64,000 bases of DNA, taken from contig NZ_QRBF01000001.1 in NCBI RefSeq assembly GCF_003363265.1, positions 1,024,451 through 1,088,450 on the forward strand. The letters run 5' to 3'. Source of the DNA: Dyella psychrodurans (GTDB lineage Bacteria > Pseudomonadota > Gammaproteobacteria > Xanthomonadales > Rhodanobacteraceae). The translations under genes and the position numbers were made by a program. Positions 1-64,000 of the stretch are shown piece after piece; position 1 is the first letter of the stretch; every line of letters starts with the position of its first letter. Below the pieces are notes generated by a model. It did not search any database and had not been told where the DNA came from. It saw nothing but the letters and a program-made list of their open reading frames with translations.

Positions 1-243
1 CGCCATAAAGTGTTCGAGCTGATGCAGCAAGGCAAGAGCGATGCGCAGATCAAGCAGTATCTGGTCGACCGCTACTCCGATTTCGTGCTTTACGATCCGC
101 CGGTCAACACGCATACCTGGCTGCTCTGGTTTGGGCCGCTGTTGATTCTGATCGCCGGCGGCGCGGTGGTCGGCTACACCATCCGCAAGCGCAGCCACAC
201 GGGCACGCCCGCCGCACCGACCGACAATGGGGACGATTGGTGA
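1..243 (+). CDS. ccmH: cytochrome c-type biogenesis protein CcmH (C-terminal part)
   Basis: The reading frame is open from the first base, so only the last 80 residues are present and the N-terminal CxxC heme-ligation part lies outside. What remains is the end of the periplasmic helical domain (DAQIKQYLVDRYSDFVLY, typical of CcmH) followed by one membrane helix (about residues 38-57, from TWLLWFGPLL) and a short basic, then Pro/Ala-rich tail. CcmH helps reduce apocytochrome c and hand it to the CcmF heme lyase on the periplasmic face of the inner membrane. Its TGA overlaps the GTG start of the next gene, so the two are translationally coupled. Confidence 0.93.
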   Translation, partial: RHKVFELMQQGKSDAQIKQYLVDRYSDFVLYDPPVNTHTWLLWFGPLLILIAGGAVVGYTIRKRSHTGTPAAPTDNGDDW

Positions 244-1301
244 AGTTTGCTTTCTACATCGCCGCCGCAGTGATGATCGCTGTGGCGTTGGCATTGCTGC
301 TGATTCCGCTACTTCGCAACGGCCGCCAATCGGGCCAGCCGCGAGGCGTGTTCGCGCTGATGCTTTTCATCGTGCTGGTCGTTCCGGCCGGCACCGCCCT
401 CCTGTACCTGCGAGTGGGCGCGCCTTCGACACTGAGTGGCGTCGCCACGCAGACGCAGACGGCAACGGACATCAACAAAGCACTGGATGAGTTGCGCGCT
501 CACCTGGCCAGCAATCCCAAGGATGTGCAAGGCTGGATGCTGCTCGCGCAGGCCGAGACGGAAATGCAGCACATGGGTGAGGCGCGCGATGCGTTCGATC
601 ACATATTGCAGCTAACCCCGAACGATACAACGGCGATGGTGGGCTGGGCCGAAGCCGATTCAGCCGCACGACCGGACCACCGCATCGAAGGGCGTGCACG
701 CGATCTGCTGGAACAGGCGGTAAAACTGGAACCGGACAATCAGCGCGGATTGTGGTTGCTCGGCATCAGCGATTTTCAGGAAGGCCGCTTTGCCGATGCA
801 GCGGCCACGTGGCGCGTACTGCAGCCGCAACTGCAACCCGGCTCGAGCGTGGCACAGGCGGTCGCACAGCAGATCGCACTGGCCGATGCACGCGCTGGCG
901 GCTCCCCCGCCTCGGCTTCAAGCGCGAGCTCTTCGTCCCCTGCACGGCCTCAAGGTCCGGCCTTGCAAATCAAAGTGGCCATCGCACCTGCACTGAAAGC
1001 AAAGCTTGCCGCCGGCGACACGCTGTTCGTCTACGCACGCGCCGAAAAGGGTCCGCCCATGCCGCTTGCCGTGGCTCGACTCGATGCAAGCCAACTGCCG
1101 GCCACCGTCACCCTCACCGACTCCATGGGCATGATGCCGTCGATGAAGCTGTCTTCGGTTCCACGTGTTTTCGTGGGTGCGCGCATCAGTCATAGTGGCG
1201 AGGCCGTGGCCCAGGCGGGCGACCTGGAAGGTAATGCCGGCGTGGTGGCGGTCAACGCCAAGACGCCCGTCAGCATACTCATCGACAAAGTGCACGACTA
1301 A
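240..1301 (+). CDS. ccmI: cytochrome c maturation TPR protein CcmI/CycH
   Basis: 353 residues. Two N-terminal membrane helices (about residues 3-22 and 36-56) are followed by a periplasmic TPR region (about 80-200) with the recurrent GWMLLAQ-type helix starts, an Ala/Ser-rich linker (about 215-240) and a C-terminal beta-rich domain (ALQIKVAIAPAL onward), the usual CycH/CcmI plan. CcmI is the chaperone that presents apocytochrome c to the CcmF/CcmH heme lyase. The start is taken as GTG at 240, which overlaps the TGA of ccmH (GTGA); a TTG one codon earlier is also in frame. It follows ccmH directly as the last gene of the ccm operon. Confidence 0.9.
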   Translation: MKFAFYIAAAVMIAVALALLLIPLLRNGRQSGQPRGVFALMLFIVLVVPAGTALLYLRVGAPSTLSGVATQTQTATDINKALDELRAHLASNPKDVQGWMLLAQAETEMQHMGEARDAFDHILQLTPNDTTAMVGWAEADSAARPDHRIEGRARDLLEQAVKLEPDNQRGLWLLGISDFQEGRFADAAATWRVLQPQLQPGSSVAQAVAQQIALADARAGGSPASASSASSSSPARPQGPALQIKVAIAPALKAKLAAGDTLFVYARAEKGPPMPLAVARLDASQLPATVTLTDSMGMMPSMKLSSVPRVFVGARISHSGEAVAQAGDLEGNAGVVAVNAKTPVSILIDKVHD

Positions 1302-1310
1302 GGAATGGTA

Positions 1311-2411
1311 ATGAGCGATGCGCGCCAGTACTTCAAGCTGCCTTCGCCTTTCGCGATGAAGCGCGGCGGCGCGTTGCACGGCGCGCACGTCGCTTACGAA
1401 ACCTGGGGCACCCTGAACGCGGCACGCGACAACGCCGTACTGATACTCACCGGACTTTCTCCCAGCGCACACGCGGCCGCCAATGCGCAGGACCCATCGC
1501 CGGGCTGGTGGGAAGAGATGCTTGGACCCGGCAAAGCCATCGATACCCGGCGCTGGTTCGTCATCTGCGTGAATTCCCTCGGCAGCGACAAAGGCTCTAC
1601 CTGCCCTGCCTCGACCGATCCGGCGACGGGCGAACCGTATCGCCTCAGCTTTCCCGATCTTTCGCTGGAAGATGTCGCCAACGCCGCGCACGGCGTGGTC
1701 ACGCACCTTGGTATCGACAGCCTGGCGTGCCTGATCGGTTGCTCCATGGGCGGCATGAGCGCGCTGGCGTACATGCTGCTGCATCCTGGCAGCGTGTGCG
1801 CGCATATCAGTGTCGATACCGCGCCGCAGGCACAGCCGTTCGCGATTGCCATACGCTCGCTGCAGCGCGAAGCGATCCGGCTCGATCCGCACTGGAACGA
1901 AGGCCGTTACGACGCCGAGCACTATCCGGATATCGGCATGAGCATCGCGCGCAAGCTCGGCGTGATCACGTATCGCTCGGCCATGGAATGGAACGGCCGC
2001 TTTGCGCGCATCCGGCTCGAAGCCGAGCAGCGCGAAGAGCAGCCATTCGGCTTCGAATTCCAGGTGGAGTCGTATCTTGAAGGCCACGCGCGACGCTTCG
2101 TGCGCACCTTCGATCCCAACAGCTACCTCTATCTTTCCCGTGCCAGCGACTGGTTCGATATTGCCGAATACGGCCACGGCAACGTGATGGAAGGCTTGAA
2201 GCGCATACGCATCGAACAAGCCATGGTGATCGGCGTGAGCACCGACATCCTGTTTCCGCTCGAACAGCAGGAGCAGATCGCGGAAGGGTTGGAAGCGGCA
2301 GGCGCCAAGGTGGAATTCGTCGCGCTCGACTCGCCGCAAGGACACGATGCGTTTCTCGTCGACATCGAAAACTACAGCCGCGCCATTGGTGGATTCCTGG
2401 CGCAGCTGTAA
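1311..2411 (+). CDS. MetX-family amino acid O-acyltransferase (probable serine O-succinyltransferase)
   Basis: 366 residues of an alpha/beta-hydrolase fold acyltransferase. The nucleophile elbow is GCSMGG with Ser145; Asp312 (in STDILFP) and His345 (in GHDAFLVD) complete the triad. Sequence overall is that of MetX. In Xanthomonadales this branch has been reassigned: members succinylate L-serine for cysteine synthesis rather than acetylating homoserine, so substrate should not be assumed from the MetX name. Start: ATG 1311 is preferred over ATG 1305 because the AAGGA at 1300-1304 sits 6 bases before it and abuts the earlier one. The gene begins 9 bases after ccmI and may be read through from it. 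Confidence 0.87.
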   Translation: MSDARQYFKLPSPFAMKRGGALHGAHVAYETWGTLNAARDNAVLILTGLSPSAHAAANAQDPSPGWWEEMLGPGKAIDTRRWFVICVNSLGSDKGSTCPASTDPATGEPYRLSFPDLSLEDVANAAHGVVTHLGIDSLACLIGCSMGGMSALAYMLLHPGSVCAHISVDTAPQAQPFAIAIRSLQREAIRLDPHWNEGRYDAEHYPDIGMSIARKLGVITYRSAMEWNGRFARIRLEAEQREEQPFGFEFQVESYLEGHARRFVRTFDPNSYLYLSRASDWFDIAEYGHGNVMEGLKRIRIEQAMVIGVSTDILFPLEQQEQIAEGLEAAGAKVEFVALDSPQGHDAFLVDIENYSRAIGGFLAQL

Positions 2412-2435
2412 CGCATCGCGACGCCGCTGGTGCTG

Positions 2436-2753
2436 TTACAGCGCGATCGGCTCGAACCCTGCGAACAGCGCCTCCGCTTCAGGCAGCTCACGCAGCGGCA
2501 CGTAATCGCAGACGTTGGCGAAACGCTCCCACAACTCCACCACGCGCGGACTCGAATGCGCCGCCTCGATCCCGCCATCCTGCCATTCGAAGACCTCGAC
2601 GATCGTGCCGTCCTTGGCCCGCATGGCCTGTGCGGGCCGATCCGTCATCAGGCCCAGCGTACGCAGGCAAGGCGCATGCTCGCGGACCAGATCCTCCAGC
2701 TTGTCCTCACACCCCGGCTTGGGCCGGTAAGCTACAATCACCATCACACCCAT
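2436..2753 (-). CDS. small ABM-type (dimeric alpha-beta barrel) protein
   Basis: 105 residues. The start MGVMVIVAYRPKPGCEDKLE and the pattern strand-helix-strand with EVFEWQDG in the middle match the antibiotic biosynthesis monooxygenase/EthD-like ferredoxin-fold superfamily, whose members form dimeric barrels. No catalytic residues can be assigned, and these proteins range from monooxygenases to stress proteins of unknown role, so a specific function is not claimed. It is transcribed towards the MetX-family gene, 24 bases away, with no clear terminator between them. Confidence 0.72.
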   Translation of the reverse strand: MGVMVIVAYRPKPGCEDKLEDLVREHAPCLRTLGLMTDRPAQAMRAKDGTIVEVFEWQDGGIEAAHSSPRVVELWERFANVCDYVPLRELPEAEALFAGFEPIAL

Positions 2754-2880
2754 GGACTCCCCCTCCGGGCTTGATCAGGCATAGATCATACGAAGGCTAG
2801 CAGAGAGGCCTTATCCAGGCTTCAGCCAGTTTGTTCTTCCATAAGGGTTGTCTGCAGACCCGGATCCATCCGAGACCGCC

Positions 2881-3462
2881 ATGCTCACTACGGAATTTCC
2901 CGGCTGTCAAAAGCTGATCCACGCGATCGATGAAGCCGTCACCAAAGGCTCCACACCCGCTATCACCGACAGCCTGCGCAATAGCCTTTGCAAGCTGATC
3001 CGCAGCAAGGAAATCGCCCTGCCCGATTGCGTGTTCGAAACCGCCGAGAACCGCTACGCCCGCCGCGAGCTCTACCACAGCGACGAATACGGTTATTGCG
3101 TGGTGGCCATGACCTGGGGCCCTGGCCAAGGCACCCCCATCCACGACCACTGTGGCATGTGGTGTGTCGAAGGTGTGTGGAGCGGCGCGCTGGAAGTGGT
3201 GCAGTACGAGCGCATGGCCGACGAAGGCGATCTGTGCCGATTCCAGGCGGTGGGCTCCATCCAGGCAGGCCCCGGCTCGGCCGGCAGCCTGATTCCGCCG
3301 CACGAGTACCACACCATCCGCAACCCCAGCGACGACACCGTGGCGGTGAGCCTGCACGTCTATTCGGGCAACATGACTCACTGCGCCGTGTTCCAGCCCA
3401 AGGGCCAGGACGAGCGCTACGAGCGCTCGGACCGCCAGCTGAGTCTCGACCCGGTCCATTGA
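2881..3462 (+). CDS. cysteine dioxygenase type I family protein (thiol dioxygenase)
   Basis: 193 residues, a cupin with the three-histidine iron site of cysteine dioxygenase: His88 and His90 in PIHDHCGMW and a third His in PHEYHTIRN (His144 best aligned), followed by SLHVYSG. The family adds O2 to cysteine or 3-mercaptopropionate to make the sulfinate. Cysteine and 3-mercaptopropionate dioxygenases cannot be told apart here. An ATG at 2881 is chosen; an upstream in-frame TTG at 2848 would add 11 residues without a family match. Its neighbour upstream makes a cysteine precursor, so both ends of cysteine metabolism are close, though the intervening gene is on the other strand. Confidence 0.85.
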   Translation: MLTTEFPGCQKLIHAIDEAVTKGSTPAITDSLRNSLCKLIRSKEIALPDCVFETAENRYARRELYHSDEYGYCVVAMTWGPGQGTPIHDHCGMWCVEGVWSGALEVVQYERMADEGDLCRFQAVGSIQAGPGSAGSLIPPHEYHTIRNPSDDTVAVSLHVYSGNMTHCAVFQPKGQDERYERSDRQLSLDPVH

Positions 3463-3474
3463 ACACGGCATAAT
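3446..3474 (+). promoter_or_regulatory. probable sigma-70 promoter of tRNA-Leu
   Basis: TCGACC (3446-3451) and CATAAT (3469-3474) are separated by 17 bases and lie 17 bases before the tRNA. The -10 matches consensus at five of six positions, the -35 at four of six. It overlaps the last codons of the dioxygenase gene. Confidence 0.45.
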
Positions 3475-3490
3475 AGGCGTTCGTTCCCTG

Positions 3491-3576
3491 CCGGTGTGGC
3501 GGAATGGTAGACGCGGTGGACTCAAAATCCACTGGCAGCGATGTCGTGTAGGTTCGAGTCCTATCACCGGTACCAA
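3491..3576 (+). tRNA. tRNA-Leu (CAA)
   Basis: 86 bases with encoded CCA. The acceptor stem pairs GCCGGTG with CACCGGT (one G-U). The anticodon stem GTGGA/TCCAC closes the loop CTCAAAA, giving anticodon CAA (reads UUG). A long variable arm, as in class II tRNAs, follows, and the T arm is AGGTTCGAGTCCT. A terminator hairpin follows at once. Confidence 0.97.
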
Positions 3577-3581
3577 CGTGA

Positions 3582-3604
3582 AAACCCGCGCAAAGCGGGT
3601 TTTT
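3582..3604 (+). terminator. rho-independent terminator after tRNA-Leu
   Basis: AAAACCCGC and GCGGGTTTT form a 9-bp stem around a 5-base loop, ending in a T run, six bases after the tRNA CCA end. Confidence 0.85.
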
Positions 3605-3789
3605 CTTTGCCCTGGGCATTCACGTCCGTTCCACATTGTCGATAGCGGCGAACCGCGCGGCCTTTCGGTCGTCGAAAGCATGTCGCTCGAGCAAAACCAT
3701 CGCCGTGGTCCGGAATCGCGTACACGCGTTACTGCTATTCGATATGTAATAAGGTAGTGCCGTGCCACTCAGGGGACAGTGACGACTCC

Positions 3790-5256
3790 ATGATGCCGCT
3801 GCTCGCAATCGGTTTCGTCCTTTTGCATGCAATGTCCATCCTGCTGCTGCCAGGGCACGCCATGGCGGCATCGTATGTGTTCCTGGTGGTTGCACCCTTG
3901 CTCGCCTGCGCCTTCGCCGTAAGGCGAGGGCTGATGATGGGGCTGGCTCCCGCCCAGGGATGGAGCCTGGCCGCGCTGAGCATGTTGCTCTGGACGCTGG
4001 GCATGGCCAGCAGCCTTTATCAGGATCTTTTCCTCAGCAACAGCAACCTCGCTCCTGGCGAAACGATGTTGCTTTACATCCTTTACGGCGTACCCATCTC
4101 CTACGCGGTGGCTATCGTCGGGGTGGAAAGCCGCTCGCATATCCAGCGGGGTATCGACGCCGTGCTGGCTGCATTGCTGGGTTATCTCTACTTCGTCCTG
4201 ATGTTTTCCTGGACGACCTTGCAGGGCGTATCGAGCCAGCAATCGGCGCAGATGATTGCTTACATGTTCGACGTGGAAAACGCCTTTCTGGCCGTCATGA
4301 CGACAGTCCGCTTCTTCGCCGCCGATGCACCACGGCAACGCCATCTGTTTGCCGCCATGGCATCGTTTACCTGGCTCTACGGCATCAGCTCGGCCTACTA
4401 CAACCACCATGTCGCCCTGGATATCTCGCCGAACATCGGCACCCTTTACGACGTGATGGTCGACGTGCCGTTCCTGGTTTTCATCCTCATGGCATGGCGC
4501 ATGCCATCGCGGATTCCGCTCACGCTCAATCCACCTTTAGGTCTGGTGCGTTTCGTGCGCATCGGCAGTCCTTTGTTGCTGGCGCTGTCCGTCTTGGCCA
4601 TCGCACTGCTTGTGCTGCGTCAGCGGTTCGCCCTCGGCGTTGCGGGCGTGGTGATCGCTGTGATCGGCTACGGTCTTCGCAGCATCCTCAGTCAGGTTCG
4701 GCAGATCGAGACGGCAGACAGGCTGCGCAGCGATCACACGATGCTTGCCGAACTCGCCCTGCATGACGGTCTGACCGGCTTACTGAACCGACGCGCCTTC
4801 GAAGAGGCCATCGGGCGTGAATGGCGCCAGGCCCTTCGGACGCAGCAAGCCGTGTCGCTGCTGCTGATCGACGTCGACATGTTCAAGCAATACAACGATC
4901 GTTATGGACACCTCGCCGGCGATGCCTGCCTGCGTGATGTGGCGGCGATACTCACGCAGGCCGTGCAGCGACCCATGGACTTGCTTGCCCGCTATGGCGG
5001 CGAGGAATTCGTGCTGATTCTTCCATCGACGCCGCTGGCAGGCGCGAAGGAGGTTGCCGATCGTCTTTGCAAGCTGGTGCGGCAACTCAATCTGCCTCAC
5101 GACGACAGCCCGATTCAACGCATCACGGTCAGCATCGGCGCGGCGAGCATCGTGCCTACGCACGACGCGTTGCCGGATGCATTGATAGCCTCGGCCGATC
5201 GCGCGCTCTACGAAGCCAAGCGCAAAGGGCGCAACCGCTTCGAATTGGCCACGTAA
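3790..5256 (+). CDS. membrane-bound diguanylate cyclase (GGDEF) beside the pga operon
   Basis: 488 residues. The first ~300 residues are hydrophobic with roughly nine or ten membrane helices and no recognised sensor domain. The C-terminal GGDEF domain carries the intact signature GGEEF (residues 403-407), the LIDVDMFKQYND metal/substrate motif and a primary inhibitory site RxxD (Arg394-Asp397) five residues before it. It should therefore make c-di-GMP and be feedback-inhibited. ATG 3790 is used, though the AGGGGA at 3771 is rather far; ATG 3793 and an upstream GTG at 3757 are alternatives. It converges on pgaD with 35 bases between stops. c-di-GMP activates the PgaC/PgaD synthase, so a role in PNAG control is likely but inferred from position. 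Confidence 0.9.
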   Translation: MMPLLAIGFVLLHAMSILLLPGHAMAASYVFLVVAPLLACAFAVRRGLMMGLAPAQGWSLAALSMLLWTLGMASSLYQDLFLSNSNLAPGETMLLYILYGVPISYAVAIVGVESRSHIQRGIDAVLAALLGYLYFVLMFSWTTLQGVSSQQSAQMIAYMFDVENAFLAVMTTVRFFAADAPRQRHLFAAMASFTWLYGISSAYYNHHVALDISPNIGTLYDVMVDVPFLVFILMAWRMPSRIPLTLNPPLGLVRFVRIGSPLLLALSVLAIALLVLRQRFALGVAGVVIAVIGYGLRSILSQVRQIETADRLRSDHTMLAELALHDGLTGLLNRRAFEEAIGREWRQALRTQQAVSLLLIDVDMFKQYNDRYGHLAGDACLRDVAAILTQAVQRPMDLLARYGGEEFVLILPSTPLAGAKEVADRLCKLVRQLNLPHDDSPIQRITVSIGAASIVPTHDALPDALIASADRALYEAKRKGRNRFELAT

Positions 5257-5291
5257 ACGATCGACGCTGCAAGCCTGCCCGCCCCTCTCAC

Positions 5292-5738
5292 TTACGAACC
5301 ATCAGCATTCAGAAACATGCTTCCGTGTTCGGTGAAGTAAATGGTCGAGCGGCGACTCACACGTAACTGACTGGCCGTATCTACCGAGGCTGCCAGTGCC
5401 GGCGCCATCTCATGGACATCGATCACCCGGTTGGCATGACGCCTTTGCTTTCCTGCAAAGCGCATGCGGTTGTAGAAAGCCCAGGCACCCAGGGAAAGCG
5501 CGCACACGCACGCCACGCCTAACACCAGGTCGAAGTTTTCGACCGCCTGGAACGGATGACCCAGTCCAAGCTTGATGTAGATGTCCTGCAGACCCAGCAG
5601 CCACGCGATCAGCGTGAGCAGAGGCAGCCACAACGATACCCAGAACGTCCAGGCAATCATGGTGATGAGCGCAAAGGTTGCGCGTTGCAGTGGTTTCTGC
5701 CGCTCTGGGCGGTTGATGATGAGCGGTTCGGCTTTCAT
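5292..5738 (-). CDS. pgaD: PNAG synthase auxiliary subunit PgaD
   Basis: 148 residues with two membrane helices (about residues 20-48 and 70-92) and a short cytoplasmic tail, the layout of PgaD. In E. coli PgaD and PgaC together bind c-di-GMP, which stabilises the pair and switches on polymer synthesis. The start ATG overlaps the TGA of pgaC by four bases (ATGA), as expected for two subunits made in step. It is the last gene of pgaABCD. Confidence 0.85.
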   Translation of the reverse strand: MKAEPLIINRPERQKPLQRATFALITMIAWTFWVSLWLPLLTLIAWLLGLQDIYIKLGLGHPFQAVENFDLVLGVACVCALSLGAWAFYNRMRFAGKQRRHANRVIDVHEMAPALAASVDTASQLRVSRRSTIYFTEHGSMFLNADGS

Positions 5739-6985
5739 CGGACACCTCTGTCAGGACTGACCCATACAGCGCGCGTGCCTTTGCGTTTCAGCAGCGCCTT
5801 GGGGAACGCCACGATGGACGTGGTGGTGGTGATCATCCAGTAAGCGATCGGATACCAGATCATCCAGAAGTAGTTGCGGCCAATGCGCTTTTCGTAGCGC
5901 CTGTCGATCAACAGGCTGACCAGGAATTGCAGCATGCACACGACGCCGAGCACGACGCCGTTCCATTGCGCGAACAGTGTCGGCACCCGCATCGATGGAG
6001 GCATTTCGACGACCTGACCGAGCAGCCAAAGCAGCACGATGACAGCCATGTCGAGCGACCAGATCAGGCTTACCACGTATTCAATCGCCACCAGCCACAT
6101 GCGACGCTGACGCCAGGACAGCAGCTTCGACCAGTAACGCAACAGCACTTCCGAGCCGCCCTGTGCCCAGCGCAGCCGCTGCTTCCACAGGCCGCGCAGT
6201 GTTTCGGGCATGAGAATCCAGCACAAGGCGTTGGGTTCGTAGCGAATCTCCCAGTGCCGCATCTGCAGGCGCCAGCTGACGTCGATATCTTCGGTCACCA
6301 TGTCGGTATTCCAGTAACCGACATCGTGCAGCGCGACCTTGCGGAACGCTGCTATCACGCCCGACACGGTGAAGATGCGCCCATAGACGCGTTGTGCGCG
6401 CTTGATCAACCCGATGATCGAGGAGAACTCGCCGACCTGCAGCTTGCCCAGCAAGGTCGAGCGATTGCGGATGCGCGGATTGCCCGTGACGGCACCGACG
6501 CGCGCACTGCCAAGCAGGTGCACCATCAGCCAATGCGTCGCGTAGCGATCGAGTACCGCATCGCCGTCGACACAGACGAGATATTCCCCTTTCGCCGCCA
6601 GCGTCGCCGCGCGCAGACCCATCGCCTTGCCTTGGTTGCTGGACAGATGCAACACGCGAAGCTGCGGGTACTCCTTCATCAGTTGATCGAGCTGCTCGCC
6701 GGTGTCGTCCTTCGAACCATCGTTGACCGCGATGATTTCGAAATCGGGCCAGGTTTGTTCCGCAAGGTGCGCAATGGTTTCACGCACCTGCAGGCCTTCG
6801 TTGTGGCACGGCACGATCAGCGACACCATCGGATACGACGGCAGCGCCGGCGGCTTCAGGCGCGACGGCTCCGTGCGCTCCCAGCGAAGGAAATAGATAA
6901 GCCCCCCGGTCATCCAGATCAGCGACATCGCCAACGGATAGAAGAAGGCAAAATCAAGCAAGGTATGAATGAAGCCAGCGTTCAT
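5735..6985 (-). CDS. pgaC: poly-beta-1,6-N-acetylglucosamine synthase PgaC
   Basis: 416 residues, a processive family 2 glycosyltransferase in the inner membrane that polymerises UDP-GlcNAc into PNAG. One membrane helix near residues 13-33, then the GT2 domain with VPCHNEG, the metal-binding DGD (140-142), the catalytic base in TED (Asp233) and QRLRW (269-273), then about four C-terminal helices. All processive-synthase signatures are intact. ATG 6985 overlaps the stop of pgaB by four bases. A longer upstream frame exists but overlaps pgaB coding sequence and has no family similarity. Confidence 0.96.
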   Translation of the reverse strand: MNAGFIHTLLDFAFFYPLAMSLIWMTGGLIYFLRWERTEPSRLKPPALPSYPMVSLIVPCHNEGLQVRETIAHLAEQTWPDFEIIAVNDGSKDDTGEQLDQLMKEYPQLRVLHLSSNQGKAMGLRAATLAAKGEYLVCVDGDAVLDRYATHWLMVHLLGSARVGAVTGNPRIRNRSTLLGKLQVGEFSSIIGLIKRAQRVYGRIFTVSGVIAAFRKVALHDVGYWNTDMVTEDIDVSWRLQMRHWEIRYEPNALCWILMPETLRGLWKQRLRWAQGGSEVLLRYWSKLLSWRQRRMWLVAIEYVVSLIWSLDMAVIVLLWLLGQVVEMPPSMRVPTLFAQWNGVVLGVVCMLQFLVSLLIDRRYEKRIGRNYFWMIWYPIAYWMITTTTSIVAFPKALLKRKGTRAVWVSPDRGVR

Positions 6986-8856
6986 CGTGATGGCTCCGGA
7001 TAAGGGTAATCGGCGATCGAGATAGACGTCCGGACGCGCTCCAGTTGCGGTTGGTTCTTGATGAAATCGTCGGGGTAGTACCCGATGTGCCGCACGCCGG
7101 ATGCCTGGAGCAATCGGATGCGATCGCTCAGTTGAGTTTCGCTGATGGGTTGGTCGTTCCGCCAGTCGTGCGTGGCGAGCTCGAACAGCGTGTGATCCAA
7201 CGCATGCGGAACGGACGCTACGCGCTGCACCAGATGGCGATACCAGGCGGACGTATCGTCTTGCTTGTCCAGTTGCGGCATCGCCATCACGGCGGTCATG
7301 TCGTAACCGGCCAGGAACGCTGGAAGGCTTTGCGCGAACCATGCTTCCGATGCGGGATCGACAATCGGGCGCGTGTAGATATTGCGCACCGTCTTTACCT
7401 GCGGGCGCCAGACGCGCACGCGATCGGCAAGTTCGTGGGTGAAATCGATCAGCGCCTGGGTTTTCTGCGCCGGCGTCATTCCCGACCACGGGCCGAGATG
7501 GTCGGTATCGCGCAGATAAGCGTCATCGGAGAACAGCAAGCCTGCCTCGTCGGCATGCATGGCGAGATCTTCGTAGACGTCGCCGATCCATTGACGCACG
7601 CGCGGATCCCACGGAGCGAGCCGGTAATGATCGCCGCCGGGCTTGGGTTCGCCGGCGAGGGACGGAAGGTTCGGCGCATCCGCAAAGCGGAAGGCCATCA
7701 CCGGCATCCATGCATACACGCGCACACCGGCACGGGTACGCAGCTGCCATGCCACGCGCGAGAACAAGTCCGCACGCATCGGCAGATGGCGATTGGGGAA
7801 GTACACCGATTCGGCGACGCCGTCGCCTTTGGGATCGGCGTAGGCCTGCAACCATACTTCGGTGGGTTGCATGCGTTTGATGCGATCGAGCAGCTGAGAC
7901 AGATTGCGTTCCTGCTGTGCGGGATCGGCGTCGTAGACATAGTCCAGATCGACCTGCACAGCGCGCACGGCATCGATACGCGACTGATGACGCATCAGCC
8001 AGCCCAGACGATCGGGGTTGATGTTGCCGCTGACCAGCAGGCGCGGGATGGTGCTATCGATCTGCACGCTGGGCAGCGAGTCGTCCAGGCTGAAGGACAA
8101 CGTCAGACCTTCACTCGCTGCCATCTGCACCGCAATCGTGTTGTATGCGCCGTAAGGCCAGACAATCGCACGTGGCCGGTGTCCGGTTTCCTTTTCAATT
8201 TCGTCGATGCTGTGACGCAGATCGTCGCGCAGGCGTTGGGTGTATGCCTCTTTCGTTTCATACGTGCCGGACGCCTTGTTGTAACGCAACGTCACTACCG
8301 CGGGCATTTCATTGCCCTGCGGATTGCCCGGTATACCCATGTGCAGCTGCCAGGTGTGCGAGGCAAACTCCACCAATCCGGACTTCTGGATCTCCCGCAC
8401 CTGATCCCAGGTCAGGAAGCAATCGCGTGTGCATTGCCTGCCGTTGTAGGCCATGCTCTGGCCCTTCGGCATGTCCATCCAAGAGCCAACCAGCGCCGCG
8501 ACGGCCGGATAGTTGTAAGCCCGCAGCAACGGATATACGCGCGTGTAGAAACTTTCCAGGCCATCGTCGAAGGTCAGCAGGACGGCGTGATCGGGCAATG
8601 CGGGGCCGCCTTGCGATGCATTCACCACGTCTTCAAGGCTTACGACGTGATAGCCGTTGGCTTTCAGCCAGTCGAAATGCGCGATCAGATGATCGGTGTT
8701 GGTCGCATCCGAATCGCGATCGCCTTGCGCGCCCACGTCATCGCGTACGTCGTGATACGTGAGCACGATGAACGCAGGTTTTGATGGCGCCTTGGTTTGC
8801 GCGTACGCAAGATGCGCGACCGCGAGCAAGATCAAGGTGAGGAGTATGCGGCGCAT
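6982..8856 (-). CDS. pgaB: PNAG deacetylase/hydrolase PgaB
   Basis: 624 residues. The N-terminal polysaccharide deacetylase domain has TFDDG (Asp97, Asp98) and a metal His in FASHTWQLH; the C-terminal half (from about residue 300) matches the PgaB-specific glycoside hydrolase domain, with acidic residues in GLLFSDDAY. It removes some acetyl groups so that PNAG can leave through PgaA. The E. coli protein is an outer-membrane lipoprotein; here the signal peptide (residues 1-19, ending AYA) has no lipobox Cys, so the product is probably soluble in the periplasm. ATG 8856 has GGAGAG six bases upstream; GTG 8862 overlapping the pgaA stop is an alternative. Confidence 0.93.
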   Translation of the reverse strand: MRRILLTLILLAVAHLAYAQTKAPSKPAFIVLTYHDVRDDVGAQGDRDSDATNTDHLIAHFDWLKANGYHVVSLEDVVNASQGGPALPDHAVLLTFDDGLESFYTRVYPLLRAYNYPAVAALVGSWMDMPKGQSMAYNGRQCTRDCFLTWDQVREIQKSGLVEFASHTWQLHMGIPGNPQGNEMPAVVTLRYNKASGTYETKEAYTQRLRDDLRHSIDEIEKETGHRPRAIVWPYGAYNTIAVQMAASEGLTLSFSLDDSLPSVQIDSTIPRLLVSGNINPDRLGWLMRHQSRIDAVRAVQVDLDYVYDADPAQQERNLSQLLDRIKRMQPTEVWLQAYADPKGDGVAESVYFPNRHLPMRADLFSRVAWQLRTRAGVRVYAWMPVMAFRFADAPNLPSLAGEPKPGGDHYRLAPWDPRVRQWIGDVYEDLAMHADEAGLLFSDDAYLRDTDHLGPWSGMTPAQKTQALIDFTHELADRVRVWRPQVKTVRNIYTRPIVDPASEAWFAQSLPAFLAGYDMTAVMAMPQLDKQDDTSAWYRHLVQRVASVPHALDHTLFELATHDWRNDQPISETQLSDRIRLLQASGVRHIGYYPDDFIKNQPQLERVRTSISIADYPYPEPSR

Positions 8857-8858
8857 CG

Positions 8859-10931
8859 TCACTCTCCCCAATGCATCGTGAGGTCGAGCACGAGACGCGA
8901 TTCGTGCCTGCCGTCGTAAGGTTGGTAATGCCAGCCCAATCCCCAGCCAAAACGCAGGCCGGCCTTCGGCTGGAAAACTTGTCCGTAGCGCGCGCTGACC
9001 ATCAGGCCCGTCGCATAGTGGCGCTCGGCGTATTGGCCTACGGAGAGATCGAGACGCTCTGTCCAGCTGCGCTCGTCGTATTGGCTTAGCACGTTCTGCA
9101 AGGTGCTGGTGAGCGCGTAGGAGCGATCTTCGGACGGATTGAAATAGGGACGATCGGTTTCGCTGTTATGCGAACCGCCGATCTCCACGCCACCGTCCCA
9201 GGTGAAATTAGCGCCGGTATGCAAACGCTGGATGACGTTCGCCAACCAGCCTTGGCGCAAATTGCCGTCGCTGAACCGGTCGCGATACACCGCCAGACGC
9301 GCCGATGTCAGTTCGCTGGCACGCCATTGCACAGCGGTGCTGAAGGTGTTGCCGGTGATGCCGTAATACTGCGCACGCAATGGCACATCGTTGCCCGCGC
9401 TGCTCCAGTCCGTCGACCATGACCAGTGATCGCTGATGGACCAGTTGAAGCCGGTTTCGACTGCGGTGCGATGCACGAAGCGGTCCGCGGACGGAAGCGC
9501 CTGCAGATAGAACTCGATGCCATGGAAGTAACCCTGCAAGCCCAGACCCGCGCGTTCGCGCGCGACGTTGCCTTCCGGCAGCGCGGCGGTGGCGTATTGG
9601 GCGAGTGTAAGTACGCGCCAGTGATCGCCGATCAACGGACTGGCCAGCGTGGCCTGCGTTTCCTGGTCGCGATCGCCAAAGTCGGGGCTGTTGCCGCGAC
9701 CATTGTCGTGAGTGAGATCGAACTGCCAGCCGGTTTCGCGATCCCAGGCTGCCTGCGCGTCCTGTACGCGGCCGCTGCGTCCGGCTTCCTGCTGTGCCTG
9801 CGCGAGGTCCGCTTGCGTCGCCGCGTAGTCGTACAGCGTACGATGCGCTTCGGCCTGATCCAGCGCCGCGTTCGCGTCGCGTTCGTCGACCGTATCGGCA
9901 ATCTTCAAGGTATCCAGCGCACGGCGCGGCCAGCCGCGAGCCAGCTCGGCCATCGCCAGATCGCGTCGGATATCGGCATTGCCCGGCGCTTCGGCACACA
10001 GCGCCGCGAGGCGCTTGTATGCATCCTCCAGCAATCCTTCGTCCTGGTGGACCGTTGCGGCATTGATATCCGCATCGACCTTTCGCTGATTCTGCGTGTT
10101 GCCGCGGACATTGCGCAGATGCAGCCAGCGCGGCTCGCTGGCTGCATCTGCGTCGATGGTTTTCAGTGCATCGCGCGTGCGGCCGGCGGCCAAATAGGCC
10201 GAGGCCAGACCGATACGCGGATCGGTTTCGCTGGGATCGTAAGGGCCCGGGTCGCGGCGAATGCTGTCTTCATACAATGCGATCGCTTCGCTTGGCCGAT
10301 GCTTCTGCATCATGGCATCGGCAACCGCCTGCTCTGCGTAGGACGGCAGTTGCACGCCTTCTTTCTTCATCGACTCGTAAAGGGCGAGCACCTCTCCAGC
10401 CCGATCGGCCTGATCGAGCACGGTGAGCATGTCCAGGCGCGCGCGCAGACGAATATCGGCAGGCGCACTGGGATCGTTGGCCAGACGCGCGATATCGGCA
10501 GCAGCCTTGTCGGCTTCCTGATAAGGGTGATGCGCGTCGGCGGGCTCGCCACGAGCCCAGCGAACTTCGTGAGCGTCATAGTCGGCGCGCACCCGCATGC
10601 GGGCGGATGGATCCGGCAGTGCCGACACCAGCTCTTCGGCACGAGCCGATGCTCCGAGTTCCGCCAGCAACTGCACGTTGAGCTGGCGCGCGTCCTGGTT
10701 GTCCGGCCAGCGCGCCAGCACATCCTGACAATGGGCGAGCGCATCCACGCGTTGTCCTGCCGCCCGCTCGGTGCGTGCCAGGGCCAGGAGGGTCGCCGGG
10801 TCGGTGGCGGCCGGGGCCGTTGCCTGCCCCCAAGCGCATTCGCTGACGCCATAGAGCGACAACAGCACGCACAGGGCCGTTTTCGCCCGATGCAGGTACG
10901 CCGTGTGCCTTGTTGTTTTTTCTATGGACAT
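8859..10931 (-). CDS. pgaA: PNAG outer-membrane export porin PgaA
   Basis: 690 residues. After a signal peptide (cleavage after about residue 35, AWGQA) comes a periplasmic superhelix of TPR units to about residue 420, then a beta-barrel of alternating strands ending in VLDLTMHWGE, the terminal-strand pattern of outer-membrane proteins. PgaA captures partly deacetylated PNAG with its TPR part and exports it through the barrel. ATG 10931 is chosen: it starts the basic signal peptide, whereas the earlier frame adds 31 residues without signal character. It is first in pgaABCD; a CRP/Clp-type site lies 140 bases upstream. Confidence 0.92.
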   Translation of the reverse strand: MSIEKTTRHTAYLHRAKTALCVLLSLYGVSECAWGQATAPAATDPATLLALARTERAAGQRVDALAHCQDVLARWPDNQDARQLNVQLLAELGASARAEELVSALPDPSARMRVRADYDAHEVRWARGEPADAHHPYQEADKAAADIARLANDPSAPADIRLRARLDMLTVLDQADRAGEVLALYESMKKEGVQLPSYAEQAVADAMMQKHRPSEAIALYEDSIRRDPGPYDPSETDPRIGLASAYLAAGRTRDALKTIDADAASEPRWLHLRNVRGNTQNQRKVDADINAATVHQDEGLLEDAYKRLAALCAEAPGNADIRRDLAMAELARGWPRRALDTLKIADTVDERDANAALDQAEAHRTLYDYAATQADLAQAQQEAGRSGRVQDAQAAWDRETGWQFDLTHDNGRGNSPDFGDRDQETQATLASPLIGDHWRVLTLAQYATAALPEGNVARERAGLGLQGYFHGIEFYLQALPSADRFVHRTAVETGFNWSISDHWSWSTDWSSAGNDVPLRAQYYGITGNTFSTAVQWRASELTSARLAVYRDRFSDGNLRQGWLANVIQRLHTGANFTWDGGVEIGGSHNSETDRPYFNPSEDRSYALTSTLQNVLSQYDERSWTERLDLSVGQYAERHYATGLMVSARYGQVFQPKAGLRFGWGLGWHYQPYDGRHESRLVLDLTMHWGE

Positions 10932-11465
10932 GCGTGGACCTGCACTACCTAATGCATTCGTTCGTCTGCGGTATTTCCCCCGCGCAGGGCATGGGTGACT
11001 CGGCCAGGGCCGTCCTTGCACCACCCGATGTCTGCGCTGTTCGCCAAAACTTACGCAAGAACCAGGCCATATGTGATGCGGATCACATTTCTTAAGGTGC
11101 CCGGCCTGGCGACCTGGCTACAGCCTCACGAAAACCTCGATTCGTGGCGCCCGCAGGTGTGCGGTGGCGCTTACCGACCATCCTTCCAACGTTCGTTTTA
11201 TCCGGCCGGGCACCGGGGAACCGGCCGAGAGTGACTAGCCATGATCGTCCGAGTGCCCGTACACGTCCTATTGCGACCAAGAGCGCACGATCGCAAAGGG
11301 TCGGCTCTGCAAATCTATCGATGGCCCACCGGGTAAGCTTTCAGAAGATTCCTATTCGCCAGACCCGCAGGGATGGCGGCGGCCGCCAGTTGGGCGCGTA
11401 GAGCGAGGGGTGCTGGACGGAGGGAACGACGCCGCTCGCGCCCGCCGTGATGAAGCGTCGACGCC
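10932..11465. other. 534-base intergenic region upstream of pgaA
   Basis: This gap between pgaA (minus) and the end of lspA (minus) holds no convincing gene; the open frames in it are short and lack family similarity. It contains the pgaA leader, the CRP/Clp-type palindrome at 11072-11087 and about 380 further bases in which I see no strong promoter or terminator. No obvious terminator follows lspA. Confidence 0.6.
11072..11087. promoter_or_regulatory. CRP/Clp-type operator upstream of pgaABCD
   Basis: TGTGATGCGGATCACA has perfectly complementary TGTGA and TCACA half-sites six bases apart, with flanking A and T extending the dyad. This is the consensus for CRP and for its xanthomonad relative Clp. 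Its centre is about 148 bases before the pgaA ATG. A weak -10-like TAAGTT (complement of 11048-11053) would put the centre near -39, close to a class II activator position. Confidence 0.75.
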
Positions 11466-11972
11466 TCAGGGCGTTTTGTCCGGCGCCGGGTGACGCAAGC
11501 CGAACAGGATCAGCAGCACGGCCCCCACGCAGATGCCGCAATCGGCCACATTGAAGGTGGGGTAATACCAATCACGGTAGTAAACCTGGATGAAGTCCGT
11601 GACCTGCGAGGCATGCAGGCGATCGACGAGGTTGCCCAGCGCGCCCCCGATCACCAGGGCCAGCGGCAGTGCCGTGCGCCATTCGCGGCGGGCCGTACGG
11701 GCCAGCCAGACCACCAGCGCAAGACTGATCGCCACCGCCAGCACCACGAAAAACCAGCGTTGCCAGCCACTGCCCTCGGCGAGAAAGCTGAAGGCAGCGC
11801 CGGTATTGAACGCCAGCGTCCAGTTGAGAAAGCCCGGAATCACCGGATGCGGCATGCCGGCGGGCTGCAGCGCGGACAGCGCCCAGATCTTGGTGAGCTG
11901 GTCGAGTGCGATCAACAGCACGGAAACCAGCAGCCAGGGCAGCGCGTTGGGTTGGGTGATCGAGCGATTCAT
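11466..11972 (-). CDS. lspA: lipoprotein signal peptidase (signal peptidase II)
   Basis: 168 residues with four membrane helices. The aspartyl protease pair is Asp117 in LVDRLH and Asp144 in FNVADCGIC, both in the conserved family blocks. It cuts the signal peptide of prolipoproteins in front of the lipidated Cys. It follows ileS by 78 bases on the same strand, the usual ileS-lspA order; the ispH gene normally found next is absent and the pga locus follows instead. Confidence 0.97.
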   Translation of the reverse strand: MNRSITQPNALPWLLVSVLLIALDQLTKIWALSALQPAGMPHPVIPGFLNWTLAFNTGAAFSFLAEGSGWQRWFFVVLAVAISLALVVWLARTARREWRTALPLALVIGGALGNLVDRLHASQVTDFIQVYYRDWYYPTFNVADCGICVGAVLLILFGLRHPAPDKTP

Positions 11973-12006
11973 GAGTACGTAGCCATGTGAGTGTTGCCGC
12001 GTCTTT

Positions 12007-12033
12007 CTCCCTCTCCCCTTCGGGGAGAGGGAG
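12007..12033. repeat. perfect GC-rich hairpin between ileS and lspA
   Basis: A 12-bp arm CTCCCTCTCCCC pairs with GGGGAGAGGGAG across a 3-base loop. There is no T run on the minus strand, so it looks like an intercistronic processing or REP-like hairpin rather than a terminator. It sits in the 78-base gap of a co-transcribed pair. Confidence 0.7.
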
Positions 12034-12050
12034 TTGCTTGAGGCAAATGG

Positions 12051-14909
12051 TCAGAACCAGCGACGATCCTCGCCCGGCCCTTCGACATTGCCGACACAGC
12101 GGCCGCAGATCTCCGGATGCGCGGGGTTGCTTCCCACATCGTCGCGACGGTGCCAGCAACGGATGCACTTGGCCGCGTCGCTCACACTGGCGGAAACGTA
12201 CACCTCGCCATCGTCGAGCGGCACCGCCAACGCTTCCGAAGGACGCGGCTGCAGCGGCTCGAAGCTCAGTTCCGACGTGATGAAGAAGAAGCGAAGCTCG
12301 TCCGCGGACGCCGCGTAACGCGCCGTGGTGGCCGGATCGGCATGCAGCACCACTTTCGCTTCCAGCGCGGCACCGATGCGTTCGGCCTTGCGCATGTCTT
12401 CGAGCACACGCGATGTGGTATCGCGGATCGCGAGCAGATCGGCCCAGTAGCGACGCTGTTCCGGCGAATCCTGCCTGTTCACGAGACCGTCGTACCAGGT
12501 TTCGAACAGCACGCTCTCGCCGCGCTCGCCCGGCATGTGCTGCCAGATTTCCTCGGCGGTGAACGACAACACCGGTGCCAGCCAGCGCACCAGCGCTTCC
12601 AGGATGCGATACATCGCACTCTGCGCGCTGCGGCGACCGAGGCTTTCGGTCGGCATGGTGTAGAGGCGATCCTTGGTGATGTCGAGATACAGCGCGCCCA
12701 TTTCGTTGGTGCAGAAGTTCTGCACGCGCTGGACGATTTCCGGGAAGTCGTAGCGTTCGTACGCGGCAATCACTGCCTGCTGCACTTCGTAGGCTTGTCC
12801 AACGGCCCACTGGTCGAGCAACAGGCTCTTTTCCACCGGCACCAGGTGCTTGGTCGGATCGAAACCATCGAGATTGCCGAGCAGGAAGCGCGCGGTGTTG
12901 CGGATGCGGCGATACGCGTCGGCCACGCGCTTCAAGATCTCGTCGGAGACAGACATCTCGTTGCGATAATCCGCCGATGCCACCCACAGACGAAGGATGT
13001 CCGCACCGAGCGTATCCATCACCTTCTGCGGCGCGACCACGTTGCCCTGCGACTTGGACATCTTGCGGCCCTGCCCGTCCACGGTGAACCCGTGCGTGAG
13101 CAGCGCCTTGTACGGCGGCTGTCCGTCGAGCATGGACGAGGTGAGCAGCGAGGAATGGAACCAGCCGCGATGCTGGTCGGAGCCTTCCAGATAAAGATCG
13201 GCGGCGAACGTGGAAACATCCACGTGCGAACCGCGCAGCACGTGCCAGTGCGTCGTGCCGGAATCGAACCACACGTCCAGCGTGTCGCGGTTCTTTTCGT
13301 ACTGCGACGCTTCTTCTGCGCTCAGGAATTCGCTCGGCTCGACGCTTTGCCACGCCTCGATGCCGTCGCGCTCGACGCGCTTGGCGACTTCTTCCAGCAA
13401 CTCCGGCGTGCGCGGATGCAGCTCGCCGGTTTCGCGATGCACGAAGAACGCCATCGGCACGCCCCACTGGCGCTGACGCGAGAGCGTCCAGTCCGGGCGA
13501 TTGGCGATCATCGCATGCAGGCGCTGCTTGCCCCACGCGGGATAGAACTTGGTGGCTTCGATGCCGTCGAGCGCGGCTTCGCGCAACGTCTTGCCACCTT
13601 CTTTCGGCACGATATCCATGCCGGCGAACCACTGCGAGGTCGCGCGATAGATGATCGGCGTCTTGTGGCGCCAGCAGTGCATGTAGCTGTGCACATACTT
13701 GTTGTGATGCAGGAGCGAGCCGGCCTGCTCCAGTGCTTCGACGATTTTCGGATTGGCCTTCCACAGAAACATGCCGCCGAACAGCGGCAGCGTGGAGGCG
13801 TAGTGACCGTCGCCCATCACCGGATTGATGAAGTCGGCATCCTTCATGCCGTGCGCCTTGCACGACAGAAAGTCCTCCACGCCGTACGCCGGCGAGGAGT
13901 GCACGATGCCGGTGCCGGTATCGAGCGTCACGTAATCGCCGAAATAGACCGGCGCCAGACGCGCGTAACCCGGATCGGCGTTGTAGAGCGGATGGCGGAA
14001 GCGCAAATCGCCCAGCGCACTGCCCGGCGCCGAAGCGATGATGTTGCCTTCCAGGCCGTAGGTTTTCAGGCACTCTTCCACGCGTTCGGTCGCGAGGATC
14101 AGCAGACCCTTCGGCGTATCGACCAGGCTGTAACTGAAATCCGGATGCAGGTTGAGCGCCTGGTTGGCGGGAATCGTCCACGGCGTGGTCGTCCAGATCA
14201 CGATCTGGCCGTTGGGCTTGGGCAACTTTTCCAGGCCGAACGCCTTCGCCACGGCAACCGGATCGTCGAACGCGAAACCGACATCGATGGCGATATCGGT
14301 CTTGTCTTCATACTCGACTTCCGCCTCCGCCAGCGCGGAACCGCAATCGAAACACCAGTTCACCGGCTTCAGGCCGCGATAGATGTAGCCCTTGCGCAGC
14401 ATCTCCGACAGCGCGCGGATTTCCGCCGCTTCGTTGAAATGATCCATCGTCAGATACGGACGATCCCAATCGCCCAGCACGCCCAGGCGCTTGAAGTCCG
14501 CCTTCTGCGCCTGGATCTGCTCATTGGCGTAAGCACGCGCCTTGCGCTGCACTTCGGCCGCCGGCAGATTTTTGCCGAACTGCTTTTCGACCTGGATCTC
14601 GATCGGCATGCCGTGGCAGTCCCAGCCCGGCACATACGGCGCATGGAAGCCCGAAAGCACTTTGGACTTGACCACGATGTCCTTGAGGATCTTGTTGACC
14701 GCGTGACCGATATGGATCGCGCCGTTCGCGTACGGCGGGCCGTCGTGCAGCACGAACATCGGGCGGCCGATCGATTTGGCCTGGATCTGGTGGTAGCGCC
14801 CCGCCTTTTCCCATTCGGCCAGCCAGCCCGGCTCGCGCTTGGGCAAATCGCCGCGCATGGGGAAGCTGGTCTGCGGCAGGTTGATGGTGCTCTTGTAGTC
14901 CTGGGTCAT
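12051..14909 (-). CDS. ileS: isoleucyl-tRNA synthetase
   Basis: 952 residues, full length for the bacterial class Ia enzyme that charges tRNA-Ile. The HIGH motif is at residues 66-69 (GAIHIGHA) and KMSKS near 617. A C-terminal zinc site of two C-x2-C pairs (CIRC and CGRC) closes the protein. The long editing insertion (CP1) is present. Downstream of ribF and upstream of lspA on the same strand, as in many proteobacteria. Confidence 0.98.
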
Positions 14910-14932
14910 CGCTCGGGTGCCGTCTCAAGGGA

Positions 14933-14951
14933 TGCCGTCACCATGACGGCA
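14933..14951 (-). promoter_or_regulatory. hairpin in the ileS leader
   Basis: TGCCGTCA and TGACGGCA form a perfect 8-bp hairpin with a 3-base loop, 24 bases before the ileS start. GGTGCCGT (14917-14924) can instead pair with ACGGCACC (14946-14953), so two exclusive folds are possible. No aminoacylation signal (T-box) is recognisable. Confidence 0.4.
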
Positions 14952-15141
14952 CCGCCGGTCTTTCATCCCGCTTCGTTACCCTAGCTACCCAAGGAACCGA
15001 AGCGTCGTACGTTTGCTCGCCGCGCGCGGCGGCAAGCGCTCGCGCTTCGGCGAGTGCTTCAAATAATAATGATCGCCACGGCCGCGTTGGGCGACGTGGT
15101 GCGGAGCGCTGGCATGGTGTGGGGGCTCATGTCGGGGGCTT

Positions 15142-16092
15142 TCACGCGTTGATCAGTGCCGGGTTCATGCCCAGGATCTCCCGGGCAGAACGTGCATCAT
15201 GATCCATTTGTACCTTTAATGGGTCCAGTCCGTCGAATTTCATCTCGTCGCGGAGCTTGGCCACGAACTCCACGGCCATGCGCTGGCCGTAGAGATCACC
15301 TTCGAAATCGAACAGATGCACTTCCAGCAGCGGCTCGGCGACCTCGTTGACGGTGGGCCGGGTGCCCAGGCTGGCCACGCCCGGCCAGCTGCATTCGCCC
15401 TCGCCCAGGCCGACCCGCACCGCAAAAATGCCGTGCACCGGCGTGGTCCGGTCGCGCAGATGGATGTTCGCCGTGGGAAACCCCAGCGTGCGGCCTAGCT
15501 GGTTGCCGTATTCCACCTTGCCTTCGATCACGAACGGACGGCCTAGCAAGGGCGCGGCAGCGCCGAAATTGCCGGCCGCCAGCAAGGCCCGCACCCGGCT
15601 CGCGGAAACGCGCTCGCCATCGAGCTGCACCGCGGGCATGGTGTGCGCCGTAAACCCGCGCGCCGCTCCGACCCTTTCGAGCATCGCGACATCGCCCGCG
15701 CGCTTGTGGCCGAAGCGAAAATCCGCGCCGACCCAGACTTCGCGCGCACCCAGGCGATCGATCAGAACACGCTGGATGAAATCCTCCGCCGACATGGCGG
15801 TCAGCGACTGGTTGAAGCGCAACAGCACGGTGTGCTCCATGCCGGCCGCTGCGAAGCCGCGCAGCTTCTCGCGCACGCTGGAGAGGCGCGGCACCGGCTC
15901 TTTCGAAAAGTAAGCGCGCGGCAATGGCTCGAAGCTGACGACGATCGGCATGCAGCCGAGCGCCTGCGCGCGTTCGCGCACCTGGCTCAGCAAAGCTTGG
16001 TGACCGCGGTGCAGACCATCGAAGGCGCCGACCGCAATCACGCTGCCATCGGGAGCCACGCACGGCCCCGCGACGTCCCGGGACAGTTTCAT
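15142..16092 (-). CDS. ribF: bifunctional riboflavin kinase/FMN adenylyltransferase
   Basis: 316 residues. The N-terminal FAD synthetase domain has GAFDGLHRGHQAL (nucleotidyltransferase HxGH) and the second half is the flavokinase domain with TLGFPTANI. It turns riboflavin into FMN and FAD. Start: of two adjacent ATG codons, 16092 has GGGGG at a usable distance; 16095 is three bases earlier. It begins 19 bases after the murJ stop and lies in the murJ-ribF-ileS-lspA run. Confidence 0.96.
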   Translation of the reverse strand: MKLSRDVAGPCVAPDGSVIAVGAFDGLHRGHQALLSQVRERAQALGCMPIVVSFEPLPRAYFSKEPVPRLSSVREKLRGFAAAGMEHTVLLRFNQSLTAMSAEDFIQRVLIDRLGAREVWVGADFRFGHKRAGDVAMLERVGAARGFTAHTMPAVQLDGERVSASRVRALLAAGNFGAAAPLLGRPFVIEGKVEYGNQLGRTLGFPTANIHLRDRTTPVHGIFAVRVGLGEGECSWPGVASLGTRPTVNEVAEPLLEVHLFDFEGDLYGQRMAVEFVAKLRDEMKFDGLDPLKVQMDHDARSAREILGMNPALINA

Positions 16093-16111
16093 CATTCCCC
16101 CAGTATAACGG

Positions 16112-17719
16112 TCATGCGTGGTGCAATTCGCGTAGACGGAAACCTGTCGCGAAAAGTACGGCGACATAGGTCCCGCCGCCAGCGCATACCAGAAGCGCCA
16201 GACGCCAGATGCGTCCCATCACCTGCATCTGCGTCCAGTCCGGCCAATACCAGCGGCCGAGAAGCAGAACGATCGTCATCGCCACACAAGCCAGCGCCAA
16301 TCGCGTGAGGTGGCGTCCCCAGCCCGGTTGTTGCTGGTAAATGTCCGCCTGCCGCAGCCAACGCCACAGCAACAGCAGGTTGATGTAGCTTGCCACCGCG
16401 CTCGCCATGCCCAATGCCAGGTGCAACCCGGGCACCTTGGAAAGACCTTCGAGCAACGGCCCGGCCTTCAGTGAGTCGGGCGCCCACATGGCATACAGCA
16501 TCAACAGGAAAACGCCATTGAGCAGCATGTTGGTAATCAGTGCGGCCACGCCGGCGCGAACAGGGGTGCGCGTATCTTTGCGCGCGTAGAACGCAGGCAG
16601 CAGAACTTTTACCTGCGCATACGCCGGCACGCCGAAACTCAACGCCGTCACCGACAGCGTCGCCATGCGCGTATCGAACGGACGGAACTCGCCATTCTGG
16701 AAAAGCGTGGCAACCAACGGCTCGGCGAGCAGCATCAAGCCGAACATCGCCGGCACCGCGATCAGCAAGGTCGTGCGCAGACCCCAATCCAATGCCTTGG
16801 AAAATCCTTCGTGATCCGTAGCAACATGATGCCGCGACAACGAAGGCAGGATCACCGTGCCCAGTGCGACACCGAACACGCCCAGCGGCAATTCCAGGAA
16901 GCGATCCGCCTGCGAAAGCCAGGTCTGCGAACCGGAAATGAGCAACGACGCGATCACCGTGTCGAACAGCAGATTGATCTGCGACACCGACGAACCGAAC
17001 AGCGTCGGCACCATCTGGCGCATGATCCGGCGCACCTCCGGATGGCTCCAGCCCCAGCGCGGCCACACCAGCAGATCGAGTTTGCGCAGCGTCGGCAGCT
17101 GAAAAAGCACCTGGAAAATGCCTGCCGCGAACACCGCCCAACCCAACGCCAGAATCGGCGTCTGCAATCGCCGCGACAGCCACCACGCGCCGGCGATCAT
17201 GCACAGATTGAGAATCACCGGCGTCAGCGCCGGCAATCCGAATCGATGAAAACTGTTGAGTGCGCCGCCCGACAGTGCGGTCAACGACACGAACAACAAG
17301 AACGGAAACGTGAGGCGCAGCAGTTCGACCGTAAGGGTGAACTTGTGCGGCTCATCCACGGCACCCGGCGAGAAAACGGTTGCGACTTGCGGTGCGAACA
17401 ACACGCAGATCGCGGTGAAGATCAACAGTACGCCGCCCAGCGTGCCGGAGACGCGCGACATCAGCTCCTTCAGGTCATCGTGATGGCGCGTCTCCTTCAC
17501 CTCGGTAAAAACAGGCACGAAGGCGGTGGAAAACGAACCCTCCGCGAACATGCGGCGCATGAAATTGGGAATGCGAAACGCCACCCAGAATGCATCGGTG
17601 GCCACATTGGCGCCGAAGACGTGGCTGATCGAGATATCCCGCAACAGCCCGAGCACGCGCGAAATCATGGTCATGCTGCTGAACGAAAGCAGCCCGCGTA
17701 ACATGCTGGGAGACTTCAT
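16112..17719 (-). CDS. murJ: lipid II flippase MurJ
   Basis: 535 residues with about fourteen membrane helices, the size and hydrophobic pattern of MurJ/MviN in the MOP exporter superfamily. Family landmarks include RVLGLLRD near the N-terminus and the charged pattern of the first helices (RIPNFMRRMFAEGSFS). It moves lipid II across the inner membrane for peptidoglycan assembly. First gene of the minus-strand cluster, diverging from rpsT. Confidence 0.96.
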   Translation of the reverse strand: MKSPSMLRGLLSFSSMTMISRVLGLLRDISISHVFGANVATDAFWVAFRIPNFMRRMFAEGSFSTAFVPVFTEVKETRHHDDLKELMSRVSGTLGGVLLIFTAICVLFAPQVATVFSPGAVDEPHKFTLTVELLRLTFPFLLFVSLTALSGGALNSFHRFGLPALTPVILNLCMIAGAWWLSRRLQTPILALGWAVFAAGIFQVLFQLPTLRKLDLLVWPRWGWSHPEVRRIMRQMVPTLFGSSVSQINLLFDTVIASLLISGSQTWLSQADRFLELPLGVFGVALGTVILPSLSRHHVATDHEGFSKALDWGLRTTLLIAVPAMFGLMLLAEPLVATLFQNGEFRPFDTRMATLSVTALSFGVPAYAQVKVLLPAFYARKDTRTPVRAGVAALITNMLLNGVFLLMLYAMWAPDSLKAGPLLEGLSKVPGLHLALGMASAVASYINLLLLWRWLRQADIYQQQPGWGRHLTRLALACVAMTIVLLLGRWYWPDWTQMQVMGRIWRLALLVCAGGGTYVAVLFATGFRLRELHHA

Positions 17720-18025
17720 GCCCCTGCTGAAACCCTTGGAAACAGCGCGTAGTTTGGCAGCTTTTCGCTTTTCTCCCTCCTCCTTGGGAGGATAAAGCCG
17801 GGGTGAGAGGCCAACCTCGCCTCAACGCCCCATTTAGAGCCGCTTCGTTGCAGATAAAGGCTAGAATGGTCACTCATCCGCCCCTTCGGGCCGCCTTCTC
17901 CCCAAAGGGGCGAAGGAAATCGGAGTTCCCGCGGGACGCGCTGGTTAAGCGCTTGACCTATCGGCAAATTGACGTCATAATTGCCGCCTTTTTCCAACCC
18001 AAGTAATTCATTCCGGAGTTCTACC
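17720..18025. other. 306-base murJ/rpsT divergent region
   Basis: No gene is visible. It holds the leaders of murJ (minus) and rpsT (plus), the rpsT promoter at 17953-17981 and a hairpin at 17894-17916 (CCTTC-T-CCCC pairing with GGGG-C-GAAGG, one mismatch) resembling the C/G-rich hairpin before lspA. Confidence 0.6.
17953..17981 (+). promoter_or_regulatory. sigma-70 promoter of rpsT
   Basis: TTGACC (17953-17958) and CATAAT (17976-17981) with a 17-base spacer; each box matches consensus at five of six positions. Transcription would start about 36 bases before the TTG start codon. Confidence 0.75.
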
Positions 18026-18289
18026 TTGGCTAACATCAAGTCCGCGAAGAAGCGTGCGCGCCAGTCCGAGCAGCGCCGCCTGCGCAACGTCAGCGCCCGT
18101 TCCATGGTGCGCAGTGCCCTCCGCAAGGTCGTCAAGGCCATCGAGGCCAAGGACAAGGCTGCCGCTGTGGCCGCTTTCGACATCGCTCAGCCGGTGATGG
18201 ATCGCTACGCCGCCCGCGGCCTGATCCACAAGAACAAGGCTGCCCGTCACAAGAGCCGCCTGAACGCCAAGATCCGCGAGCTCGCTTAA
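18026..18289 (+). CDS. rpsT: 30S ribosomal protein S20
   Basis: 87 residues, the normal length of S20, beginning [12 protein letters not shown] after the start residue and rich in Lys, Arg and Ala. The start is TTG at 18026 with CCGGAG at 18013-18018 seven bases away. A rare start codon is a known feature of rpsT in E. coli, where S20 limits its own translation, so the TTG here is probably functional. A strong terminator follows. Confidence 0.97.
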
Positions 18290-18312
18290 GCGTCTCGCCA
18301 TATCGGGTTGGC

Positions 18313-18343
18313 AAAAAAGCCGGCGGAGACGCCGGCTTTTTTT
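18313..18343. terminator. bidirectional terminator between rpsT and cutC
   Basis: GCCGGCG/CGCCGGC stem (7 bp) with loop GAGA, A run before and T run after, serving rpsT on plus and cutC on minus. Confidence 0.9.
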
Positions 18344-18364
18344 GTTTGCCATCTCCCCTCCCAC

Positions 18365-19102
18365 TTAGCGGGAAAGAGCGGTCAGCACTTCCTTCATGGC
18401 TCGCACCTCGGCCACGCTGGTCTGCTCGATATCGGGCGACAAATCCTGCAATGCCGGATTGAGATAACGCATGGCAGAACGGATCACGGCGCGCGCCGAG
18501 CCATGAAACTCGTGCGCCCTGGTTAGCTCAACTATCTCTGCCAGATTGGTCGAACGAATGCCGGCACCGGCCATGACCACCAGGCGATCACCCGCCTGCT
18601 TCACCAGATCCGCAATCACGTGAGCGCCAGCCTGCGCGTTCGCGCAGCCGCCCGAGGTCAACACGCGTTCGCAACCCAACGCCACGATGTCCTCCAGCGA
18701 ACGACTGGGATTTGCGCTGGCATCGATGGCGCGATGGAACGTCACGCCAAGCTTGCCGGCGGCGCCGACCAATTCGCGGCAACGCGGATCGACGTTGCCG
18801 TCGGCATCCAGCGCACCGATGACCACACCGTCGCAGCCGAGGCTTACGCAGGTTTCCACATCGCGCCGCATGATCTCGAACTCGGCATCGCCGTAGAGAA
18901 AATCGCCGCCACGCGGACGGATCAGCACATACACCGGAATACGCACACGATCGCGCAGCATGGCCAACGCGCCGTACGAGGCGGTGGTGCCGCCTTCCGC
19001 CAGAGTGCCGCAGAACTCCACGCGGTCTGCACCACCCTCCTGTGCGGCGACGGCCGACGCCACTGAACCCGCCGCGATCTCAAGTAAAGGTTGCTTTGCC
19101 AT
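18365..19102 (-). CDS. cutC: CutC family protein
   Basis: 245 residues, a TIM-barrel protein. Family blocks include LEIAAGSVASA, GADRVEFCG, VLIRPRGGDF, TFHRAID and RVLTSGG. CutC was linked to copper homeostasis, but its activity is unsettled. The ATG overlaps the TGA of the upstream glycosylasparaginase by one base (TGATG), so the two are coupled; a link to glycan or asparagine breakdown would be guesswork. Confidence 0.93.
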   Translation of the reverse strand: MAKQPLLEIAAGSVASAVAAQEGGADRVEFCGTLAEGGTTASYGALAMLRDRVRIPVYVLIRPRGGDFLYGDAEFEIMRRDVETCVSLGCDGVVIGALDADGNVDPRCRELVGAAGKLGVTFHRAIDASANPSRSLEDIVALGCERVLTSGGCANAQAGAHVIADLVKQAGDRLVVMAGAGIRSTNLAEIVELTRAHEFHGSARAVIRSAMRYLNPALQDLSPDIEQTSVAEVRAMKEVLTALSR

Positions 19103-20154
19103 CAGCTGAACGTCGTCTCGTAAACGCTGGGCGAGGCCAGCAGGCGGTCTTGCTGATGCGCATCGCACACGGCGTAGGTGAAACCTTTCTGGATCGCATA
19201 GGCACCGCATTCGCCATCGCGACGCAAAGCGAGAAAGCCCACCTGCAATTCCTTGGCGGCATCAGGACGCTTTTTCACGATGCGGCGCACGGCTTCCTCG
19301 CAGGCTTCCTGCGGACTGCGGCCCTGCCGCATCAACTCCACCACAAGGAAACTGCCGGCCGTGCGGATGACTTCTTCACCCACGCCCGTGGACGTCGCGC
19401 CGCCGACCTCGTTGTCGACATAGAGGCCAGCGCCGATGATCGGACTGTCTCCCACGCGCCCATGCAGTTTCCACGCCATGCCGCTGGTGGTGCAGGCGCC
19501 AGCGAGGTGACCGTTGGCGTCGACGGCGAGCATGCCGATGGTGTCGTGATTGTTCTTGCCGCCGGGCATCCCCAGGTTCTGCACGCTGCGGTGATAGTCG
19601 ATGTTTTCGCTGTTGGCGACCGGCGTGTACTTGGCCTGCTTCAACCATTCATGCCACGCCTTTTCAGACTCGGGCGTCAGCAGGTTCTCCTTCGTGAATC
19701 CTTCCTGCAGCGCGAATTCCAGCGCACCATCGCCGACCAGCAAGACGTGCGGCGTATCTTCCATCACCTTGCGCGCCACCTTGATCGGATGCGCGATATG
19801 TTCGAGCGCGGCGACCGCGCCGCAGCGGCCATCGCCATCCATGATGCTGGCGTCCAGCGTGACCTTGCCGTCGCGATCCGGATAGCCGGCCCTTCCGACG
19901 CTGTGATTGTGCAGATCGGCTTCGGGTATCAGCACGCCGGTTTCCACGGCATCCAGCGGCTTGCCGCCTTTGCCGAGCACACCCCACGCCGCGATATTGG
20001 CAGGCACACCGAAGTCCCAGGTGGAAACGACGCGCGCGCCGACACCGCCGGGAACGGTGCCCGATAGCGAAGTGGCACTGCGCGACATGCGCGGCAGCGC
20101 CAACGCGGAAGTGGCCAGCAGCGTGGTTTTCAGAAAATCGCGGCGATTACTCAT
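19102..20154 (-). CDS. Tat-exported N4-(beta-N-acetylglucosaminyl)-L-asparaginase
   Basis: 350 residues of the glycosylasparaginase family (Ntn hydrolase). The precursor is cut before Thr205 in NNHDTIGM, freeing the catalytic Thr. The enzyme hydrolyses the GlcNAc-Asn bond left after glycoprotein breakdown. An N-terminal SNRRDFLK twin-arginine motif with a hydrophobic stretch to about residue 26 indicates export of the folded protein by Tat. It is translationally coupled to cutC downstream and begins 81 bases from obgE. Confidence 0.93.
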   Translation of the reverse strand: MSNRRDFLKTTLLATSALALPRMSRSATSLSGTVPGGVGARVVSTWDFGVPANIAAWGVLGKGGKPLDAVETGVLIPEADLHNHSVGRAGYPDRDGKVTLDASIMDGDGRCGAVAALEHIAHPIKVARKVMEDTPHVLLVGDGALEFALQEGFTKENLLTPESEKAWHEWLKQAKYTPVANSENIDYHRSVQNLGMPGGKNNHDTIGMLAVDANGHLAGACTTSGMAWKLHGRVGDSPIIGAGLYVDNEVGGATSTGVGEEVIRTAGSFLVVELMRQGRSPQEACEEAVRRIVKKRPDAAKELQVGFLALRRDGECGAYAIQKGFTYAVCDAHQQDRLLASPSVYETTFS

Positions 20155-20235
20155 GAGGCCTCCAAACAGCGGCGCAACGCCGCAAGACCCTCATGATGAA
20201 CGATGTGGATCGTTCAGGCGACCCTGTACATCGAC

Positions 20236-21392
<1,157 letters not shown>

Positions 21393-21433
21393 ACGGACGA
21401 TAACCTGTCGTCGCACACGATCCGGATAACGAA

Positions 21434-21461
21434 TAAAACAAAAGCCCCGCCGGAGCGGGGC
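21434..21461 (-). terminator. terminator of rplU-rpmA
   Basis: On the minus strand a GCCCCGC/GCGGGGC stem (7 bp, 4-base loop) runs into TTTTGTTTT, 25 bases after the rpmA stop. Confidence 0.88.
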
Positions 21462-21485
21462 CTTCGTCGCAGCGTGAGAGCTGGA

Positions 21486-21743
21486 TCAGCCCTTGACGAC
21501 GCTGACGTACTTGCGGTTGTTCTCGCCGCGGGTCTTGAACTCGACCGTGCCGTCGACCAGCGCAAAGAGCGTGTGGTCACGACCCAGACCCACGCCGGTA
21601 CCGGCATGGAACTTGGTGCCGCGCTGACGCACGATGATGTTGCCGGCCTGGATGGCCTGGCCACCGTAAATCTTCACGCCGAGGTATTTCGGGTTCGAAT
21701 CGCGACCGTTGCGGGATGAACCTACGCCTTTTTTATGTGCCAT
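21486..21743 (-). CDS. rpmA: 50S ribosomal protein L27
   Basis: 85 residues, starting [20 protein letters not shown] after the initiator Met, the standard L27 N-terminus that reaches the peptidyl transferase centre. No extra N-terminal cleavage segment of the Firmicute kind is present. It follows rplU by 20 bases in the same transcript. Confidence 0.98.
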
Positions 21744-21763
21744 GACTGTCTACTCCGGCTGTA

Positions 21764-22078
21764 TCAGGCGTTGATGCCCGTGATCTCGACTTCGGTGAAA
21801 TGCTGACGATGTCCCTGCTGCTTCTTGTGGTGCTTGCGGCGGCGGAACTTGATGATGCGGACCTTGTCGGCGCGGCCATGCTTGCGCACGGTGGCGCTCA
21901 CGGTGGCGCCGGCCACGATCGGGGCGCCGACGGTGATGGTTTCACCGGAGCCGACCAGCAGCACCTGGTCGAACTTCACGCTGGCGCCTTCTTCGGCGTT
22001 CAGCAGTTCCACGCGCAGGACATCGCCCTGCTGGACGCGGTATTGCTTGCCGCCGGTTTTAATGACTGCATAACTCAT
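21764..22078 (-). CDS. rplU: 50S ribosomal protein L21
   Basis: 104 residues, full length, with the L21 start [13 protein letters not shown] and the basic C-terminal part [15 protein letters not shown]21 binds 23S rRNA. First gene of the rplU-rpmA pair; transcription must start in the 120-base gap to the DUF2059 gene. Confidence 0.98.
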
Positions 22079-22200
22079 GGGAATAGCCCTTCTGTCGTTA
22101 TTCTCTTGGGTTCGCCGCGACCTATTCGGACGCAGCGAACTGAGGATTATAGCGATCAGGCGCTGGGCTGGTCAACAAGTGACCAGCCGCCGAACCGGGG

Positions 22201-22722
22201 TCACTGCTGGCCCGAGCCGCCTCCGGGCGACGCTGCGGGCGGGTTGTCCGATCCGGTCCCGAGGCAGCGCCCCTGGGCGTCCAGCTTGCCCTCCTTCTGG
22301 AGTTCCGAGAACATGTCCGACGTGCGTTGGCGGCCCCACTGCTGGCCGCTCTGCGCGGCCTCTGTCATGGTCGCGGGCATCTCCGAGACGAGCTTCTGGC
22401 CCAGCGGCGAGCGGTAGAACTTGATCAGCCCGGCCACTTCGTCGGCGGTGAAGTGGTGCTGGTAGGCGGGAATCATCGCTTTGATCAGCTGTTCCTGCCC
22501 GTTCTTGTCGATATAGGTCTGCCAGTAGCTGGCCGGGACGCAGGGCAGCTGCTGGCTCATCATCGCCGCCATCTGTTTGTTCATCACGGTGAACTGGTCC
22601 GGCACGTCCATCACCTGCATCAGCTCCCGCACCTGCGCTTCCGTCGGCTGCGCCGCCAGGACGGAACCCGTTGCCAACGCCATGCACGCACCCACGCCCA
22701 TCAGCCACTTGCCAGCCGTCAT
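22201..22722 (-). CDS. secreted DUF2059 protein
   Basis: 173 residues. A signal peptide (residues 1-24, ending VLAAQ) precedes a helical domain with the DUF2059 hallmark FTADEVAGLIKFYRSPLGQK. Members are periplasmic proteins of unknown function. The tail is Gly/Ser/Pro-rich. ATG 22722 has GGAGGG upstream; the longer frame runs into the structured repeat at 22791 and its extra residues are repeat-derived, not protein. Confidence 0.85.
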   Translation of the reverse strand: MTAGKWLMGVGACMALATGSVLAAQPTEAQVRELMQVMDVPDQFTVMNKQMAAMMSQQLPCVPASYWQTYIDKNGQEQLIKAMIPAYQHHFTADEVAGLIKFYRSPLGQKLVSEMPATMTEAAQSGQQWGRQRTSDMFSELQKEGKLDAQGRCLGTGSDNPPAASPGGGSGQQ

Positions 22723-22790
22723 GTCGAACCCTCCGCAGTCACGGGAATCGGGAAATAGCGGTCGAGCATAGTCACCCCGCACATCGCTGC

Positions 22791-23085
22791 CTAGGGACAC
22801 TCTGATCAATTCTTCGTAGGCGGCATGATGTCCAGAAGGCCCGCAGGCTGTGTTGCACGGCGCCGGGAAGACTGGCCGTCTTGCCAAGCCGTGCGGCGCA
22901 GCCTGCGGGCCTTCTGGACATCACCCCATCACTTAAATTCAGCACGTTGGGGCCAGTCCTGTCTGTCCGCATGCCTTCGGCCCGCCGTCTCGACAGACGG
23001 CCAGTCTGCCTTCGCCGACGGCCCTACGGCTTGCGAACAGACAGGACTGGTGACGCCTACGAAGAATTGATCAGAGCGTCCCTAG
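22791..23085 (+). repeat. structured repeat family, copy A (four-helix junction)
   Basis: 295 bases between the DUF2059 gene and uvrA. The ends (22791-22822 and 23054-23085) are inverted repeats matching at 31 of 32 positions (helix P1). Inside: P2, arms 22826-22861 and 22888-22923, 36 continuous pairs including three U-G; P3, CCCC (22924-22927) with GGGG (22949-22952); P4, 22953-22966 with 23037-23050 (14 perfect pairs), topped by GCCGTC/GACGGC and CAGAC/GTCTG stems. Copies B and C share the fold with different helix sequences. Short frames across it on both strands are by-products of the repeat. It begins 68 bases from the DUF2059 start and ends 113 bases before uvrA. Confidence 0.88.
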
Positions 23086-23105
23086 GTGGACCACAAACGC
23101 GGCTA

Positions 23106-23123
23106 CTGACATAACGTTGTCAG
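23106..23123. promoter_or_regulatory. dyad in the uvrA upstream region
   Basis: CTGACA and TGTCAG are exact complements six bases apart, about 75 bases before the uvrA ATG and upstream of a possible -10 box TATAGT (23167-23172). It does not match the E. coli LexA box or the xanthomonad LexA motif I know, so the regulator is unassigned. Confidence 0.4.
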
Positions 23124-23198
23124 CAGGTTTTTACACCCATGGCGCAGACCGGGCGCACTGGCTTGGTATAGTGATCTATTCCCCAATGGTTCTGCGTC

Positions 23199-26090
23199 AT
23201 GGACACCATCCGCATCCGGGGCGCCCGCACGCACAATCTCAAGAACATCGACCTGGACCTGCCTCGCGATCGTCTGATCGTGATTACCGGTCTGTCGGGT
23301 TCGGGCAAGTCGTCGCTGGCGTTCGACACCATCTACGCCGAAGGGCAGCGTCGTTACGTCGAGTCGCTATCCTCCTACGCGCGGCAATTCCTCTCGATGA
23401 TGGAGAAGCCGGACGTCGACCATATCGAAGGTCTGTCGCCCGCCATCTCGATCGAGCAGAAATCCACCTCGCACAACCCTCGTTCCACGGTGGGCACGAT
23501 CACCGAGGTATACGACTACCTGCGTCTGCTCTATGCCCGCGTGGGCACGCCCCGCTGCCCCGACCACGGCATTCCGCTGGAGGCGCAGACGGTCAGCCAG
23601 ATGGTCGACACCACGTTGGCCCTGAACCCCGAAAAACGTTTCATGCTGCTGGCGCCGGTGATCCGCGAACGCAAGGGCGAGCATGTGCAGGTGTTCGAGC
23701 AGTTGCGCGCGCAGGGTTTCGTGCGTGCGCGCGTCGATGGCGCGGTGTACGACCTCGATGCGGTGCCGCCGCTGACCTTGCGTCAAAAGCATACGATCGA
23801 AGCGGTCATCGACCGATTCCGTCCGCGCGACGACATCAAGCAGCGGTTGGCCGAATCGTTCGAAACGGCACTCCGGCTGGGCGATGGCCTGGTGATCGTG
23901 GTGGACATGGACGATCCCAAGGCCAGCGAGCAGCTCTACTCGTCGCGCTACTCCTGCCCGGTGTGCGATTACTCGCTGCCCGAACTCGAGCCGCGCCTGT
24001 TCTCGTTCAATTCGCCGGTCGGCGCCTGCCCGGCCTGCGATGGCCTGGGCGTGACCCAGGTGTTTTCGCCGGAGCGCGTCGTCAGCCATCCGGAACTGTC
24101 GCTCGCCAGCGGTGCCGTGCGCGGCTGGGACCGTCGCAACGCGCATTATTTCCAGCTGATCCTGTCGCTGGCGAACCATTACGGTTTCGATGTCGATACG
24201 CCGTGGGAGAAGCTGTCCAAGACGGTGCAACAAGCGGTGATGTACGGCAGCGGCAAGGAAAAGATAGCGTTCCGCTATCTCACCGAACGCGGCGGCAAGG
24301 TGACGCGCGAGCATGCCTTCGAAGGCATCCTGCCGAACCTGGAACGGCGCTACAAAGAAACCGAATCCCCGGCGGTGCGCGAGGAACTGGCGAAGTACAT
24401 CAGCGATCATCCCTGCCCCGATTGCGGTGGCCAGCGTTTGAACCGCTCGGCGCGCAACGTATTCGTCGCCGATCACGCGCTGCCTGTGCTTACGGCACGT
24501 TCCATCGACGATGCACTCGCGTTCTTCGACACGCTGAAGCTGTCCGGTTGGCGCGGCGAAATCGCGGTGAAGATCGTCAAGGAAATTCGCGAGCGTCTGA
24601 GCTTCCTCAACGATGTCGGCTTGAATTACCTCACGCTCGATCGCCAGGCCGATACGCTGTCCGGCGGCGAAGCGCAGCGCATCCGCCTCGCCTCGCAGAT
24701 CGGCGCGGGCCTGGTCGGCGTGATGTATGTGCTGGACGAGCCTTCCATCGGCCTGCATCAGCGCGACAACGAACGACTGCTCGGAACGCTCACGCGTCTG
24801 CGCGATCTCGGCAACACGGTGATCGTGGTCGAACACGACGAAGATGCGATTCGCGCGGCCGATCACGTCCTGGACATCGGCCCCGGCGCCGGCGTTCACG
24901 GAGGCGAGATCGTGGCGCAGGGCACGCTGAAAGACATCCTTTCCTCGTCGCGTTCGCTGACCGGCCAATACCTGTCCGGCAAACGCGAGATCAAGGTTCC
25001 CACGGAACGCCGCGAACAGCTCGACAAGGATTCGTGGCTTTATCTCAAGGGCGCGAACGGCAACAACCTCAAGCATGTGGATCTGGCCGTTCCTGCAGGC
25101 TTGTTCACGTGCGTCACCGGTGTTTCGGGCTCGGGCAAATCCACCCTGATCAACGATACGCTGTTTGCTCTCGCAGCCGCCGAGTTGAACGGCTCGACGA
25201 CGCAAGCGGCACCGTACAAATCCGTCGAAGGACTCGAACTGTTCGACAAGGTTGTCGATATCGACCAATCCCCGATCGGTCGCACGCCGCGTTCGAATCC
25301 CGCCACCTACACGGGCTTGTTCACGCCGCTGCGCGAACTGTTTGCCCAGGTGCCCGAAGCGCGTTCGCGCGGCTACACGCCGGGACGTTTCAGCTTCAAC
25401 GTTCGCGGCGGACGTTGCGAAGCCTGCGAAGGCGACGGCATGATCAAGGTGGAAATGCACTTCCTGCCGGACGTGTACGTGCCCTGCGACGTCTGCCACG
25501 GCAAGCGCTACAACCGCGAGACGCTGGAGATTCTCTACAAGGGACACACCATCGCGGACGTGCTCGGCATGACGGTGGAGGATGCCTCCAAGTTGTTCGA
25601 GAACGTACCCGTCATCGCGCGCAAGCTCGATACATTGCGCGCGGTCGGTCTCGATTACATCAAGCTCGGACAAAGCGCGACCACACTTTCGGGCGGCGAA
25701 GCGCAGCGCGTGAAACTTTCCAAGGAGTTGTCCAAGCGCGACACCGGCCGCACGCTCTACATCCTCGACGAACCCACCACCGGCCTGCACTTCCACGACA
25801 TCGAGCAGCTGCTCGACGTGCTGCACCAGCTGGTCGACCAGGGCAATACCGTGGTGGTGATCGAACACAATCTCGACGTCATCAAGACGGCCGACTGGAT
25901 CGTCGATCTCGGTCCGGAAGGCGGCGCCGGTGGCGGACGGATTCTGGTCACCGGTACGCCGGAAACCGTGGCGGCGACGTCGGGTTCGCACACCGGCCGC
26001 TTCCTGGCTCCGCATCTGAAGCCAGCCAAGACGGCGCGCACCAATATCGAGAACGGTAAAGTCAAGGCCAAACGCAAAGTAGCTTCATGA
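23199..26090 (+). CDS. uvrA: excinuclease ABC subunit A
   Basis: 963 residues, full length. Two ABC ATPase modules: Walker [10 protein letters not shown] near residue 31 and GVSGSGKST near 643, each with LSGGEAQR signatures. Zinc modules CPVCDY...CPAC and CEACEG...CDVC are intact. UvrA finds bulky DNA damage with UvrB in nucleotide excision repair. The stop overlaps the next start (ATGA). The gene is preceded by structured repeat copy A and a dyad. Confidence 0.98.
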
Positions 26091-26515
26091 ATACGGCATC
26101 CGACTCCCTCCCCGCAAACATGCCCTTGTTGTGCATCGCCGATATCAGCGTGCGCTGGCGCGATCTCGACGCGTTCAATCACGTCAACAACTCGACCTAC
26201 CTCACCTATCTGGAAGAAGCGCGCGTGCAGTGGCTGCAGCGCATTCCGGGACGCTGGGCTTCCGAACATGCCGTGCCGGTGATGGTGGCCAGCGAACTCA
26301 ACTATCGCCTGCCGATCGAATGGCCGGGACAACTGCGCGTCGAACTGACTTGCGCGCGGCAGGGAAATAGCTCCATGACGATCGCTCATCGGATCGTCGA
26401 TGCGTCCGGCGACAAGCTTTATTGCGACGGTCACGTCGTGATGGTGTGGATGGATCCGACCACCGGCAAATCCGTGCCGTTGCCGCAGGCAGTCAGAGAC
26501 GCCGCGTCAGGTTGA
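26087..26515 (+). CDS. acyl-CoA thioesterase, 4HBT hotdog fold
   Basis: 142 residues. [25 protein letters not shown] is split here as the [14 protein letters not shown] block then [10 protein letters not shown]: the Asp of the DxFxHVNN block and the following helix Glu are the 4-hydroxybenzoyl-CoA thioesterase/YbgC signatures. It hydrolyses acyl-CoA esters; the acyl group is unknown. It overlaps the uvrA stop by four bases and is translated from the same message, a coupling with no obvious functional logic. Confidence 0.9.
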
Positions 26516-26574
26516 TCCAAGACCCTCGTGTTCTGCTTGCACAGAACACTTCTCAACCCTCAGGAGCCAAGCAT

Positions 26575-27000
26575 ATGGAAATTCAGCCCTATCTCTTCTT
26601 TGACGGTCGTTGCGAGGAAGCTATCGCGTTTTACCGCGATGCGCTCGGCGCGCAGGAATTGATGAAAATGCGCTTCAAGGACGCACCGCCTGGCGATGGA
26701 TATCAGGCATCGCCCGAGGTTGCCGACAAGATCATGCACGCCGCCCTGGCCATCGGCAGCACGCACTTGCTCATGTCCGACGGTCAGGCGGGCGAGGAGA
26801 AGGTTTCGCACTCGGGTTTCAGCCTCTCGGTAACTGCGAACGACGTCGCTTCGGGCGAAAAGTATTTCAACGCCCTGAGGCAAGGCGGCAAGGTCACCAT
26901 GCCGTTCCAGAAAACATTCTGGACCGATGGCTTCGGCATGTTGGTGGACAAGTTCGGCGTGCCGTGGATGGTCAACGTGCAGCACCAGAACAAGTCCTGA
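26575..27000 (+). CDS. PhnB-like VOC family protein
   Basis: 141 residues, starting MEIQPYLFFDGRCEEAIAFY, the classical PhnB/glyoxalase-bleomycin resistance opening, with ALGAQELMKMRF and the closing FGVPWMVNV. The fold is a paired beta-alpha-beta-beta-beta unit; substrate and metal use are unknown for these PhnB-like members. ATG 26575 has CAGGAG nine bases upstream. A longer frame to 26422 overlaps the thioesterase and is spurious. Confidence 0.87.
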   Translation: MEIQPYLFFDGRCEEAIAFYRDALGAQELMKMRFKDAPPGDGYQASPEVADKIMHAALAIGSTHLLMSDGQAGEEKVSHSGFSLSVTANDVASGEKYFNALRQGGKVTMPFQKTFWTDGFGMLVDKFGVPWMVNVQHQNKS

Positions 27001-27020
27001 AGCGCGAAGGAACGGTCAAC

Positions 27021-27044
27021 TGCGGCGGCACATACGCCGCCGCA
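27021..27044 (+). terminator. hairpin after the VOC gene
   Basis: TGCGGCGGC and GCCGCCGCA form a 9-bp stem with a 6-base loop, 20 bases after the stop. No T run follows, so termination may be weak or factor-dependent. Confidence 0.45.
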
Positions 27045-27090
27045 TCCTGCTCGTTATGATCGGCTGCATCATCCGCCAAGGGAGTGCACC

Positions 27091-28551
27091 ATGACGATCA
27101 GGCATCGAACCGTTCTGGCTTTCGCCCTCGCTACGTTGTGTAGCGCGCCGTATGCCTGGGCTGCCGATGGCGCATCGATCACGCTGTATCGCAGCGACAG
27201 CCCGGGGTTATACGCGAGCAGCGGAGACAGCGATGCCAACGAGGGCTATGCCGTCGTGCGCGAACAACGCGGTGTCACGCTCGAATCGGGTCTTCACGAC
27301 CTGGTGCTGAGCGATCTGCCGAACTATCTGGATGCCGAGGCGATGGCACTTGGTTTTCCGGGCGGCGAAGCCAAGGTCGTTTCACAACGCTTGTTGCTTG
27401 GCCAAGGCCCCAATGCGGCACTGACGGGTCTCACAGGCAGCAACATCAGCGTCCTCGGTGACAATGGCCAGCCGCTGGCAAATGGCACGCTGCTGCGCGC
27501 CGGCGGAGACGGACTCGTCGTTCGCGGCAGTAACGGCACAACGCTGATTCGCCAGTATGCCGCCGTGAATACGGAAGGCGGAAACTTCCCTACCGGTTCG
27601 AGTTTGCGCCTGCGCGTCGATGCATCGCGCAGCGGCCAGGCCAATGCCGTGCTGAGCTACCCCACCTCGGGTATCGGCTGGCGTGCGGCCTATGTCGCGA
27701 CGTTGCAGCCGGGCAACGCATGCAACATGCAATTCGAATCGCGTGCGAGCATCGCGAACCGCAGCGGTCGCGACTGGAACGGCGCCAAGCTCACCCTGAT
27801 CGCAGGCGAGCCGAATTTCGCGAAGGCGACGGGACCGCGCCCCATGTCGATGGCGTTTGCCGCCAAGGCGCTTGCCGCACCGGCGGCATTGCCTGAGCAA
27901 TCCTCGATGGCCGATTACCGCAGCTATGCCCTGCCCGCGCCCGTCGACCTGCCCGATGGCAGCATCAGCCAGGTACCGCTGTACGCAGCGCGCACGATGG
28001 GTTGCGAACGCACCGCGCTTTACGAAAACGGCGGCAACTGGATGCCGCCGCAGCCGATGCTCAACCTCGATTTCAATACCGACAGCAACAACACCATCAT
28101 CAGCACGCTGCGATTCACGGCCTTCGACAGCCTGCCTGCCGGATATCTTCGCGTGCTGACGGCCGATCGCAACGGCGTACCGCAATTCATCGGCGAAGGC
28201 CGCATCAACGACACGCCCAAAGGCAGCGATGCCACCATCACGCTGGGCACAGCCTTCGACCTGCGCGGCACCCGCGAACGCACCAGCTTCCATGCCGACC
28301 GGAACGGACGCACCATGGACGAAGCGTTTCGCATCACGCTGACCAACGCCGGCGATACGGCGCGCACGGTTACCGTGCGCGAGCATCCGAATCGCTGGCG
28401 GGAGTGGACGGTCGCATCGTCGAGCGTGAAGCCCAGCAAACAGACCACGGATTCTCTTGAATTCCGCGTCGACGTGCCCGCCAACGGCAAGGCCGTGCTC
28501 GACTACGGCGTGCGCTACACCTGGACCGCCGACGTCCAACCGCAACCCTGA
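27091..28551 (+). CDS. secreted DUF4139 domain protein
   Basis: 486 residues. A signal peptide (residues 1-24, ending AWAAD) precedes an extracytoplasmic protein of the DUF4139 family, recognisable from the LSYPTSGIGWRAAYVATL block and the final DUF4139-type beta domain with TVTVREHPNRWREW. Function is unknown; related proteins are sometimes fused to or found near envelope genes. It is transcribed alone, with a start 90 bases after the VOC gene. Confidence 0.8.
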   Translation: MTIRHRTVLAFALATLCSAPYAWAADGASITLYRSDSPGLYASSGDSDANEGYAVVREQRGVTLESGLHDLVLSDLPNYLDAEAMALGFPGGEAKVVSQRLLLGQGPNAALTGLTGSNISVLGDNGQPLANGTLLRAGGDGLVVRGSNGTTLIRQYAAVNTEGGNFPTGSSLRLRVDASRSGQANAVLSYPTSGIGWRAAYVATLQPGNACNMQFESRASIANRSGRDWNGAKLTLIAGEPNFAKATGPRPMSMAFAAKALAAPAALPEQSSMADYRSYALPAPVDLPDGSISQVPLYAARTMGCERTALYENGGNWMPPQPMLNLDFNTDSNNTIISTLRFTAFDSLPAGYLRVLTADRNGVPQFIGEGRINDTPKGSDATITLGTAFDLRGTRERTSFHADRNGRTMDEAFRITLTNAGDTARTVTVREHPNRWREWTVASSSVKPSKQTTDSLEFRVDVPANGKAVLDYGVRYTWTADVQPQP

Positions 28552-28598
28552 TCACCGGACATCGTTCGCGGTACGCTGTCCACTTTTTGGAGCCCGAA

Positions 28599-29354
28599 AT
28601 GCTCAACCTCGTCAAGCACGACGCCGCCGCCGAAATTCAGCTGGCGCGTCCGCCCGTCAACGCACTGAATCTGGATTTGTTGCGTGCGCTGCAGGGTGCA
28701 CTCGCGGACGCCGTGCGTGACGGTGCACGCGGCATCGTGCTGTCGGGTACGCCGGGCATGTTTTCCGCGGGCGTGGACGTACCGGAGTTGCTCACGAAAG
28801 ATCGTGCCGACGTGCGCGAGTTCTGGCGCGAATTCTTCGTGACATGCGCAGCACTCGCGCATTCGCCCGTACCCGTTGTGGCGGCAATCACCGGCCATAG
28901 TCCTGCCGGCGGCGCGGTGCTGTCGCTGTTCTGCGATTACCGCGTGATGGCCCATGGGGCCTATCGCATCGGTTTGAACGAAGTGCAGGTAGGCCTGGTC
29001 GCACCCGACTGTATTCAGATGGCACTGCGACGCATCGTGGGCGCATACCGCGCCGAACGCTTACTGGTTGCCGGCTCGCTGATCGACGCCGAACAGGCGC
29101 TGGCCTGCGGTTTCGTGGACGAACTCGCCGCCGTGGACCAGGTCGTCACACGCGCATTGCATTGGCTCAACGAGACACTGGCGCTACCCGCGCACTCCAT
29201 GCTGGCAACGCGCCAGATCGCGCGTGCCGATCTCATGAGCACGTATGCCAATGTCGATGCGTTGCCGATCGATACCTTCGTTGATGCCTTCTTCCATGCA
29301 GATACGCAGGCGACGCTACGGCAGTTGGTGGCACGCCTCAAGAAGAAGGATTGA
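28599..29354 (+). CDS. enoyl-CoA hydratase/isomerase family protein
   Basis: 251 residues, crotonase fold. The oxyanion-hole segments are MFSAGVDVPEL and ITGHSPAGGAVLSLFCDYRV. The two Glu residues of true enoyl-CoA hydratases are not obvious: GAVLS replaces the GMELA block and LNEVQVGLV keeps only one acidic residue. This pattern suits a delta3-delta2-enoyl-CoA isomerase rather than a hydratase. ATG 28599 has GGAG six bases upstream. It converges on the sulfurtransferase gene with 27 bases between. Confidence 0.85.
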   Translation: MLNLVKHDAAAEIQLARPPVNALNLDLLRALQGALADAVRDGARGIVLSGTPGMFSAGVDVPELLTKDRADVREFWREFFVTCAALAHSPVPVVAAITGHSPAGGAVLSLFCDYRVMAHGAYRIGLNEVQVGLVAPDCIQMALRRIVGAYRAERLLVAGSLIDAEQALACGFVDELAAVDQVVTRALHWLNETLALPAHSMLATRQIARADLMSTYANVDALPIDTFVDAFFHADTQATLRQLVARLKKKD

Positions 29355-29381
29355 TGATTGCGACTGGACGGGCGGCCGGCT

Positions 29382-30230
29382 TCACCCGGCGCTCGTTTCC
29401 ACGGGGCGCGACGGATCGCTGATCCATCCGCTCCACGACGGCGCATAAAGACGCGAACCCGCGAGCCCCGCGTATTCCATCGCCAACTGGTTATGGCAAG
29501 CGGTAACGCCGGACCCGCACATATGCACCACATGGTCCGGCTGGCGGTTTCCGATCACAGCGAGGAATTCTTGCCGCAACACGTCCGCTGGCTTGAAGCG
29601 GCCGTCAGCCTGCATGTTGTCAGTGAAAGGACGATTCGCCGCTCCCGGAACATGACCGGGCACCCGATCGAGCGGCTCGACTTCGCCGCGGTAACGCGGA
29701 GTCGCGCGCGCGTCGAGCAGCAGATCCGTTTTCAGTCCTCCAACGACCGCGTGGTCGAGCAACACCTGGTTTGCGTCATAGTGCAACGCCACCTGCGTCG
29801 CCTCGCGCCGTGGTGTTTCTTGCGACACCGGCTTGCCCGCGGCCGTCCACGCCGCATAACCGCCATCGAGCACGGCGACTTCGCGCGCACCCGTCAATCG
29901 CAACAACCACCACAGTCGCGACGCGGCCAGCGCGCCGTTGCCCGCGTCGTAGCACACGACTTGCAGACCCGGACGCCAGCCCCACCGCCCCAACAACGCC
30001 GAAAAGTTCTCTTCTAACGGCAAGGGATGGCGCCCCAGGCCCAGCGGCACGCGGCTGAGATCGGATAGATCGCGATCCAGGCTGGCGAATACCGCTCCGG
30101 GGATATGGCCTTCGCGATAATCGCGCTCGCCTTTGTCCGCATCGGACAGGTCATGACGACAGTCGGCGATCAATACATCGCCTGGCGAAAGCGCAGCCAG
30201 TTCATCGACCGAAATCAGCGTATTTTTCAT
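29382..30230 (-). CDS. sseA: 3-mercaptopyruvate sulfurtransferase-type rhodanese
   Basis: 282 residues in two rhodanese domains. The N-terminal domain is inactive; the C-terminal one carries the active loop CGSGVTA with Cys238, the form typical of 3-mercaptopyruvate sulfurtransferase. It moves sulfane sulfur from 3-mercaptopyruvate to acceptors. Its ATG overlaps the stop of the Nudix gene by four bases. Last gene of an operon with FKBP, DUF1289 and Nudix genes. Confidence 0.93.
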   Translation of the reverse strand: MKNTLISVDELAALSPGDVLIADCRHDLSDADKGERDYREGHIPGAVFASLDRDLSDLSRVPLGLGRHPLPLEENFSALLGRWGWRPGLQVVCYDAGNGALAASRLWWLLRLTGAREVAVLDGGYAAWTAAGKPVSQETPRREATQVALHYDANQVLLDHAVVGGLKTDLLLDARATPRYRGEVEPLDRVPGHVPGAANRPFTDNMQADGRFKPADVLRQEFLAVIGNRQPDHVVHMCGSGVTACHNQLAMEYAGLAGSRLYAPSWSGWISDPSRPVETSAG

Positions 30231-30820
30231 GCGCTTTCCATCCTCTGCACCAGGTTCAGCAGTATCGCGGCGGTGGCGCCCCAGATGCGATGACCGGTGC
30301 GCTCGAACTCCACCATTTCGCGGCGATGGCCGCGGTATTCCATCACATAGCGTTTCAGGTTCGCTGGTTCAAGGAAGTGCGCCAGGGGTACTTCGAACAC
30401 TTCGGCCACCTCATCGGGTGCCGGACGATAGCTCGCCTCGGGCGCGATGCGGGCGACCACGGGCGTGATGCAGAAGCCGCTGATGGTTTCGAAGCAATCC
30501 AGATAGCCGAGTGGCGTCACGAGCGCACGATCCAGGCCGATTTCTTCTTCGCTTTCGCGTAACGCCGTCGTCACGGCATCGCCATCGGCAGGATCGGTAC
30601 GACCGCCCGGAAAGGAAACCTGTCCCGCGTGCGAACTCAAGTGATCCGTGCGCACGGTAAACACCAGCCGCAGTTGCTCGGCATCGCGAAAACCCATCAA
30701 CACCGCCGCAGGGCGAAGCGGCGTATCGCCAAGCAGTTCGACCATCTGGGCGTGATTCCATCCCGGCGCTGTCGGCGGTTGCGACAGCGGCCGCAGCGCG
30801 CGCAACAGGGCATCCATCAT
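30227..30820 (-). CDS. CoA pyrophosphatase-like Nudix hydrolase
   Basis: 197 residues. The Nudix box is present (GGRTDPADGDAV, then TALRESEEEIGLD), preceded by the SSHAGQVSFPGG segment that marks the NudL/CoA diphosphatase subfamily (UPF0035 motif). These enzymes split CoA into phosphopantetheine and 3',5'-ADP. Four-base overlaps on both sides (with DUF1289 and sseA) show tight coupling. Confidence 0.9.
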   Translation of the reverse strand: MMDALLRALRPLSQPPTAPGWNHAQMVELLGDTPLRPAAVLMGFRDAEQLRLVFTVRTDHLSSHAGQVSFPGGRTDPADGDAVTTALRESEEEIGLDRALVTPLGYLDCFETISGFCITPVVARIAPEASYRPAPDEVAEVFEVPLAHFLEPANLKRYVMEYRGHRREMVEFERTGHRIWGATAAILLNLVQRMESA

Positions 30821-31008
30821 GCGGACTCGCGTGCAGGCAACACTTCGTTCAGGTAATGGGAGCGCTCGGCATCGCTCATGCCGCGCCAGCGGGCGATTTC
30901 ATCGCCCGTGCGATAGCAGCCGAGACAGTATCCGCGCGGATCAAGTTGGCAAACGCCGACGCACGGGCTCAAGATGGCTAGGAGAGGAAGCTGGGAATCG
31001 TTTGACAT
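30817..31008 (-). CDS. DUF1289 small Cys-rich protein
   Basis: 63 residues with the DUF1289 pattern SPCVGVCQLDP then GYCLGCYRTGDEIARW; the four Cys probably bind a metal or an Fe-S centre. Function unknown. The stop overlaps the Nudix start by four bases, placing this small gene firmly in the operon. Confidence 0.9.
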   Translation of the reverse strand: MSNDSQLPLLAILSPCVGVCQLDPRGYCLGCYRTGDEIARWRGMSDAERSHYLNEVLPARESA

Positions 31009-31043
31009 GCACCCGACATGCTAGCGCAGGCGCTATCGCCGCG

Positions 31044-31796
31044 TCAGGGGCCCGACACCTGCGGATTCGGCGGCTTGATGTCCAGAAGCTCGATATCGAA
31101 CACCAGCGCCTGATTGGGCCCGATGCGTGGCAACGCGCCCTGCTCGCCGTACGCCAGCTGCGGCGGAATCACCACCTTCCAGCGATCCCCCACGTGCATG
31201 CGCGGAATCACGTATTGCCAGCCGCGGATGACCTTGTCCACGGGGAAGCTCGCCGGCTTGCCATGCGCATAAGTGCTGTCGAACTCCGTGCCATCGACCA
31301 GCATGCCGCGGTAATTCACCGTCACGAAACTATCGATACCGGGATTGATGGTGCCGTCACCCTGCTTGATGACCGAATACTGAATACCCGACGGCAACTG
31401 CACCACGCCCGGCTGCGCGGCGTTGTGCTGCATGTACTCGTTGCTCTTGCGCTGGTTGTCGGCGGCGATGCGTTTAAACTCGGCCATCGCCTGGTCGTGT
31501 ATGCGCTCGCCCAGGCTCACCAGCTGGTCGAACATGTCCTGCTTGGACACCGCAGGAGCTCGCTTGGCGTAGGCGTCCGCGATGGCCTTCTGCAGCACAG
31601 CCATATCCACCGGAACATCCCCGTCGGAAAACTGGGTTCCGATGCGATATCCGATGGCGTACGAAAGTTTGTACTTGTCCAGCTTGACCGTGGGCGGTTG
31701 CTGCGGCGGCGAACTGGGTGCAGCCGGCCCCTGTGCCTGTGCCGCGAACGCAGCAAGCAACATGATGCCTGGGACCAGCCTACGCGTGTGTGCCAT
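31044..31796 (-). CDS. Mip-like FKBP-type peptidyl-prolyl isomerase, exported
   Basis: 250 residues. A signal peptide (to about residue 21, AAQAQ) is followed by a Pro-rich linker, an N-terminal helical dimerisation region (about 35-125) and a C-terminal FKBP domain with VTVNYRGMLVDGTEFDST and GWQYVIPRM. This is the FkpA/Mip layout: a periplasmic folding catalyst and chaperone. ATG 31796 is chosen, with GGAG at a normal distance; two earlier in-frame ATGs at 31808 and 31820 lack this. It lies 35 bases before the DUF1289 gene. Confidence 0.93.
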   Translation of the reverse strand: MAHTRRLVPGIMLLAAFAAQAQGPAAPSSPPQQPPTVKLDKYKLSYAIGYRIGTQFSDGDVPVDMAVLQKAIADAYAKRAPAVSKQDMFDQLVSLGERIHDQAMAEFKRIAADNQRKSNEYMQHNAAQPGVVQLPSGIQYSVIKQGDGTINPGIDSFVTVNYRGMLVDGTEFDSTYAHGKPASFPVDKVIRGWQYVIPRMHVGDRWKVVIPPQLAYGEQGALPRIGPNQALVFDIELLDIKPPNPQVSGP

Positions 31797-31970
31797 TACA
31801 TTCTCCATGGCGGCAAGCATACGGCCAAAGCCGCCATCCTAAGCGGTTCCGCCGCTTCCTGCAGCTGTGCCGACCGATTGTCACTGTCAAGAGTCTGTCT
31901 GAGAACGCCTGGAGGCAGAAAAGGTTCCCGCTGCTAAAATCAGTGCTTTATCTTCAATACGGAGTCGAGC

Positions 31971-32753
31971 ATGGCCTACCGCAATCTTGAAATCGGCAAC
32001 CGCGATGCCGTGCGTACGATCACCGTCAACCGGCCCGATAAGCTCAATGCGCTCAATCGCGACACGTTGAACGAGCTGACCCTGGCGTTCACGCAGGCGG
32101 CGCAGGACGACGCGGTTCGTGCCGTTGTGCTGGCTGGCGCAGGCGAGAAGGCGTTCGTCGCCGGCGCGGACATCAGCGAGATGAACGGCTATACGCCGGT
32201 CCAGGCGCAAGGTTTTTCGCGCACCGGACAAAAGCTCATGAGCACGATCGAGCGGCTGGGAAAACCCGTAATCGCACGCATTCAGGGATTCGCTCTGGGC
32301 GGCGGCATGGAACTGGCCATGGCATGCCACCTGCGCGTGGCAAGCGAAAAAGCCAAGTTCGGCCAGCCTGAAATCAATCTTGGCCTGATTCCGGGGTTCG
32401 GCGGCACGCAGCGCTTGCTGCGTCTGGCTGGGCGCAGCGCCGCGCTGGAACTTTGCCTGCTCGGTAGCACGATCACCGCGCAGCGCGCTTACGAACTGGG
32501 CGTGGTCACCCGCATCGTGGCGCCCGAGGCGCTGGACGAGACGGTCAATGCGCTAGCCGACCAGCTTGCCGCGGCCGCGCCGCTGGCTGCCGCCGGCATC
32601 CTGGATACCGTGTTGCAAGGTGGCGAGACGTCCATCGACCAGGGCCTGGAATTCGAGACGCAGGCATTCGCGCTGGCCTTTGCGACAGAGGACATGCGCG
32701 AAGGCACCAGCGCCTTCCTAGAGAAGCGCAAAGGCGTGTTCAAAGGAAAATGA
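31971..32753 (+). CDS. enoyl-CoA hydratase
   Basis: 260 residues, crotonase fold. Both catalytic Glu blocks of hydratases are present: ALGGGMELAMAC and QPEINLGLIPGFGGTQR. The AFVAGADISEM oxyanion segment is typical. It should hydrate short-chain trans-2-enoyl-CoA in fatty acid or amino acid breakdown. No other beta-oxidation genes adjoin it. A terminator-like hairpin follows. Confidence 0.94.
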   Translation: MAYRNLEIGNRDAVRTITVNRPDKLNALNRDTLNELTLAFTQAAQDDAVRAVVLAGAGEKAFVAGADISEMNGYTPVQAQGFSRTGQKLMSTIERLGKPVIARIQGFALGGGMELAMACHLRVASEKAKFGQPEINLGLIPGFGGTQRLLRLAGRSAALELCLLGSTITAQRAYELGVVTRIVAPEALDETVNALADQLAAAAPLAAAGILDTVLQGGETSIDQGLEFETQAFALAFATEDMREGTSAFLEKRKGVFKGK

Positions 32754-32760
32754 TCTCGCG

Positions 32761-32796
32761 AGGGGTGGGTGCGTCATCGCGCCCCACCCTTCTTTA
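32761..32796 (+). terminator. terminator after enoyl-CoA hydratase gene
   Basis: GGGTGGG and CCCACCC (with an inner GCG/CGC step around TCAT) form an imperfect stem followed by TTCTTTAT, eight bases after the stop. Confidence 0.6.
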
Positions 32797-32804
32797 TGCG
32801 GCCA

Positions 32805-33728
32805 TCAATGTGCGCCGCGATATTTCTTCTCGCCGGCGGTGATGCGCAGATCCAGCCGGTTTTCCGGCGGCGCCAACGGACAGGTTGCGAATGACGTGAA
32901 TGCGCACGGCGGGTTGTAGGCCTTGTTGAAGTCCAGCACGACCTTGCCATTCACCGGCAGCGCGGCGTAGAGGAAACGTGCCGCGCCATAGGTCTCGTGA
33001 CCCGACGTACGGTCGGCGAGCACAAAGAACAACTCTCCGCCCGGCTCTTCCTGGTACGGCAGCAATTCGTAAGTGTGCCCATCGCGCTGGAACACAGCCT
33101 TGCCCGGCACCTTCACCGTATCGATGGTGCCGATCACCGAACCCATCTGCAGATCGTGCGGCGGGTTGAAGGGCACCCAGTCGGCCACGATGCGCCACGA
33201 AGCGTCGATCGGGAAGTAATCGATCCCGAGGAAATGTTGCCGCGCCGGAGCCGTGCTGTCTTTCACGCGCAGCGCCTTGCGGCCCTCGCGGTCGATCACG
33301 TAGAAGTTCGCGGTACCGAACGTCACCGTCGTAGGCGCGGCGTCGCCGGTGACGTGCATATCGTCGACCAGCGCCGCTTCGTGCACGGATTTGCCATCGA
33401 CTTTCGCATCGCTGCCATCGGCCAGCGTGATGTGCAACTGCCCTTTTTTGTCCAGCGTCACGACACCCAGATGCGCGGGCCCTGCCTGCAACACGACGTC
33501 ATTGTCGGAGGCGCTGCCCACGCGATTGGCGCCTTCCTGCAACCACTCCAGCCCGATCAGGCTGAGCCAGCCCGTCGGCCCGGTAAGGTTTGCAACGCGC
33601 TGTGCACGCCATTGCTCGATGCTTTGCTGATAAGCATCCGGCGCAGTCGTCTGGTTGGGGGTATCGGCATGCACGAGGGCGACTCCAGTACTCAGTATCA
33701 ATCCGGCAAGAACAACATGACGCCACAT
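32805..33728 (-). CDS. DUF1684 domain protein, exported
   Basis: 307 residues with a signal peptide (to about residue 22, LVHAD). DUF1684 blocks include EQWRAQRVANLTGPTGWLSL, the ADWVPF segment and, near the end, DFNKAYNPPCAFTSFATCPL with the conserved Pro-Pro-Cys and Cys-Pro. Function of the family is unknown. ATG 33728 has only a poor ribosome site in front, so the start is provisional. It follows mutL by 70 bases on the same strand. Confidence 0.85.
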   Translation of the reverse strand: MWRHVVLAGLILSTGVALVHADTPNQTTAPDAYQQSIEQWRAQRVANLTGPTGWLSLIGLEWLQEGANRVGSASDNDVVLQAGPAHLGVVTLDKKGQLHITLADGSDAKVDGKSVHEAALVDDMHVTGDAAPTTVTFGTANFYVIDREGRKALRVKDSTAPARQHFLGIDYFPIDASWRIVADWVPFNPPHDLQMGSVIGTIDTVKVPGKAVFQRDGHTYELLPYQEEPGGELFFVLADRTSGHETYGAARFLYAALPVNGKVVLDFNKAYNPPCAFTSFATCPLAPPENRLDLRITAGEKKYRGAH

Positions 33729-33798
33729 GGGGGTTTGCTCCGCGCGATGCAAGGAGCATCCAGTATGGACGTCTCTTTGAAGGCGGTACAAGCGCCGC

Positions 33799-35619
33799 CT
33801 AACGACCACGCAGAAATAGCTTATCCAGTTCGCTCATGTTGACCTGCACCCAGGTCGGACGGCCATGGTTGCATTGGCCAGAGCGTTCGGTGGCTTCCAT
33901 CTCGCGCAGCAATGCGTTCATTTCCGGCAGCGTGAGCCGCCGCCCCGCGCGCACGGAACCATGGCAGGCCATCGTCGACAGCAACTCGTTTTCCACTTCC
34001 TGCAATTGACGGGAGCTGCCGTGCTGGGCAAGTTCCGCCAGGACGCTGCGCGTGAGTTCGGCGACATCGGCGCCTTCGAGCAAGGCGGGAATGCGCCGCA
34101 CCACCACGGCCGACGGCCCGCTGCGCGAAATTTCCAACCCCCAGTCGGCCAACGCCTCGCCATGCTCCTCGGCGGCCGCGGCCTCTTTGGCGCTTACCGC
34201 TACCGACAAAGGCACCAGCAGCATCTGCGAACGAAGATTGCTGCACACGCGACCGGACTTGAGCTTTTCGTAGGTGATGCGCTCATGCGCCGCATGCATG
34301 TCGACGAGCACAAGTCCGTGTGCATTTTCGGCCAGGATGTAGATCGTCTTGAGTTGCGCTATGGCATAGCCGAGCGGCGGCACGTCGCCGTCGTTGGCAG
34401 ACGCCATGGACGGCAACGGTTCGGGCTGGCTGGCGGCAACATTCCCCAACAGGTTGGCGTAATCGGCCAGAGGCTCCTCTCGCACGCCAAGCTGCAGGTG
34501 ACTTTGCGCAAATGCGCCGCGCCACCCCATCGATTGGCCGCCTGCCGACTGCGCTGCAGGCACGACTTGCACCGGTGCATTCGTCCACGCTGCGCTTTCA
34601 GTTTGAACACTTTGTCCGGCGCGCGTCTCCGCCAGCGCTTCATGCAAGGTGCGGAACAGGAAATCGTGCACCAGGCGCTGCTCGCGAAAGCGCACCTCAT
34701 GCTTGGCCGGATGCACGTTGACATCCACGCCGGCGGGATCCAGCTCCAGATACAGCACGAATGCCGGATGCCGCCCATGGAAAAGCACGTCGGCATACGC
34801 CTGGCGCACGGCGTGCGCCACGACGCGATCACGCACCAGCCGGCCGTTGACGTAGAAATACTGCGCATCCGCTTGCGGACGCGATGCCGTGGGCAAACCC
34901 ACCCAACCCGACAGGCGCATGCCTGCCGTGGCGTGATCGATGCGCAGGCTCTGCTGCGGAAATTCATCGCCCAGCACGTCGGCCACGCGCATCAACATGG
35001 CATGCTCATCGCGAGCTGCCTTCCACACGCGTACCGACTTGCCGTTATGACTCAAACGGAATTCGACATTGCTGCGCGCCAGAGACAGCGACTTGAGCAG
35101 ATCGTCGATATGCGCGAATTCCGTGCGCTCGGCGCGAAGAAATTTACGTCGCGCGGGAACGTTGTAAAAAAGATCGCGCAGCTCCACGCTGGTGCCTTGC
35201 GGATGCTGCGCAGGACGCGCTGCCTGCATGCGCCCGCTGTCGACCTCAATGCGGAACGCGCTATCCGATCCGCGCAGACGCGAGGTCATGGCGAAACGCG
35301 CCACCGACGACATCGATGCGAGCGCTTCGCCGCGAAAGCCCATGCTCGCGACGTGTTCCAGATCGTCGAAACTGCCGATCTTGCTGGTGGCATGCGAGGC
35401 GATCGCCAGAGGGAGATCGTCCGGAGCAATGCCATCGCCATCGTCGCGCACGCGAATCAGCCGTGCGCCGCCGAGTTCGATGTCGACTTCGATACGCGTT
35501 GCACCGGCGTCGAGGCTGTTTTCGACCAGTTCCTTCACGACCGACGACGGCCGTTCGATGACCTCGCCGGCGGCGATCTGGTTGACGAGCTCGGGGGGAA
35601 GCGGGCGGATCCGGGGCAT
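33799..35619 (-). CDS. mutL: DNA mismatch repair protein MutL
   Basis: 606 residues. The N-terminal GHKL ATPase has LVENSLDAGA, DDGDGI and GFRGEALASM; the C-terminal dimerisation domain carries a DMHAAHERITYE motif (near residues 440-451), plus ACHGSVRAG-like and CNHGRPT segments. These are the metal-site elements of MutL proteins with nicking activity, unlike E. coli MutL, except that the usual Gln after the first Asp is Met. It couples MutS mismatch recognition to strand removal. Starts 28 bases after the amiC stop. Confidence 0.97.
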   Translation of the reverse strand: MPRIRPLPPELVNQIAAGEVIERPSSVVKELVENSLDAGATRIEVDIELGGARLIRVRDDGDGIAPDDLPLAIASHATSKIGSFDDLEHVASMGFRGEALASMSSVARFAMTSRLRGSDSAFRIEVDSGRMQAARPAQHPQGTSVELRDLFYNVPARRKFLRAERTEFAHIDDLLKSLSLARSNVEFRLSHNGKSVRVWKAARDEHAMLMRVADVLGDEFPQQSLRIDHATAGMRLSGWVGLPTASRPQADAQYFYVNGRLVRDRVVAHAVRQAYADVLFHGRHPAFVLYLELDPAGVDVNVHPAKHEVRFREQRLVHDFLFRTLHEALAETRAGQSVQTESAAWTNAPVQVVPAAQSAGGQSMGWRGAFAQSHLQLGVREEPLADYANLLGNVAASQPEPLPSMASANDGDVPPLGYAIAQLKTIYILAENAHGLVLVDMHAAHERITYEKLKSGRVCSNLRSQMLLVPLSVAVSAKEAAAAEEHGEALADWGLEISRSGPSAVVVRRIPALLEGADVAELTRSVLAELAQHGSSRQLQEVENELLSTMACHGSVRAGRRLTLPEMNALLREMEATERSGQCNHGRPTWVQVNMSELDKLFLRGR

Positions 35620-35647
35620 GCTGCAAGCTTAACAGCCGGCGCCTGCG

Positions 35648-37246
35648 TCAACTATCCGGAATCTCCAGCATCATGCCGGCGTGGACGCTGTCGCTGCTGA
35701 TGCCGTTGATGCTCTTGAGCGAATCCACGCTTACGCCGTATTGCTTGGCGATGCTGCGCAGGCTCTCGCCTGCGGTGACACGATGCATATCGCGCACATC
35801 GGCATCGGCCGGCGCCGACGATCCATCCATGGCGACCTTGTTCTTAGCTTTGCCGACCGCGGCGATTTCGGTGCCTGCATCGACCACGACGCCCTTGCGG
35901 CGCGCGGCTTCCGCTGCGAACCAGGTGCCGGGCGGAGGGTTGCTCATGAAATAACCTTTCACGCCGTCCATCACCGCCGTGGCCAGCTGCTCCTGATGCG
36001 CCGGATCGTGCAGCTTGTGTTCTTCCACCGGATTGCTGATGAACGCGGTCTCCACCAGGATCGATGGCACATCCGGCGAGCGCAGCACAACGAAGTTGGC
36101 GTGCTCGACATAGCCCCGATGGGTCGGGCCTAGCGCGGATAGTGCGTTGAGCACGTTCTGGGCCACGGTTTCGCTGGCCTGTACCGCCCATCCTTGCTGC
36201 ATGTCCAGCAGCACGGAGGCGAGGCTGTCGTTTTCGGCCGCCAGCGACACGCCACCGATCAAGTCCGAACTGTTTTCACGGTCCGCCAGCATCTGCGCCG
36301 CCACCGAGCTCTTGCCGCGCGAGGAAAGCACCCATACGGACGAACCACGCGCGTCGCTGCTGCTGTAGGAGTCGGCATGGATGGCGACGAAGAGATCCGC
36401 CTGGTTCTGCCGCGCGATCTCATAACGCTGCTTGAGCGGGATGAAGTAGTCGCCATCGCGGGTCAGGATGGCCTTCATGCCCGGCTGGCGATTGATCTGG
36501 GCAGCGAGGTCGCGAGCGACGGCCAGGGTCACGTCCTTCTCCAGCAGTCCGTCAGGACCGTGCGCGCCCTGGTCCTTGCCGCCGTGACCGGCATCGACCG
36601 CCACAACGACCTGGCGCTGGCTGTTCAGGAGCACGGCCGCCTGGCGAGTCGTCACGCCCTTGCGGGTGGTGAGCTTGCTAGCCGCATTGATGGTGACGGG
36701 GGCAGGAGCAGCAGCCTGTTCGTCGGCGCCACTGTCTGTCGCATCGTCGTGCGCGGGAGCCGTCGAGGCCGCCGGCGCGGGCGTTGCAACATGCTCGCGT
36801 GTTGCAACTGTATCCACCGCAGCCGGCTTGTCCGCTTTGGTCGCCGTCGTGGCACTGCCCGGATACAGATCGAGCACCAGGCGATAGCCGGACTGTCCCG
36901 AGGGACCAAGCATGAAGGTCTTGGGCTGGCTGTTGGGTGCCACGGAAGCCGTGAAACGCACGGAACCGCCCTGGCGCGTGCTGCTAAGGCCCTTGAACAA
37001 GCCCTGCGAAGCTGGCGCGAATTGGCCGGTGATGCGGCTGTCGCTCATCTCAAGGACGACCTGATCGCCTTCCTGGGTGAGCTTGTACTTGGCCGGACCA
37101 GAGAGATCGAAAACCACACGGGTGTATTCGGACCCCGCCCAAACGCGGGCATTCTTCACGTCGGCGGCGTGCAGCACGCCACTGGGCACCGCGGTGATGA
37201 TCGCGGCGCCAGTCAGACAGATAACGCGGGTCAGGAATCCCCTCAT
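35648..37246 (-). CDS. amiC: N-acetylmuramoyl-L-alanine amidase AmiC-type with LysM
   Basis: 532 residues: signal peptide (to about residue 28), AMIN domain (about 30-130) for septal targeting, an Ala/Pro-rich linker (about 135-210), the Amidase_3 zinc domain with VDAGHGGKDQGA, GLLEKDV, VAIHADS and VETAFISN (zinc His/Glu and catalytic Glu), and a C-terminal LysM domain (about 485-530). It cuts peptide from glycan to separate daughter cells. A C-terminal LysM is an addition compared with E. coli AmiC. Placed in a tsaE-amiC-mutL run, the usual arrangement. Confidence 0.95.
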   Translation of the reverse strand: MRGFLTRVICLTGAAIITAVPSGVLHAADVKNARVWAGSEYTRVVFDLSGPAKYKLTQEGDQVVLEMSDSRITGQFAPASQGLFKGLSSTRQGGSVRFTASVAPNSQPKTFMLGPSGQSGYRLVLDLYPGSATTATKADKPAAVDTVATREHVATPAPAASTAPAHDDATDSGADEQAAAPAPVTINAASKLTTRKGVTTRQAAVLLNSQRQVVVAVDAGHGGKDQGAHGPDGLLEKDVTLAVARDLAAQINRQPGMKAILTRDGDYFIPLKQRYEIARQNQADLFVAIHADSYSSSDARGSSVWVLSSRGKSSVAAQMLADRENSSDLIGGVSLAAENDSLASVLLDMQQGWAVQASETVAQNVLNALSALGPTHRGYVEHANFVVLRSPDVPSILVETAFISNPVEEHKLHDPAHQEQLATAVMDGVKGYFMSNPPPGTWFAAEAARRKGVVVDAGTEIAAVGKAKNKVAMDGSSAPADADVRDMHRVTAGESLRSIAKQYGVSVDSLKSINGISSDSVHAGMMLEIPDS

Positions 37247-37446
37247 GGCGGTGCATTGAAGCGCACGGCCTTCTTGAATGCAATAGGTTTTCCTTTAAAT
37301 TTCCATAACCTGCAGGCCTTTTGTCACAGCGGCTCAAGCTATCGGCCCTAAGCCCCGCATTTCGCAGGCAAGCTGACCGACCGCAGGTCGTTCAGTTTTC
37401 CCAGGCGGGACGAATACTTAGCGCGATTCGGCCGATCGAAGGCGTT

Positions 37447-37905
37447 TCAGCGCAGACGAGCCAGCAGTCGTTCCCCCCGCTGCGTGCGCGACCGCAACTG
37501 CGCGCGGCGCCCCAGCCCCTGATAAGCGAGTTCCAGCTCAAGATCGGCTGCCGGCAGGGCGCCAGCTCCCCGTTCGGGCCATTCGACCAGCACCAGCGCT
37601 GCCGGATCGGCAAGCGCATCCAGACCCAGCCATTCCAATTCGCCTGGATCGGCGATGCGGTAGAGATCCAGGTGCCAGGCCGCTCGATCCCTGGCTTGGT
37701 AACCCTCGATCAGGCTGTAGGTGGGACTTTTGATGCGCTCTCCCACGCCCAGGGCAGTGAGCAACGCACGGGCGAAGCTGGTTTTGCCGGCCCCCAGTTC
37801 GCCACGCAGATACACCACCAATCCGTCGTCCAGCGCGCCAGCGAGCTGTGCGCCCAAGGCGCGCGTGGCGTCTTCGTCGACAAGCTCCCACTGCTGCTCA
37901 GACAT
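37447..37905 (-). CDS. tsaE: tRNA t6A modification ATPase TsaE
   Basis: 152 residues. P-loop GELGAGKTS, switch-like SPTYSLIEGY and the HLDLYRI block identify TsaE, which with TsaB/TsaD makes N6-threonylcarbamoyladenosine in ANN-reading tRNAs. ATG 37905 overlaps the end of nnrD by eight bases; an upstream frame adds nnrD-overlapping residues only. A 200-base gap precedes amiC. Confidence 0.95.
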   Translation of the reverse strand: MSEQQWELVDEDATRALGAQLAGALDDGLVVYLRGELGAGKTSFARALLTALGVGERIKSPTYSLIEGYQARDRAAWHLDLYRIADPGELEWLGLDALADPAALVLVEWPERGAGALPAADLELELAYQGLGRRAQLRSRTQRGERLLARLR

Positions 37906-39379
37906 GCTCAAGTCCGTTGCCGAGAGTGCGCAAGGGCTCCAGCAAATCGCTCGCCAGCAGGCCACGCTCACCGAGACGCGCAGCCAGATCGCCGGCACGT
38001 GCATGCAGCCCCACGCCCATGCGAGCGGCGTCCCATGCGGAACACCCCTGTGCCATCAGTGCCGCGACGATACCGGTCAGCAAATCCCCCATACCACCGC
38101 TCCCCATGCCTGGATTGCCCCATGTACAGACGTCCAGACGTCCATCCGGATGAGCAATGAGACTACCCGCGCCCTTCAAGACGACCACGGCGTGATAGCG
38201 CTGCGCCAGTGCGCGCGCCGCAGCGAATCTGTCACGTTGAATAGCCGCGGTCGTAGTATCGAGCAAGCGCGCCGCTTCGCCCGGATGCGGCGTCAACACG
38301 GCCGGGACGGTGAAGCTCCGCGTTTCACGCGCAAGCAAATTGAGCCCATCGGCATCCAGCACCAAAGGCTTGCCGCTATCGAGCGCCGTCAACCACAACG
38401 CGTGCCCCCAAGCGCCCTGCCCCAGTCCGGGACCCACGCCAAGCACCGTAGCGCGTTCCAGCAACGGCTGAAGCTCCTGTGGGCCGTGAACGGCGTGCGC
38501 CATCAATTCCGGGCGCGCACTGTTGAGCGCAATAAGGTTGTCGCCGCGCGTGGCGACGCTGACCAGTCCCGCCCCCGAACGCAACGCCGCCTCGCCGCAG
38601 AGGCGAATGGCTCCCGCCGTGCCGTGATCGCCGCCGATGGCCAGCACATGTCCGCTATCGCCCTTGTGGGCATCGCGCGTGCGCGGCGGCAGATGCATCG
38701 CTTCGAGCAACGTCGCATCGGTAGGCATGCCCTGCCAAAGGATGTCCGGCAAACCGAGAGTATCGATCTGCAACGCTCCGACTTTGGTCGCCGCGTGCCC
38801 GGTGTACAGCCCTCGCTTGGCAGCGATAAAACTCACCGTGAGCTGCGCATTGATCGCTGCACCGGGACAATCACCGGTGTCCGCATTCAATCCCGACGGT
38901 ACGTCCAGCGCCAGCACGGGTACGCCTGATGCGTTGATCTGTTCGATCAATGCCGCCGCCGATTCGGGCGCACGATTCAACCCGGTGCCGTAGAGTGCAT
39001 CGACATACACATCCGCATGAGGCAGCGATCCCTCCTGATGCCAGTGATGCGTATTGTCCGCGCTTCGCTGCCAGGTATCCCGCGCCGCAGCGGCATCACC
39101 GCGAGATGCATCGCTCAGTTCGATCACGTCGACCAGCATGCCCGAGCCGTGCGCAAGACTGGCCAGCAGGTATCCGTCGCCACCGTTGTTGCCGGGGCCG
39201 CAGAACACGACAATGCGCCGCGCCTGCGGCCAATGACGGCACAGGGCAGCGAACGCGGCGGTTGCCGCGCGGCTCATAAGCTCGAAACCGCTGATGCCAA
39301 GATCGTGGATAGCCCGCCGATCGAGCGCGCGAACTTGCTCGACGGTATAAAGATCGCGGTGATGCGCCTGTGCCTGCAT
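37898..39379 (-). CDS. nnrD: bifunctional NAD(P)H-hydrate epimerase/dehydratase
   Basis: 493 residues. The N-terminal YjeF_N epimerase domain has VVFCGPGNNGGDGY; the C-terminal carbohydrate-kinase-like dehydratase has TPHPGEAARLL and GNPGMGSGGMGDLLTG. Together they repair hydrated NADH and NADPH. Start is ATG 39379 in the 33-base divergent gap to queG; the frame continues further upstream but on the antisense of queG. It overlaps tsaE by eight bases, the common nnr-tsaE order. Confidence 0.96.
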   Translation of the reverse strand: MQAQAHHRDLYTVEQVRALDRRAIHDLGISGFELMSRAATAAFAALCRHWPQARRIVVFCGPGNNGGDGYLLASLAHGSGMLVDVIELSDASRGDAAAARDTWQRSADNTHHWHQEGSLPHADVYVDALYGTGLNRAPESAAALIEQINASGVPVLALDVPSGLNADTGDCPGAAINAQLTVSFIAAKRGLYTGHAATKVGALQIDTLGLPDILWQGMPTDATLLEAMHLPPRTRDAHKGDSGHVLAIGGDHGTAGAIRLCGEAALRSGAGLVSVATRGDNLIALNSARPELMAHAVHGPQELQPLLERATVLGVGPGLGQGAWGHALWLTALDSGKPLVLDADGLNLLARETRSFTVPAVLTPHPGEAARLLDTTTAAIQRDRFAAARALAQRYHAVVVLKGAGSLIAHPDGRLDVCTWGNPGMGSGGMGDLLTGIVAALMAQGCSAWDAARMGVGLHARAGDLAARLGERGLLASDLLEPLRTLGNGLEHV

Positions 39380-39412
39380 CGGCCGATTATAGGCAGCGAT
39401 TACAATAGACGC

Positions 39413-40492
39413 ATGCCCGCCCACGCACAGCCCGATTACGCCGCACTCGCCCGCGATATCAAGCGCTGGGCGCGCGAACTCGGTTTTGCCGAGGCCGGTA
39501 TCAGTGGCGTCGCGCTGGGCCAGGACGAACAACATCTCCAGAATTGGCTGGAAGTCGGCTATCACGGCGAGATGGAGTACATGGCCCGCCACGGCAGCAA
39601 GCGCAGTCGACCGGACGAACTCGAACCGGGTACGCAGCGCGTGATCTCCGTGCGCATGGATTACATGCCTCCCGGCATGACGCACGCATGGGATGTGATC
39701 AACGACGCCGAAGCCGGATATGTCGCGCGCTACGCGCTCGGCCGCGACTATCACAAGTTGATGCGCAACCGCCTGCAGAAGCTGGCCGAACGCATTCGCG
39801 GCTCCGTCGGCGACTTCGGTTACCGCGCTTATGTCGATTCGGCACCCGTGCTGGAAAAGGCGCTGGCGCGCAACGCCGGACTTGGCTGGATCGGCAAGCA
39901 CACGGTATTGATCAATCGCCAGGCCGGCTCGTATTTCTTCCTCGGCGAGCTGTATACGAATCTGCCGCTGCCGATCGACGAACCCGCCGGCGCGCACTGC
40001 GGCACCTGCCGGAAATGCATCGACATTTGCCCGACGCAGGCCATCGTCGGCCCCTACCGGCTCGATGCGCGCCGCTGCATTTCCTATCTCACGATCGAAC
40101 TGAAAGGTTCGATTCCCGAAGAGCTGCGCGCGCCGATGGGCAACCGCATCTTCGGCTGCGACGATTGTCAGCTGATCTGCCCCTGGAACAAGTTCGCGCA
40201 GGAAACCGTGGAGCCGGATTTCGCGCCTCGGCATCGGCTCGATGGCGCGAAGCTGGTGGAACTGTTTGCGTGGAGCGAAGCGGAGTTCCTGCAGCGCACG
40301 GAAGGCATGGCCATACGCCGTGCGGGCTACGAAGGCTGGCTGCGCAACATAGCCGTTGCGCTGGGCAATGCGCCGCCATCGATGGAAATTCTGCGCGCGC
40401 TCCAGGCTCGCAGCGACCATCCTTCAGAGATCGTGCGAGAACACGTTATGTGGGCACTGCGGCGTCAACAGGCTGCCGCACCGGCAGCCTGA
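39413..40492 (+). CDS. queG: epoxyqueuosine reductase
   Basis: 359 residues. Two [4Fe-4S] motifs, CGTCRKCIDICP and CDDCQLICPWN, and the cobalamin-binding N-terminal domain mark QueG, which reduces epoxyqueuosine to queuosine in tRNA. The final ~80 residues form a HEAT-like end. Diverges from nnrD, as in E. coli where queG (yjeS) sits by yjeF-tsaE. Confidence 0.96.
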   Translation: MPAHAQPDYAALARDIKRWARELGFAEAGISGVALGQDEQHLQNWLEVGYHGEMEYMARHGSKRSRPDELEPGTQRVISVRMDYMPPGMTHAWDVINDAEAGYVARYALGRDYHKLMRNRLQKLAERIRGSVGDFGYRAYVDSAPVLEKALARNAGLGWIGKHTVLINRQAGSYFFLGELYTNLPLPIDEPAGAHCGTCRKCIDICPTQAIVGPYRLDARRCISYLTIELKGSIPEELRAPMGNRIFGCDDCQLICPWNKFAQETVEPDFAPRHRLDGAKLVELFAWSEAEFLQRTEGMAIRRAGYEGWLRNIAVALGNAPPSMEILRALQARSDHPSEIVREHVMWALRRQQAAAPAA

Positions 40493-40501
40493 GCATGCAG
40501 C

Positions 40502-40888
40502 TTAGGCAGCCGCCATCTGCTTCGGAATCGAGCGATTCGTGTGGCTGATGCGATTGCCTTCCTTGACGTAAACGAGCGTCGGCTGAAACTTCTCCGCTTC
40601 AGCCTCGTTGAGGTGCACAAACGCGGCGATGATGATCAGGTCGCCAGGCTGCGCACGATGCGCGGCGCTGCCGTTCACCGAGATGATGCCGGAACCTTCT
40701 TCAGCGCGCAGCGCGTAGGTCACGAAGCGCTTGCCGTTGTTGATGTTCCACGCATGGATCTGTTCGTACTCGCGGATGCCCGACGCATCGAGCAGCAAGC
40801 CGTCGATGGCGATCGAACCTTCATAGTGCAGCTCCGCGTGGGTCACGGTCGCACGGTGGATCTTCGCCTTCAGCATGTTGAGGTGCAT
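40502..40888 (-). CDS. panD: aspartate 1-decarboxylase
   Basis: 128 residues. The self-cleavage site is Gly24-Ser25 in YEGSIAID, and Ser25 becomes the pyruvoyl group; the numbering agrees with the start at 40888. It makes beta-alanine for pantothenate. Downstream of panC by 99 bases on the same strand and so in the panBCD group. Confidence 0.97.
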
Positions 40889-40987
40889 GACTTCAATTCC
40901 AGCAGGAACTGCCTGCAGAGATTCGTATTATCGAACTGCCGCCGCTGCGTCGCAACATCGGCTATTGAGCGGCAACGTGGGGCCGGC

Positions 40988-41833
40988 TCAATCGAATAAC
41001 AAGTTGTCGATCAGGCGCGTGCTGCCGAGCCGTGCGGCGATCAAGGCCACCAGACCGTCGGTATCGCCGTCGGTAGGCTCGGACAGGTCCTCGGCACGCC
41101 GGATCGCGGCGTAATCGGGGACGAAGCCTGCGCGTTCCAGCCTGGATGCCGCCGCCTGCTCCACCACCTTCCGGGCGTGTCCCTTGGCGATCAGGTCGCG
41201 CATCTGCTGCAGGGTCTGATAAATCATCACCGATTCCGCCCGCTCGTCGGCGGAGAGGTACTGATTGCGGGAGCTGAGCGCCAGGCCGTCGTCCGCACGC
41301 TGGGTGGGCGCGCTCATCACCTTCACCGGCAGGGACAGGTCGCGCACCATGCGCTCGATCACCTTCAGCTGCTGGAAATCCTTCTGTCCGAATATCGCGA
41401 TATCCGGCTGCACCAGGTTGAACAGCTTGCAGACCACCGTCGCGACACCGTCGAAGTGGCCAGGGCGATGGGTACCCTCCAGGGTGTCGGTGATGTCCGG
41501 CACGTGCAGGCTCACGCTGCTGGCCGGCCCGAAGGGGTAGATGGTTGCCACATCCGGGGTGAAGAGCAGATCGCAACCGGCTTCGGCCAGCCCGGCCTGA
41601 TCTTGCGCCAGCGTGCGGGGATAGCGTTCGAAGTCCTCATGGGGCCCGAATTGTGTCGGGTTGACGAACACGCTCGCCACCACGCGATCCGTGCGGGCCT
41701 TTGCCAGCTTGACCAGCGAGTAATGACCGGCGTGCAGGTTGCCCATCGTCGGCACGAAACCGACTGTCTGCCCTTGCGAGCGCCAGCCGCGGATCGTGGC
41801 TCGCAGCCCGGCTGCGTCTTGCACCATTTGCAT
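40988..41833 (-). CDS. panC: pantothenate synthetase
   Basis: 281 residues. MGNLHAGHYSLV (HxGH-type nucleotide binding) and LALSSRN (KMSKS-equivalent) are intact. It joins pantoate and beta-alanine with ATP. Eleven bases separate it from panB, which is upstream. Confidence 0.98.
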   Translation of the reverse strand: MQMVQDAAGLRATIRGWRSQGQTVGFVPTMGNLHAGHYSLVKLAKARTDRVVASVFVNPTQFGPHEDFERYPRTLAQDQAGLAEAGCDLLFTPDVATIYPFGPASSVSLHVPDITDTLEGTHRPGHFDGVATVVCKLFNLVQPDIAIFGQKDFQQLKVIERMVRDLSLPVKVMSAPTQRADDGLALSSRNQYLSADERAESVMIYQTLQQMRDLIAKGHARKVVEQAAASRLERAGFVPDYAAIRRAEDLSEPTDGDTDGLVALIAARLGSTRLIDNLLFD

Positions 41834-41844
41834 GAACGTTTGCT

Positions 41845-42675
41845 CTAGTTGAAACCGTGTTCGGCGGCCGGGAATGCACCGCTGCGCACATCGGCGACGT
41901 AGGCTTGGATTGCCTCGGCCACCGAATGGCGCCCAGCGAGAAAATCCTTGCTGAACTTGGGACGCTTGCCAGGCGTGATGCCCAGCATGTCATAGATCAC
42001 CAGCACCTGGCCGTCGCAATGGGGACCGGCTCCGATGCCGATCACCGGAATATGAAGCGCCTTGGTCACCCGCTCGCCCAGCACCGTGGGCACGCCTTCG
42101 AGCACCAGCAGATCCGCGCCGGCCTGTTGCACGGCCAAGGCCTCGCTGACCACGCGATCGGCCGCATCCTGGGCGCGCCCCTGGATCTTGAAACCGCCGA
42201 ACTTGTGCACGGACTGCGGCGTCAGCCCCAGATGTGCGCAAACCGGTATCGCGCGTTCGGTCAGGGCATGGATCGATTCGAGAATATGCGGTGCCGCGCC
42301 TTCGATTTTCACCATCGCCGCACCGCCTTCGCCAACCAGACGCGCCCCTGCTTCCAACGCATGGGAAACGTCGCGATCGGCCATGAAGGGCATGTCTGTG
42401 ACGAGCAAGGTCGCTGACAAACCGCGCGCAACGGCGGCCGTGTGGTAGACCATCTGATCGAGCGTCACCGGCAACGTGCTGCGGTGACCTTGAACCACCA
42501 TGCCGAGCGAATCGCCCACCAGTGCGATATCGACGCCGGCCTGCTCCACTTGGGAAGCGAAGCTGGCGTCATACGCCGTGAGCATCACGATCTTGCGCCC
42601 TTCCGCCTTCATCGCATGCAGACCCGGCACGGTGACCGACTTGCGGGCGGGAGCGCTGGCGTTTTCCACGTACAC
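41845..42675 (-). CDS. panB: 3-methyl-2-oxobutanoate hydroxymethyltransferase
   Basis: 276 residues. AYDASFASQVEQAGVD and VGDSLGMV form the substrate/Mg site, and AHLGLTPQSVHKFGGFK is typical. It makes ketopantoate, first step of pantothenate synthesis. Order pcnB-folK-panB-panC-panD is the classical gammaproteobacterial one. Confidence 0.98.
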   Translation of the reverse strand: MYVENASAPARKSVTVPGLHAMKAEGRKIVMLTAYDASFASQVEQAGVDIALVGDSLGMVVQGHRSTLPVTLDQMVYHTAAVARGLSATLLVTDMPFMADRDVSHALEAGARLVGEGGAAMVKIEGAAPHILESIHALTERAIPVCAHLGLTPQSVHKFGGFKIQGRAQDAADRVVSEALAVQQAGADLLVLEGVPTVLGERVTKALHIPVIGIGAGPHCDGQVLVIYDMLGITPGKRPKFSKDFLAGRHSVAEAIQAYVADVRSGAFPAAEHGFN

Positions 42676-42729
42676 GGCAGTTCCTTCAATGCTGCGGTGA
42701 ACAATTATCCGGCGCGAAGTGGCAAAGGC

Positions 42730-43212
42730 TCAAGCGATGGCTTCGCAGCCTTGTGTATCAACGGCTCGCAGCAGTTCATCCACCCGCCCTTGACCCGGGA
42801 TGTCGAGATCGGGGGCCACATCGCTCAACGGAAGCAGCACGAAAGCCCGCTCCGCGATGTGCGGATGAGGCAAGGTGAGTTTTTCGTCGCTGATCGCTTG
42901 ACCGGCGACATGCAGGAGATCGAGATCGAGCGTGCGAGGCCCCCAGCGCAAACCGCCGCGCTGGCGACCCGCGGCGCGCTCGATATCCAGTAGCGCATCG
43001 AGCAATGCATGCGGTGGCAGCGGCGTTTCAAGTGCCACGACGGCATTCAGAAAATCCGGCTGATCGTGCACGCCCCACGGTGGCGTGCGATAAAAACGCG
43101 AGCGCGCCAGAAGACGCGTGTCCGGCAGGTTCGCCAATGCGTCGATGGCATGGAGCAACTGTTGCCGCGAATCGCCGATATTGCTGCCCAGCGCAACGTA
43201 TGCGCGCATCAA
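42730..43212 (-). CDS. folK: HPPK (folate pathway pyrophosphokinase)
   Basis: 160 residues. ALGSNIGDSRQQL, RSRFYRTPPWG and GPRTLDLDLL are the HPPK signatures; the enzyme pyrophosphorylates 6-hydroxymethyl-dihydropterin. The ATG overlaps the stop of pcnB by four bases. Confidence 0.97.
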   Translation of the reverse strand: MMRAYVALGSNIGDSRQQLLHAIDALANLPDTRLLARSRFYRTPPWGVHDQPDFLNAVVALETPLPPHALLDALLDIERAAGRQRGGLRWGPRTLDLDLLHVAGQAISDEKLTLPHPHIAERAFVLLPLSDVAPDLDIPGQGRVDELLRAVDTQGCEAIA

Positions 43213-44669
43213 GTCGCCCCGGATCTTCCGGCTGGCTTGCGACGGCGTTTGCGCTTGCGCGGCGTAACGGCACGGAGCGCGTCCATATTGACTGACGAAG
43301 CGGCGTGCTGCAGCGGCAAGGCCGCTGCCAGGCTTTCATGCGGCAACTGCTGGGCGTGCGCCCACCACTGCCCCAGTTCAGCGATCCCCGGCGATTCGGT
43401 CGCGCGCAGCAACAGGAAATCGAACGCGGCGCGGAAACGCGGATGCGCCAGCAATCGGAACACCTTTTTGCGCTGGATCTGCTCGAAGCGCGGCTGTAGC
43501 GACCAGATTTCTTCCATGGTGATGGTGAAGCGCCGCGGGATCGCCACACGCCGGCACTGTTCGTCCACGACGTGCGCGGCTGCGCGCGACCAGGCCTCGC
43601 CGGCGTCTTTGCCGTGCGTCGTCCAGGTGTACGCAAGATCGCGTACTTCGCCCCACAGCAGGACGGCGAACAGAAACGCCGGCGTCACCGATTTGCCTTC
43701 GGAGATACGCGCATCCGTATTTTCCAGCCCATGCTCGATCAGCTCGCGCAACGCCTCGTCGCCACGCTTCAGCGCGCGCGCCGTAGCCGGGAACATGAAT
43801 TTGAGCAAGCCGCACTGCTCGAGCATGCGGAAACTCTTCAAGCCGTGTCCCGTCAGGAACAGCTTCAACGATTCATCGAACAGGCGCGCAGGCGCCACGC
43901 CGCTCAACAAAGGTCCAAGCTCGGCGAAGGGTGCCGCGGCTTCGGGGCCGATACGAAAATCGAGCTTCGCCGCCAATCGCGCCGCACGCAGCATGCGTAC
44001 CGGATCTTCGCGGTAGCGCGTGGCGGGATCGCCGATCAGGTGCAGGACGCGATCGTGCAGGTCCTTCATGCCGCCCACGTAGTCGCGCACGGAGAAGTCG
44101 CTGATGCCGTAGTACATCGCGTTGACGCGGAAGTCGCGACGATGAGCGTCTTCCTCGATCGAACCCCACACGTTGTCGCGCACGATGCGACCGTCCACGA
44201 CGTGACGATCGCCTTCACCCTGTTCCTCACTGGTGCCGCGGAAGGTCGCGACCTCGATGATTTCGTTGCCGTAGACCACGTGAGCGAGGCGGAAGCGGCG
44301 GCCGATCAGTCGGCAGTTGCGGAACAATTTCTTGACTTCGTCGGGTGTCGCATTGGTCGCGACGTCGAAATCCTTCGGATGACCGCCCAACAACAAATCG
44401 CGCACGGCACCGCCCACCAGATACGCGTCGTACCCGGCTTCGTTCAGGCGATAAAGCACGCGCAGGGCAGCTTTGCTGATGTTCTTGCGCGAAATCGTGT
44501 GCTGTTCGCGCGGAATGACGCTTAGCGCGTGACCAGTGCTGGCTTTTGGATTCAAGCGATTGAAGTCCTTTGGAGCATTCAACTTCCGATGGCACGGCCG
44601 AAAACACCGGGGTGCCGTGGCCTGATGTTCGACGGCCGCAAGCATCATCCTGAAGGCGTTCCGGCCCAT
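43209..44669 (-). CDS. pcnB: poly(A) polymerase I
   Basis: 486 residues with the start used here. The nucleotidyltransferase core has [13 protein letters not shown] and the metal pair in [25 protein letters not shown] before it and the Arg/Lys-rich tail (RKRKRRRKP) match bacterial PcnB rather than the CCA-adding enzyme. It adds A tails that mark RNA for decay. The start is uncertain: ATG 44669, 44648 and 44645 all precede the conserved part and none has a strong ribosome site. Confidence 0.93.
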
Positions 44670-44690
44670 CCGGGCCGCCGTCCGTCCGCG

Positions 44691-44718
44691 TTGCCGGACA
44701 GGACAATTCCGCTATACT
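44691..44718 (+). promoter_or_regulatory. sigma-70 promoter of tRNA-Glu
   Basis: TTGCCG (44691-44696) and TATACT (44713-44718) with a 16-base spacer, ending 20 bases before the tRNA. It lies in the 5' leader of the divergent pcnB. Confidence 0.75.
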
Positions 44719-44738
44719 ACCGCGCCTCGCAGCAATAC

Positions 44739-44814
44739 GCTCCCATCGTCTAGTGGTCTAGGACACCGCCCTCTCAAGGCGGGAACACGAGTTCGAACCT
44801 CGTTGGGAGCGCCA
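44739..44814 (+). tRNA. tRNA-Glu (CTC)
   Basis: 76 bases with CCA. GCTCCCA pairs with TGGGAGC; the anticodon stem CCGCC/GGCGG closes the loop CTCTCAA, giving anticodon CTC (reads GAG). T loop GTTCGAAC is standard. Most bacteria use only the TTC isoacceptor; the CTC form is an addition in high-GC genomes. Confidence 0.97.
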
Positions 44815-44862
44815 CCATCCCATTATGATCGGCTTTCCGATCCCAAGCAGGCACACGGCAGC

Positions 44863-45186
44863 ATGACCTTTGTCGTCACCGATAACTGCATCAAATGCAA
44901 ATACACCGATTGCGTTGAAGTCTGTCCCGTCGACGCATTCCACGAAGGCCCCAACTTCCTGGCGATCAATCCCGACGAGTGCATCGACTGCACCCTCTGC
45001 GAGCCGGAGTGCCCCATCAACGCCATCTATCCCGAAGATGACGTGCCGGCCGGTCAGGAGCAGTTCACCGCGCTGAACAAGGAGCTGGCCAAGTCGTGGC
45101 CGGTCATCACCGTCCGCAAGGACGCCTTGCCCGATGCGAAGGAATGGGAAAACAAGCCGGACAAGCTCAAGCTGCTGGAGCGCTGA
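44863..45186 (+). CDS. fdxA: seven-iron ferredoxin FdxA
   Basis: 107 residues. [19 protein letters not shown] supplies the [3Fe-4S]-type cluster ligands and [12 protein letters not shown] the [4Fe-4S] set, as in Azotobacter ferredoxin I. A soluble low-potential electron carrier. It starts 48 bases after tRNA-Glu with only a weak ribosome site; it may share the tRNA transcript. Confidence 0.93.
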
Positions 45187-45215
45187 GCCAGCCCATTTCG
45201 TTCATGCATGCAAAC

Positions 45216-45246
45216 AAAAACGCCGCCCGATGGGCGGCGTTTTTTT
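45216..45246. terminator. bidirectional terminator between fdxA and bamC
   Basis: CGCCGCCC/GGGCGGCG stem (8 bp, loop GAT) flanked by an A run and a T run. Confidence 0.92.
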
Positions 45247-45276
45247 GTTCAGGCTCCGACAAAGCCGAGCAAATGC

Positions 45277-45867
45277 TCAGCCCTTGCCGCCCAGGCGCGA
45301 CTTCAGGCTGTCGATCACCTTCGCGACGGCAGCCGCTTCGCCCTGCGCACGAACTGCGCTCGAACCCTCACCGCTGCCGCTGATGGTGACCATCACCGTG
45401 CGCGGCGCAACATTCGGACCGGGCGAGCCGCCGCTCTTGCCGAGCATACGGCTGAAGAAGCCGGGCTTCTCGGTCGGCTGGTCGGAAGCCAGCACGCTCA
45501 GGTTGTAGGTATGCGCAGCGTCGTCATGAGCCTGCAGCGTACCAATTTCGCCATTGCTGAGCGCCTCGCCGACGCGGCGATAGGTCTCGTCCACGCTATC
45601 GGCCAGGATGAAACCGTCGGTAATCGTGCCCGGCGTGCTGCCAACACGCGCCGTGGCGCCATTGGGAGTCGGCTGGTTACTACCCTGCGGCGGGATCACC
45701 AGGGCCGCGCTTGCGGAAGGCGTATCCATGCCCGGAGGGATTTCCAGCGGCGCCTGCTGTTTGGCGTTCTGCCAGGCACGTTCGGAACGGAACATGCCGC
45801 AGCCCGAAAGCAGCAGGCCAGTGAGAGCCAAGGCCGGCAGGGCAACGGCGAGGGAAGATTTCTTCAT
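45277..45867 (-). CDS. bamC: BamC-like outer-membrane assembly lipoprotein
   Basis: 196 residues. Lipobox LLSGCG with the Cys near residue 23 gives a lipoprotein; the N-terminal unstructured part contains the IPPG-like BamC element (LEIPPGMD), and the C-terminal part resembles one helix-grip domain. E. coli BamC has about 340 residues and two such domains, so this is a short form. It follows dapA on the same strand, the same pair as in E. coli dapA-bamC, which supports the call. Confidence 0.78.
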   Translation of the reverse strand: MKKSSLAVALPALALTGLLLSGCGMFRSERAWQNAKQQAPLEIPPGMDTPSASAALVIPPQGSNQPTPNGATARVGSTPGTITDGFILADSVDETYRRVGEALSNGEIGTLQAHDDAAHTYNLSVLASDQPTEKPGFFSRMLGKSGGSPGPNVAPRTVMVTISGSGEGSSAVRAQGEAAAVAKVIDSLKSRLGGKG

Positions 45868-45919
45868 GTAGTGAGGTTCCGTAATGTTCCGTAGTTGAGT
45901 CGAGACAGCAGCCAGCCGG

Positions 45920-46813
45920 TCAGGCGGCGTCCGCCAAGGATGCCAGAGTCGCCAAGGCCTTGCGCAACTGTTCGCGCGCCGGCCCGTGTTCCAATTCCAC
46001 CAAGGGCAGCCGGGGCGCGGCCGTTCCCAGTCCCAGATCCGGCAGACCTGCCTTCACCGCAATCGGATTGGGTGCGCAATTGAGCGCCTGCACCAACGGA
46101 TCGAGCGCGGCATGGCAACGTGCGGCAGCGGCGCGGTCGCCCGCGGTAGCCGCGTCGCACAGTGCACGGAAAGCCCTGGGGACGAGATTCACCACCACCG
46201 AGATCGTGCCGGCGGCACCCGCCAGCATGGCCTCGGCCGCGCTGGCATCGTCGCCGGACAGATAGACGAAATCCGAGCGCACAAGTTCCGCAGTGCGCCT
46301 GATGCGCTCGGCATCGCCGCGCGCTTCCTTGATGCCGACGATGGCCGGGTGGTCGCGCAGGATGGCGGTGGTTTCCGGCGCGATGTCGCAGCCCGTGCGG
46401 GTGGGCACGTTGTACAGAAGCACCGGAAGCCCGCCGTGCTCGGCCACTTCGGTGAAGTGGCGGCGCAGCCCTTCCTGCGTAGGACGCACGTAATAAGGTG
46501 CGACGACCAGCGCCGCATCGGCGCCGAGTTCGCGCGCGCGTTTCGTCGCGGCCACCGTCTTGGCCGTACCTGCCTCGCCGGTACCGGCGATCACTGGAAT
46601 ACGACGGGCGACGTGCTCGACCGCAAAGGCCAGCAAACGGTCGTATTCATCGTGTTCGAGCATGTGGGCCTCACCGGTAGAACCGGCAACGACCACTGCC
46701 TGGGTGCCCCCTGCGATCTGGAAGTCGAGCAAACGGCCGAAGGCCGCCAGATCGAGCGCCCCATCCGAGGAGAACGGGGTAACCAGCGCGCAGATGCTTC
46801 CGCGAATGTTCAT
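45920..46813 (-). CDS. dapA: 4-hydroxy-tetrahydrodipicolinate synthase
   Basis: 297 residues, TIM barrel. GSTGEAHML, LLYNVPTRTG (catalytic Tyr) and the Schiff-base Lys in VGIKEARGD are present. It condenses pyruvate and aspartate semialdehyde, first step of the lysine/diaminopimelate branch. Upstream of bamC and divergent from gcvR, as in E. coli. The longer frame overlapping gcvR is spurious. Confidence 0.96.
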   Translation of the reverse strand: MNIRGSICALVTPFSSDGALDLAAFGRLLDFQIAGGTQAVVVAGSTGEAHMLEHDEYDRLLAFAVEHVARRIPVIAGTGEAGTAKTVAATKRARELGADAALVVAPYYVRPTQEGLRRHFTEVAEHGGLPVLLYNVPTRTGCDIAPETTAILRDHPAIVGIKEARGDAERIRRTAELVRSDFVYLSGDDASAAEAMLAGAAGTISVVVNLVPRAFRALCDAATAGDRAAAARCHAALDPLVQALNCAPNPIAVKAGLPDLGLGTAAPRLPLVELEHGPAREQLRKALATLASLADAA

Positions 46814-46836
46814 GGCGCAATCCGCACAAAACCAAG

Positions 46837-46882
46837 CCCAGCATGTTACTTGCGGGCCCGCTGGACGGGCAAGTAAGCTGGG
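46837..46882. promoter_or_regulatory. long hairpin between dapA and gcvR
   Basis: CCCAGC plus TTACTTGC pairs with GCAAGTAA plus GCTGGG (14 bp, 3-base bulge, ~15-base loop). It lies 24 bases before dapA and 45 before gcvR, in the shared control region. No known riboswitch is recognised. Confidence 0.5.
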
Positions 46883-46926
46883 GGTTCGCTCGTCGTCATC
46901 CCGCACGACGCGGGGTCGCACCGTCC

Positions 46927-47490
46927 ATGTCCACGAACCCTTTTTCCGCGCGATCCAGCAACGACCACCAACTGCTGATCCAGACGCTGACGCCGGCGGC
47001 GCGCACGCCGCTGCTCGCGCTGGCGAGGCGCATCGCCGACGCGGGCTGCAATCTCTCCGACGCGCGCGTGTCCACCATCGGCACGGATACCTCCCTGACC
47101 CTGCTCGCCACCGGCGCATGGGACGCTGTTGCGAAGCTCGAAACAGCATTGACCAAGCTGGCGCGCGAAGAAGAGCTGCGCCTGACGCACTACCGCACCA
47201 GTCCGCGCGAGCCCAGCGGCCACCTGCTGCCTTATCTGGTGGAAGTGGTGTCGTCGGACCGTCCCGGCATCCTGGTGAAGATCGTGGATTTCTTCAGCCG
47301 CCATGAAATCAGCGTCGAACAGTTGAGTTCGATGCGCTACCAGGCCATGCAGACGGGCGCCGCGATGTTCCAGGCGCAATTCACCATCGGGGTACCGGAC
47401 AAGCTCCACATCGCCGCGTTGCGTGACGATTTTCTCGAGTTTTGCGACGGCCTGAATCTGGACGCCATCATGGATCCGGTGAAGTTTTAG
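46927..47490 (+). CDS. gcvR: GcvR-like ACT-domain regulator
   Basis: 187 residues in two ACT domains; the second opens with YLVEVVSSDRPGILVKIVDFF and EQLSSMRYQAMQTG. In E. coli GcvR binds GcvA and glycine and represses the glycine cleavage operon. E. coli also places gcvR divergent to dapA-bamC with bcp downstream, which is preserved here. The last two bases of its TAG stop are the first two of structured repeat copy B. Confidence 0.9.
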   Translation: MSTNPFSARSSNDHQLLIQTLTPAARTPLLALARRIADAGCNLSDARVSTIGTDTSLTLLATGAWDAVAKLETALTKLAREEELRLTHYRTSPREPSGHLLPYLVEVVSSDRPGILVKIVDFFSRHEISVEQLSSMRYQAMQTGAAMFQAQFTIGVPDKLHIAALRDDFLEFCDGLNLDAIMDPVKF

Positions 47491-47759
47491 GGATGCGCTA
47501 ACCCATTTTTCGCGGGCGGCATGATGTCCAGAAGGCTCGCAGGATGTGTTGCGCGGCGCAGGGAAGACTGGCCGTCTTTTCAAGGCGCGCGGCGCAGCAT
47601 GCGAGCCTTCTGGACATCACCCTTCGGGCCAGCCCTGCCGGTCCACATCCCTTCGGTCCATCGGCTCGACAGACAGCCAGTCTGCCTTCGCCGATGCCCC
47701 TGCGGTCTGCGGACCGGCAGGGCTGGTGACGCCCGCGAAAAATGGGTTAGCGCATCCCT
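47489..47759 (+). repeat. structured repeat family, copy B
   Basis: 271 bases between gcvR and bcp. Terminal arms 47489-47518 and 47730-47759 are a perfect 30-bp inverted repeat whose sequence differs from copies A and C. P2 spans 47522-47619 with a few internal mismatches but the same U-G positions; P3 is shortened to CCC-TTC-GGG; P4 arms 47629-47644 and 47711-47726 pair at all 16 positions. The shorter P3 loop explains most of the length difference. The remaining ~107 bases to bcp hold no gene. Confidence 0.87.
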
Positions 47760-47866
47760 GAGGATGCTCCGCTCAGAGTGATCTGACAAGGCTGTTTTCC
47801 ACCGCCCGACACGCGCTAGTCTCCGTTCCAGCAAGCGCAGAACTCAGTCAGGCTTCCGGAGAACTC

Positions 47867-48328
47867 ATGCCCGACCTAGGTAAGAAAGTCCCCAAGCTGC
47901 AAGGCATCACCGGCGACGGCAGCACCCTGAAACTCGATGCACTGAAGGGCCAATGGGTAGTCGTCTACTTCTACCCGAAAGACAGCACACCAGGTTGCAC
48001 CAACGAGGCGAAAGACTTTCGCGACCTGTATTCGAAATTCCGCAAGCGCCATGCTGAAATCGTCGGCGTTTCGCGCGACTCCGTTAAATCCCACGCCAAC
48101 TTCGCCGGCAAGCAGGAACTGCCCTTCCCGCTCGTTTCCGACGCCGACGAAACCTGGTGCAACGCCTTCGATGTGATCCATGAAAAGGTGCTGTACGGGA
48201 AACGTCACATGGGCGTGGTACGCAGTACTTTTCTGATCGACCCCGACGGCAAGCTCGTCGCGGAGTGGCGGGGCGTGAAGGTGCCCGGCCATGCCCAGGC
48301 GGTGCTCGACGCCATACCAACCCGGTGA
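47867..48328 (+). CDS. bcp: peroxiredoxin Bcp
   Basis: 153 residues. Peroxidatic Cys44 in DSTPGCTNEAKDF; the resolving Cys five residues later in E. coli Bcp is Lys or Asp here, so the protein is of the 1-Cys type or uses another Cys such as that in ETWCNAF. It reduces peroxides with thioredoxin-type donors. Follows gcvR as in E. coli, with the structured repeat in between. Confidence 0.96.
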   Translation: MPDLGKKVPKLQGITGDGSTLKLDALKGQWVVVYFYPKDSTPGCTNEAKDFRDLYSKFRKRHAEIVGVSRDSVKSHANFAGKQELPFPLVSDADETWCNAFDVIHEKVLYGKRHMGVVRSTFLIDPDGKLVAEWRGVKVPGHAQAVLDAIPTR

Positions 48329-48398
48329 TTTCCACGTCATACCCTCACGCAAACGTGCTACGTCCCTTCCACCTCCAGCCTCATGAGGTTCCTTCCGC

Positions 48399-49778
48399 AT
48401 GACCGGAAGCAAGCGCATCTACGCTCTCGATACCAACGTGCTGTTGCATGACCCCACGTCGCTGTTTCGCTTCGAGGAACACGACATCTTCATCCCGATG
48501 ACGGTGCTGGAGGAGCTCGACGAAAAGAAGAAAGGCGCGTCGGAAGTGTCGCGCAACGGTCGCCAAGTGAGCCGTTTTCTCAACGAGTTGATCGAACGCG
48601 GCAATGGCCACGGCATCAGCAACGGACTCGAACTCTCCAGTCCGGAAGGCATCAAGCTCAGGCGCGGCACGGGGGTGGGCCGCCTGTATTTCCAGCAACG
48701 CACCAGCAACGGTCACGGCAAGGCGGACAACCTCATCCTTTCGTCGGTGATCGAACTGCGCGACCAGAATCCGGGTCGCGCGGTGATCCTGGTCACCAAG
48801 GACATCAACCTTCGCATCAAGGCCAAGATCTACGGCATCGATGCGGAAGACTACGAGAACGATCGCGCCCTCGACGACTTCGCCCTGCTCTACACGGGCG
48901 TCATGGAATTGCCGGAAGACTTCTGGGACAAGCATCCGGAAGTGCAATCGTGGAACGAGCGTGGCCGCACCTTCTACAAGGTCGATCGTCACGATGACGA
49001 AGACTGGTATCCCAATCAATGCCTGTTCCTGCCAGGTGAAAACAGCGTCGAACTGCGTATCCTGCATGTCGATGAACAACGCGCGACCTTGGTGCTGTTG
49101 GACGATCACAGCCACAGCAACCACAGCGTGTGGGGTATCGCCGCACGCAATCGCGAACAGAACTTCGCACTGAATGTGCTGATGGACCCCGACGTCGACT
49201 TCATCACCCTGCTCGGAACCGCAGGTACCGGCAAAACGCTGCTCGCGCTTGCGGCCGGGTTGGCCCAGGTGATGGACCAGCAGCGCTATCGCGAAATCAT
49301 CATGACGCGCGCAACGGTGTCGGTAGGCGAAGACATCGGCTTCCTGCCTGGCACGGAAGAGGAAAAGATGACGCCGTGGATGGGTGCGCTCACCGACAAC
49401 CTCGAAGTGCTTGCCAACCCTGAAGAAGGCGGAAGCTGGGGTCGCCAGGCGACGAACGACCTGCTGGCTTCGCGTATCAAGATCCGTTCGCTCAACTTCA
49501 TGCGTGGGCGCACGTTCCTGTCGCGTTATCTGATCATCGACGAGGCACAGAACCTCACGCCGAAACAGATGAAGACGCTGATCACGCGTGCAGGTCCCGG
49601 CACAAAGATTGTCTGTCTTGGCAACGTGGAGCAGATCGATACGCCCTACCTCACCGAAACGACGTCCGGCCTCACGTACGCCGTGGATCGCTTCAAGCAC
49701 TGGGCGCATTCGGCGCATATCACGCTGCGGCGCGGTGAACGTTCGCGTCTGGCGGACTTCGCCTCCGAAGCCATGTAG
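48399..49778 (+). CDS. PIN domain-PhoH family ATPase
   Basis: 459 residues. The N-terminal PIN domain (YALDTNVLLHDP, then acidic residues to about 150) is fused to a PhoH ATPase with Walker A GTAGTGKT (near residue 274) and Walker B LIIDEAQN. PIN-PhoH (PhoH2/YlaK type) proteins act as RNA helicase/nucleases, possibly toxins or RNA-processing enzymes; role in this organism is open. It starts 70 bases after bcp. Confidence 0.92.
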   Translation: MTGSKRIYALDTNVLLHDPTSLFRFEEHDIFIPMTVLEELDEKKKGASEVSRNGRQVSRFLNELIERGNGHGISNGLELSSPEGIKLRRGTGVGRLYFQQRTSNGHGKADNLILSSVIELRDQNPGRAVILVTKDINLRIKAKIYGIDAEDYENDRALDDFALLYTGVMELPEDFWDKHPEVQSWNERGRTFYKVDRHDDEDWYPNQCLFLPGENSVELRILHVDEQRATLVLLDDHSHSNHSVWGIAARNREQNFALNVLMDPDVDFITLLGTAGTGKTLLALAAGLAQVMDQQRYREIIMTRATVSVGEDIGFLPGTEEEKMTPWMGALTDNLEVLANPEEGGSWGRQATNDLLASRIKIRSLNFMRGRTFLSRYLIIDEAQNLTPKQMKTLITRAGPGTKIVCLGNVEQIDTPYLTETTSGLTYAVDRFKHWAHSAHITLRRGERSRLADFASEAM

Positions 49779-49788
49779 TGCTTTTGAT

Positions 49789-49816
49789 CGTCATTCCGGC
49801 GCAGGCCGGAATCCAG
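49789..49816 (+). repeat. left palindromic repeat of the GIY-YIG unit
   Basis: Contains ATTCCGGC-GCAG-GCCGGAAT (8-bp stem) flanked by CGTC and CCAG. It is the inverse of the repeat at 50124-50151, identical at 27 of 28 positions. It lies 10 bases after the PhoH stop and 13 before the GIY-YIG start. Confidence 0.88.
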
Positions 49817-49829
49817 TGGAGACAACGCC

Positions 49830-50123
49830 ATGGATTGGCGACAACCTTGCGTATATATGCTTGCGAGCTGCAAGAACGGCACCTTGTACATCGGTGTCAC
49901 AAGTGACTTACTTAGGCGTGTCTGGCAACACAAAACCCGTGCTGTAGAAGGTTTTACTCATCGCTATAACGTTCATTTGCTCGTCTGGTACGAACTGCAC
50001 CCGACCATGGAATCCGCCATACTTCGCGAAAAGACTCTGAAGGGGTGGAAGCGCGCTTGGAAAAATCGCCTTATCGAAGGCGAAAACCCTGAGTGGTGTG
50101 ACCTTTACCCAGCGTTGTCGTAA
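49830..50123 (+). CDS. small GIY-YIG nuclease family protein
   Basis: 97 residues: a lone GIY-YIG domain. Landmarks: VYMLASCKNGTLYIGVTSDL (GIY and YIG blocks), LLRRVWQH with the catalytic Arg, HPTMESAILREK with the metal Glu, and GWKRAWK near the end. No added DNA-binding domain. It belongs to the widespread stand-alone type (UPF0213/YhbQ-like), whose role is unclear. Stop codon TAA directly abuts the right palindromic repeat. Confidence 0.9.
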   Translation: MDWRQPCVYMLASCKNGTLYIGVTSDLLRRVWQHKTRAVEGFTHRYNVHLLVWYELHPTMESAILREKTLKGWKRAWKNRLIEGENPEWCDLYPALS

Positions 50124-50151
50124 CTGGATTCCGGCCTACGCCGGAATGACG
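50124..50151 (-). repeat. right palindromic repeat of the GIY-YIG unit
   Basis: ATTCCGGC-CTAC-GCCGGAAT core flanked by CTGG and GACG, begins right after the nuclease stop. The GTG start of thiD follows 10 bases after its end. Confidence 0.88.
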
Positions 50152-50161
50152 AGCGAAAAGC

Positions 50162-50950
50162 GTGGCGAATACGTTAACTCCACCCATTGCCCTCACCATC
50201 GCCGGATCCGATTCCGGCGGTGGCGCGGGCATTCAAGCCGATCTCAAAACCTTCCATGCGCATGGAGTGCACGGCCTCTCGGCCATCGCCGCCATCACAT
50301 CGCAGAATACGCGTGGTGTAACTGCGGTGCACGCCGTACCACTCGCTCATATCCGCAGTCAGCTCAACGCACTCTTCGATGATTTCCCCATTGCCGCGGT
50401 AAAAACTGGCATGCTCGGCAACGCCGCCACCGTACGTCTGGTCGCGCGCGAACTGCGCAAACGCAAACCCGCATGGCTGGTCGTCGATCCCGTGATGATC
50501 TCCACCAGCGGCTCGCGCCTGCTCGATGAGGACGCTGTCGATGCCATGGTCAACGAATTGATTCCACTGGCCGACGTGCTGACGCCGAACCTGCCCGAAG
50601 CCGAAGCGCTGATCGGCGCCTCGCTACGCAACGCCAACCAGATGATCAAGGCGGGAGAGACCCTGCGCGCATTAGGCGCCGATTCCGTGTTGCTGAAGGG
50701 CGGCCATGCGTCCGGTGGTGAGATCGTCGATCGCTTCTTCGACGAGCGTGGCATGATGGAAATCCGTCACGCCCGTCTCCCGCGCGAAGGCCACGGCACC
50801 GGCTGCACCCTGGCGTCAGCCATCGCCGCCGAATTGGCCAACGGGCTCTCTCCGCGACAAGCCGTGCGGCGCGCCACCGCCTATGTGCTTCGCGCGCTCA
50901 AGCAGGGCTATCGACCGGGTGGTGGCGCCATCCATGTACTGCGTCACTGA
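50162..50950 (+). CDS. thiD: hydroxymethylpyrimidine (phosphate) kinase
   Basis: 262 residues. IAGSDSGGGAGIQADLK (substrate/P-loop-like), TGMLGN and EGHGTGCTLASAI (ribokinase anion hole and base) identify ThiD, which phosphorylates HMP and HMP-P for thiamine. The start is GTG 50162. The right repeat of the GIY-YIG unit ends 10 bases before it, so the ribosome site (weak GAGCGAAAAG) is partly made by element sequence. No TPP riboswitch is seen. Confidence 0.95.
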   Translation: MANTLTPPIALTIAGSDSGGGAGIQADLKTFHAHGVHGLSAIAAITSQNTRGVTAVHAVPLAHIRSQLNALFDDFPIAAVKTGMLGNAATVRLVARELRKRKPAWLVVDPVMISTSGSRLLDEDAVDAMVNELIPLADVLTPNLPEAEALIGASLRNANQMIKAGETLRALGADSVLLKGGHASGGEIVDRFFDERGMMEIRHARLPREGHGTGCTLASAIAAELANGLSPRQAVRRATAYVLRALKQGYRPGGGAIHVLRH

Positions 50951-51040
50951 GTGCCGGAATAGCCGTAAAATCCTTGACTTGCTGCCGTCCGGCCACATAC
51001 TTCGGTACTGTCCCTGGCGCTATCCGAGCCGCTTTTCACG

Positions 51041-51988
51041 ATGGATTTCCTCAGCCCCCGCTTTATCGCCCTCTACGTGCTGCTGGCCTTCACGCTATGC
51101 GTGTTGCTGGTACATCTGCGCGGGCGTGCGCGGCTGCGCTTCGATCGTCAGCTGGTCGATCACTCGGCGATCTTCGCGCCCTACAACCTGCTGATGTACG
51201 CGTTCTCCGCCGTGCCGGCACGGCCGATCCTCGATCGCCGCGGCTTTCCGCAGCTCGATCTCTTGCAGGCCAACTGGCAGACCATTCGCGACGAAGCGCT
51301 GCAATTGTTCGACGAAGGACATATCCGCGCTGCGCAGAACAACAACGACGCCAGCTTCAACAGCTTCTTCAAGCAAGGCTGGAAGCGCTTCTACCTGAAG
51401 TGGTACGGCGAACCGCTCGCCTCGGCCGAAGCGCTTTGCCCGCAAACGGTGGCACTGCTGAAATCCATACCCAGCGTCAAGGCGGCGATGTTCGCCACGC
51501 TGGCGCCGAACAGCAAACTCAATCCGCATCGCGATCCCTTCGCGGGGTCCTTGCGTTATCACCTTGGCCTGATCACGCCCAATTCGCGCGACTGCCGCAT
51601 TTTCGTCGATGGCGAGGAGCACGCCTGGGGCGATGGCAAAGACGTCGTCTTCGACGAAACCTACGTGCACTGGGTCGAGAACAAGACCGACCAGACCCGG
51701 GTGATCCTGTTTGCCGACGTCGAACGTCCCTTGCGCACGCGTGTCATGAATGCGATCAACCATCGCGTCGGTGCGTTCATGGGCAAGATCACCGCGTCGC
51801 CGAATACCGAGTCGCCGGAAGAAAAAACCGGCTTCGTCAATCGCATGTTCGCGCTCAACCAGCGCAACCGCGAACGCAACCGGGTCCTCAAGCGGAAATA
51901 TCCGCGACTGTTCCGCACGGTGAAATACATCGGCATGCTGATCTTCATCTGGCTGGTGTTTCTCGCTCCCTGGCCGTTCGTGCGCTAA
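51041..51988 (+). CDS. lpxO: LpxO-type lipid A hydroxylase
   Basis: 315 residues. A membrane helix at each end (about 8-26 and 295-312) anchors an aspartyl/asparaginyl beta-hydroxylase domain with the 2-oxoglutarate/Fe site NPHRDPF (His163, Asp165), RYHLGL, and ETYVHWVEN. LpxO hydroxylates the secondary acyl chain of lipid A at C2 on the cytoplasmic side. It begins 90 bases after thiD; the next gene has its own promoter. Confidence 0.9.
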   Translation: MDFLSPRFIALYVLLAFTLCVLLVHLRGRARLRFDRQLVDHSAIFAPYNLLMYAFSAVPARPILDRRGFPQLDLLQANWQTIRDEALQLFDEGHIRAAQNNNDASFNSFFKQGWKRFYLKWYGEPLASAEALCPQTVALLKSIPSVKAAMFATLAPNSKLNPHRDPFAGSLRYHLGLITPNSRDCRIFVDGEEHAWGDGKDVVFDETYVHWVENKTDQTRVILFADVERPLRTRVMNAINHRVGAFMGKITASPNTESPEEKTGFVNRMFALNQRNRERNRVLKRKYPRLFRTVKYIGMLIFIWLVFLAPWPFVR

Positions 51989-51991
51989 GCC

Positions 51992-52018
51992 TGTCACGTT
52001 CGGAGAGCGTGGAACGTC
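51992..52018 (+). promoter_or_regulatory. ECF41-type autoregulatory promoter
   Basis: TGTCACG (51992-51998), 16-base spacer, CGTC (52015-52018). The known ECF41 promoter is TGTCACA, 16 or 17 bases, CGTC, so six of seven -35 bases, the spacer and the whole -10 agree. It lies just upstream of the ECF41 gene. Confidence 0.82.
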
Positions 52019-52045
52019 CTGGTTCAAAGCGATCGGAAACCCGCC

Positions 52046-52945
52046 ATGGACCTAGACACCGACTTTTTCCAACAACGCCGCTCGCGCCTGCTCGGACTCG
52101 CCTATCGCATGCTGGGCACGCCCGCCGATGCGGAAGATGTGCTGCACGACGCCTGGCTTCGCTGGCACGCCCAGGACAAAAGCGCCCTGGACGATCCGGA
52201 GGCATGGCTGGTCACGGTCACCACCCGGCTTGCACTGGACCGCCTGCGCCACGCCAAGGTGGAGCGCGAGCACTACACCGGCCCCTGGCTTCCCGAGCCG
52301 CTGATCGAAACCGGTGAGCAGCCCGAGGCCGAAGCCGAACGCGCTGAAACGCTCACGGTATCTTTTCTTCTGCTGCTGGAACGGCTCAGCGCCGAAGAGC
52401 GCGCCGCGTTTCTGTTGAACGAGGTGTTCGACTACAGCCACGCCGAAACCGCCGCAATGCTCGGCATCACCGAGGAAACCTGCCGCCAGCGCGTGCATCG
52501 TGCCCGGCAGCGGTTGCGGCAGGATCGCCCGCGCTTCCACAGCGACGCCGCGATGCAACGTCAGTTGCTTGAACGGTTTGCGACGGCGCTGGAGCACCCT
52601 ACCGAACAGAATCTGCACGCATTGCTCGCCGCGGATGCCATACATGTCGCCGACGGCGGCGGTGTGGTCAGCGCAACGTTGCGTCCGCTGCATGGCGCCG
52701 AGAGGATTGCACGTCTTTACCTGCAGATCGCCCTCCATGAACAAGGCCATAGGATTCAGCGCGAACTCTGCGTACTGAACGGCGAACCCGCCCTGCTGAC
52801 CTGGGCCGACGGCAAGCTGGTCACCGCGATCTGGATCGAGTGCGACGACCGGCAGATCGTCTCTCTCCAGGTCTTGCGCAACCCGGCCAAACTGGCCCGT
52901 CTGGCGGCAGTCACGAAATCGTCGGCTGGCACGTCCTTGCATTGA
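52046..52945 (+). CDS. ECF41-family RNA polymerase sigma factor
   Basis: 299 residues. Sigma2 (RRSRLLGLAYRMLGTPADAEDV) is given in parts: RRSRLLGLAYRMLG, then PADAEDVLHDAWLRW; sigma4 has EETCRQRVHRARQRLR. A C-terminal SnoaL-like domain (about 180-290) replaces an anti-sigma factor. Group landmarks are the linker WLPEPL (81-86), DGGG (203-206) and NPAKL near the end. ECF41 factors act through this fused domain. The downstream CMD/AhpD-like gene is the typical ECF41 target, so the pair is a module. Confidence 0.93.
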   Translation: MDLDTDFFQQRRSRLLGLAYRMLGTPADAEDVLHDAWLRWHAQDKSALDDPEAWLVTVTTRLALDRLRHAKVEREHYTGPWLPEPLIETGEQPEAEAERAETLTVSFLLLLERLSAEERAAFLLNEVFDYSHAETAAMLGITEETCRQRVHRARQRLRQDRPRFHSDAAMQRQLLERFATALEHPTEQNLHALLAADAIHVADGGGVVSATLRPLHGAERIARLYLQIALHEQGHRIQRELCVLNGEPALLTWADGKLVTAIWIECDDRQIVSLQVLRNPAKLARLAAVTKSSAGTSLH

Positions 52946-52983
52946 ACGGCCAACAACGGCCGGCAATCCAAGAGGAAATCCCC

Positions 52984-53451
52984 ATGTCAGCCCGTTTTTC
53001 GTATCAAGACAATCCCGAAGCCCTGAAACCGCTGTTTGCCATGAAGGCGTATATCGATCGCTCCGGCCTGGAGAAGGGCCTGGTGCATCTGATCACGATG
53101 CGCGCCTCCCAGCTCAACGGCTGCGCCTATTGCATGGACATGCATAGCAAGGAAGCACGCGCGGATGGCGAAACCGAGCAGCGCCTGTATTTGTTGCAAG
53201 CGTGGCGTGAAGCACCGTTCTACAGCGCGCGCGAACGCGCAGCGTTGGCCTGGTGCGAAGCCGTGACGCGACTCGATCCGGTTCACGGCGTGCCGGATGA
53301 TGTCTACGAGCAGGTGCGTGCCCAATTCAGCGAACGCGAACTCATGGACCTCAACATGCTCGTGATCATGATCAACAGCTGGAACCGCATTGCGGTACCG
53401 TCGAAGACGGAAGCAGGTAGCTTCCAGCCCCCGAGCCGCAAAGTCGCCTGA
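52984..53451 (+). CDS. AhpD-like carboxymuconolactone decarboxylase family protein (ECF41 partner)
   Basis: 155 residues with the AhpD-core NGCAYCMDMHSKEA (CxxC plus His), a peroxidase-like dithiol. ECF41 genes are usually next to such a CMD-family, oxidoreductase or epimerase gene, which is the regulon. ATG 52984 has AGAGGAAA upstream; 38 bases after the sigma gene, so co-transcribed. Substrate unknown. Confidence 0.9.
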   Translation: MSARFSYQDNPEALKPLFAMKAYIDRSGLEKGLVHLITMRASQLNGCAYCMDMHSKEARADGETEQRLYLLQAWREAPFYSARERAALAWCEAVTRLDPVHGVPDDVYEQVRAQFSERELMDLNMLVIMINSWNRIAVPSKTEAGSFQPPSRKVA

Positions 53452-53516
53452 CGTTCTATCGCTGGCCAATGACGACTAAGACACTTCGTGTCGAATATAG
53501 GCAAGGCTGCATAAAG

Positions 53517-53547
53517 AAAAAGGCCGCCCATCGGCGGCCTTTTTTTG
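53517..53547. terminator. bidirectional terminator
   Basis: AGGCCGCC/GGCGGCCT stem (8 bp, 4-base loop) with A and T runs, between the convergent CMD and isocitrate dehydrogenase genes. Confidence 0.92.
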
Positions 53548-53563
53548 TTCGCAAACTGGCCGA

Positions 53564-54577
53564 TCAGGCCTTGACGCGCTCGGCGATCGCCTCGCCAAAA
53601 CTCTGCGTGGAACCTTTGCCGCCGAGATCCGGCGTAACGTGATCGCGATCGTTCGTCATCGTGTCGCGGATGGCCTGACGCAGCTTGTTGCCCTTGTCCA
53701 CCATGCCCAGGTGATCGAGCATGTCGGCCGCCGCCAGCAGCAGCGCGCACGGATTGGCGATGCCCTTGCCTGCGATATCCGGCGCGGAACCATGTACGGC
53801 TTCGAAAATCGCCGCGTGCTCGCCAATGTTGTCGCCCGGCGCCAGACCAAGACCGCCGACCAGGCCGGCGCAAAGGTCGGAAAGAATGTCGCCAAACAAG
53901 TTGGTGGTGACGATCACGTCGAACTGTTCGGGACGCATCACCAGCTGCATGCAGGCGTTGTCCACGATCATTTCGTTGAATTCGATCTGCGGGTATTCCT
54001 TGGCGATCTCGCGTGCCACGTTGAGGAACAGGCCCGAAGCGGTCTTGATGATGTTCGCCTTGTGAACCGCGGTGACTTTCTTGCGGCCTTTCTTCACCGC
54101 CATCTCGAACGCATAACGCACGATGCGCGCGCTGCCCTTGCGGGTGTTGCGGATCATCGACGTGGCGACTTCACCGTCCTCGGACAAAGTCTGACCTTCG
54201 GCGAGATAGGCACCTTCGGTGTTCTCGCGCACGGTGATGATGTCGATGTTCTCGTAACGCGCCTTGGTACCGGGAAAGCTGATCGCCGGGCGCACGTTCG
54301 CGTACAGGTCGAAGTGACGACGCAGCGTGACGTTGATGGATGTAAAGCCACCACCCACCGGCGTGGTCAACGGCCCCTTCAACGCCACCTCGTGCTTGGC
54401 GATGGTCTCGAGCGTGGCCTTGGGCAGCAGGTCGCCGTGCTTTTCCAGCGCAATCATGCCGGCTTCGACGGTGTCGTAGCTCAGGCCGCAATTCAGTGCA
54501 TCGAGCACGTGCAGCGTGGCGGACATGATCTCCGGGCCGATACCGTCGCCCGGGATCACCGCGATGGTCTTGCTCAT
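53564..54577 (-). CDS. NAD-dependent isocitrate dehydrogenase
   Basis: 337 residues of the isocitrate/isopropylmalate dehydrogenase family: [10 protein letters not shown], the substrate-binding SINVTLRR (Ser, Asn and Arg pattern of isocitrate enzymes), [10 protein letters not shown] and [16 protein letters not shown]. Length and motif pattern resemble the NAD-linked xanthomonad enzyme rather than E. coli Icd (NADP, ~415 residues). TCA-cycle decarboxylation of isocitrate. AAGGAG precedes ATG 54577. Confidence 0.9.
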
Positions 54578-54692
54578 GGGGGAACTCCTTGAAGTGAAGC
54601 AGATAAGCGGCGCGCGGGGGGAAGCAGCGCCAGGCTGAAATCTTTTCAATTATCGCCGATGAGCGTGTCGGCGAACAGCCCGAAAGGGCTGC

Positions 54693-54736
54693 GGAGCGTT
54701 GCAAATCCTCGCATGGAGCGTTGCATGAACTCGCAT
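54693..54736. repeat. two tandem 22-base repeats
   Basis: Units at 54693-54714 and 54715-54736 share GGAGCGTTGCA at the start and CTCGCAT at the end. A hairpin CAGCCC-GAAA-GGGCTG lies just before (54676-54691). They lie between the isocitrate dehydrogenase and AhpD-like genes. Confidence 0.6.
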
Positions 54737-54740
54737 GAGG

Positions 54741-54763
54741 AAGCCCGACCGAGGTGGCCGGGC
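54741..54763 (-). terminator. terminator of the grxC-AhpD pair
   Basis: GCCCGACC pairs with GGCCGGGC around a short loop right after the AhpD-like stop; on the minus strand a short pyrimidine tract (TTCCTC) follows. Confidence 0.5.
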
Positions 54764-54769
54764 TGGGAG

Positions 54770-55162
54770 CTAGGCGTGGTCCTTACAGCTTTCGCCTTGG
54801 GCGTCCGAGTCCCCCGACTCAAGTCGATCGAGAAAATCCACCGCGCGGCGCAGATGCGGAATGACGATCGAGCCGCCCACGACCAGTCCGACGCCGAACA
54901 CCTCGAAGAATTCCTCGCGCGTCACGCCGACGTCCTTGCATTGCGCCACGTGATAACTGATGCAGTCGTCGCAGCGCAGCACCATGGATGCCACCAGACC
55001 AAGCATTTCCTTGGTCTTCACATCCAGCGCGCCGGCCTTGTAGGTCTGCGTGTCGAGTGCAAAGAAGCGGCGCACGACCTGATTGTCCTCGGACAGGATG
55101 CGCTCGTTCATGCGATGGCGAAAAGCCGTGAATTCGGCGACACGATCTTTTTCGCTGCTCAT
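54770..55162 (-). CDS. AhpD-like carboxymuconolactone decarboxylase family protein
   Basis: 130 residues. LRCDDCISYHVAQCKD contains the CxxC and His of the AhpD/CMD core. Family members range from alkylhydroperoxidase partners to decarboxylases; next to grxC a thiol-redox role is plausible. ATG 55162 overlaps the grxC stop by four bases. The extra upstream frame is grxC antiphase sequence. Confidence 0.88.
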   Translation of the reverse strand: MSSEKDRVAEFTAFRHRMNERILSEDNQVVRRFFALDTQTYKAGALDVKTKEMLGLVASMVLRCDDCISYHVAQCKDVGVTREEFFEVFGVGLVVGGSIVIPHLRRAVDFLDRLESGDSDAQGESCKDHA

Positions 55163-55422
55163 GCCACTTCCCCCAGCAACTGCGCCAGCTTGCCGCTGCG
55201 GTCGGCGGCGACCAGGTCGTCGTAGCCGCCCACAAGCTGATCGTTGATGAAGATCTGCGGCACGGTGCGGCGACCGCCGCTGCGTGCAAGCATGGCGTCT
55301 CGCTCGGCCGGATCGGTATCCACGCGCACTTCCTCCCAGGCAAGGCCCTTGGCCTTGAGAAAGTTTTTGGCGGCCACGCAGTAAGGGCATACCGCGGTGG
55401 AATAAACTTCGATCTTGGGCAT
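55159..55422 (-). CDS. grxC: glutaredoxin 3
   Basis: 87 residues with the dithiol site CPYC (Cys12, Cys15), TVPQIF with the cis-Pro, and GGYDDL. Reduces protein disulfides with glutathione. First gene of the pair with the AhpD-like gene; its promoter region touches structured repeat copy C. Confidence 0.95.
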   Translation of the reverse strand: MPKIEVYSTAVCPYCVAAKNFLKAKGLAWEEVRVDTDPAERDAMLARSGGRRTVPQIFINDQLVGGYDDLVAADRSGKLAQLLGEVA

Positions 55423-55519
55423 TGCGAAACTCCGAAATTACCTGCGCCGTAAGTGGCGGTAGCGACTTTCAAAAACAACCCATTTGGTGCTGAACTGCGA
55501 CCTATGGGAAAGGTCTCTA

Positions 55520-55807
55520 AGGGTGCGCTGAACCATTCTACGCAGGCGGCATGATGTCCAGAAGGCTCGCAGGGTGTGTTGCGTGGCGCAGGGAAAGCCG
55601 GGCGCCTTTTCAAGCCGCGCGGCACGCCCTGCGAGCCTTCTGGACATCACCCCTTCATTAAAATTTGAGCGGTGGGGCCGGCTCTGTCCGTTCGCATCCC
55701 TTCGGCCCATCGTCTCAACAGACAGCCAGTCTGCCTTCGCCGATGGTCCTGTGGTCTGCGAACGGACAGAGTCGGTGACGCCTGCGTAGAATGGTTCAGC
55801 GCACCCT
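55520..55807 (+). repeat. structured repeat family, copy C
   Basis: 288 bases between grxC (minus) and bepA (plus). Terminal arms 55520-55548 and 55779-55807 are perfect over 29 bases but unlike copies A and B. P2 spans 55552-55649 with one long helix containing several U-G pairs; P3 CCCC/GGGG; P4 arms 55678-55696 and 55757-55775 pair at 18 of 19 plus one G-U. It ends 18 bases before the bepA start, so it must lie in that gene's leader or promoter. Apart from it, the 403-base gap holds no gene. Confidence 0.87.
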
Positions 55808-55825
55808 AAGTATTGTCGTTCATCT

Positions 55826-57526
55826 ATGACCATGGCACCACGACATCTACGTAAACGCTTGCTGACCGCGCTGGTCCTGGGCGGCCTGACCCTGACCGCA
55901 GGCGCCCAGGACAAGCCCGACGACGTGCGCCTGCCCGACCTCGGCAGCTCGGCCAATGCGCTGATTTCGCCCCAGGAGGCGCAGGACTACGGCGCCATGA
56001 TGCTGCAGCAGATGCGCGCCATGGACATGACCGTCAACGACCCGCTGCTGGACGATTACATCAACAACCTGGGCTTCCGCCTGGTCGCGAACTCGGCCAA
56101 GCCGAAGGACCACTTCGCGTTCTTTATCGCCAAGGATCCGGTGATCAATGCGTTCTCCGCACCCGGCGGTTACATCGGCATCGACTCCGGGCTGATCGTC
56201 ATCACGCGTACGGAAGATGAACTGGCCGCCGTGATGGCGCACGAAATCGGCCATATCACCCAGAATCACCTGCAGCGCGCCTACGAACAGGCGAAGAAAG
56301 ACACGCCGCTGATGGCGCTCGTCGCATTGGGCGCCATCGCCGCTGGCGGCGCGGCGGGCGGCCAGGCCGCCGCCGCCGCCCTGCTGGGCGGCCAGGGCGC
56401 CCTGATGCAGAAGGAAATCAACTTCACCCGCAAAGACGAAGCGGAAGCCGATCGGACCGGCATCATGACGCTCGCCAAGGCGGGCTTCGATCCGAATGCG
56501 ATGGCGGAATTCTTCCAGCGCATGGAAGACGTGATGAGTGCCGACTCCGGCGGCATCAATGTTCCTTCGCTGCTCGAGGATCACCCCGTCACCGCCCAGC
56601 GCATCAGCGACGCGAAGGCTCGCGCCACCTCGCTGATCGCGGAAGAGAAGCAGAAACCCAGCGGCAACCTGCTCGACAAGTCCACGTGGGCTCAGAAGAC
56701 CGCGCCCATCGCCTACGTGAAGGATCCCACCACGCTGCTCGCTGCCAATAACAGCGATCCATCCCCCAGCACTTATCTGCTGATGCGCGAGCGCGTGCGC
56801 GTGCTTTCCGACGACGCCTATCGCATGAGCACGTTCTACGGCTCGTTGATCGGTCAAAAACCCGGCTACGACACCCCGGAAAATCGCTACGGCTACGCGC
56901 TGGCGCTGACTCGCACCGGCCAGGGCGCCAAGGCCATCGCCGAATTGCAGCCGGTGCTGACGAAATATCCGGACAACCTGGTACTGCGGCTGGCCATGGC
57001 CGATGCCCGCCTGCAGGCAGGCGAGCGCGCCGCAGCGTTGGATATCTACGCTGCGTTGAATACCCAATCGCCTCGCAACAAGGCGATCGGGCTGGCTTAC
57101 GCCAATGCCCTCACCCAAGGGGGCACCGCCAAACAGGCCGCCCAGGCAGCCGACATGCTGCGCCCGATGCTGGACAACACCGACGAGCCGGAGATCTTCA
57201 CGGCTTACGCCCACGCGAGCGAGAAAGCCGGCGACACCGTCCGTGCCGGCGAGGCCTATGCCCAGGCCAGCTACCTGTCCGGGCGCCCCTTCGATGCCAT
57301 GGAACAGCTCAAGACCCTGCTCAAGCGTCCGGACCTCGATTACTACGCCCGCGCCCGTATCCAGGCCCATATCTCCGAGCTCACCCCGCTGGTGATGGAG
57401 CTGCGCAAACGGCGCGTCGCCACGGACGACAACCCCGACGGAACCAGCCAGACCCCGCAGCAACTGAGCTCCAACGCGGCATGCGCCGGTAAGCTTTGTT
57501 TCAGCCTAGGTAACGGTCGCCCCTGA
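55826..57526 (+). CDS. bepA: BepA-like M48 metalloprotease with TPR
   Basis: 566 residues. Signal peptide (to about residue 27), M48 zinc protease domain with HEIGH (His139, Glu140, His143) and a downstream acidic ligand in KDEAEADR, then C-terminal TPR units (about 330-500). BepA degrades or helps mature outer-membrane proteins such as LptD in the periplasm. A hydrophobic Ala/Gly-rich segment (about 165-195) follows the active site. ATG 55826 is 18 bases after structured repeat C; ATG 55832 is an alternative. Confidence 0.92.
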   Translation: MTMAPRHLRKRLLTALVLGGLTLTAGAQDKPDDVRLPDLGSSANALISPQEAQDYGAMMLQQMRAMDMTVNDPLLDDYINNLGFRLVANSAKPKDHFAFFIAKDPVINAFSAPGGYIGIDSGLIVITRTEDELAAVMAHEIGHITQNHLQRAYEQAKKDTPLMALVALGAIAAGGAAGGQAAAAALLGGQGALMQKEINFTRKDEAEADRTGIMTLAKAGFDPNAMAEFFQRMEDVMSADSGGINVPSLLEDHPVTAQRISDAKARATSLIAEEKQKPSGNLLDKSTWAQKTAPIAYVKDPTTLLAANNSDPSPSTYLLMRERVRVLSDDAYRMSTFYGSLIGQKPGYDTPENRYGYALALTRTGQGAKAIAELQPVLTKYPDNLVLRLAMADARLQAGERAAALDIYAALNTQSPRNKAIGLAYANALTQGGTAKQAAQAADMLRPMLDNTDEPEIFTAYAHASEKAGDTVRAGEAYAQASYLSGRPFDAMEQLKTLLKRPDLDYYARARIQAHISELTPLVMELRKRRVATDDNPDGTSQTPQQLSSNAACAGKLCFSLGNGRP

Positions 57527-57636
57527 AAACACGTTAGATTGTGGCCATTGAGACCCCGTTTTTAAGCGGTGTCATCGGCACGTAACATTGCACCGCTGCA
57601 ATATTTGCGTCATAGGCCACCCCCAACGGACTCCGC

Positions 57637-58326
57637 GTGCACAAACGCATCCTTATTGTCGAAGACGAAGCCTCCATCCGCGACATGGTCGCTTTCGCCC
57701 TGCGCAAGGCCGGTATGGATACCGCTCAGGCTGCCGATGCACGTACGGCGCAAATGTCCATCGCGGAGCAAGTGCCCGACCTGATCCTGCTCGACTGGAT
57801 GCTTCCCGGCACCAGCGGACTGGATCTCGCCCGCCGCCTGCGCAAGGAAGAACTGAGCCGCGAAGTGCCGATCATCATGCTCACCGCACGCGGCGAGGAG
57901 ATGGATCGCGTCAACGGCCTGGAAGCCGGCGTCGACGACTATGTCGTCAAGCCCTTCTCCACGCGTGAACTCATCGCGCGCATCAAAGCCGTGCTGCGCC
58001 GCAGCCAGGGCGACGATGGCTCGGGCATGGTCGAGCTTGGCCGCCTGCGCATCGATGGTCCGGCGCACCGCGTTTTCGCGGGCGACGAGCCAGTGCCGAT
58101 CGGCCCCACCGAATACCGCCTGCTGTACTTCTTCATGACGCACCCCGAACGCGTCTATTCCCGCGCGCAGTTGCTCGACCATGTGTGGGGCGGCAGCGTG
58201 TATGTGGAAGAACGCACCGTGGACGTGCACATCCGCCGCCTGCGCAAGACGCTCGAACCCTGGAAGCTCGAAGACATGGTGCAGACGGTGCGAGGTGCAG
58301 GCTATCGATTCTCGGCCAGCCCCTGA
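57637..58326 (+). CDS. phoB: phosphate regulon response regulator PhoB
   Basis: 229 residues. Receiver domain with phospho-acceptor Asp53 (LLDWMLPG), Thr83 and Lys105 (VVKPFS), then an OmpR-type winged helix with [16 protein letters not shown]. Together with PhoR next to it the gene is PhoB. The start is GTG 57637. A half-matching Pho-like element in the 110-base leader is too poor to annotate. Confidence 0.95.
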
Positions 58327-58339
58327 CGCGGTCCTTCCC

Positions 58340-59638
58340 ATGAATCGCCCGGTCGAAAGCGCCTCGAAACTTCCCTTGGCGCTGACCGGCGGCTTGGTGG
58401 TGGGCGGTCTGGCGGGCTGGTTGGCAGGCGGACATGTCGCCACCGGCGTGGCGCTTGTTGCTATCGCCGAGATTGTCTTGCTACTGACGCACTTGCGTCA
58501 CATTGCTCAGCCCATGATGAGTTCGTCCACGCCCTCCCCCAGCCACGACCCCGATCAACCCCGGCACGACCGATTCATGATGCGCTCCCGACGCCTAGCC
58601 GCCAACTTGCATGATCTGCGCCGCGCCGCCGGCAATTTGCCGGATGCGATCGTGTTGCTCGATCAGGACCAACACGTACGTTGGTTCAATCACGCCGCAG
58701 AAAATCTGCTTGGTTTGCGTCGCCCGCAGGATCGCGGTGTCGTGCTGCGCGAAAAACTGCACAATTCCGAGCTCGCCGGCTGGCTGGAAGAGCCCTCGCC
58801 GGAACCGCTGAACGATGTCAGCGCACCGGGTCAGCCCAGCCGCCATATCAACGTGACACTGCTGCCCTTCGGTCAGCGCCAGCGACTGCTGCTTGCGCGC
58901 GATATCAGCCACATGTCGCGCCTGGAACAGATTCGCCGCGACTTCGTCGCGAATGTCTCGCACGAACTGCGCACGCCGCTCACCGTAATCCACGGTTATC
59001 TCGAACTGCTCGATCCGGAAGACGTACCGCATCTCGCGCCGGTGCTGGGCGAAATGCGCGCGCAATCCAAGCGCATGGGGCAGATCGTGGAAGACCTGCT
59101 CATGCTCTCGCGCCTCGAAACGCAGGATCATGTCACCGACGAACGTGTGCCGATGGCCCCGTTGCTGGCGACGCTGCGCAAGGAAGCCGAAGCACTGAGC
59201 CAGGGACGTCACAGCATCACCGTCGAGTCGACGGCAGAACTGGACCTGCTCGGCTCGCCGAAGGATCTGCACAGCGCGCTGTCCAACCTGGTGAGCAACG
59301 CCGTGCGCTACACGCCCACCGGCGGCCGCATCACGGTCCGCTGGGAACGCACTGCGGAAGGCGCCAACTACTCGGTCATCGACACCGGCTACGGCATTCC
59401 CGCCGATCACCTGTCCCGGCTTACCGAGCGCTTCTACCGCGTGTCGTCGAGCCGTTCGCGCGACAGCGGCGGCACGGGCCTGGGGCTATCCATCGTCAAG
59501 CACGTGCTGGGGCTGCATCAGGCGCGCCTGGATATCCGCAGCACGCCGGGCCAAGGGTCCACCTTCACCTGCTGCTTCGGCCGCGAGCGTCTGCTGACGC
59601 CGGAAATACACGACAGCAAGAATATGGACGGCAACTGA
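58340..59638 (+). CDS. phoR: phosphate regulon sensor kinase PhoR
   Basis: 432 residues. Two N-terminal membrane helices without a large periplasmic loop, a PAS-like domain (about 85-185), the dimerisation box VSHELRTPL with His208, and HATPase with NLVSNAVRYTPTGG and GTGLGLSIVK. Short periplasmic part is characteristic of PhoR, which senses phosphate through PstSCAB/PhoU. It starts 13 bases after phoB. Confidence 0.94.
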   Translation: MNRPVESASKLPLALTGGLVVGGLAGWLAGGHVATGVALVAIAEIVLLLTHLRHIAQPMMSSSTPSPSHDPDQPRHDRFMMRSRRLAANLHDLRRAAGNLPDAIVLLDQDQHVRWFNHAAENLLGLRRPQDRGVVLREKLHNSELAGWLEEPSPEPLNDVSAPGQPSRHINVTLLPFGQRQRLLLARDISHMSRLEQIRRDFVANVSHELRTPLTVIHGYLELLDPEDVPHLAPVLGEMRAQSKRMGQIVEDLLMLSRLETQDHVTDERVPMAPLLATLRKEAEALSQGRHSITVESTAELDLLGSPKDLHSALSNLVSNAVRYTPTGGRITVRWERTAEGANYSVIDTGYGIPADHLSRLTERFYRVSSSRSRDSGGTGLGLSIVKHVLGLHQARLDIRSTPGQGSTFTCCFGRERLLTPEIHDSKNMDGN

Positions 59639-59674
59639 GCAAAGCCCGGGAAACGATAGGCGCAACCGTGCCTG

Positions 59675-61801
59675 ATGAGTAAGAATGGGCGGATGCCACG
59701 CCGCCAAGCCAATCAGCCCGTCGTCAAAGAAATGCCCCAGCCCGAGCTATTCCTGAATCGTGAGCTGGCCGCCCTCGAATTCAACTTCCGCGTGCTTGCG
59801 CAAGCACGCGACACCAGCATTCCGCTGCTCGAACGCCTGCGCTTCCTGAGCATCGTCGCGAACAACCTCGACGAATTTTTCGAGGTGCGCGTCGCCATGC
59901 TCAAGCAGCGCCACCAGTTCGGCTCGGCCCAACCGGGCCCGGACGGTATGACGTCCGCGGAACTGCTGCCGCGTATCCGTGAACGCGTGCTTGAACTGGT
60001 GCGCGCGCAATACAGCACCTGGCAAGACGAACTCGGCCCCGCGCTTGCCGCCGAGGACATTCATTTCCTCACGCGCAAACAGTGGACTCCGCATCAGCGG
60101 CGTTGGCTGCAAGGGTATTTCGAGAACGAAGTGCTGCCGGTGCTTTCGCCGCTCGGCCTCGATCCCGCACACCCGTTCCCGCGCATTCTCAACAAGACGC
60201 TGAACATCGCCGTGGTGCTGCAGGGACGCGATGCCTTCGGTCACGAAGGCCACATGGCACTGGTGCGCGCACCGCGCTCGTTGCCGCGCATCATCCGCAT
60301 TCCCGAGGAAGTGAGCGGCAAGGGCGACAACTACGTCTTCCTGGCGGAGCTGCTGCAGTCTTTCGTCGACATGATGTTCCCCGGCTTCAAGGTGGCCGGC
60401 TCGTACCAGTTCCGCGTGACGCGCAACAGCGAACTGATCGTCGAGGAAGAGGAAGTCGAAAACCTGGCCCTGGCGCTCAGCGAGGAATTGCTCGGCCGCG
60501 GTTACGCGCGCCCCGTGCGATTGGAAATCGGCAGCGACTGTCCGCAATCGATCGTCTCGATGTTGATCAGTAACTTCGAGCTGGAAGAAACCGACGTCTA
60601 TCGCTGCGATGGCCCGGTGAACATCATCCGCGCGGGACTGGTGTACGACGAACTCGAACGCCCTGCCCTGAAATTTCCGCGCTTCGTACCCACCTTGCCT
60701 ACAGCGCTGGGCAACGGTAGAAAGATGTTCGAAACGCTCAGCCAGCGCGATATTCTGCTGCATCATCCCTACGAGTCGTTCGGCGCGGTGGTCGATCTGC
60801 TGCGCGAAGCCGTGCAGGACACGGACGTGCTGGCGATCAAGCAGACGCTGTATCGCGCCGGCAAGGACACCCCGCTGGTCGACCTGCTGGTGGAAGCCGC
60901 GCGTAACGGCAAGGACGTCACCGTCGTGATCGAGCTGCGCGCGCGATTCGACGAGGAAGCCAACATCCGTCTCGCCACGCGCCTGCAGGAAGCGGGGGTT
61001 CAAGTCGTTTACGGTGTGGTCGGCTTCAAGACACACGCCAAGATGATGCTGATCGTGCGCCGCGAAAGTGGCCATCTGCGTCGCTATGTGCATCTGTCGA
61101 CCGGCAACTACCACCAGGCAAACAGCCGTCTTTATACCGATATCGGCTTGATGACCTCGCATCCGGAAATCGGCGAGGACATCCACAAGGTGTTCCAGCA
61201 GCTGTCGGGGTTGGGGCCGATGATCAGCCTCAAGCGGCTGCTGCATTCCCCATTCACGCTCTACAAGAGCGTGCTCGAGAAGATCGAACGCGAAGCCGAG
61301 CATGCCCGCCAGGGTCGCCCCGCACGCATCGTCGCCAAGCTCAATGCGCTGAATGAATCGCACGTGGTCGAGGCGCTTTATGCGGCGGCGCAGGCTGGCG
61401 TCGAAATCGATCTGATCGTTCGCGGCGCCTGCGCGCTGCGTCCGGGATTGCCTGGCATTTCCGAGCGCATTCGCGTGCGTTCCATCGTTGGGCGCTTTCT
61501 AGAGCACAGCCGCGTCTATTGGTTCGCCAACGATGATGCGCCTGAGATCTACTGCGCGAGTGCCGACTGGATGGAGCGCAACCTGATGCGGCGGATCGAG
61601 ATCGGCTTTCCGATTCTCGATCCGGCACTCGCCGCACGCGTCTACGACGAAACGCTGGCCAACTATCTCGCCGACAACACGCAGGCATGGCTGCTCGACA
61701 GCGATGGCCACTACACGCGCGCCACGCCCGGCGCCGACGCACCGCACAGCGCACAGCAGACGCTGCTGGAACGCCTGTGCGGTGCGACATCGTCCAACTG
61801 A
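59675..61801 (+). CDS. ppk1: polyphosphate kinase 1
   Basis: 708 residues, full length. Autophosphorylated His454 in KTHAKMML and second His611 in FLEHSRVYWF are both in place. It makes polyphosphate from ATP reversibly. ATG 59675 is used; ATG 59693 has GGGCGG in front and is an alternative. It follows phoBR by 36 bases and is followed by ppx, joining phosphate sensing and polyP storage. Confidence 0.97.
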   Translation: MSKNGRMPRRQANQPVVKEMPQPELFLNRELAALEFNFRVLAQARDTSIPLLERLRFLSIVANNLDEFFEVRVAMLKQRHQFGSAQPGPDGMTSAELLPRIRERVLELVRAQYSTWQDELGPALAAEDIHFLTRKQWTPHQRRWLQGYFENEVLPVLSPLGLDPAHPFPRILNKTLNIAVVLQGRDAFGHEGHMALVRAPRSLPRIIRIPEEVSGKGDNYVFLAELLQSFVDMMFPGFKVAGSYQFRVTRNSELIVEEEEVENLALALSEELLGRGYARPVRLEIGSDCPQSIVSMLISNFELEETDVYRCDGPVNIIRAGLVYDELERPALKFPRFVPTLPTALGNGRKMFETLSQRDILLHHPYESFGAVVDLLREAVQDTDVLAIKQTLYRAGKDTPLVDLLVEAARNGKDVTVVIELRARFDEEANIRLATRLQEAGVQVVYGVVGFKTHAKMMLIVRRESGHLRRYVHLSTGNYHQANSRLYTDIGLMTSHPEIGEDIHKVFQQLSGLGPMISLKRLLHSPFTLYKSVLEKIEREAEHARQGRPARIVAKLNALNESHVVEALYAAAQAGVEIDLIVRGACALRPGLPGISERIRVRSIVGRFLEHSRVYWFANDDAPEIYCASADWMERNLMRRIEIGFPILDPALAARVYDETLANYLADNTQAWLLDSDGHYTRATPGADAPHSAQQTLLERLCGATSSN

Positions 61802-61873
61802 TTCATCGCACAACTTGCTGGCCGACCACTTACACATGCGAGAATCCGCCCCAGTCCCGATCAGAGTATTCCC

Positions 61874-63391
61874 ATGAGTCTCGGCGACCAGATGCAGATC
61901 AAGGATGGCGAGCTGATGGCTGCCGTCGACATCGGCTCCAACAGCTTCCACATGGTGGTGGCGCGCATGGAACACGGCGAGCCGCGGGTGATCGATCGCC
62001 TGCGCGAGACCGTTCGCATGGCCGCTGGCCTGCGCGCTGACGGCACGCTTGACGCCGAGCACCGCGCACGCGCGCTGAACTGCCTGGCGAAATTCGGTCA
62101 GCGTATTGCCGGCATTCCCACGGTTCGCGTGCGTGCCGTGGCCACCAACACCGTGCGCCGCCTGGCCTCGCCGCATGCCTTTCTCACTTCGGCGGAAACG
62201 GCATTGGGTCATCCGGTGGAAGTCGTGTCGGGTCGCGAAGAAGGTCGCCTGATCTTTCTTGGTGTTGCGCACGATCTGTCTGCGTCGCGCGAGCCGCGCC
62301 TGGTGATCGATATCGGCGGCGGCAGTACCGAATTTATCATCGGCCGCGGTCTGGCGCCGATGCATACGGAAAGCGTGCAGGTCGGTTGCATCGCGTCCAC
62401 GCAGCGCTTCTTCCCCGGCGGCAAGCTCACGCGCAAGCGCTGGCAGCGTGCGCGTGGCGAGATCGGCGTCTTGCTTCAGCAATTCTCCGAGGAATATCTC
62501 GAAGCCGGTTGGACAGATGCTTACGGTTCCTCCGGCAGCGCCAAGGCGATTGGCGCGGTGGTGCAGGCGATGAAGCTCTCCGATCACGGGGTGACGCCAG
62601 CATCGATCGCCACGCTGCGCGACGCCATGCTCGATCAGGGCCAGATCAGCACGCTCAAGCTGCCGAGTCTGGCGGAAGAACGTGCGCCGGTCTTCGCCGG
62701 CGCCGTGGTGATCTTCGAGGCGGCCTTCGCGGCGCTGGGCATTCAGCGCCTGCAGGTCTGCGAAAGCTCGATGCGCGAAGGCCTGCTGTGGGACCTGATC
62801 GGCCGCGCCGGCGGCAGCGACCCGCGTACGGCCAGCATCGACGCCTTGGCCAACCGCTACGGTGTCGACCGCGCCCAGGCACGGCGCGTCGAATCGACCG
62901 CGCTGATGTTGTTCGACCAGGTCGCGGCCAGTTGGAAACTCGACACCGAAGCCCGCGAATGGCTCTCCTGGGCTTCGCGCGTGCATGAGATCGGCCTGGC
63001 GATCGCGCACAGCCAGTATCACCACCACGGCGCGTATATCCTCCGCAATGCCGACCTGGCCGGCTTCTCGCGGGAGGAGCAGCAACTGCTGGCCGCCATC
63101 ATCCAGGCGCATCGCCGCAAACCGGACAAGGCGATCTTCTCCGCCCTGCCCCAGCGCTACCGTCAGCTGGCCAAGCACATCACCGCCCTCCTGCGCCTGG
63201 CCGTGCTGTTCCGCCGCGCACGGCGCGCGGAGTCGATACCGCCTCTGCGCCTTGCAGCGACCACGCAGCGCCTTAGCGTGCAGCTGCCGGCGGCGTGGCT
63301 GGAGCAACACCCACTCACTGAAGCGGACCTGGAGCAGGAAATCGCGCCGATGACCGAGCTGGGCCTTACGCTGGCCCTGTCCACGATCTGA
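61874..63391 (+). CDS. ppx: exopolyphosphatase (Ppx/GppA)
   Basis: 505 residues. ASKHA ATPase folds: AAVDIGSNSFHMVVARM, ATNTVRRL, and the DIGGGSTEF phosphate loop; the C-terminal part is HD-like with SWASRVHEIGL and SQYHHHGAYIL. Removes terminal phosphates from polyP (or pppGpp). ATG 61874, with ATG 61892 as alternative. Confidence 0.95.
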   Translation: MSLGDQMQIKDGELMAAVDIGSNSFHMVVARMEHGEPRVIDRLRETVRMAAGLRADGTLDAEHRARALNCLAKFGQRIAGIPTVRVRAVATNTVRRLASPHAFLTSAETALGHPVEVVSGREEGRLIFLGVAHDLSASREPRLVIDIGGGSTEFIIGRGLAPMHTESVQVGCIASTQRFFPGGKLTRKRWQRARGEIGVLLQQFSEEYLEAGWTDAYGSSGSAKAIGAVVQAMKLSDHGVTPASIATLRDAMLDQGQISTLKLPSLAEERAPVFAGAVVIFEAAFAALGIQRLQVCESSMREGLLWDLIGRAGGSDPRTASIDALANRYGVDRAQARRVESTALMLFDQVAASWKLDTEAREWLSWASRVHEIGLAIAHSQYHHHGAYILRNADLAGFSREEQQLLAAIIQAHRRKPDKAIFSALPQRYRQLAKHITALLRLAVLFRRARRAESIPPLRLAATTQRLSVQLPAAWLEQHPLTEADLEQEIAPMTELGLTLALSTI

Positions 63392-63469
63392 GGCTTATTC
63401 AGGACAAGTGAGCCATATCCGCTCCCGGCCGCGTATCATGCGCGGATATTTCTGCCGCGTCCGACCGAC

Positions 63470-64000
63470 ATGCCCAAGTTCCTGCTGAGAGCTTCGTCTT
63501 TTCTGCTGGCCATCCTGCTCGCCGCTCCGCTCGCCATCGCGCAGACCGCCAAACCCGCTGCGCCGCCAGCGGCAGCACCGGCTGCCGACAATCCCAGCGT
63601 GATCATCCATACGTCGGAAGGGGACATCACGCTGCAGCTGTTCGCCGACAAGTCGCCCAAGAGCGTCGCCAACTTTCTGCGCTACGTGCACGAAGGCTTT
63701 TATGCCGGCACAATTTTTCACCGCGCCATTCCTGGTTATCTGATTCAGGGCGGCCTCTACACCAAGGAACTGCAGCCACGCCGCACGCATTCGCCGGTGC
63801 AGAGCGAAGCGGACAACGGGCTGTCCAACCTTCGCGGCACGATTGCCGTGGCGCGCGGCGCCGATCCGAATTCAGGTACGGCGCAGTTCTTCGTCAATCT
63901 GGTCGACGATCGCCGCCTGGACTACGTCGGCAGCCAAAGTGGCCTGACCTGGGGCTATACCGTCTTCGGCAAGGTCATCAAAGGCATGGATGTGGTGGAT
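63470..64000 (+). CDS. exported cyclophilin-type peptidyl-prolyl isomerase (truncated by window end)
   Basis: 177 residues in an open frame that runs off the window. A signal peptide (to about residue 24, AIAQT), an Ala/Pro-rich linker, then the cyclophilin domain: FHRAIPGYLIQGG (catalytic Arg), TAQFFVNL and the GYTVFGKVIKG block. This is a periplasmic PpiA-like folding enzyme. It begins 78 bases after ppx on the same strand. The C-terminal end lies beyond the window. Confidence 0.93.
   Translation, partial: MPKFLLRASSFLLAILLAAPLAIAQTAKPAAPPAAAPAADNPSVIIHTSEGDITLQLFADKSPKSVANFLRYVHEGFYAGTIFHRAIPGYLIQGGLYTKELQPRRTHSPVQSEADNGLSNLRGTIAVARGADPNSGTAQFFVNLVDDRRLDYVGSQSGLTWGYTVFGKVIKGMDVVD

What the first reader, a model, noticed from the sequence alone, without database searches (positions are those of the whole stretch)
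22791..23085. Family of three ~280-bp elements with conserved four-helix fold and covarying arms (copies A, B, C)
Copies at 22791-23085, 47489-47759 and 55520-55807 share the order of helices and a few fixed words (GATGTCCAGAAGG, CAGAC-GCCA-type loop, GGTGACGCC) but the paired arms differ. Example: P4 left arms CCAGTCCTGTCTGT, CCAGCCCTGCCGGTCC and CCGGCTCTGTCCGTTC each have their own complementary right arm. Terminal arms of 29-32 bases likewise differ between copies but match within each. Changes on one side matched by changes on the other are the mark of selection for base pairing, not just of descent from one copied palindrome. All three lie in the same orientation, in non-coding gaps. The function is inferred, the pairing is seen.
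Basis: partly seen in the sequence, partly recalled or inferred. Interest (0 to 1): 0.78.

Follow-up and report, generated by a model that had tools for sequence, protein, structure and literature searches.

The report
Jumping DNA with conserved paired hairpins
The three look-alike elements are copies of a small jumping DNA that carries no enzyme of its own, and the same hairpin core turns up in many other proteobacteria inside elements with quite different ends.

Summary
The three copies are real, fold as described and covary. They are insertions: the sites are empty in most Dyella relatives, with one YTAR target (CTAG-like) where copy A carries two. They are MITE-like. Their arms match the transposase end of IS5-family elements (22 of 22 bases in one congener), and the own genome keeps a truncated IS5 relative with a similar end.

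The outer arms (P1, P4) do not covary as RNA should: reconstructed double Watson-Crick changes outnumber single ones, A·C is as common as G·T, and arm lengths mostly change together. Copying of one arm onto the other fits better, but among the closest copies single changes lead, so it is not proven. Upper P2 behaves like a folded single strand (G·T 105, A·C 14).

A model of P2 finds a second family of nine elements in this genome and matches 52 of 369 genomes of the class and 29 of 398 of the phylum. Terminal repeats differ between types, yet 50 of 60 loci keep one layout: ~32-nt arm, ~98-nt hairpin, ~105 nt, matching arm. In 16 of 48 loci the second hairpin is an inverted copy of the first. 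No relevant Rfam match; my literature searches found no description. The core's function is unknown.

The parts
22795..23081 (+). Copy A, whole element, flanked by CTAG 22791-22794 and CTAG 23082-23085 (4-bp target duplication)
   Evidence: empty site with a single CTAG in 7 of 7 congeners aligned
22795..22822 (+). Copy A P1 left arm (terminal inverted repeat)
23054..23081 (+). Copy A P1 right arm
22826..22923 (+). Copy A P2 hairpin carrying the conserved core
   Evidence: R1 model hit 111.5 bits
22924..22952 (+). Copy A P3: CCCC / spacer / GGGG
22953..23050 (-). Copy A P4 hairpin; on the minus strand it matches the P2 model
   Evidence: R1 hit 48.7 bits on minus strand
47491..47757 (+). Copy B, short-P3 form (CCC-TTCG-GGG at 47620-47628); flanks TTAG 47487-47490 and CTGA 47758-47761 (read as a decayed CTAG duplication; the left one holds the stop codon of the upstream gene)
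47522..47619 (+). Copy B P2 hairpin
   Evidence: R1 hit 111.2 bits
47629..47726 (-). Copy B P4 hairpin
   Evidence: R1 hit 41.8 bits on minus strand
55521..55806 (+). Copy C; CTAA 55517-55520 on the left, CTAA again at 55806-55809 only if the last C is counted with the right flank (in the alignment the flanks are CTAA and TAAG)
55552..55649 (+). Copy C P2 hairpin
   Evidence: R1 hit 105.6 bits
55678..55775 (+). Copy C P4 hairpin (not matched by R1 on the minus strand at E<=0.001)
23199..26090 (+). uvrA-like gene 117 bp downstream of the end of copy A (name from recall of the sequence, not from a family search)
   Evidence: ORF
46843..47490 (+). Gene upstream of copy B (gcvR-like by recall), whose TAG stop lies in the left target copy
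   Evidence: ORF
55826..57526 (+). Gene downstream of copy C (BepA-like M48 peptidase by recall)
   Evidence: ORF

Best explanation
These are non-autonomous insertion elements (MITE-like). SHOWN: they insert into YTAR-like sites with a 4-bp duplication, and their ends match those of IS5-family elements in the same genus. INFERRED: an IS5-family transposase moves them in trans. Between the ends lies a fixed layout: P1 arm, P2 hairpin, small P3 hairpin, P4 hairpin (an inverted relative of P2), P1 arm, so each strand presents the same order of helices. INFERRED: the P1 and P4 arms stay complementary mainly because replication template switching (or repair of a folded strand) copies one arm onto the other, so that any change, including an end acquired from a resident IS, becomes two-sided. 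The upper stems of P2 and P4 hold conserved words and, each on its own strand, tolerate G·U but not A·C. INFERRED: these are the functional cargo and act as a folded single strand, more likely RNA in read-through transcripts than ssDNA. Having the hairpin in both orientations gives a sense copy whichever way the element is transcribed. SHOWN: the core recurs in elements with unrelated terminal repeats.
For: Flanking 4-mers identical in 35 of 121 copies, against a shuffle mean of 9.8 and maximum of 22 in 2000 shuffles. Site A: no element hit above 60 bits in 15 of 15 congener loci; 7 of the 15 aligned, 7 of 7 with one CTAG. Site C: 14 of 14 congener loci without a hit (none found for G013). Site B: element also in G006, a partial minus-strand hit elsewhere in the G005 locus, no hit in the other 13. 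IS5 transposases (NF033581: 279, 309 and 147 bits, cut-off 140) lie beside the same end words; copy L114 equals an IS end in G003 over 22 of 22 bases. P1: 240 double WC changes, 40 to GU, 46 to AC; upper P2: GU 105, AC 14, p=2e-18, and 98 to 13 without the pairs that are usually T·G; upper P4: 19 to 54, p=5e-5. Arm lengths mirrored in 14 of 18 departures from the mode, 120 of 123 copies measured. Layout kept in 50 of 60 loci of other types, 45 under tighter limits. P2 model finds P4 on the opposite strand in 16 of 48 loci. Control of 133 kb without known elements: best E 0.34.
Against: Among copies 94-97% identical, single changes outnumber doubles (P1 13 to 5, P4 9 to 3); at 91-94% doubles lead in P1 (31 to 17) but not in P4 (14 to 19). 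So pairing is often restored with a lag, which selection could also do, and the doubles partly reflect long branches. In the cross-type alignment the lower P2 stem also favours G·U (19 to 3 A·C), unlike the 13 to 12 within the Dyella type. G001, G006, G008 and G011 have no DDE_Tnp_1 match although three of them hold many copies; the G003 IS copies carry a stop in the matched frame. For other terminal-repeat types no partner with matching ends was found in 12 genomes (10 matches in 6 of them). 86 of 121 copies have non-identical flanking 4-mers, read here as decay. Three of four same-site pairs are not each other's nearest relatives. The arm-length variants fall largely into two subfamilies. 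No transcript data.
Confidence: 0.68

Rival explanations
1. A selected structured RNA (or RNA-like element) spread by mobility: pair-by-pair compensatory selection keeps all four helices.
For: 20 of 20 significant pairs lie in the structure; upper P2 shows G·U far above A·C; P2 covaries across types, 32 of 39 pairs changed on both sides, and its lower stem there favours G·U 19 to 3; among the closest copies singles come before doubles.
Against: Within the Dyella type P1, P4 and lower P2 show no G·U preference (40:46, 29:45, 13:12). Column pair 20-280 has all four WC types and no mismatch in 121 copies. Some copies have several wobble pairs converted together.
Confidence: 0.22
2. Purely neutral palindromic MITEs: homogenisation explains all pairing and the core has no function; conservation reflects recent common descent.
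For: Mirrored arm changes; palindromisation of P2 in L072, L107, L067; deletion derivatives exist with P1 only or P1+P4.
Against: Across types the lower P2 stem and P1 turn over while the core words persist, in many families of the phylum. The wobble bias of upper P2 is not in the unpaired mutation spectrum (188 against 216).
Confidence: 0.13
3. REPIN/RAYT-like system: inverted hairpin pairs moved as single-stranded DNA by a HUH (tyrosine) transposase, with IS5-like ends coincidental.
For: Inverted pair of hairpins in high copy; resembles the REPIN abstract.
Against: 4-bp YTAR target duplication and long terminal repeats matching DDE transposase ends. RAYT genes were not searched for.
Confidence: 0.05

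Closest known systems
IS5-family-derived MITEs (general bacterial MITEs; review PMC10969869, passages read)
   Same: Under 500 bp, terminal inverted repeats, target duplication, no transposase gene, related IS in the genus
   Different: A fixed four-helix layout with a conserved inverted hairpin pair kept across unrelated terminal repeats and across a phylum; the review passages I read describe stem-loop transcripts but no such shared core
REPINs (PMC3116915, abstract and outline read)
   Same: Two hairpin units in inverted orientation form one replicating unit
   Different: REPINs are tied to REP-associated tyrosine transposases (abstract); here there are long TIRs, YTAR duplication and ~98-nt hairpins
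NEMIS/Correia, CIR and other structured repeats (PMC2229807, passages read)
   Same: Folded transcripts; NEMIS RNA is proposed to be cut by RNase III; CIR has two arms and a linker
   Different: Larger, many TIR types, far wider spread; CIR lacks a closing 5'-3' stem according to that paper. Sequences were not compared
Template-switch maintenance of hairpins (PMC8794818, abstract and start of introduction read)
   Same: Multibase compensatory changes arising in one event
   Different: That paper concerns RNA genes; here it is proposed for a mobile element's terminal repeats

Membership tests
MITE | Short element with terminal inverted repeats | tested here: met
   267-287 bp in the window, P1 arms 28 nt
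MITE | Target-site duplication and empty orthologous sites | tested here: met
   exact duplication in 35 of 121 copies
MITE | No own transposase | tested here: met
   No ORF at or above the listing limits (90 aa at A and B, 75 aa at C) lies wholly within a copy
MITE | Autonomous relative with the same ends | tested here: met
   IS5-family elements in G003 and G005, remnant in G000; of these only the G005 copy has an uninterrupted frame of about full length (307 aa). Not found for other TIR types
MITE | Mobilised in trans | not testable with these tools
   Needs an experiment
IS5 family (ends and target) | YTAR 4-bp duplication (rule recalled) | tested here: met
   CTAG and TTAA are the commonest flanks
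Rfam family | Match to any of 4227 models | tested here: not met
   Window: only two tRNAs at gathering. L002, L330, L311 and L308 at E<=1: four matches, all in L002 and below cut-off: two microRNA families over P2 and Leu_leader twice in a flank
REPIN/RAYT | REP-associated tyrosine transposase | not tested
   No search made
Selected structured RNA | Covariation beyond phylogeny | tested here: met
   (own null model)
Selected structured RNA | G·U favoured over A·C in helices | tested here: inconclusive
   Dyella type: met in upper P2 only, reversed in upper P4, absent in P1, P4 and lower P2. Across types met in lower P2 as well (19 to 3)
Selected structured RNA | Transcribed | not testable with these tools
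   No RNA data

The most novel reading that the evidence does not exclude
A phylum-wide superfamily of non-autonomous elements is defined not by its ends but by a conserved inverted pair of ~98-nt hairpins around a four-way junction of fixed geometry. It changes terminal repeats, and so transposase, while keeping the core, helped by arm-to-arm copying that makes a new end two-sided. The core is a strand-symmetric functional RNA or ssDNA module that gives the element its persistence.
Probability: 0.4. Interest if true: 0.85.

Novelty: new variant of a known kind. Interest (0 to 1): 0.68.

Why it matters
It offers many natural replicates for a general question: when do paired changes in a stem mean selection, and when do they mean that one arm was copied from the other? 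The G·U against A·C contrast inside one element helps to separate the two. If the core is conserved while the ends change, small elements may be able to switch transposases, which would alter how MITE families are defined and traced.

Tried and rejected
Phage and plasmid relatives of the Dyella type: none. Other types: one short match on an Azotobacter plasmid, none in phages (one query). Rfam: nothing relevant. The G003 word TTAAGGCAACGCTGA was first suspected to mark the ends of a second IS. Of 16 stretches fetched, 13 showed one terminus and 3 were shortened copies; apart from 74 nt shared by two, no common element appeared. Integron attC was considered and dropped because the hairpin foot lacks its boxes (from recall, no search). 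Terminator role: no T-run noticed beside P2 or P4, not scanned. Papers: searches gave no description of this element family (listings only, open-access library); one search gave template-switch papers; passages on MITEs of Thiomargarita were read and judged unlike (PMC4853749).

Rows dropped: of 124 full copies, L001 (same as window A) and L078, L079 (over 355 nt) were left out, giving 121. For one search, 18 of 78 loci of other types were left out (match near a contig end, repeats of G019, or odd context). Of the 60 used, 10 did not fit the layout (L299, L301, L319, L345, L350, L355, L356, L366, L370, L371). In one search, 3 of 123 copies were not measured. R2 was built from 31 hand-picked hairpins, so E-values for those sources are circular; hits in genomes not in the model are not. 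Class and phylum scans scored only 10 or 11 candidates a genome, so copy numbers are lower bounds; both counts include the own genome.

Full report
WHAT IS THERE. Copies A, B and C are as reported. Seen as insertions they run 22795-23081, 47491-47757 and 55521-55806, each with 28-nt P1 arms, a ~98-nt P2 hairpin, a small P3 (a CCC-TTCG-GGG hairpin in B) and a ~98-nt P4 hairpin. A DNA search of the own genome gives ten near-full copies in both orientations, four pieces at contig ends and two degenerate ones. In a panel of 61 genomes 24 match, all in the same family f1; none of the 24 genomes of other families does. Named loci with an exact 21-mer of P2 are mostly Dyella, with Rhodanobacter, Frateuria and some MAGs (37 stretches).

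INSERTION. In 121 distinct copies the 4-mers next to the ends are identical in 35, against 9.8 expected, and CTAG and TTAA lead. At site A, 15 of 15 congener loci show no element hit above 60 bits. In the 7 that I aligned the sequence runs through a single CTAG where the window has two. Site C shows no hit in 14 of 14 congener loci. At site B the element is also present in G006. Of 13 further loci aligned, 8 run straight through TTCTAG and 5 carry other changes there. In B the target holds the stop codon of the upstream gene.

PARTNER. The only DDE_Tnp_1 match in the own genome lies in a truncated IS5-family copy whose end reads CTAAGGATGCTCTGATC. G003 and G005 hold IS5 elements with such ends; transposase frames from G003, G005 and the own genome pass the NF033581 cut-off. 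The transposase-side end of two G003 copies is identical to the arm of copy L114 over 22 bases. The G003 copies carry a stop in the matched frame; the G005 frame is open over 307 aa. Several congeners with many copies have no DDE_Tnp_1 match, so the partner may have been lost there or differ.

WHY THE ARMS MATCH. The consensus fold is supported: 20 of 20 significant pairs lie in it under a tree-based null. The kind of change differs by helix. In P1 reconstructed changes are 240 doubles, 40 to G·U, 46 to A·C and 22 to other mismatches; in P4 81, 29, 45 and 18; in upper P2 65, 105, 14 and 46; in upper P4 59, 19, 54 and 52. Leaving out the pairs that are usually T·G, upper P2 still gives 98 to 13. 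Unpaired sites show no matching strand bias: 188 changes of the G·U-making types against 216 of the A·C-making types.

Distance matters. Counting disjoint pairs of copies, at 94-97% identity P1 has 5 doubles and 13 singles and P4 3 and 9; at 91-94% P1 has 31 and 17, P4 14 and 19; from 88-91% downwards doubles lead in both. Restoration therefore often lags the first change. That singles are as often A·C as G·U in P1 still speaks against RNA pairing as the filter there.

Arm lengths mostly change together: (35,40) in 102 copies, (34,39) in 9, (36,41) in 5; four other combinations once each, two of which look like motif-finding failures that I did not check. Copies L072, L107 and L067 have the normally wobbling part of P2 converted to perfect pairing. 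Ten of 119 copies have all three wobble positions Watson-Crick where 3.7 are expected from the margins, without correction for kinship. This looks like arm-to-arm copying; template switching is known to do this (PMC8794818). Same-site pairs between species (4 found) show P1+P4 changes of 23 doubles, 3 G·U, 6 A·C and 2 other mismatches, but three of the four pairs are not nearest relatives, so descent in place is uncertain. The site-B pair, which is close to nearest, has mirrored loss of one base in both P1 arms.

WIDER FAMILY. A model of P2 finds 41 hits in the own genome, many of them the two strands or P4 of one copy. Among them are nine elements of a second family with ends like AGAGCCTGTTCATGATC. 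In seven copies of the first family the model also hits P4 on the opposite strand. G019 and G051 carry further types, and G036 mostly the second one. Model R2 from 31 diverse hairpins has 32 of 39 pairs changed on both sides. It matches 52 of 369 genomes of the class and 29 of 398 of the phylum at E<=1e-4, the two sets overlapping in part. DNA without known elements gives nothing below E 0.34. In 50 of 60 loci the same layout recurs with very different terminal repeats, often CTAG- or TTA-bordered. In 16 of 48 loci P4 is found by the P2 model on the opposite strand; the nine own second-family loci are not among them. Matching transposase ends for these other types were not found in the 12 genomes tried, six of which have no DDE_Tnp_1 match at all; other transposase families were not searched.

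READING. Mobility in the Dyella type is well supported; the identity of the enzyme is likely; arm homogenisation is probable; a functional core is suggested by conservation across terminal-repeat types and by the strand-specific wobble pattern, while its task (RNA processing, transcript insulation, host-factor binding or a transposition aid) is open. My guess is a folded RNA in read-through transcripts, at about 0.4. No paper in my searches describes the family (searches listed under tried and rejected).

Noticed in passing
L038, L039, L040, L041 (G000 C11, C10, C16, C13 contig ends): Four contigs of the own assembly end inside a copy, so the repeats or their hairpins probably broke the assembly and true copy number may be higher.
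   Followed up: partly
L291, L292, L293 and solitary termini in G003: Shortened derivatives: P1 alone as a ~64-bp palindrome, ~100 bp and ~165 bp (P1+P4) forms, and many solitary TTAAGGCAACGCTGA termini.
   Followed up: partly
L005, L076, L078, L079, L108: Copies with extra inserts (323-391 nt by profile coordinates), not analysed.
   Followed up: no
window 47487-47490: The target of copy B contains the stop codon of the upstream gene; YTAR targets can contain TAG/TAA stops, so insertion there leaves the gene intact.
   Followed up: partly
L336 (G000 C1:80576-80672): A P2-like hairpin with no similar surroundings noticed and not checked for terminal repeats; possibly a remnant or chance.
   Followed up: no
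apices of P2 (TGGC) and P4 (GCCA), e.g. window 22826-23050: The two apical loops are complementary over four bases and could form a kissing pair; not tested.
   Followed up: no
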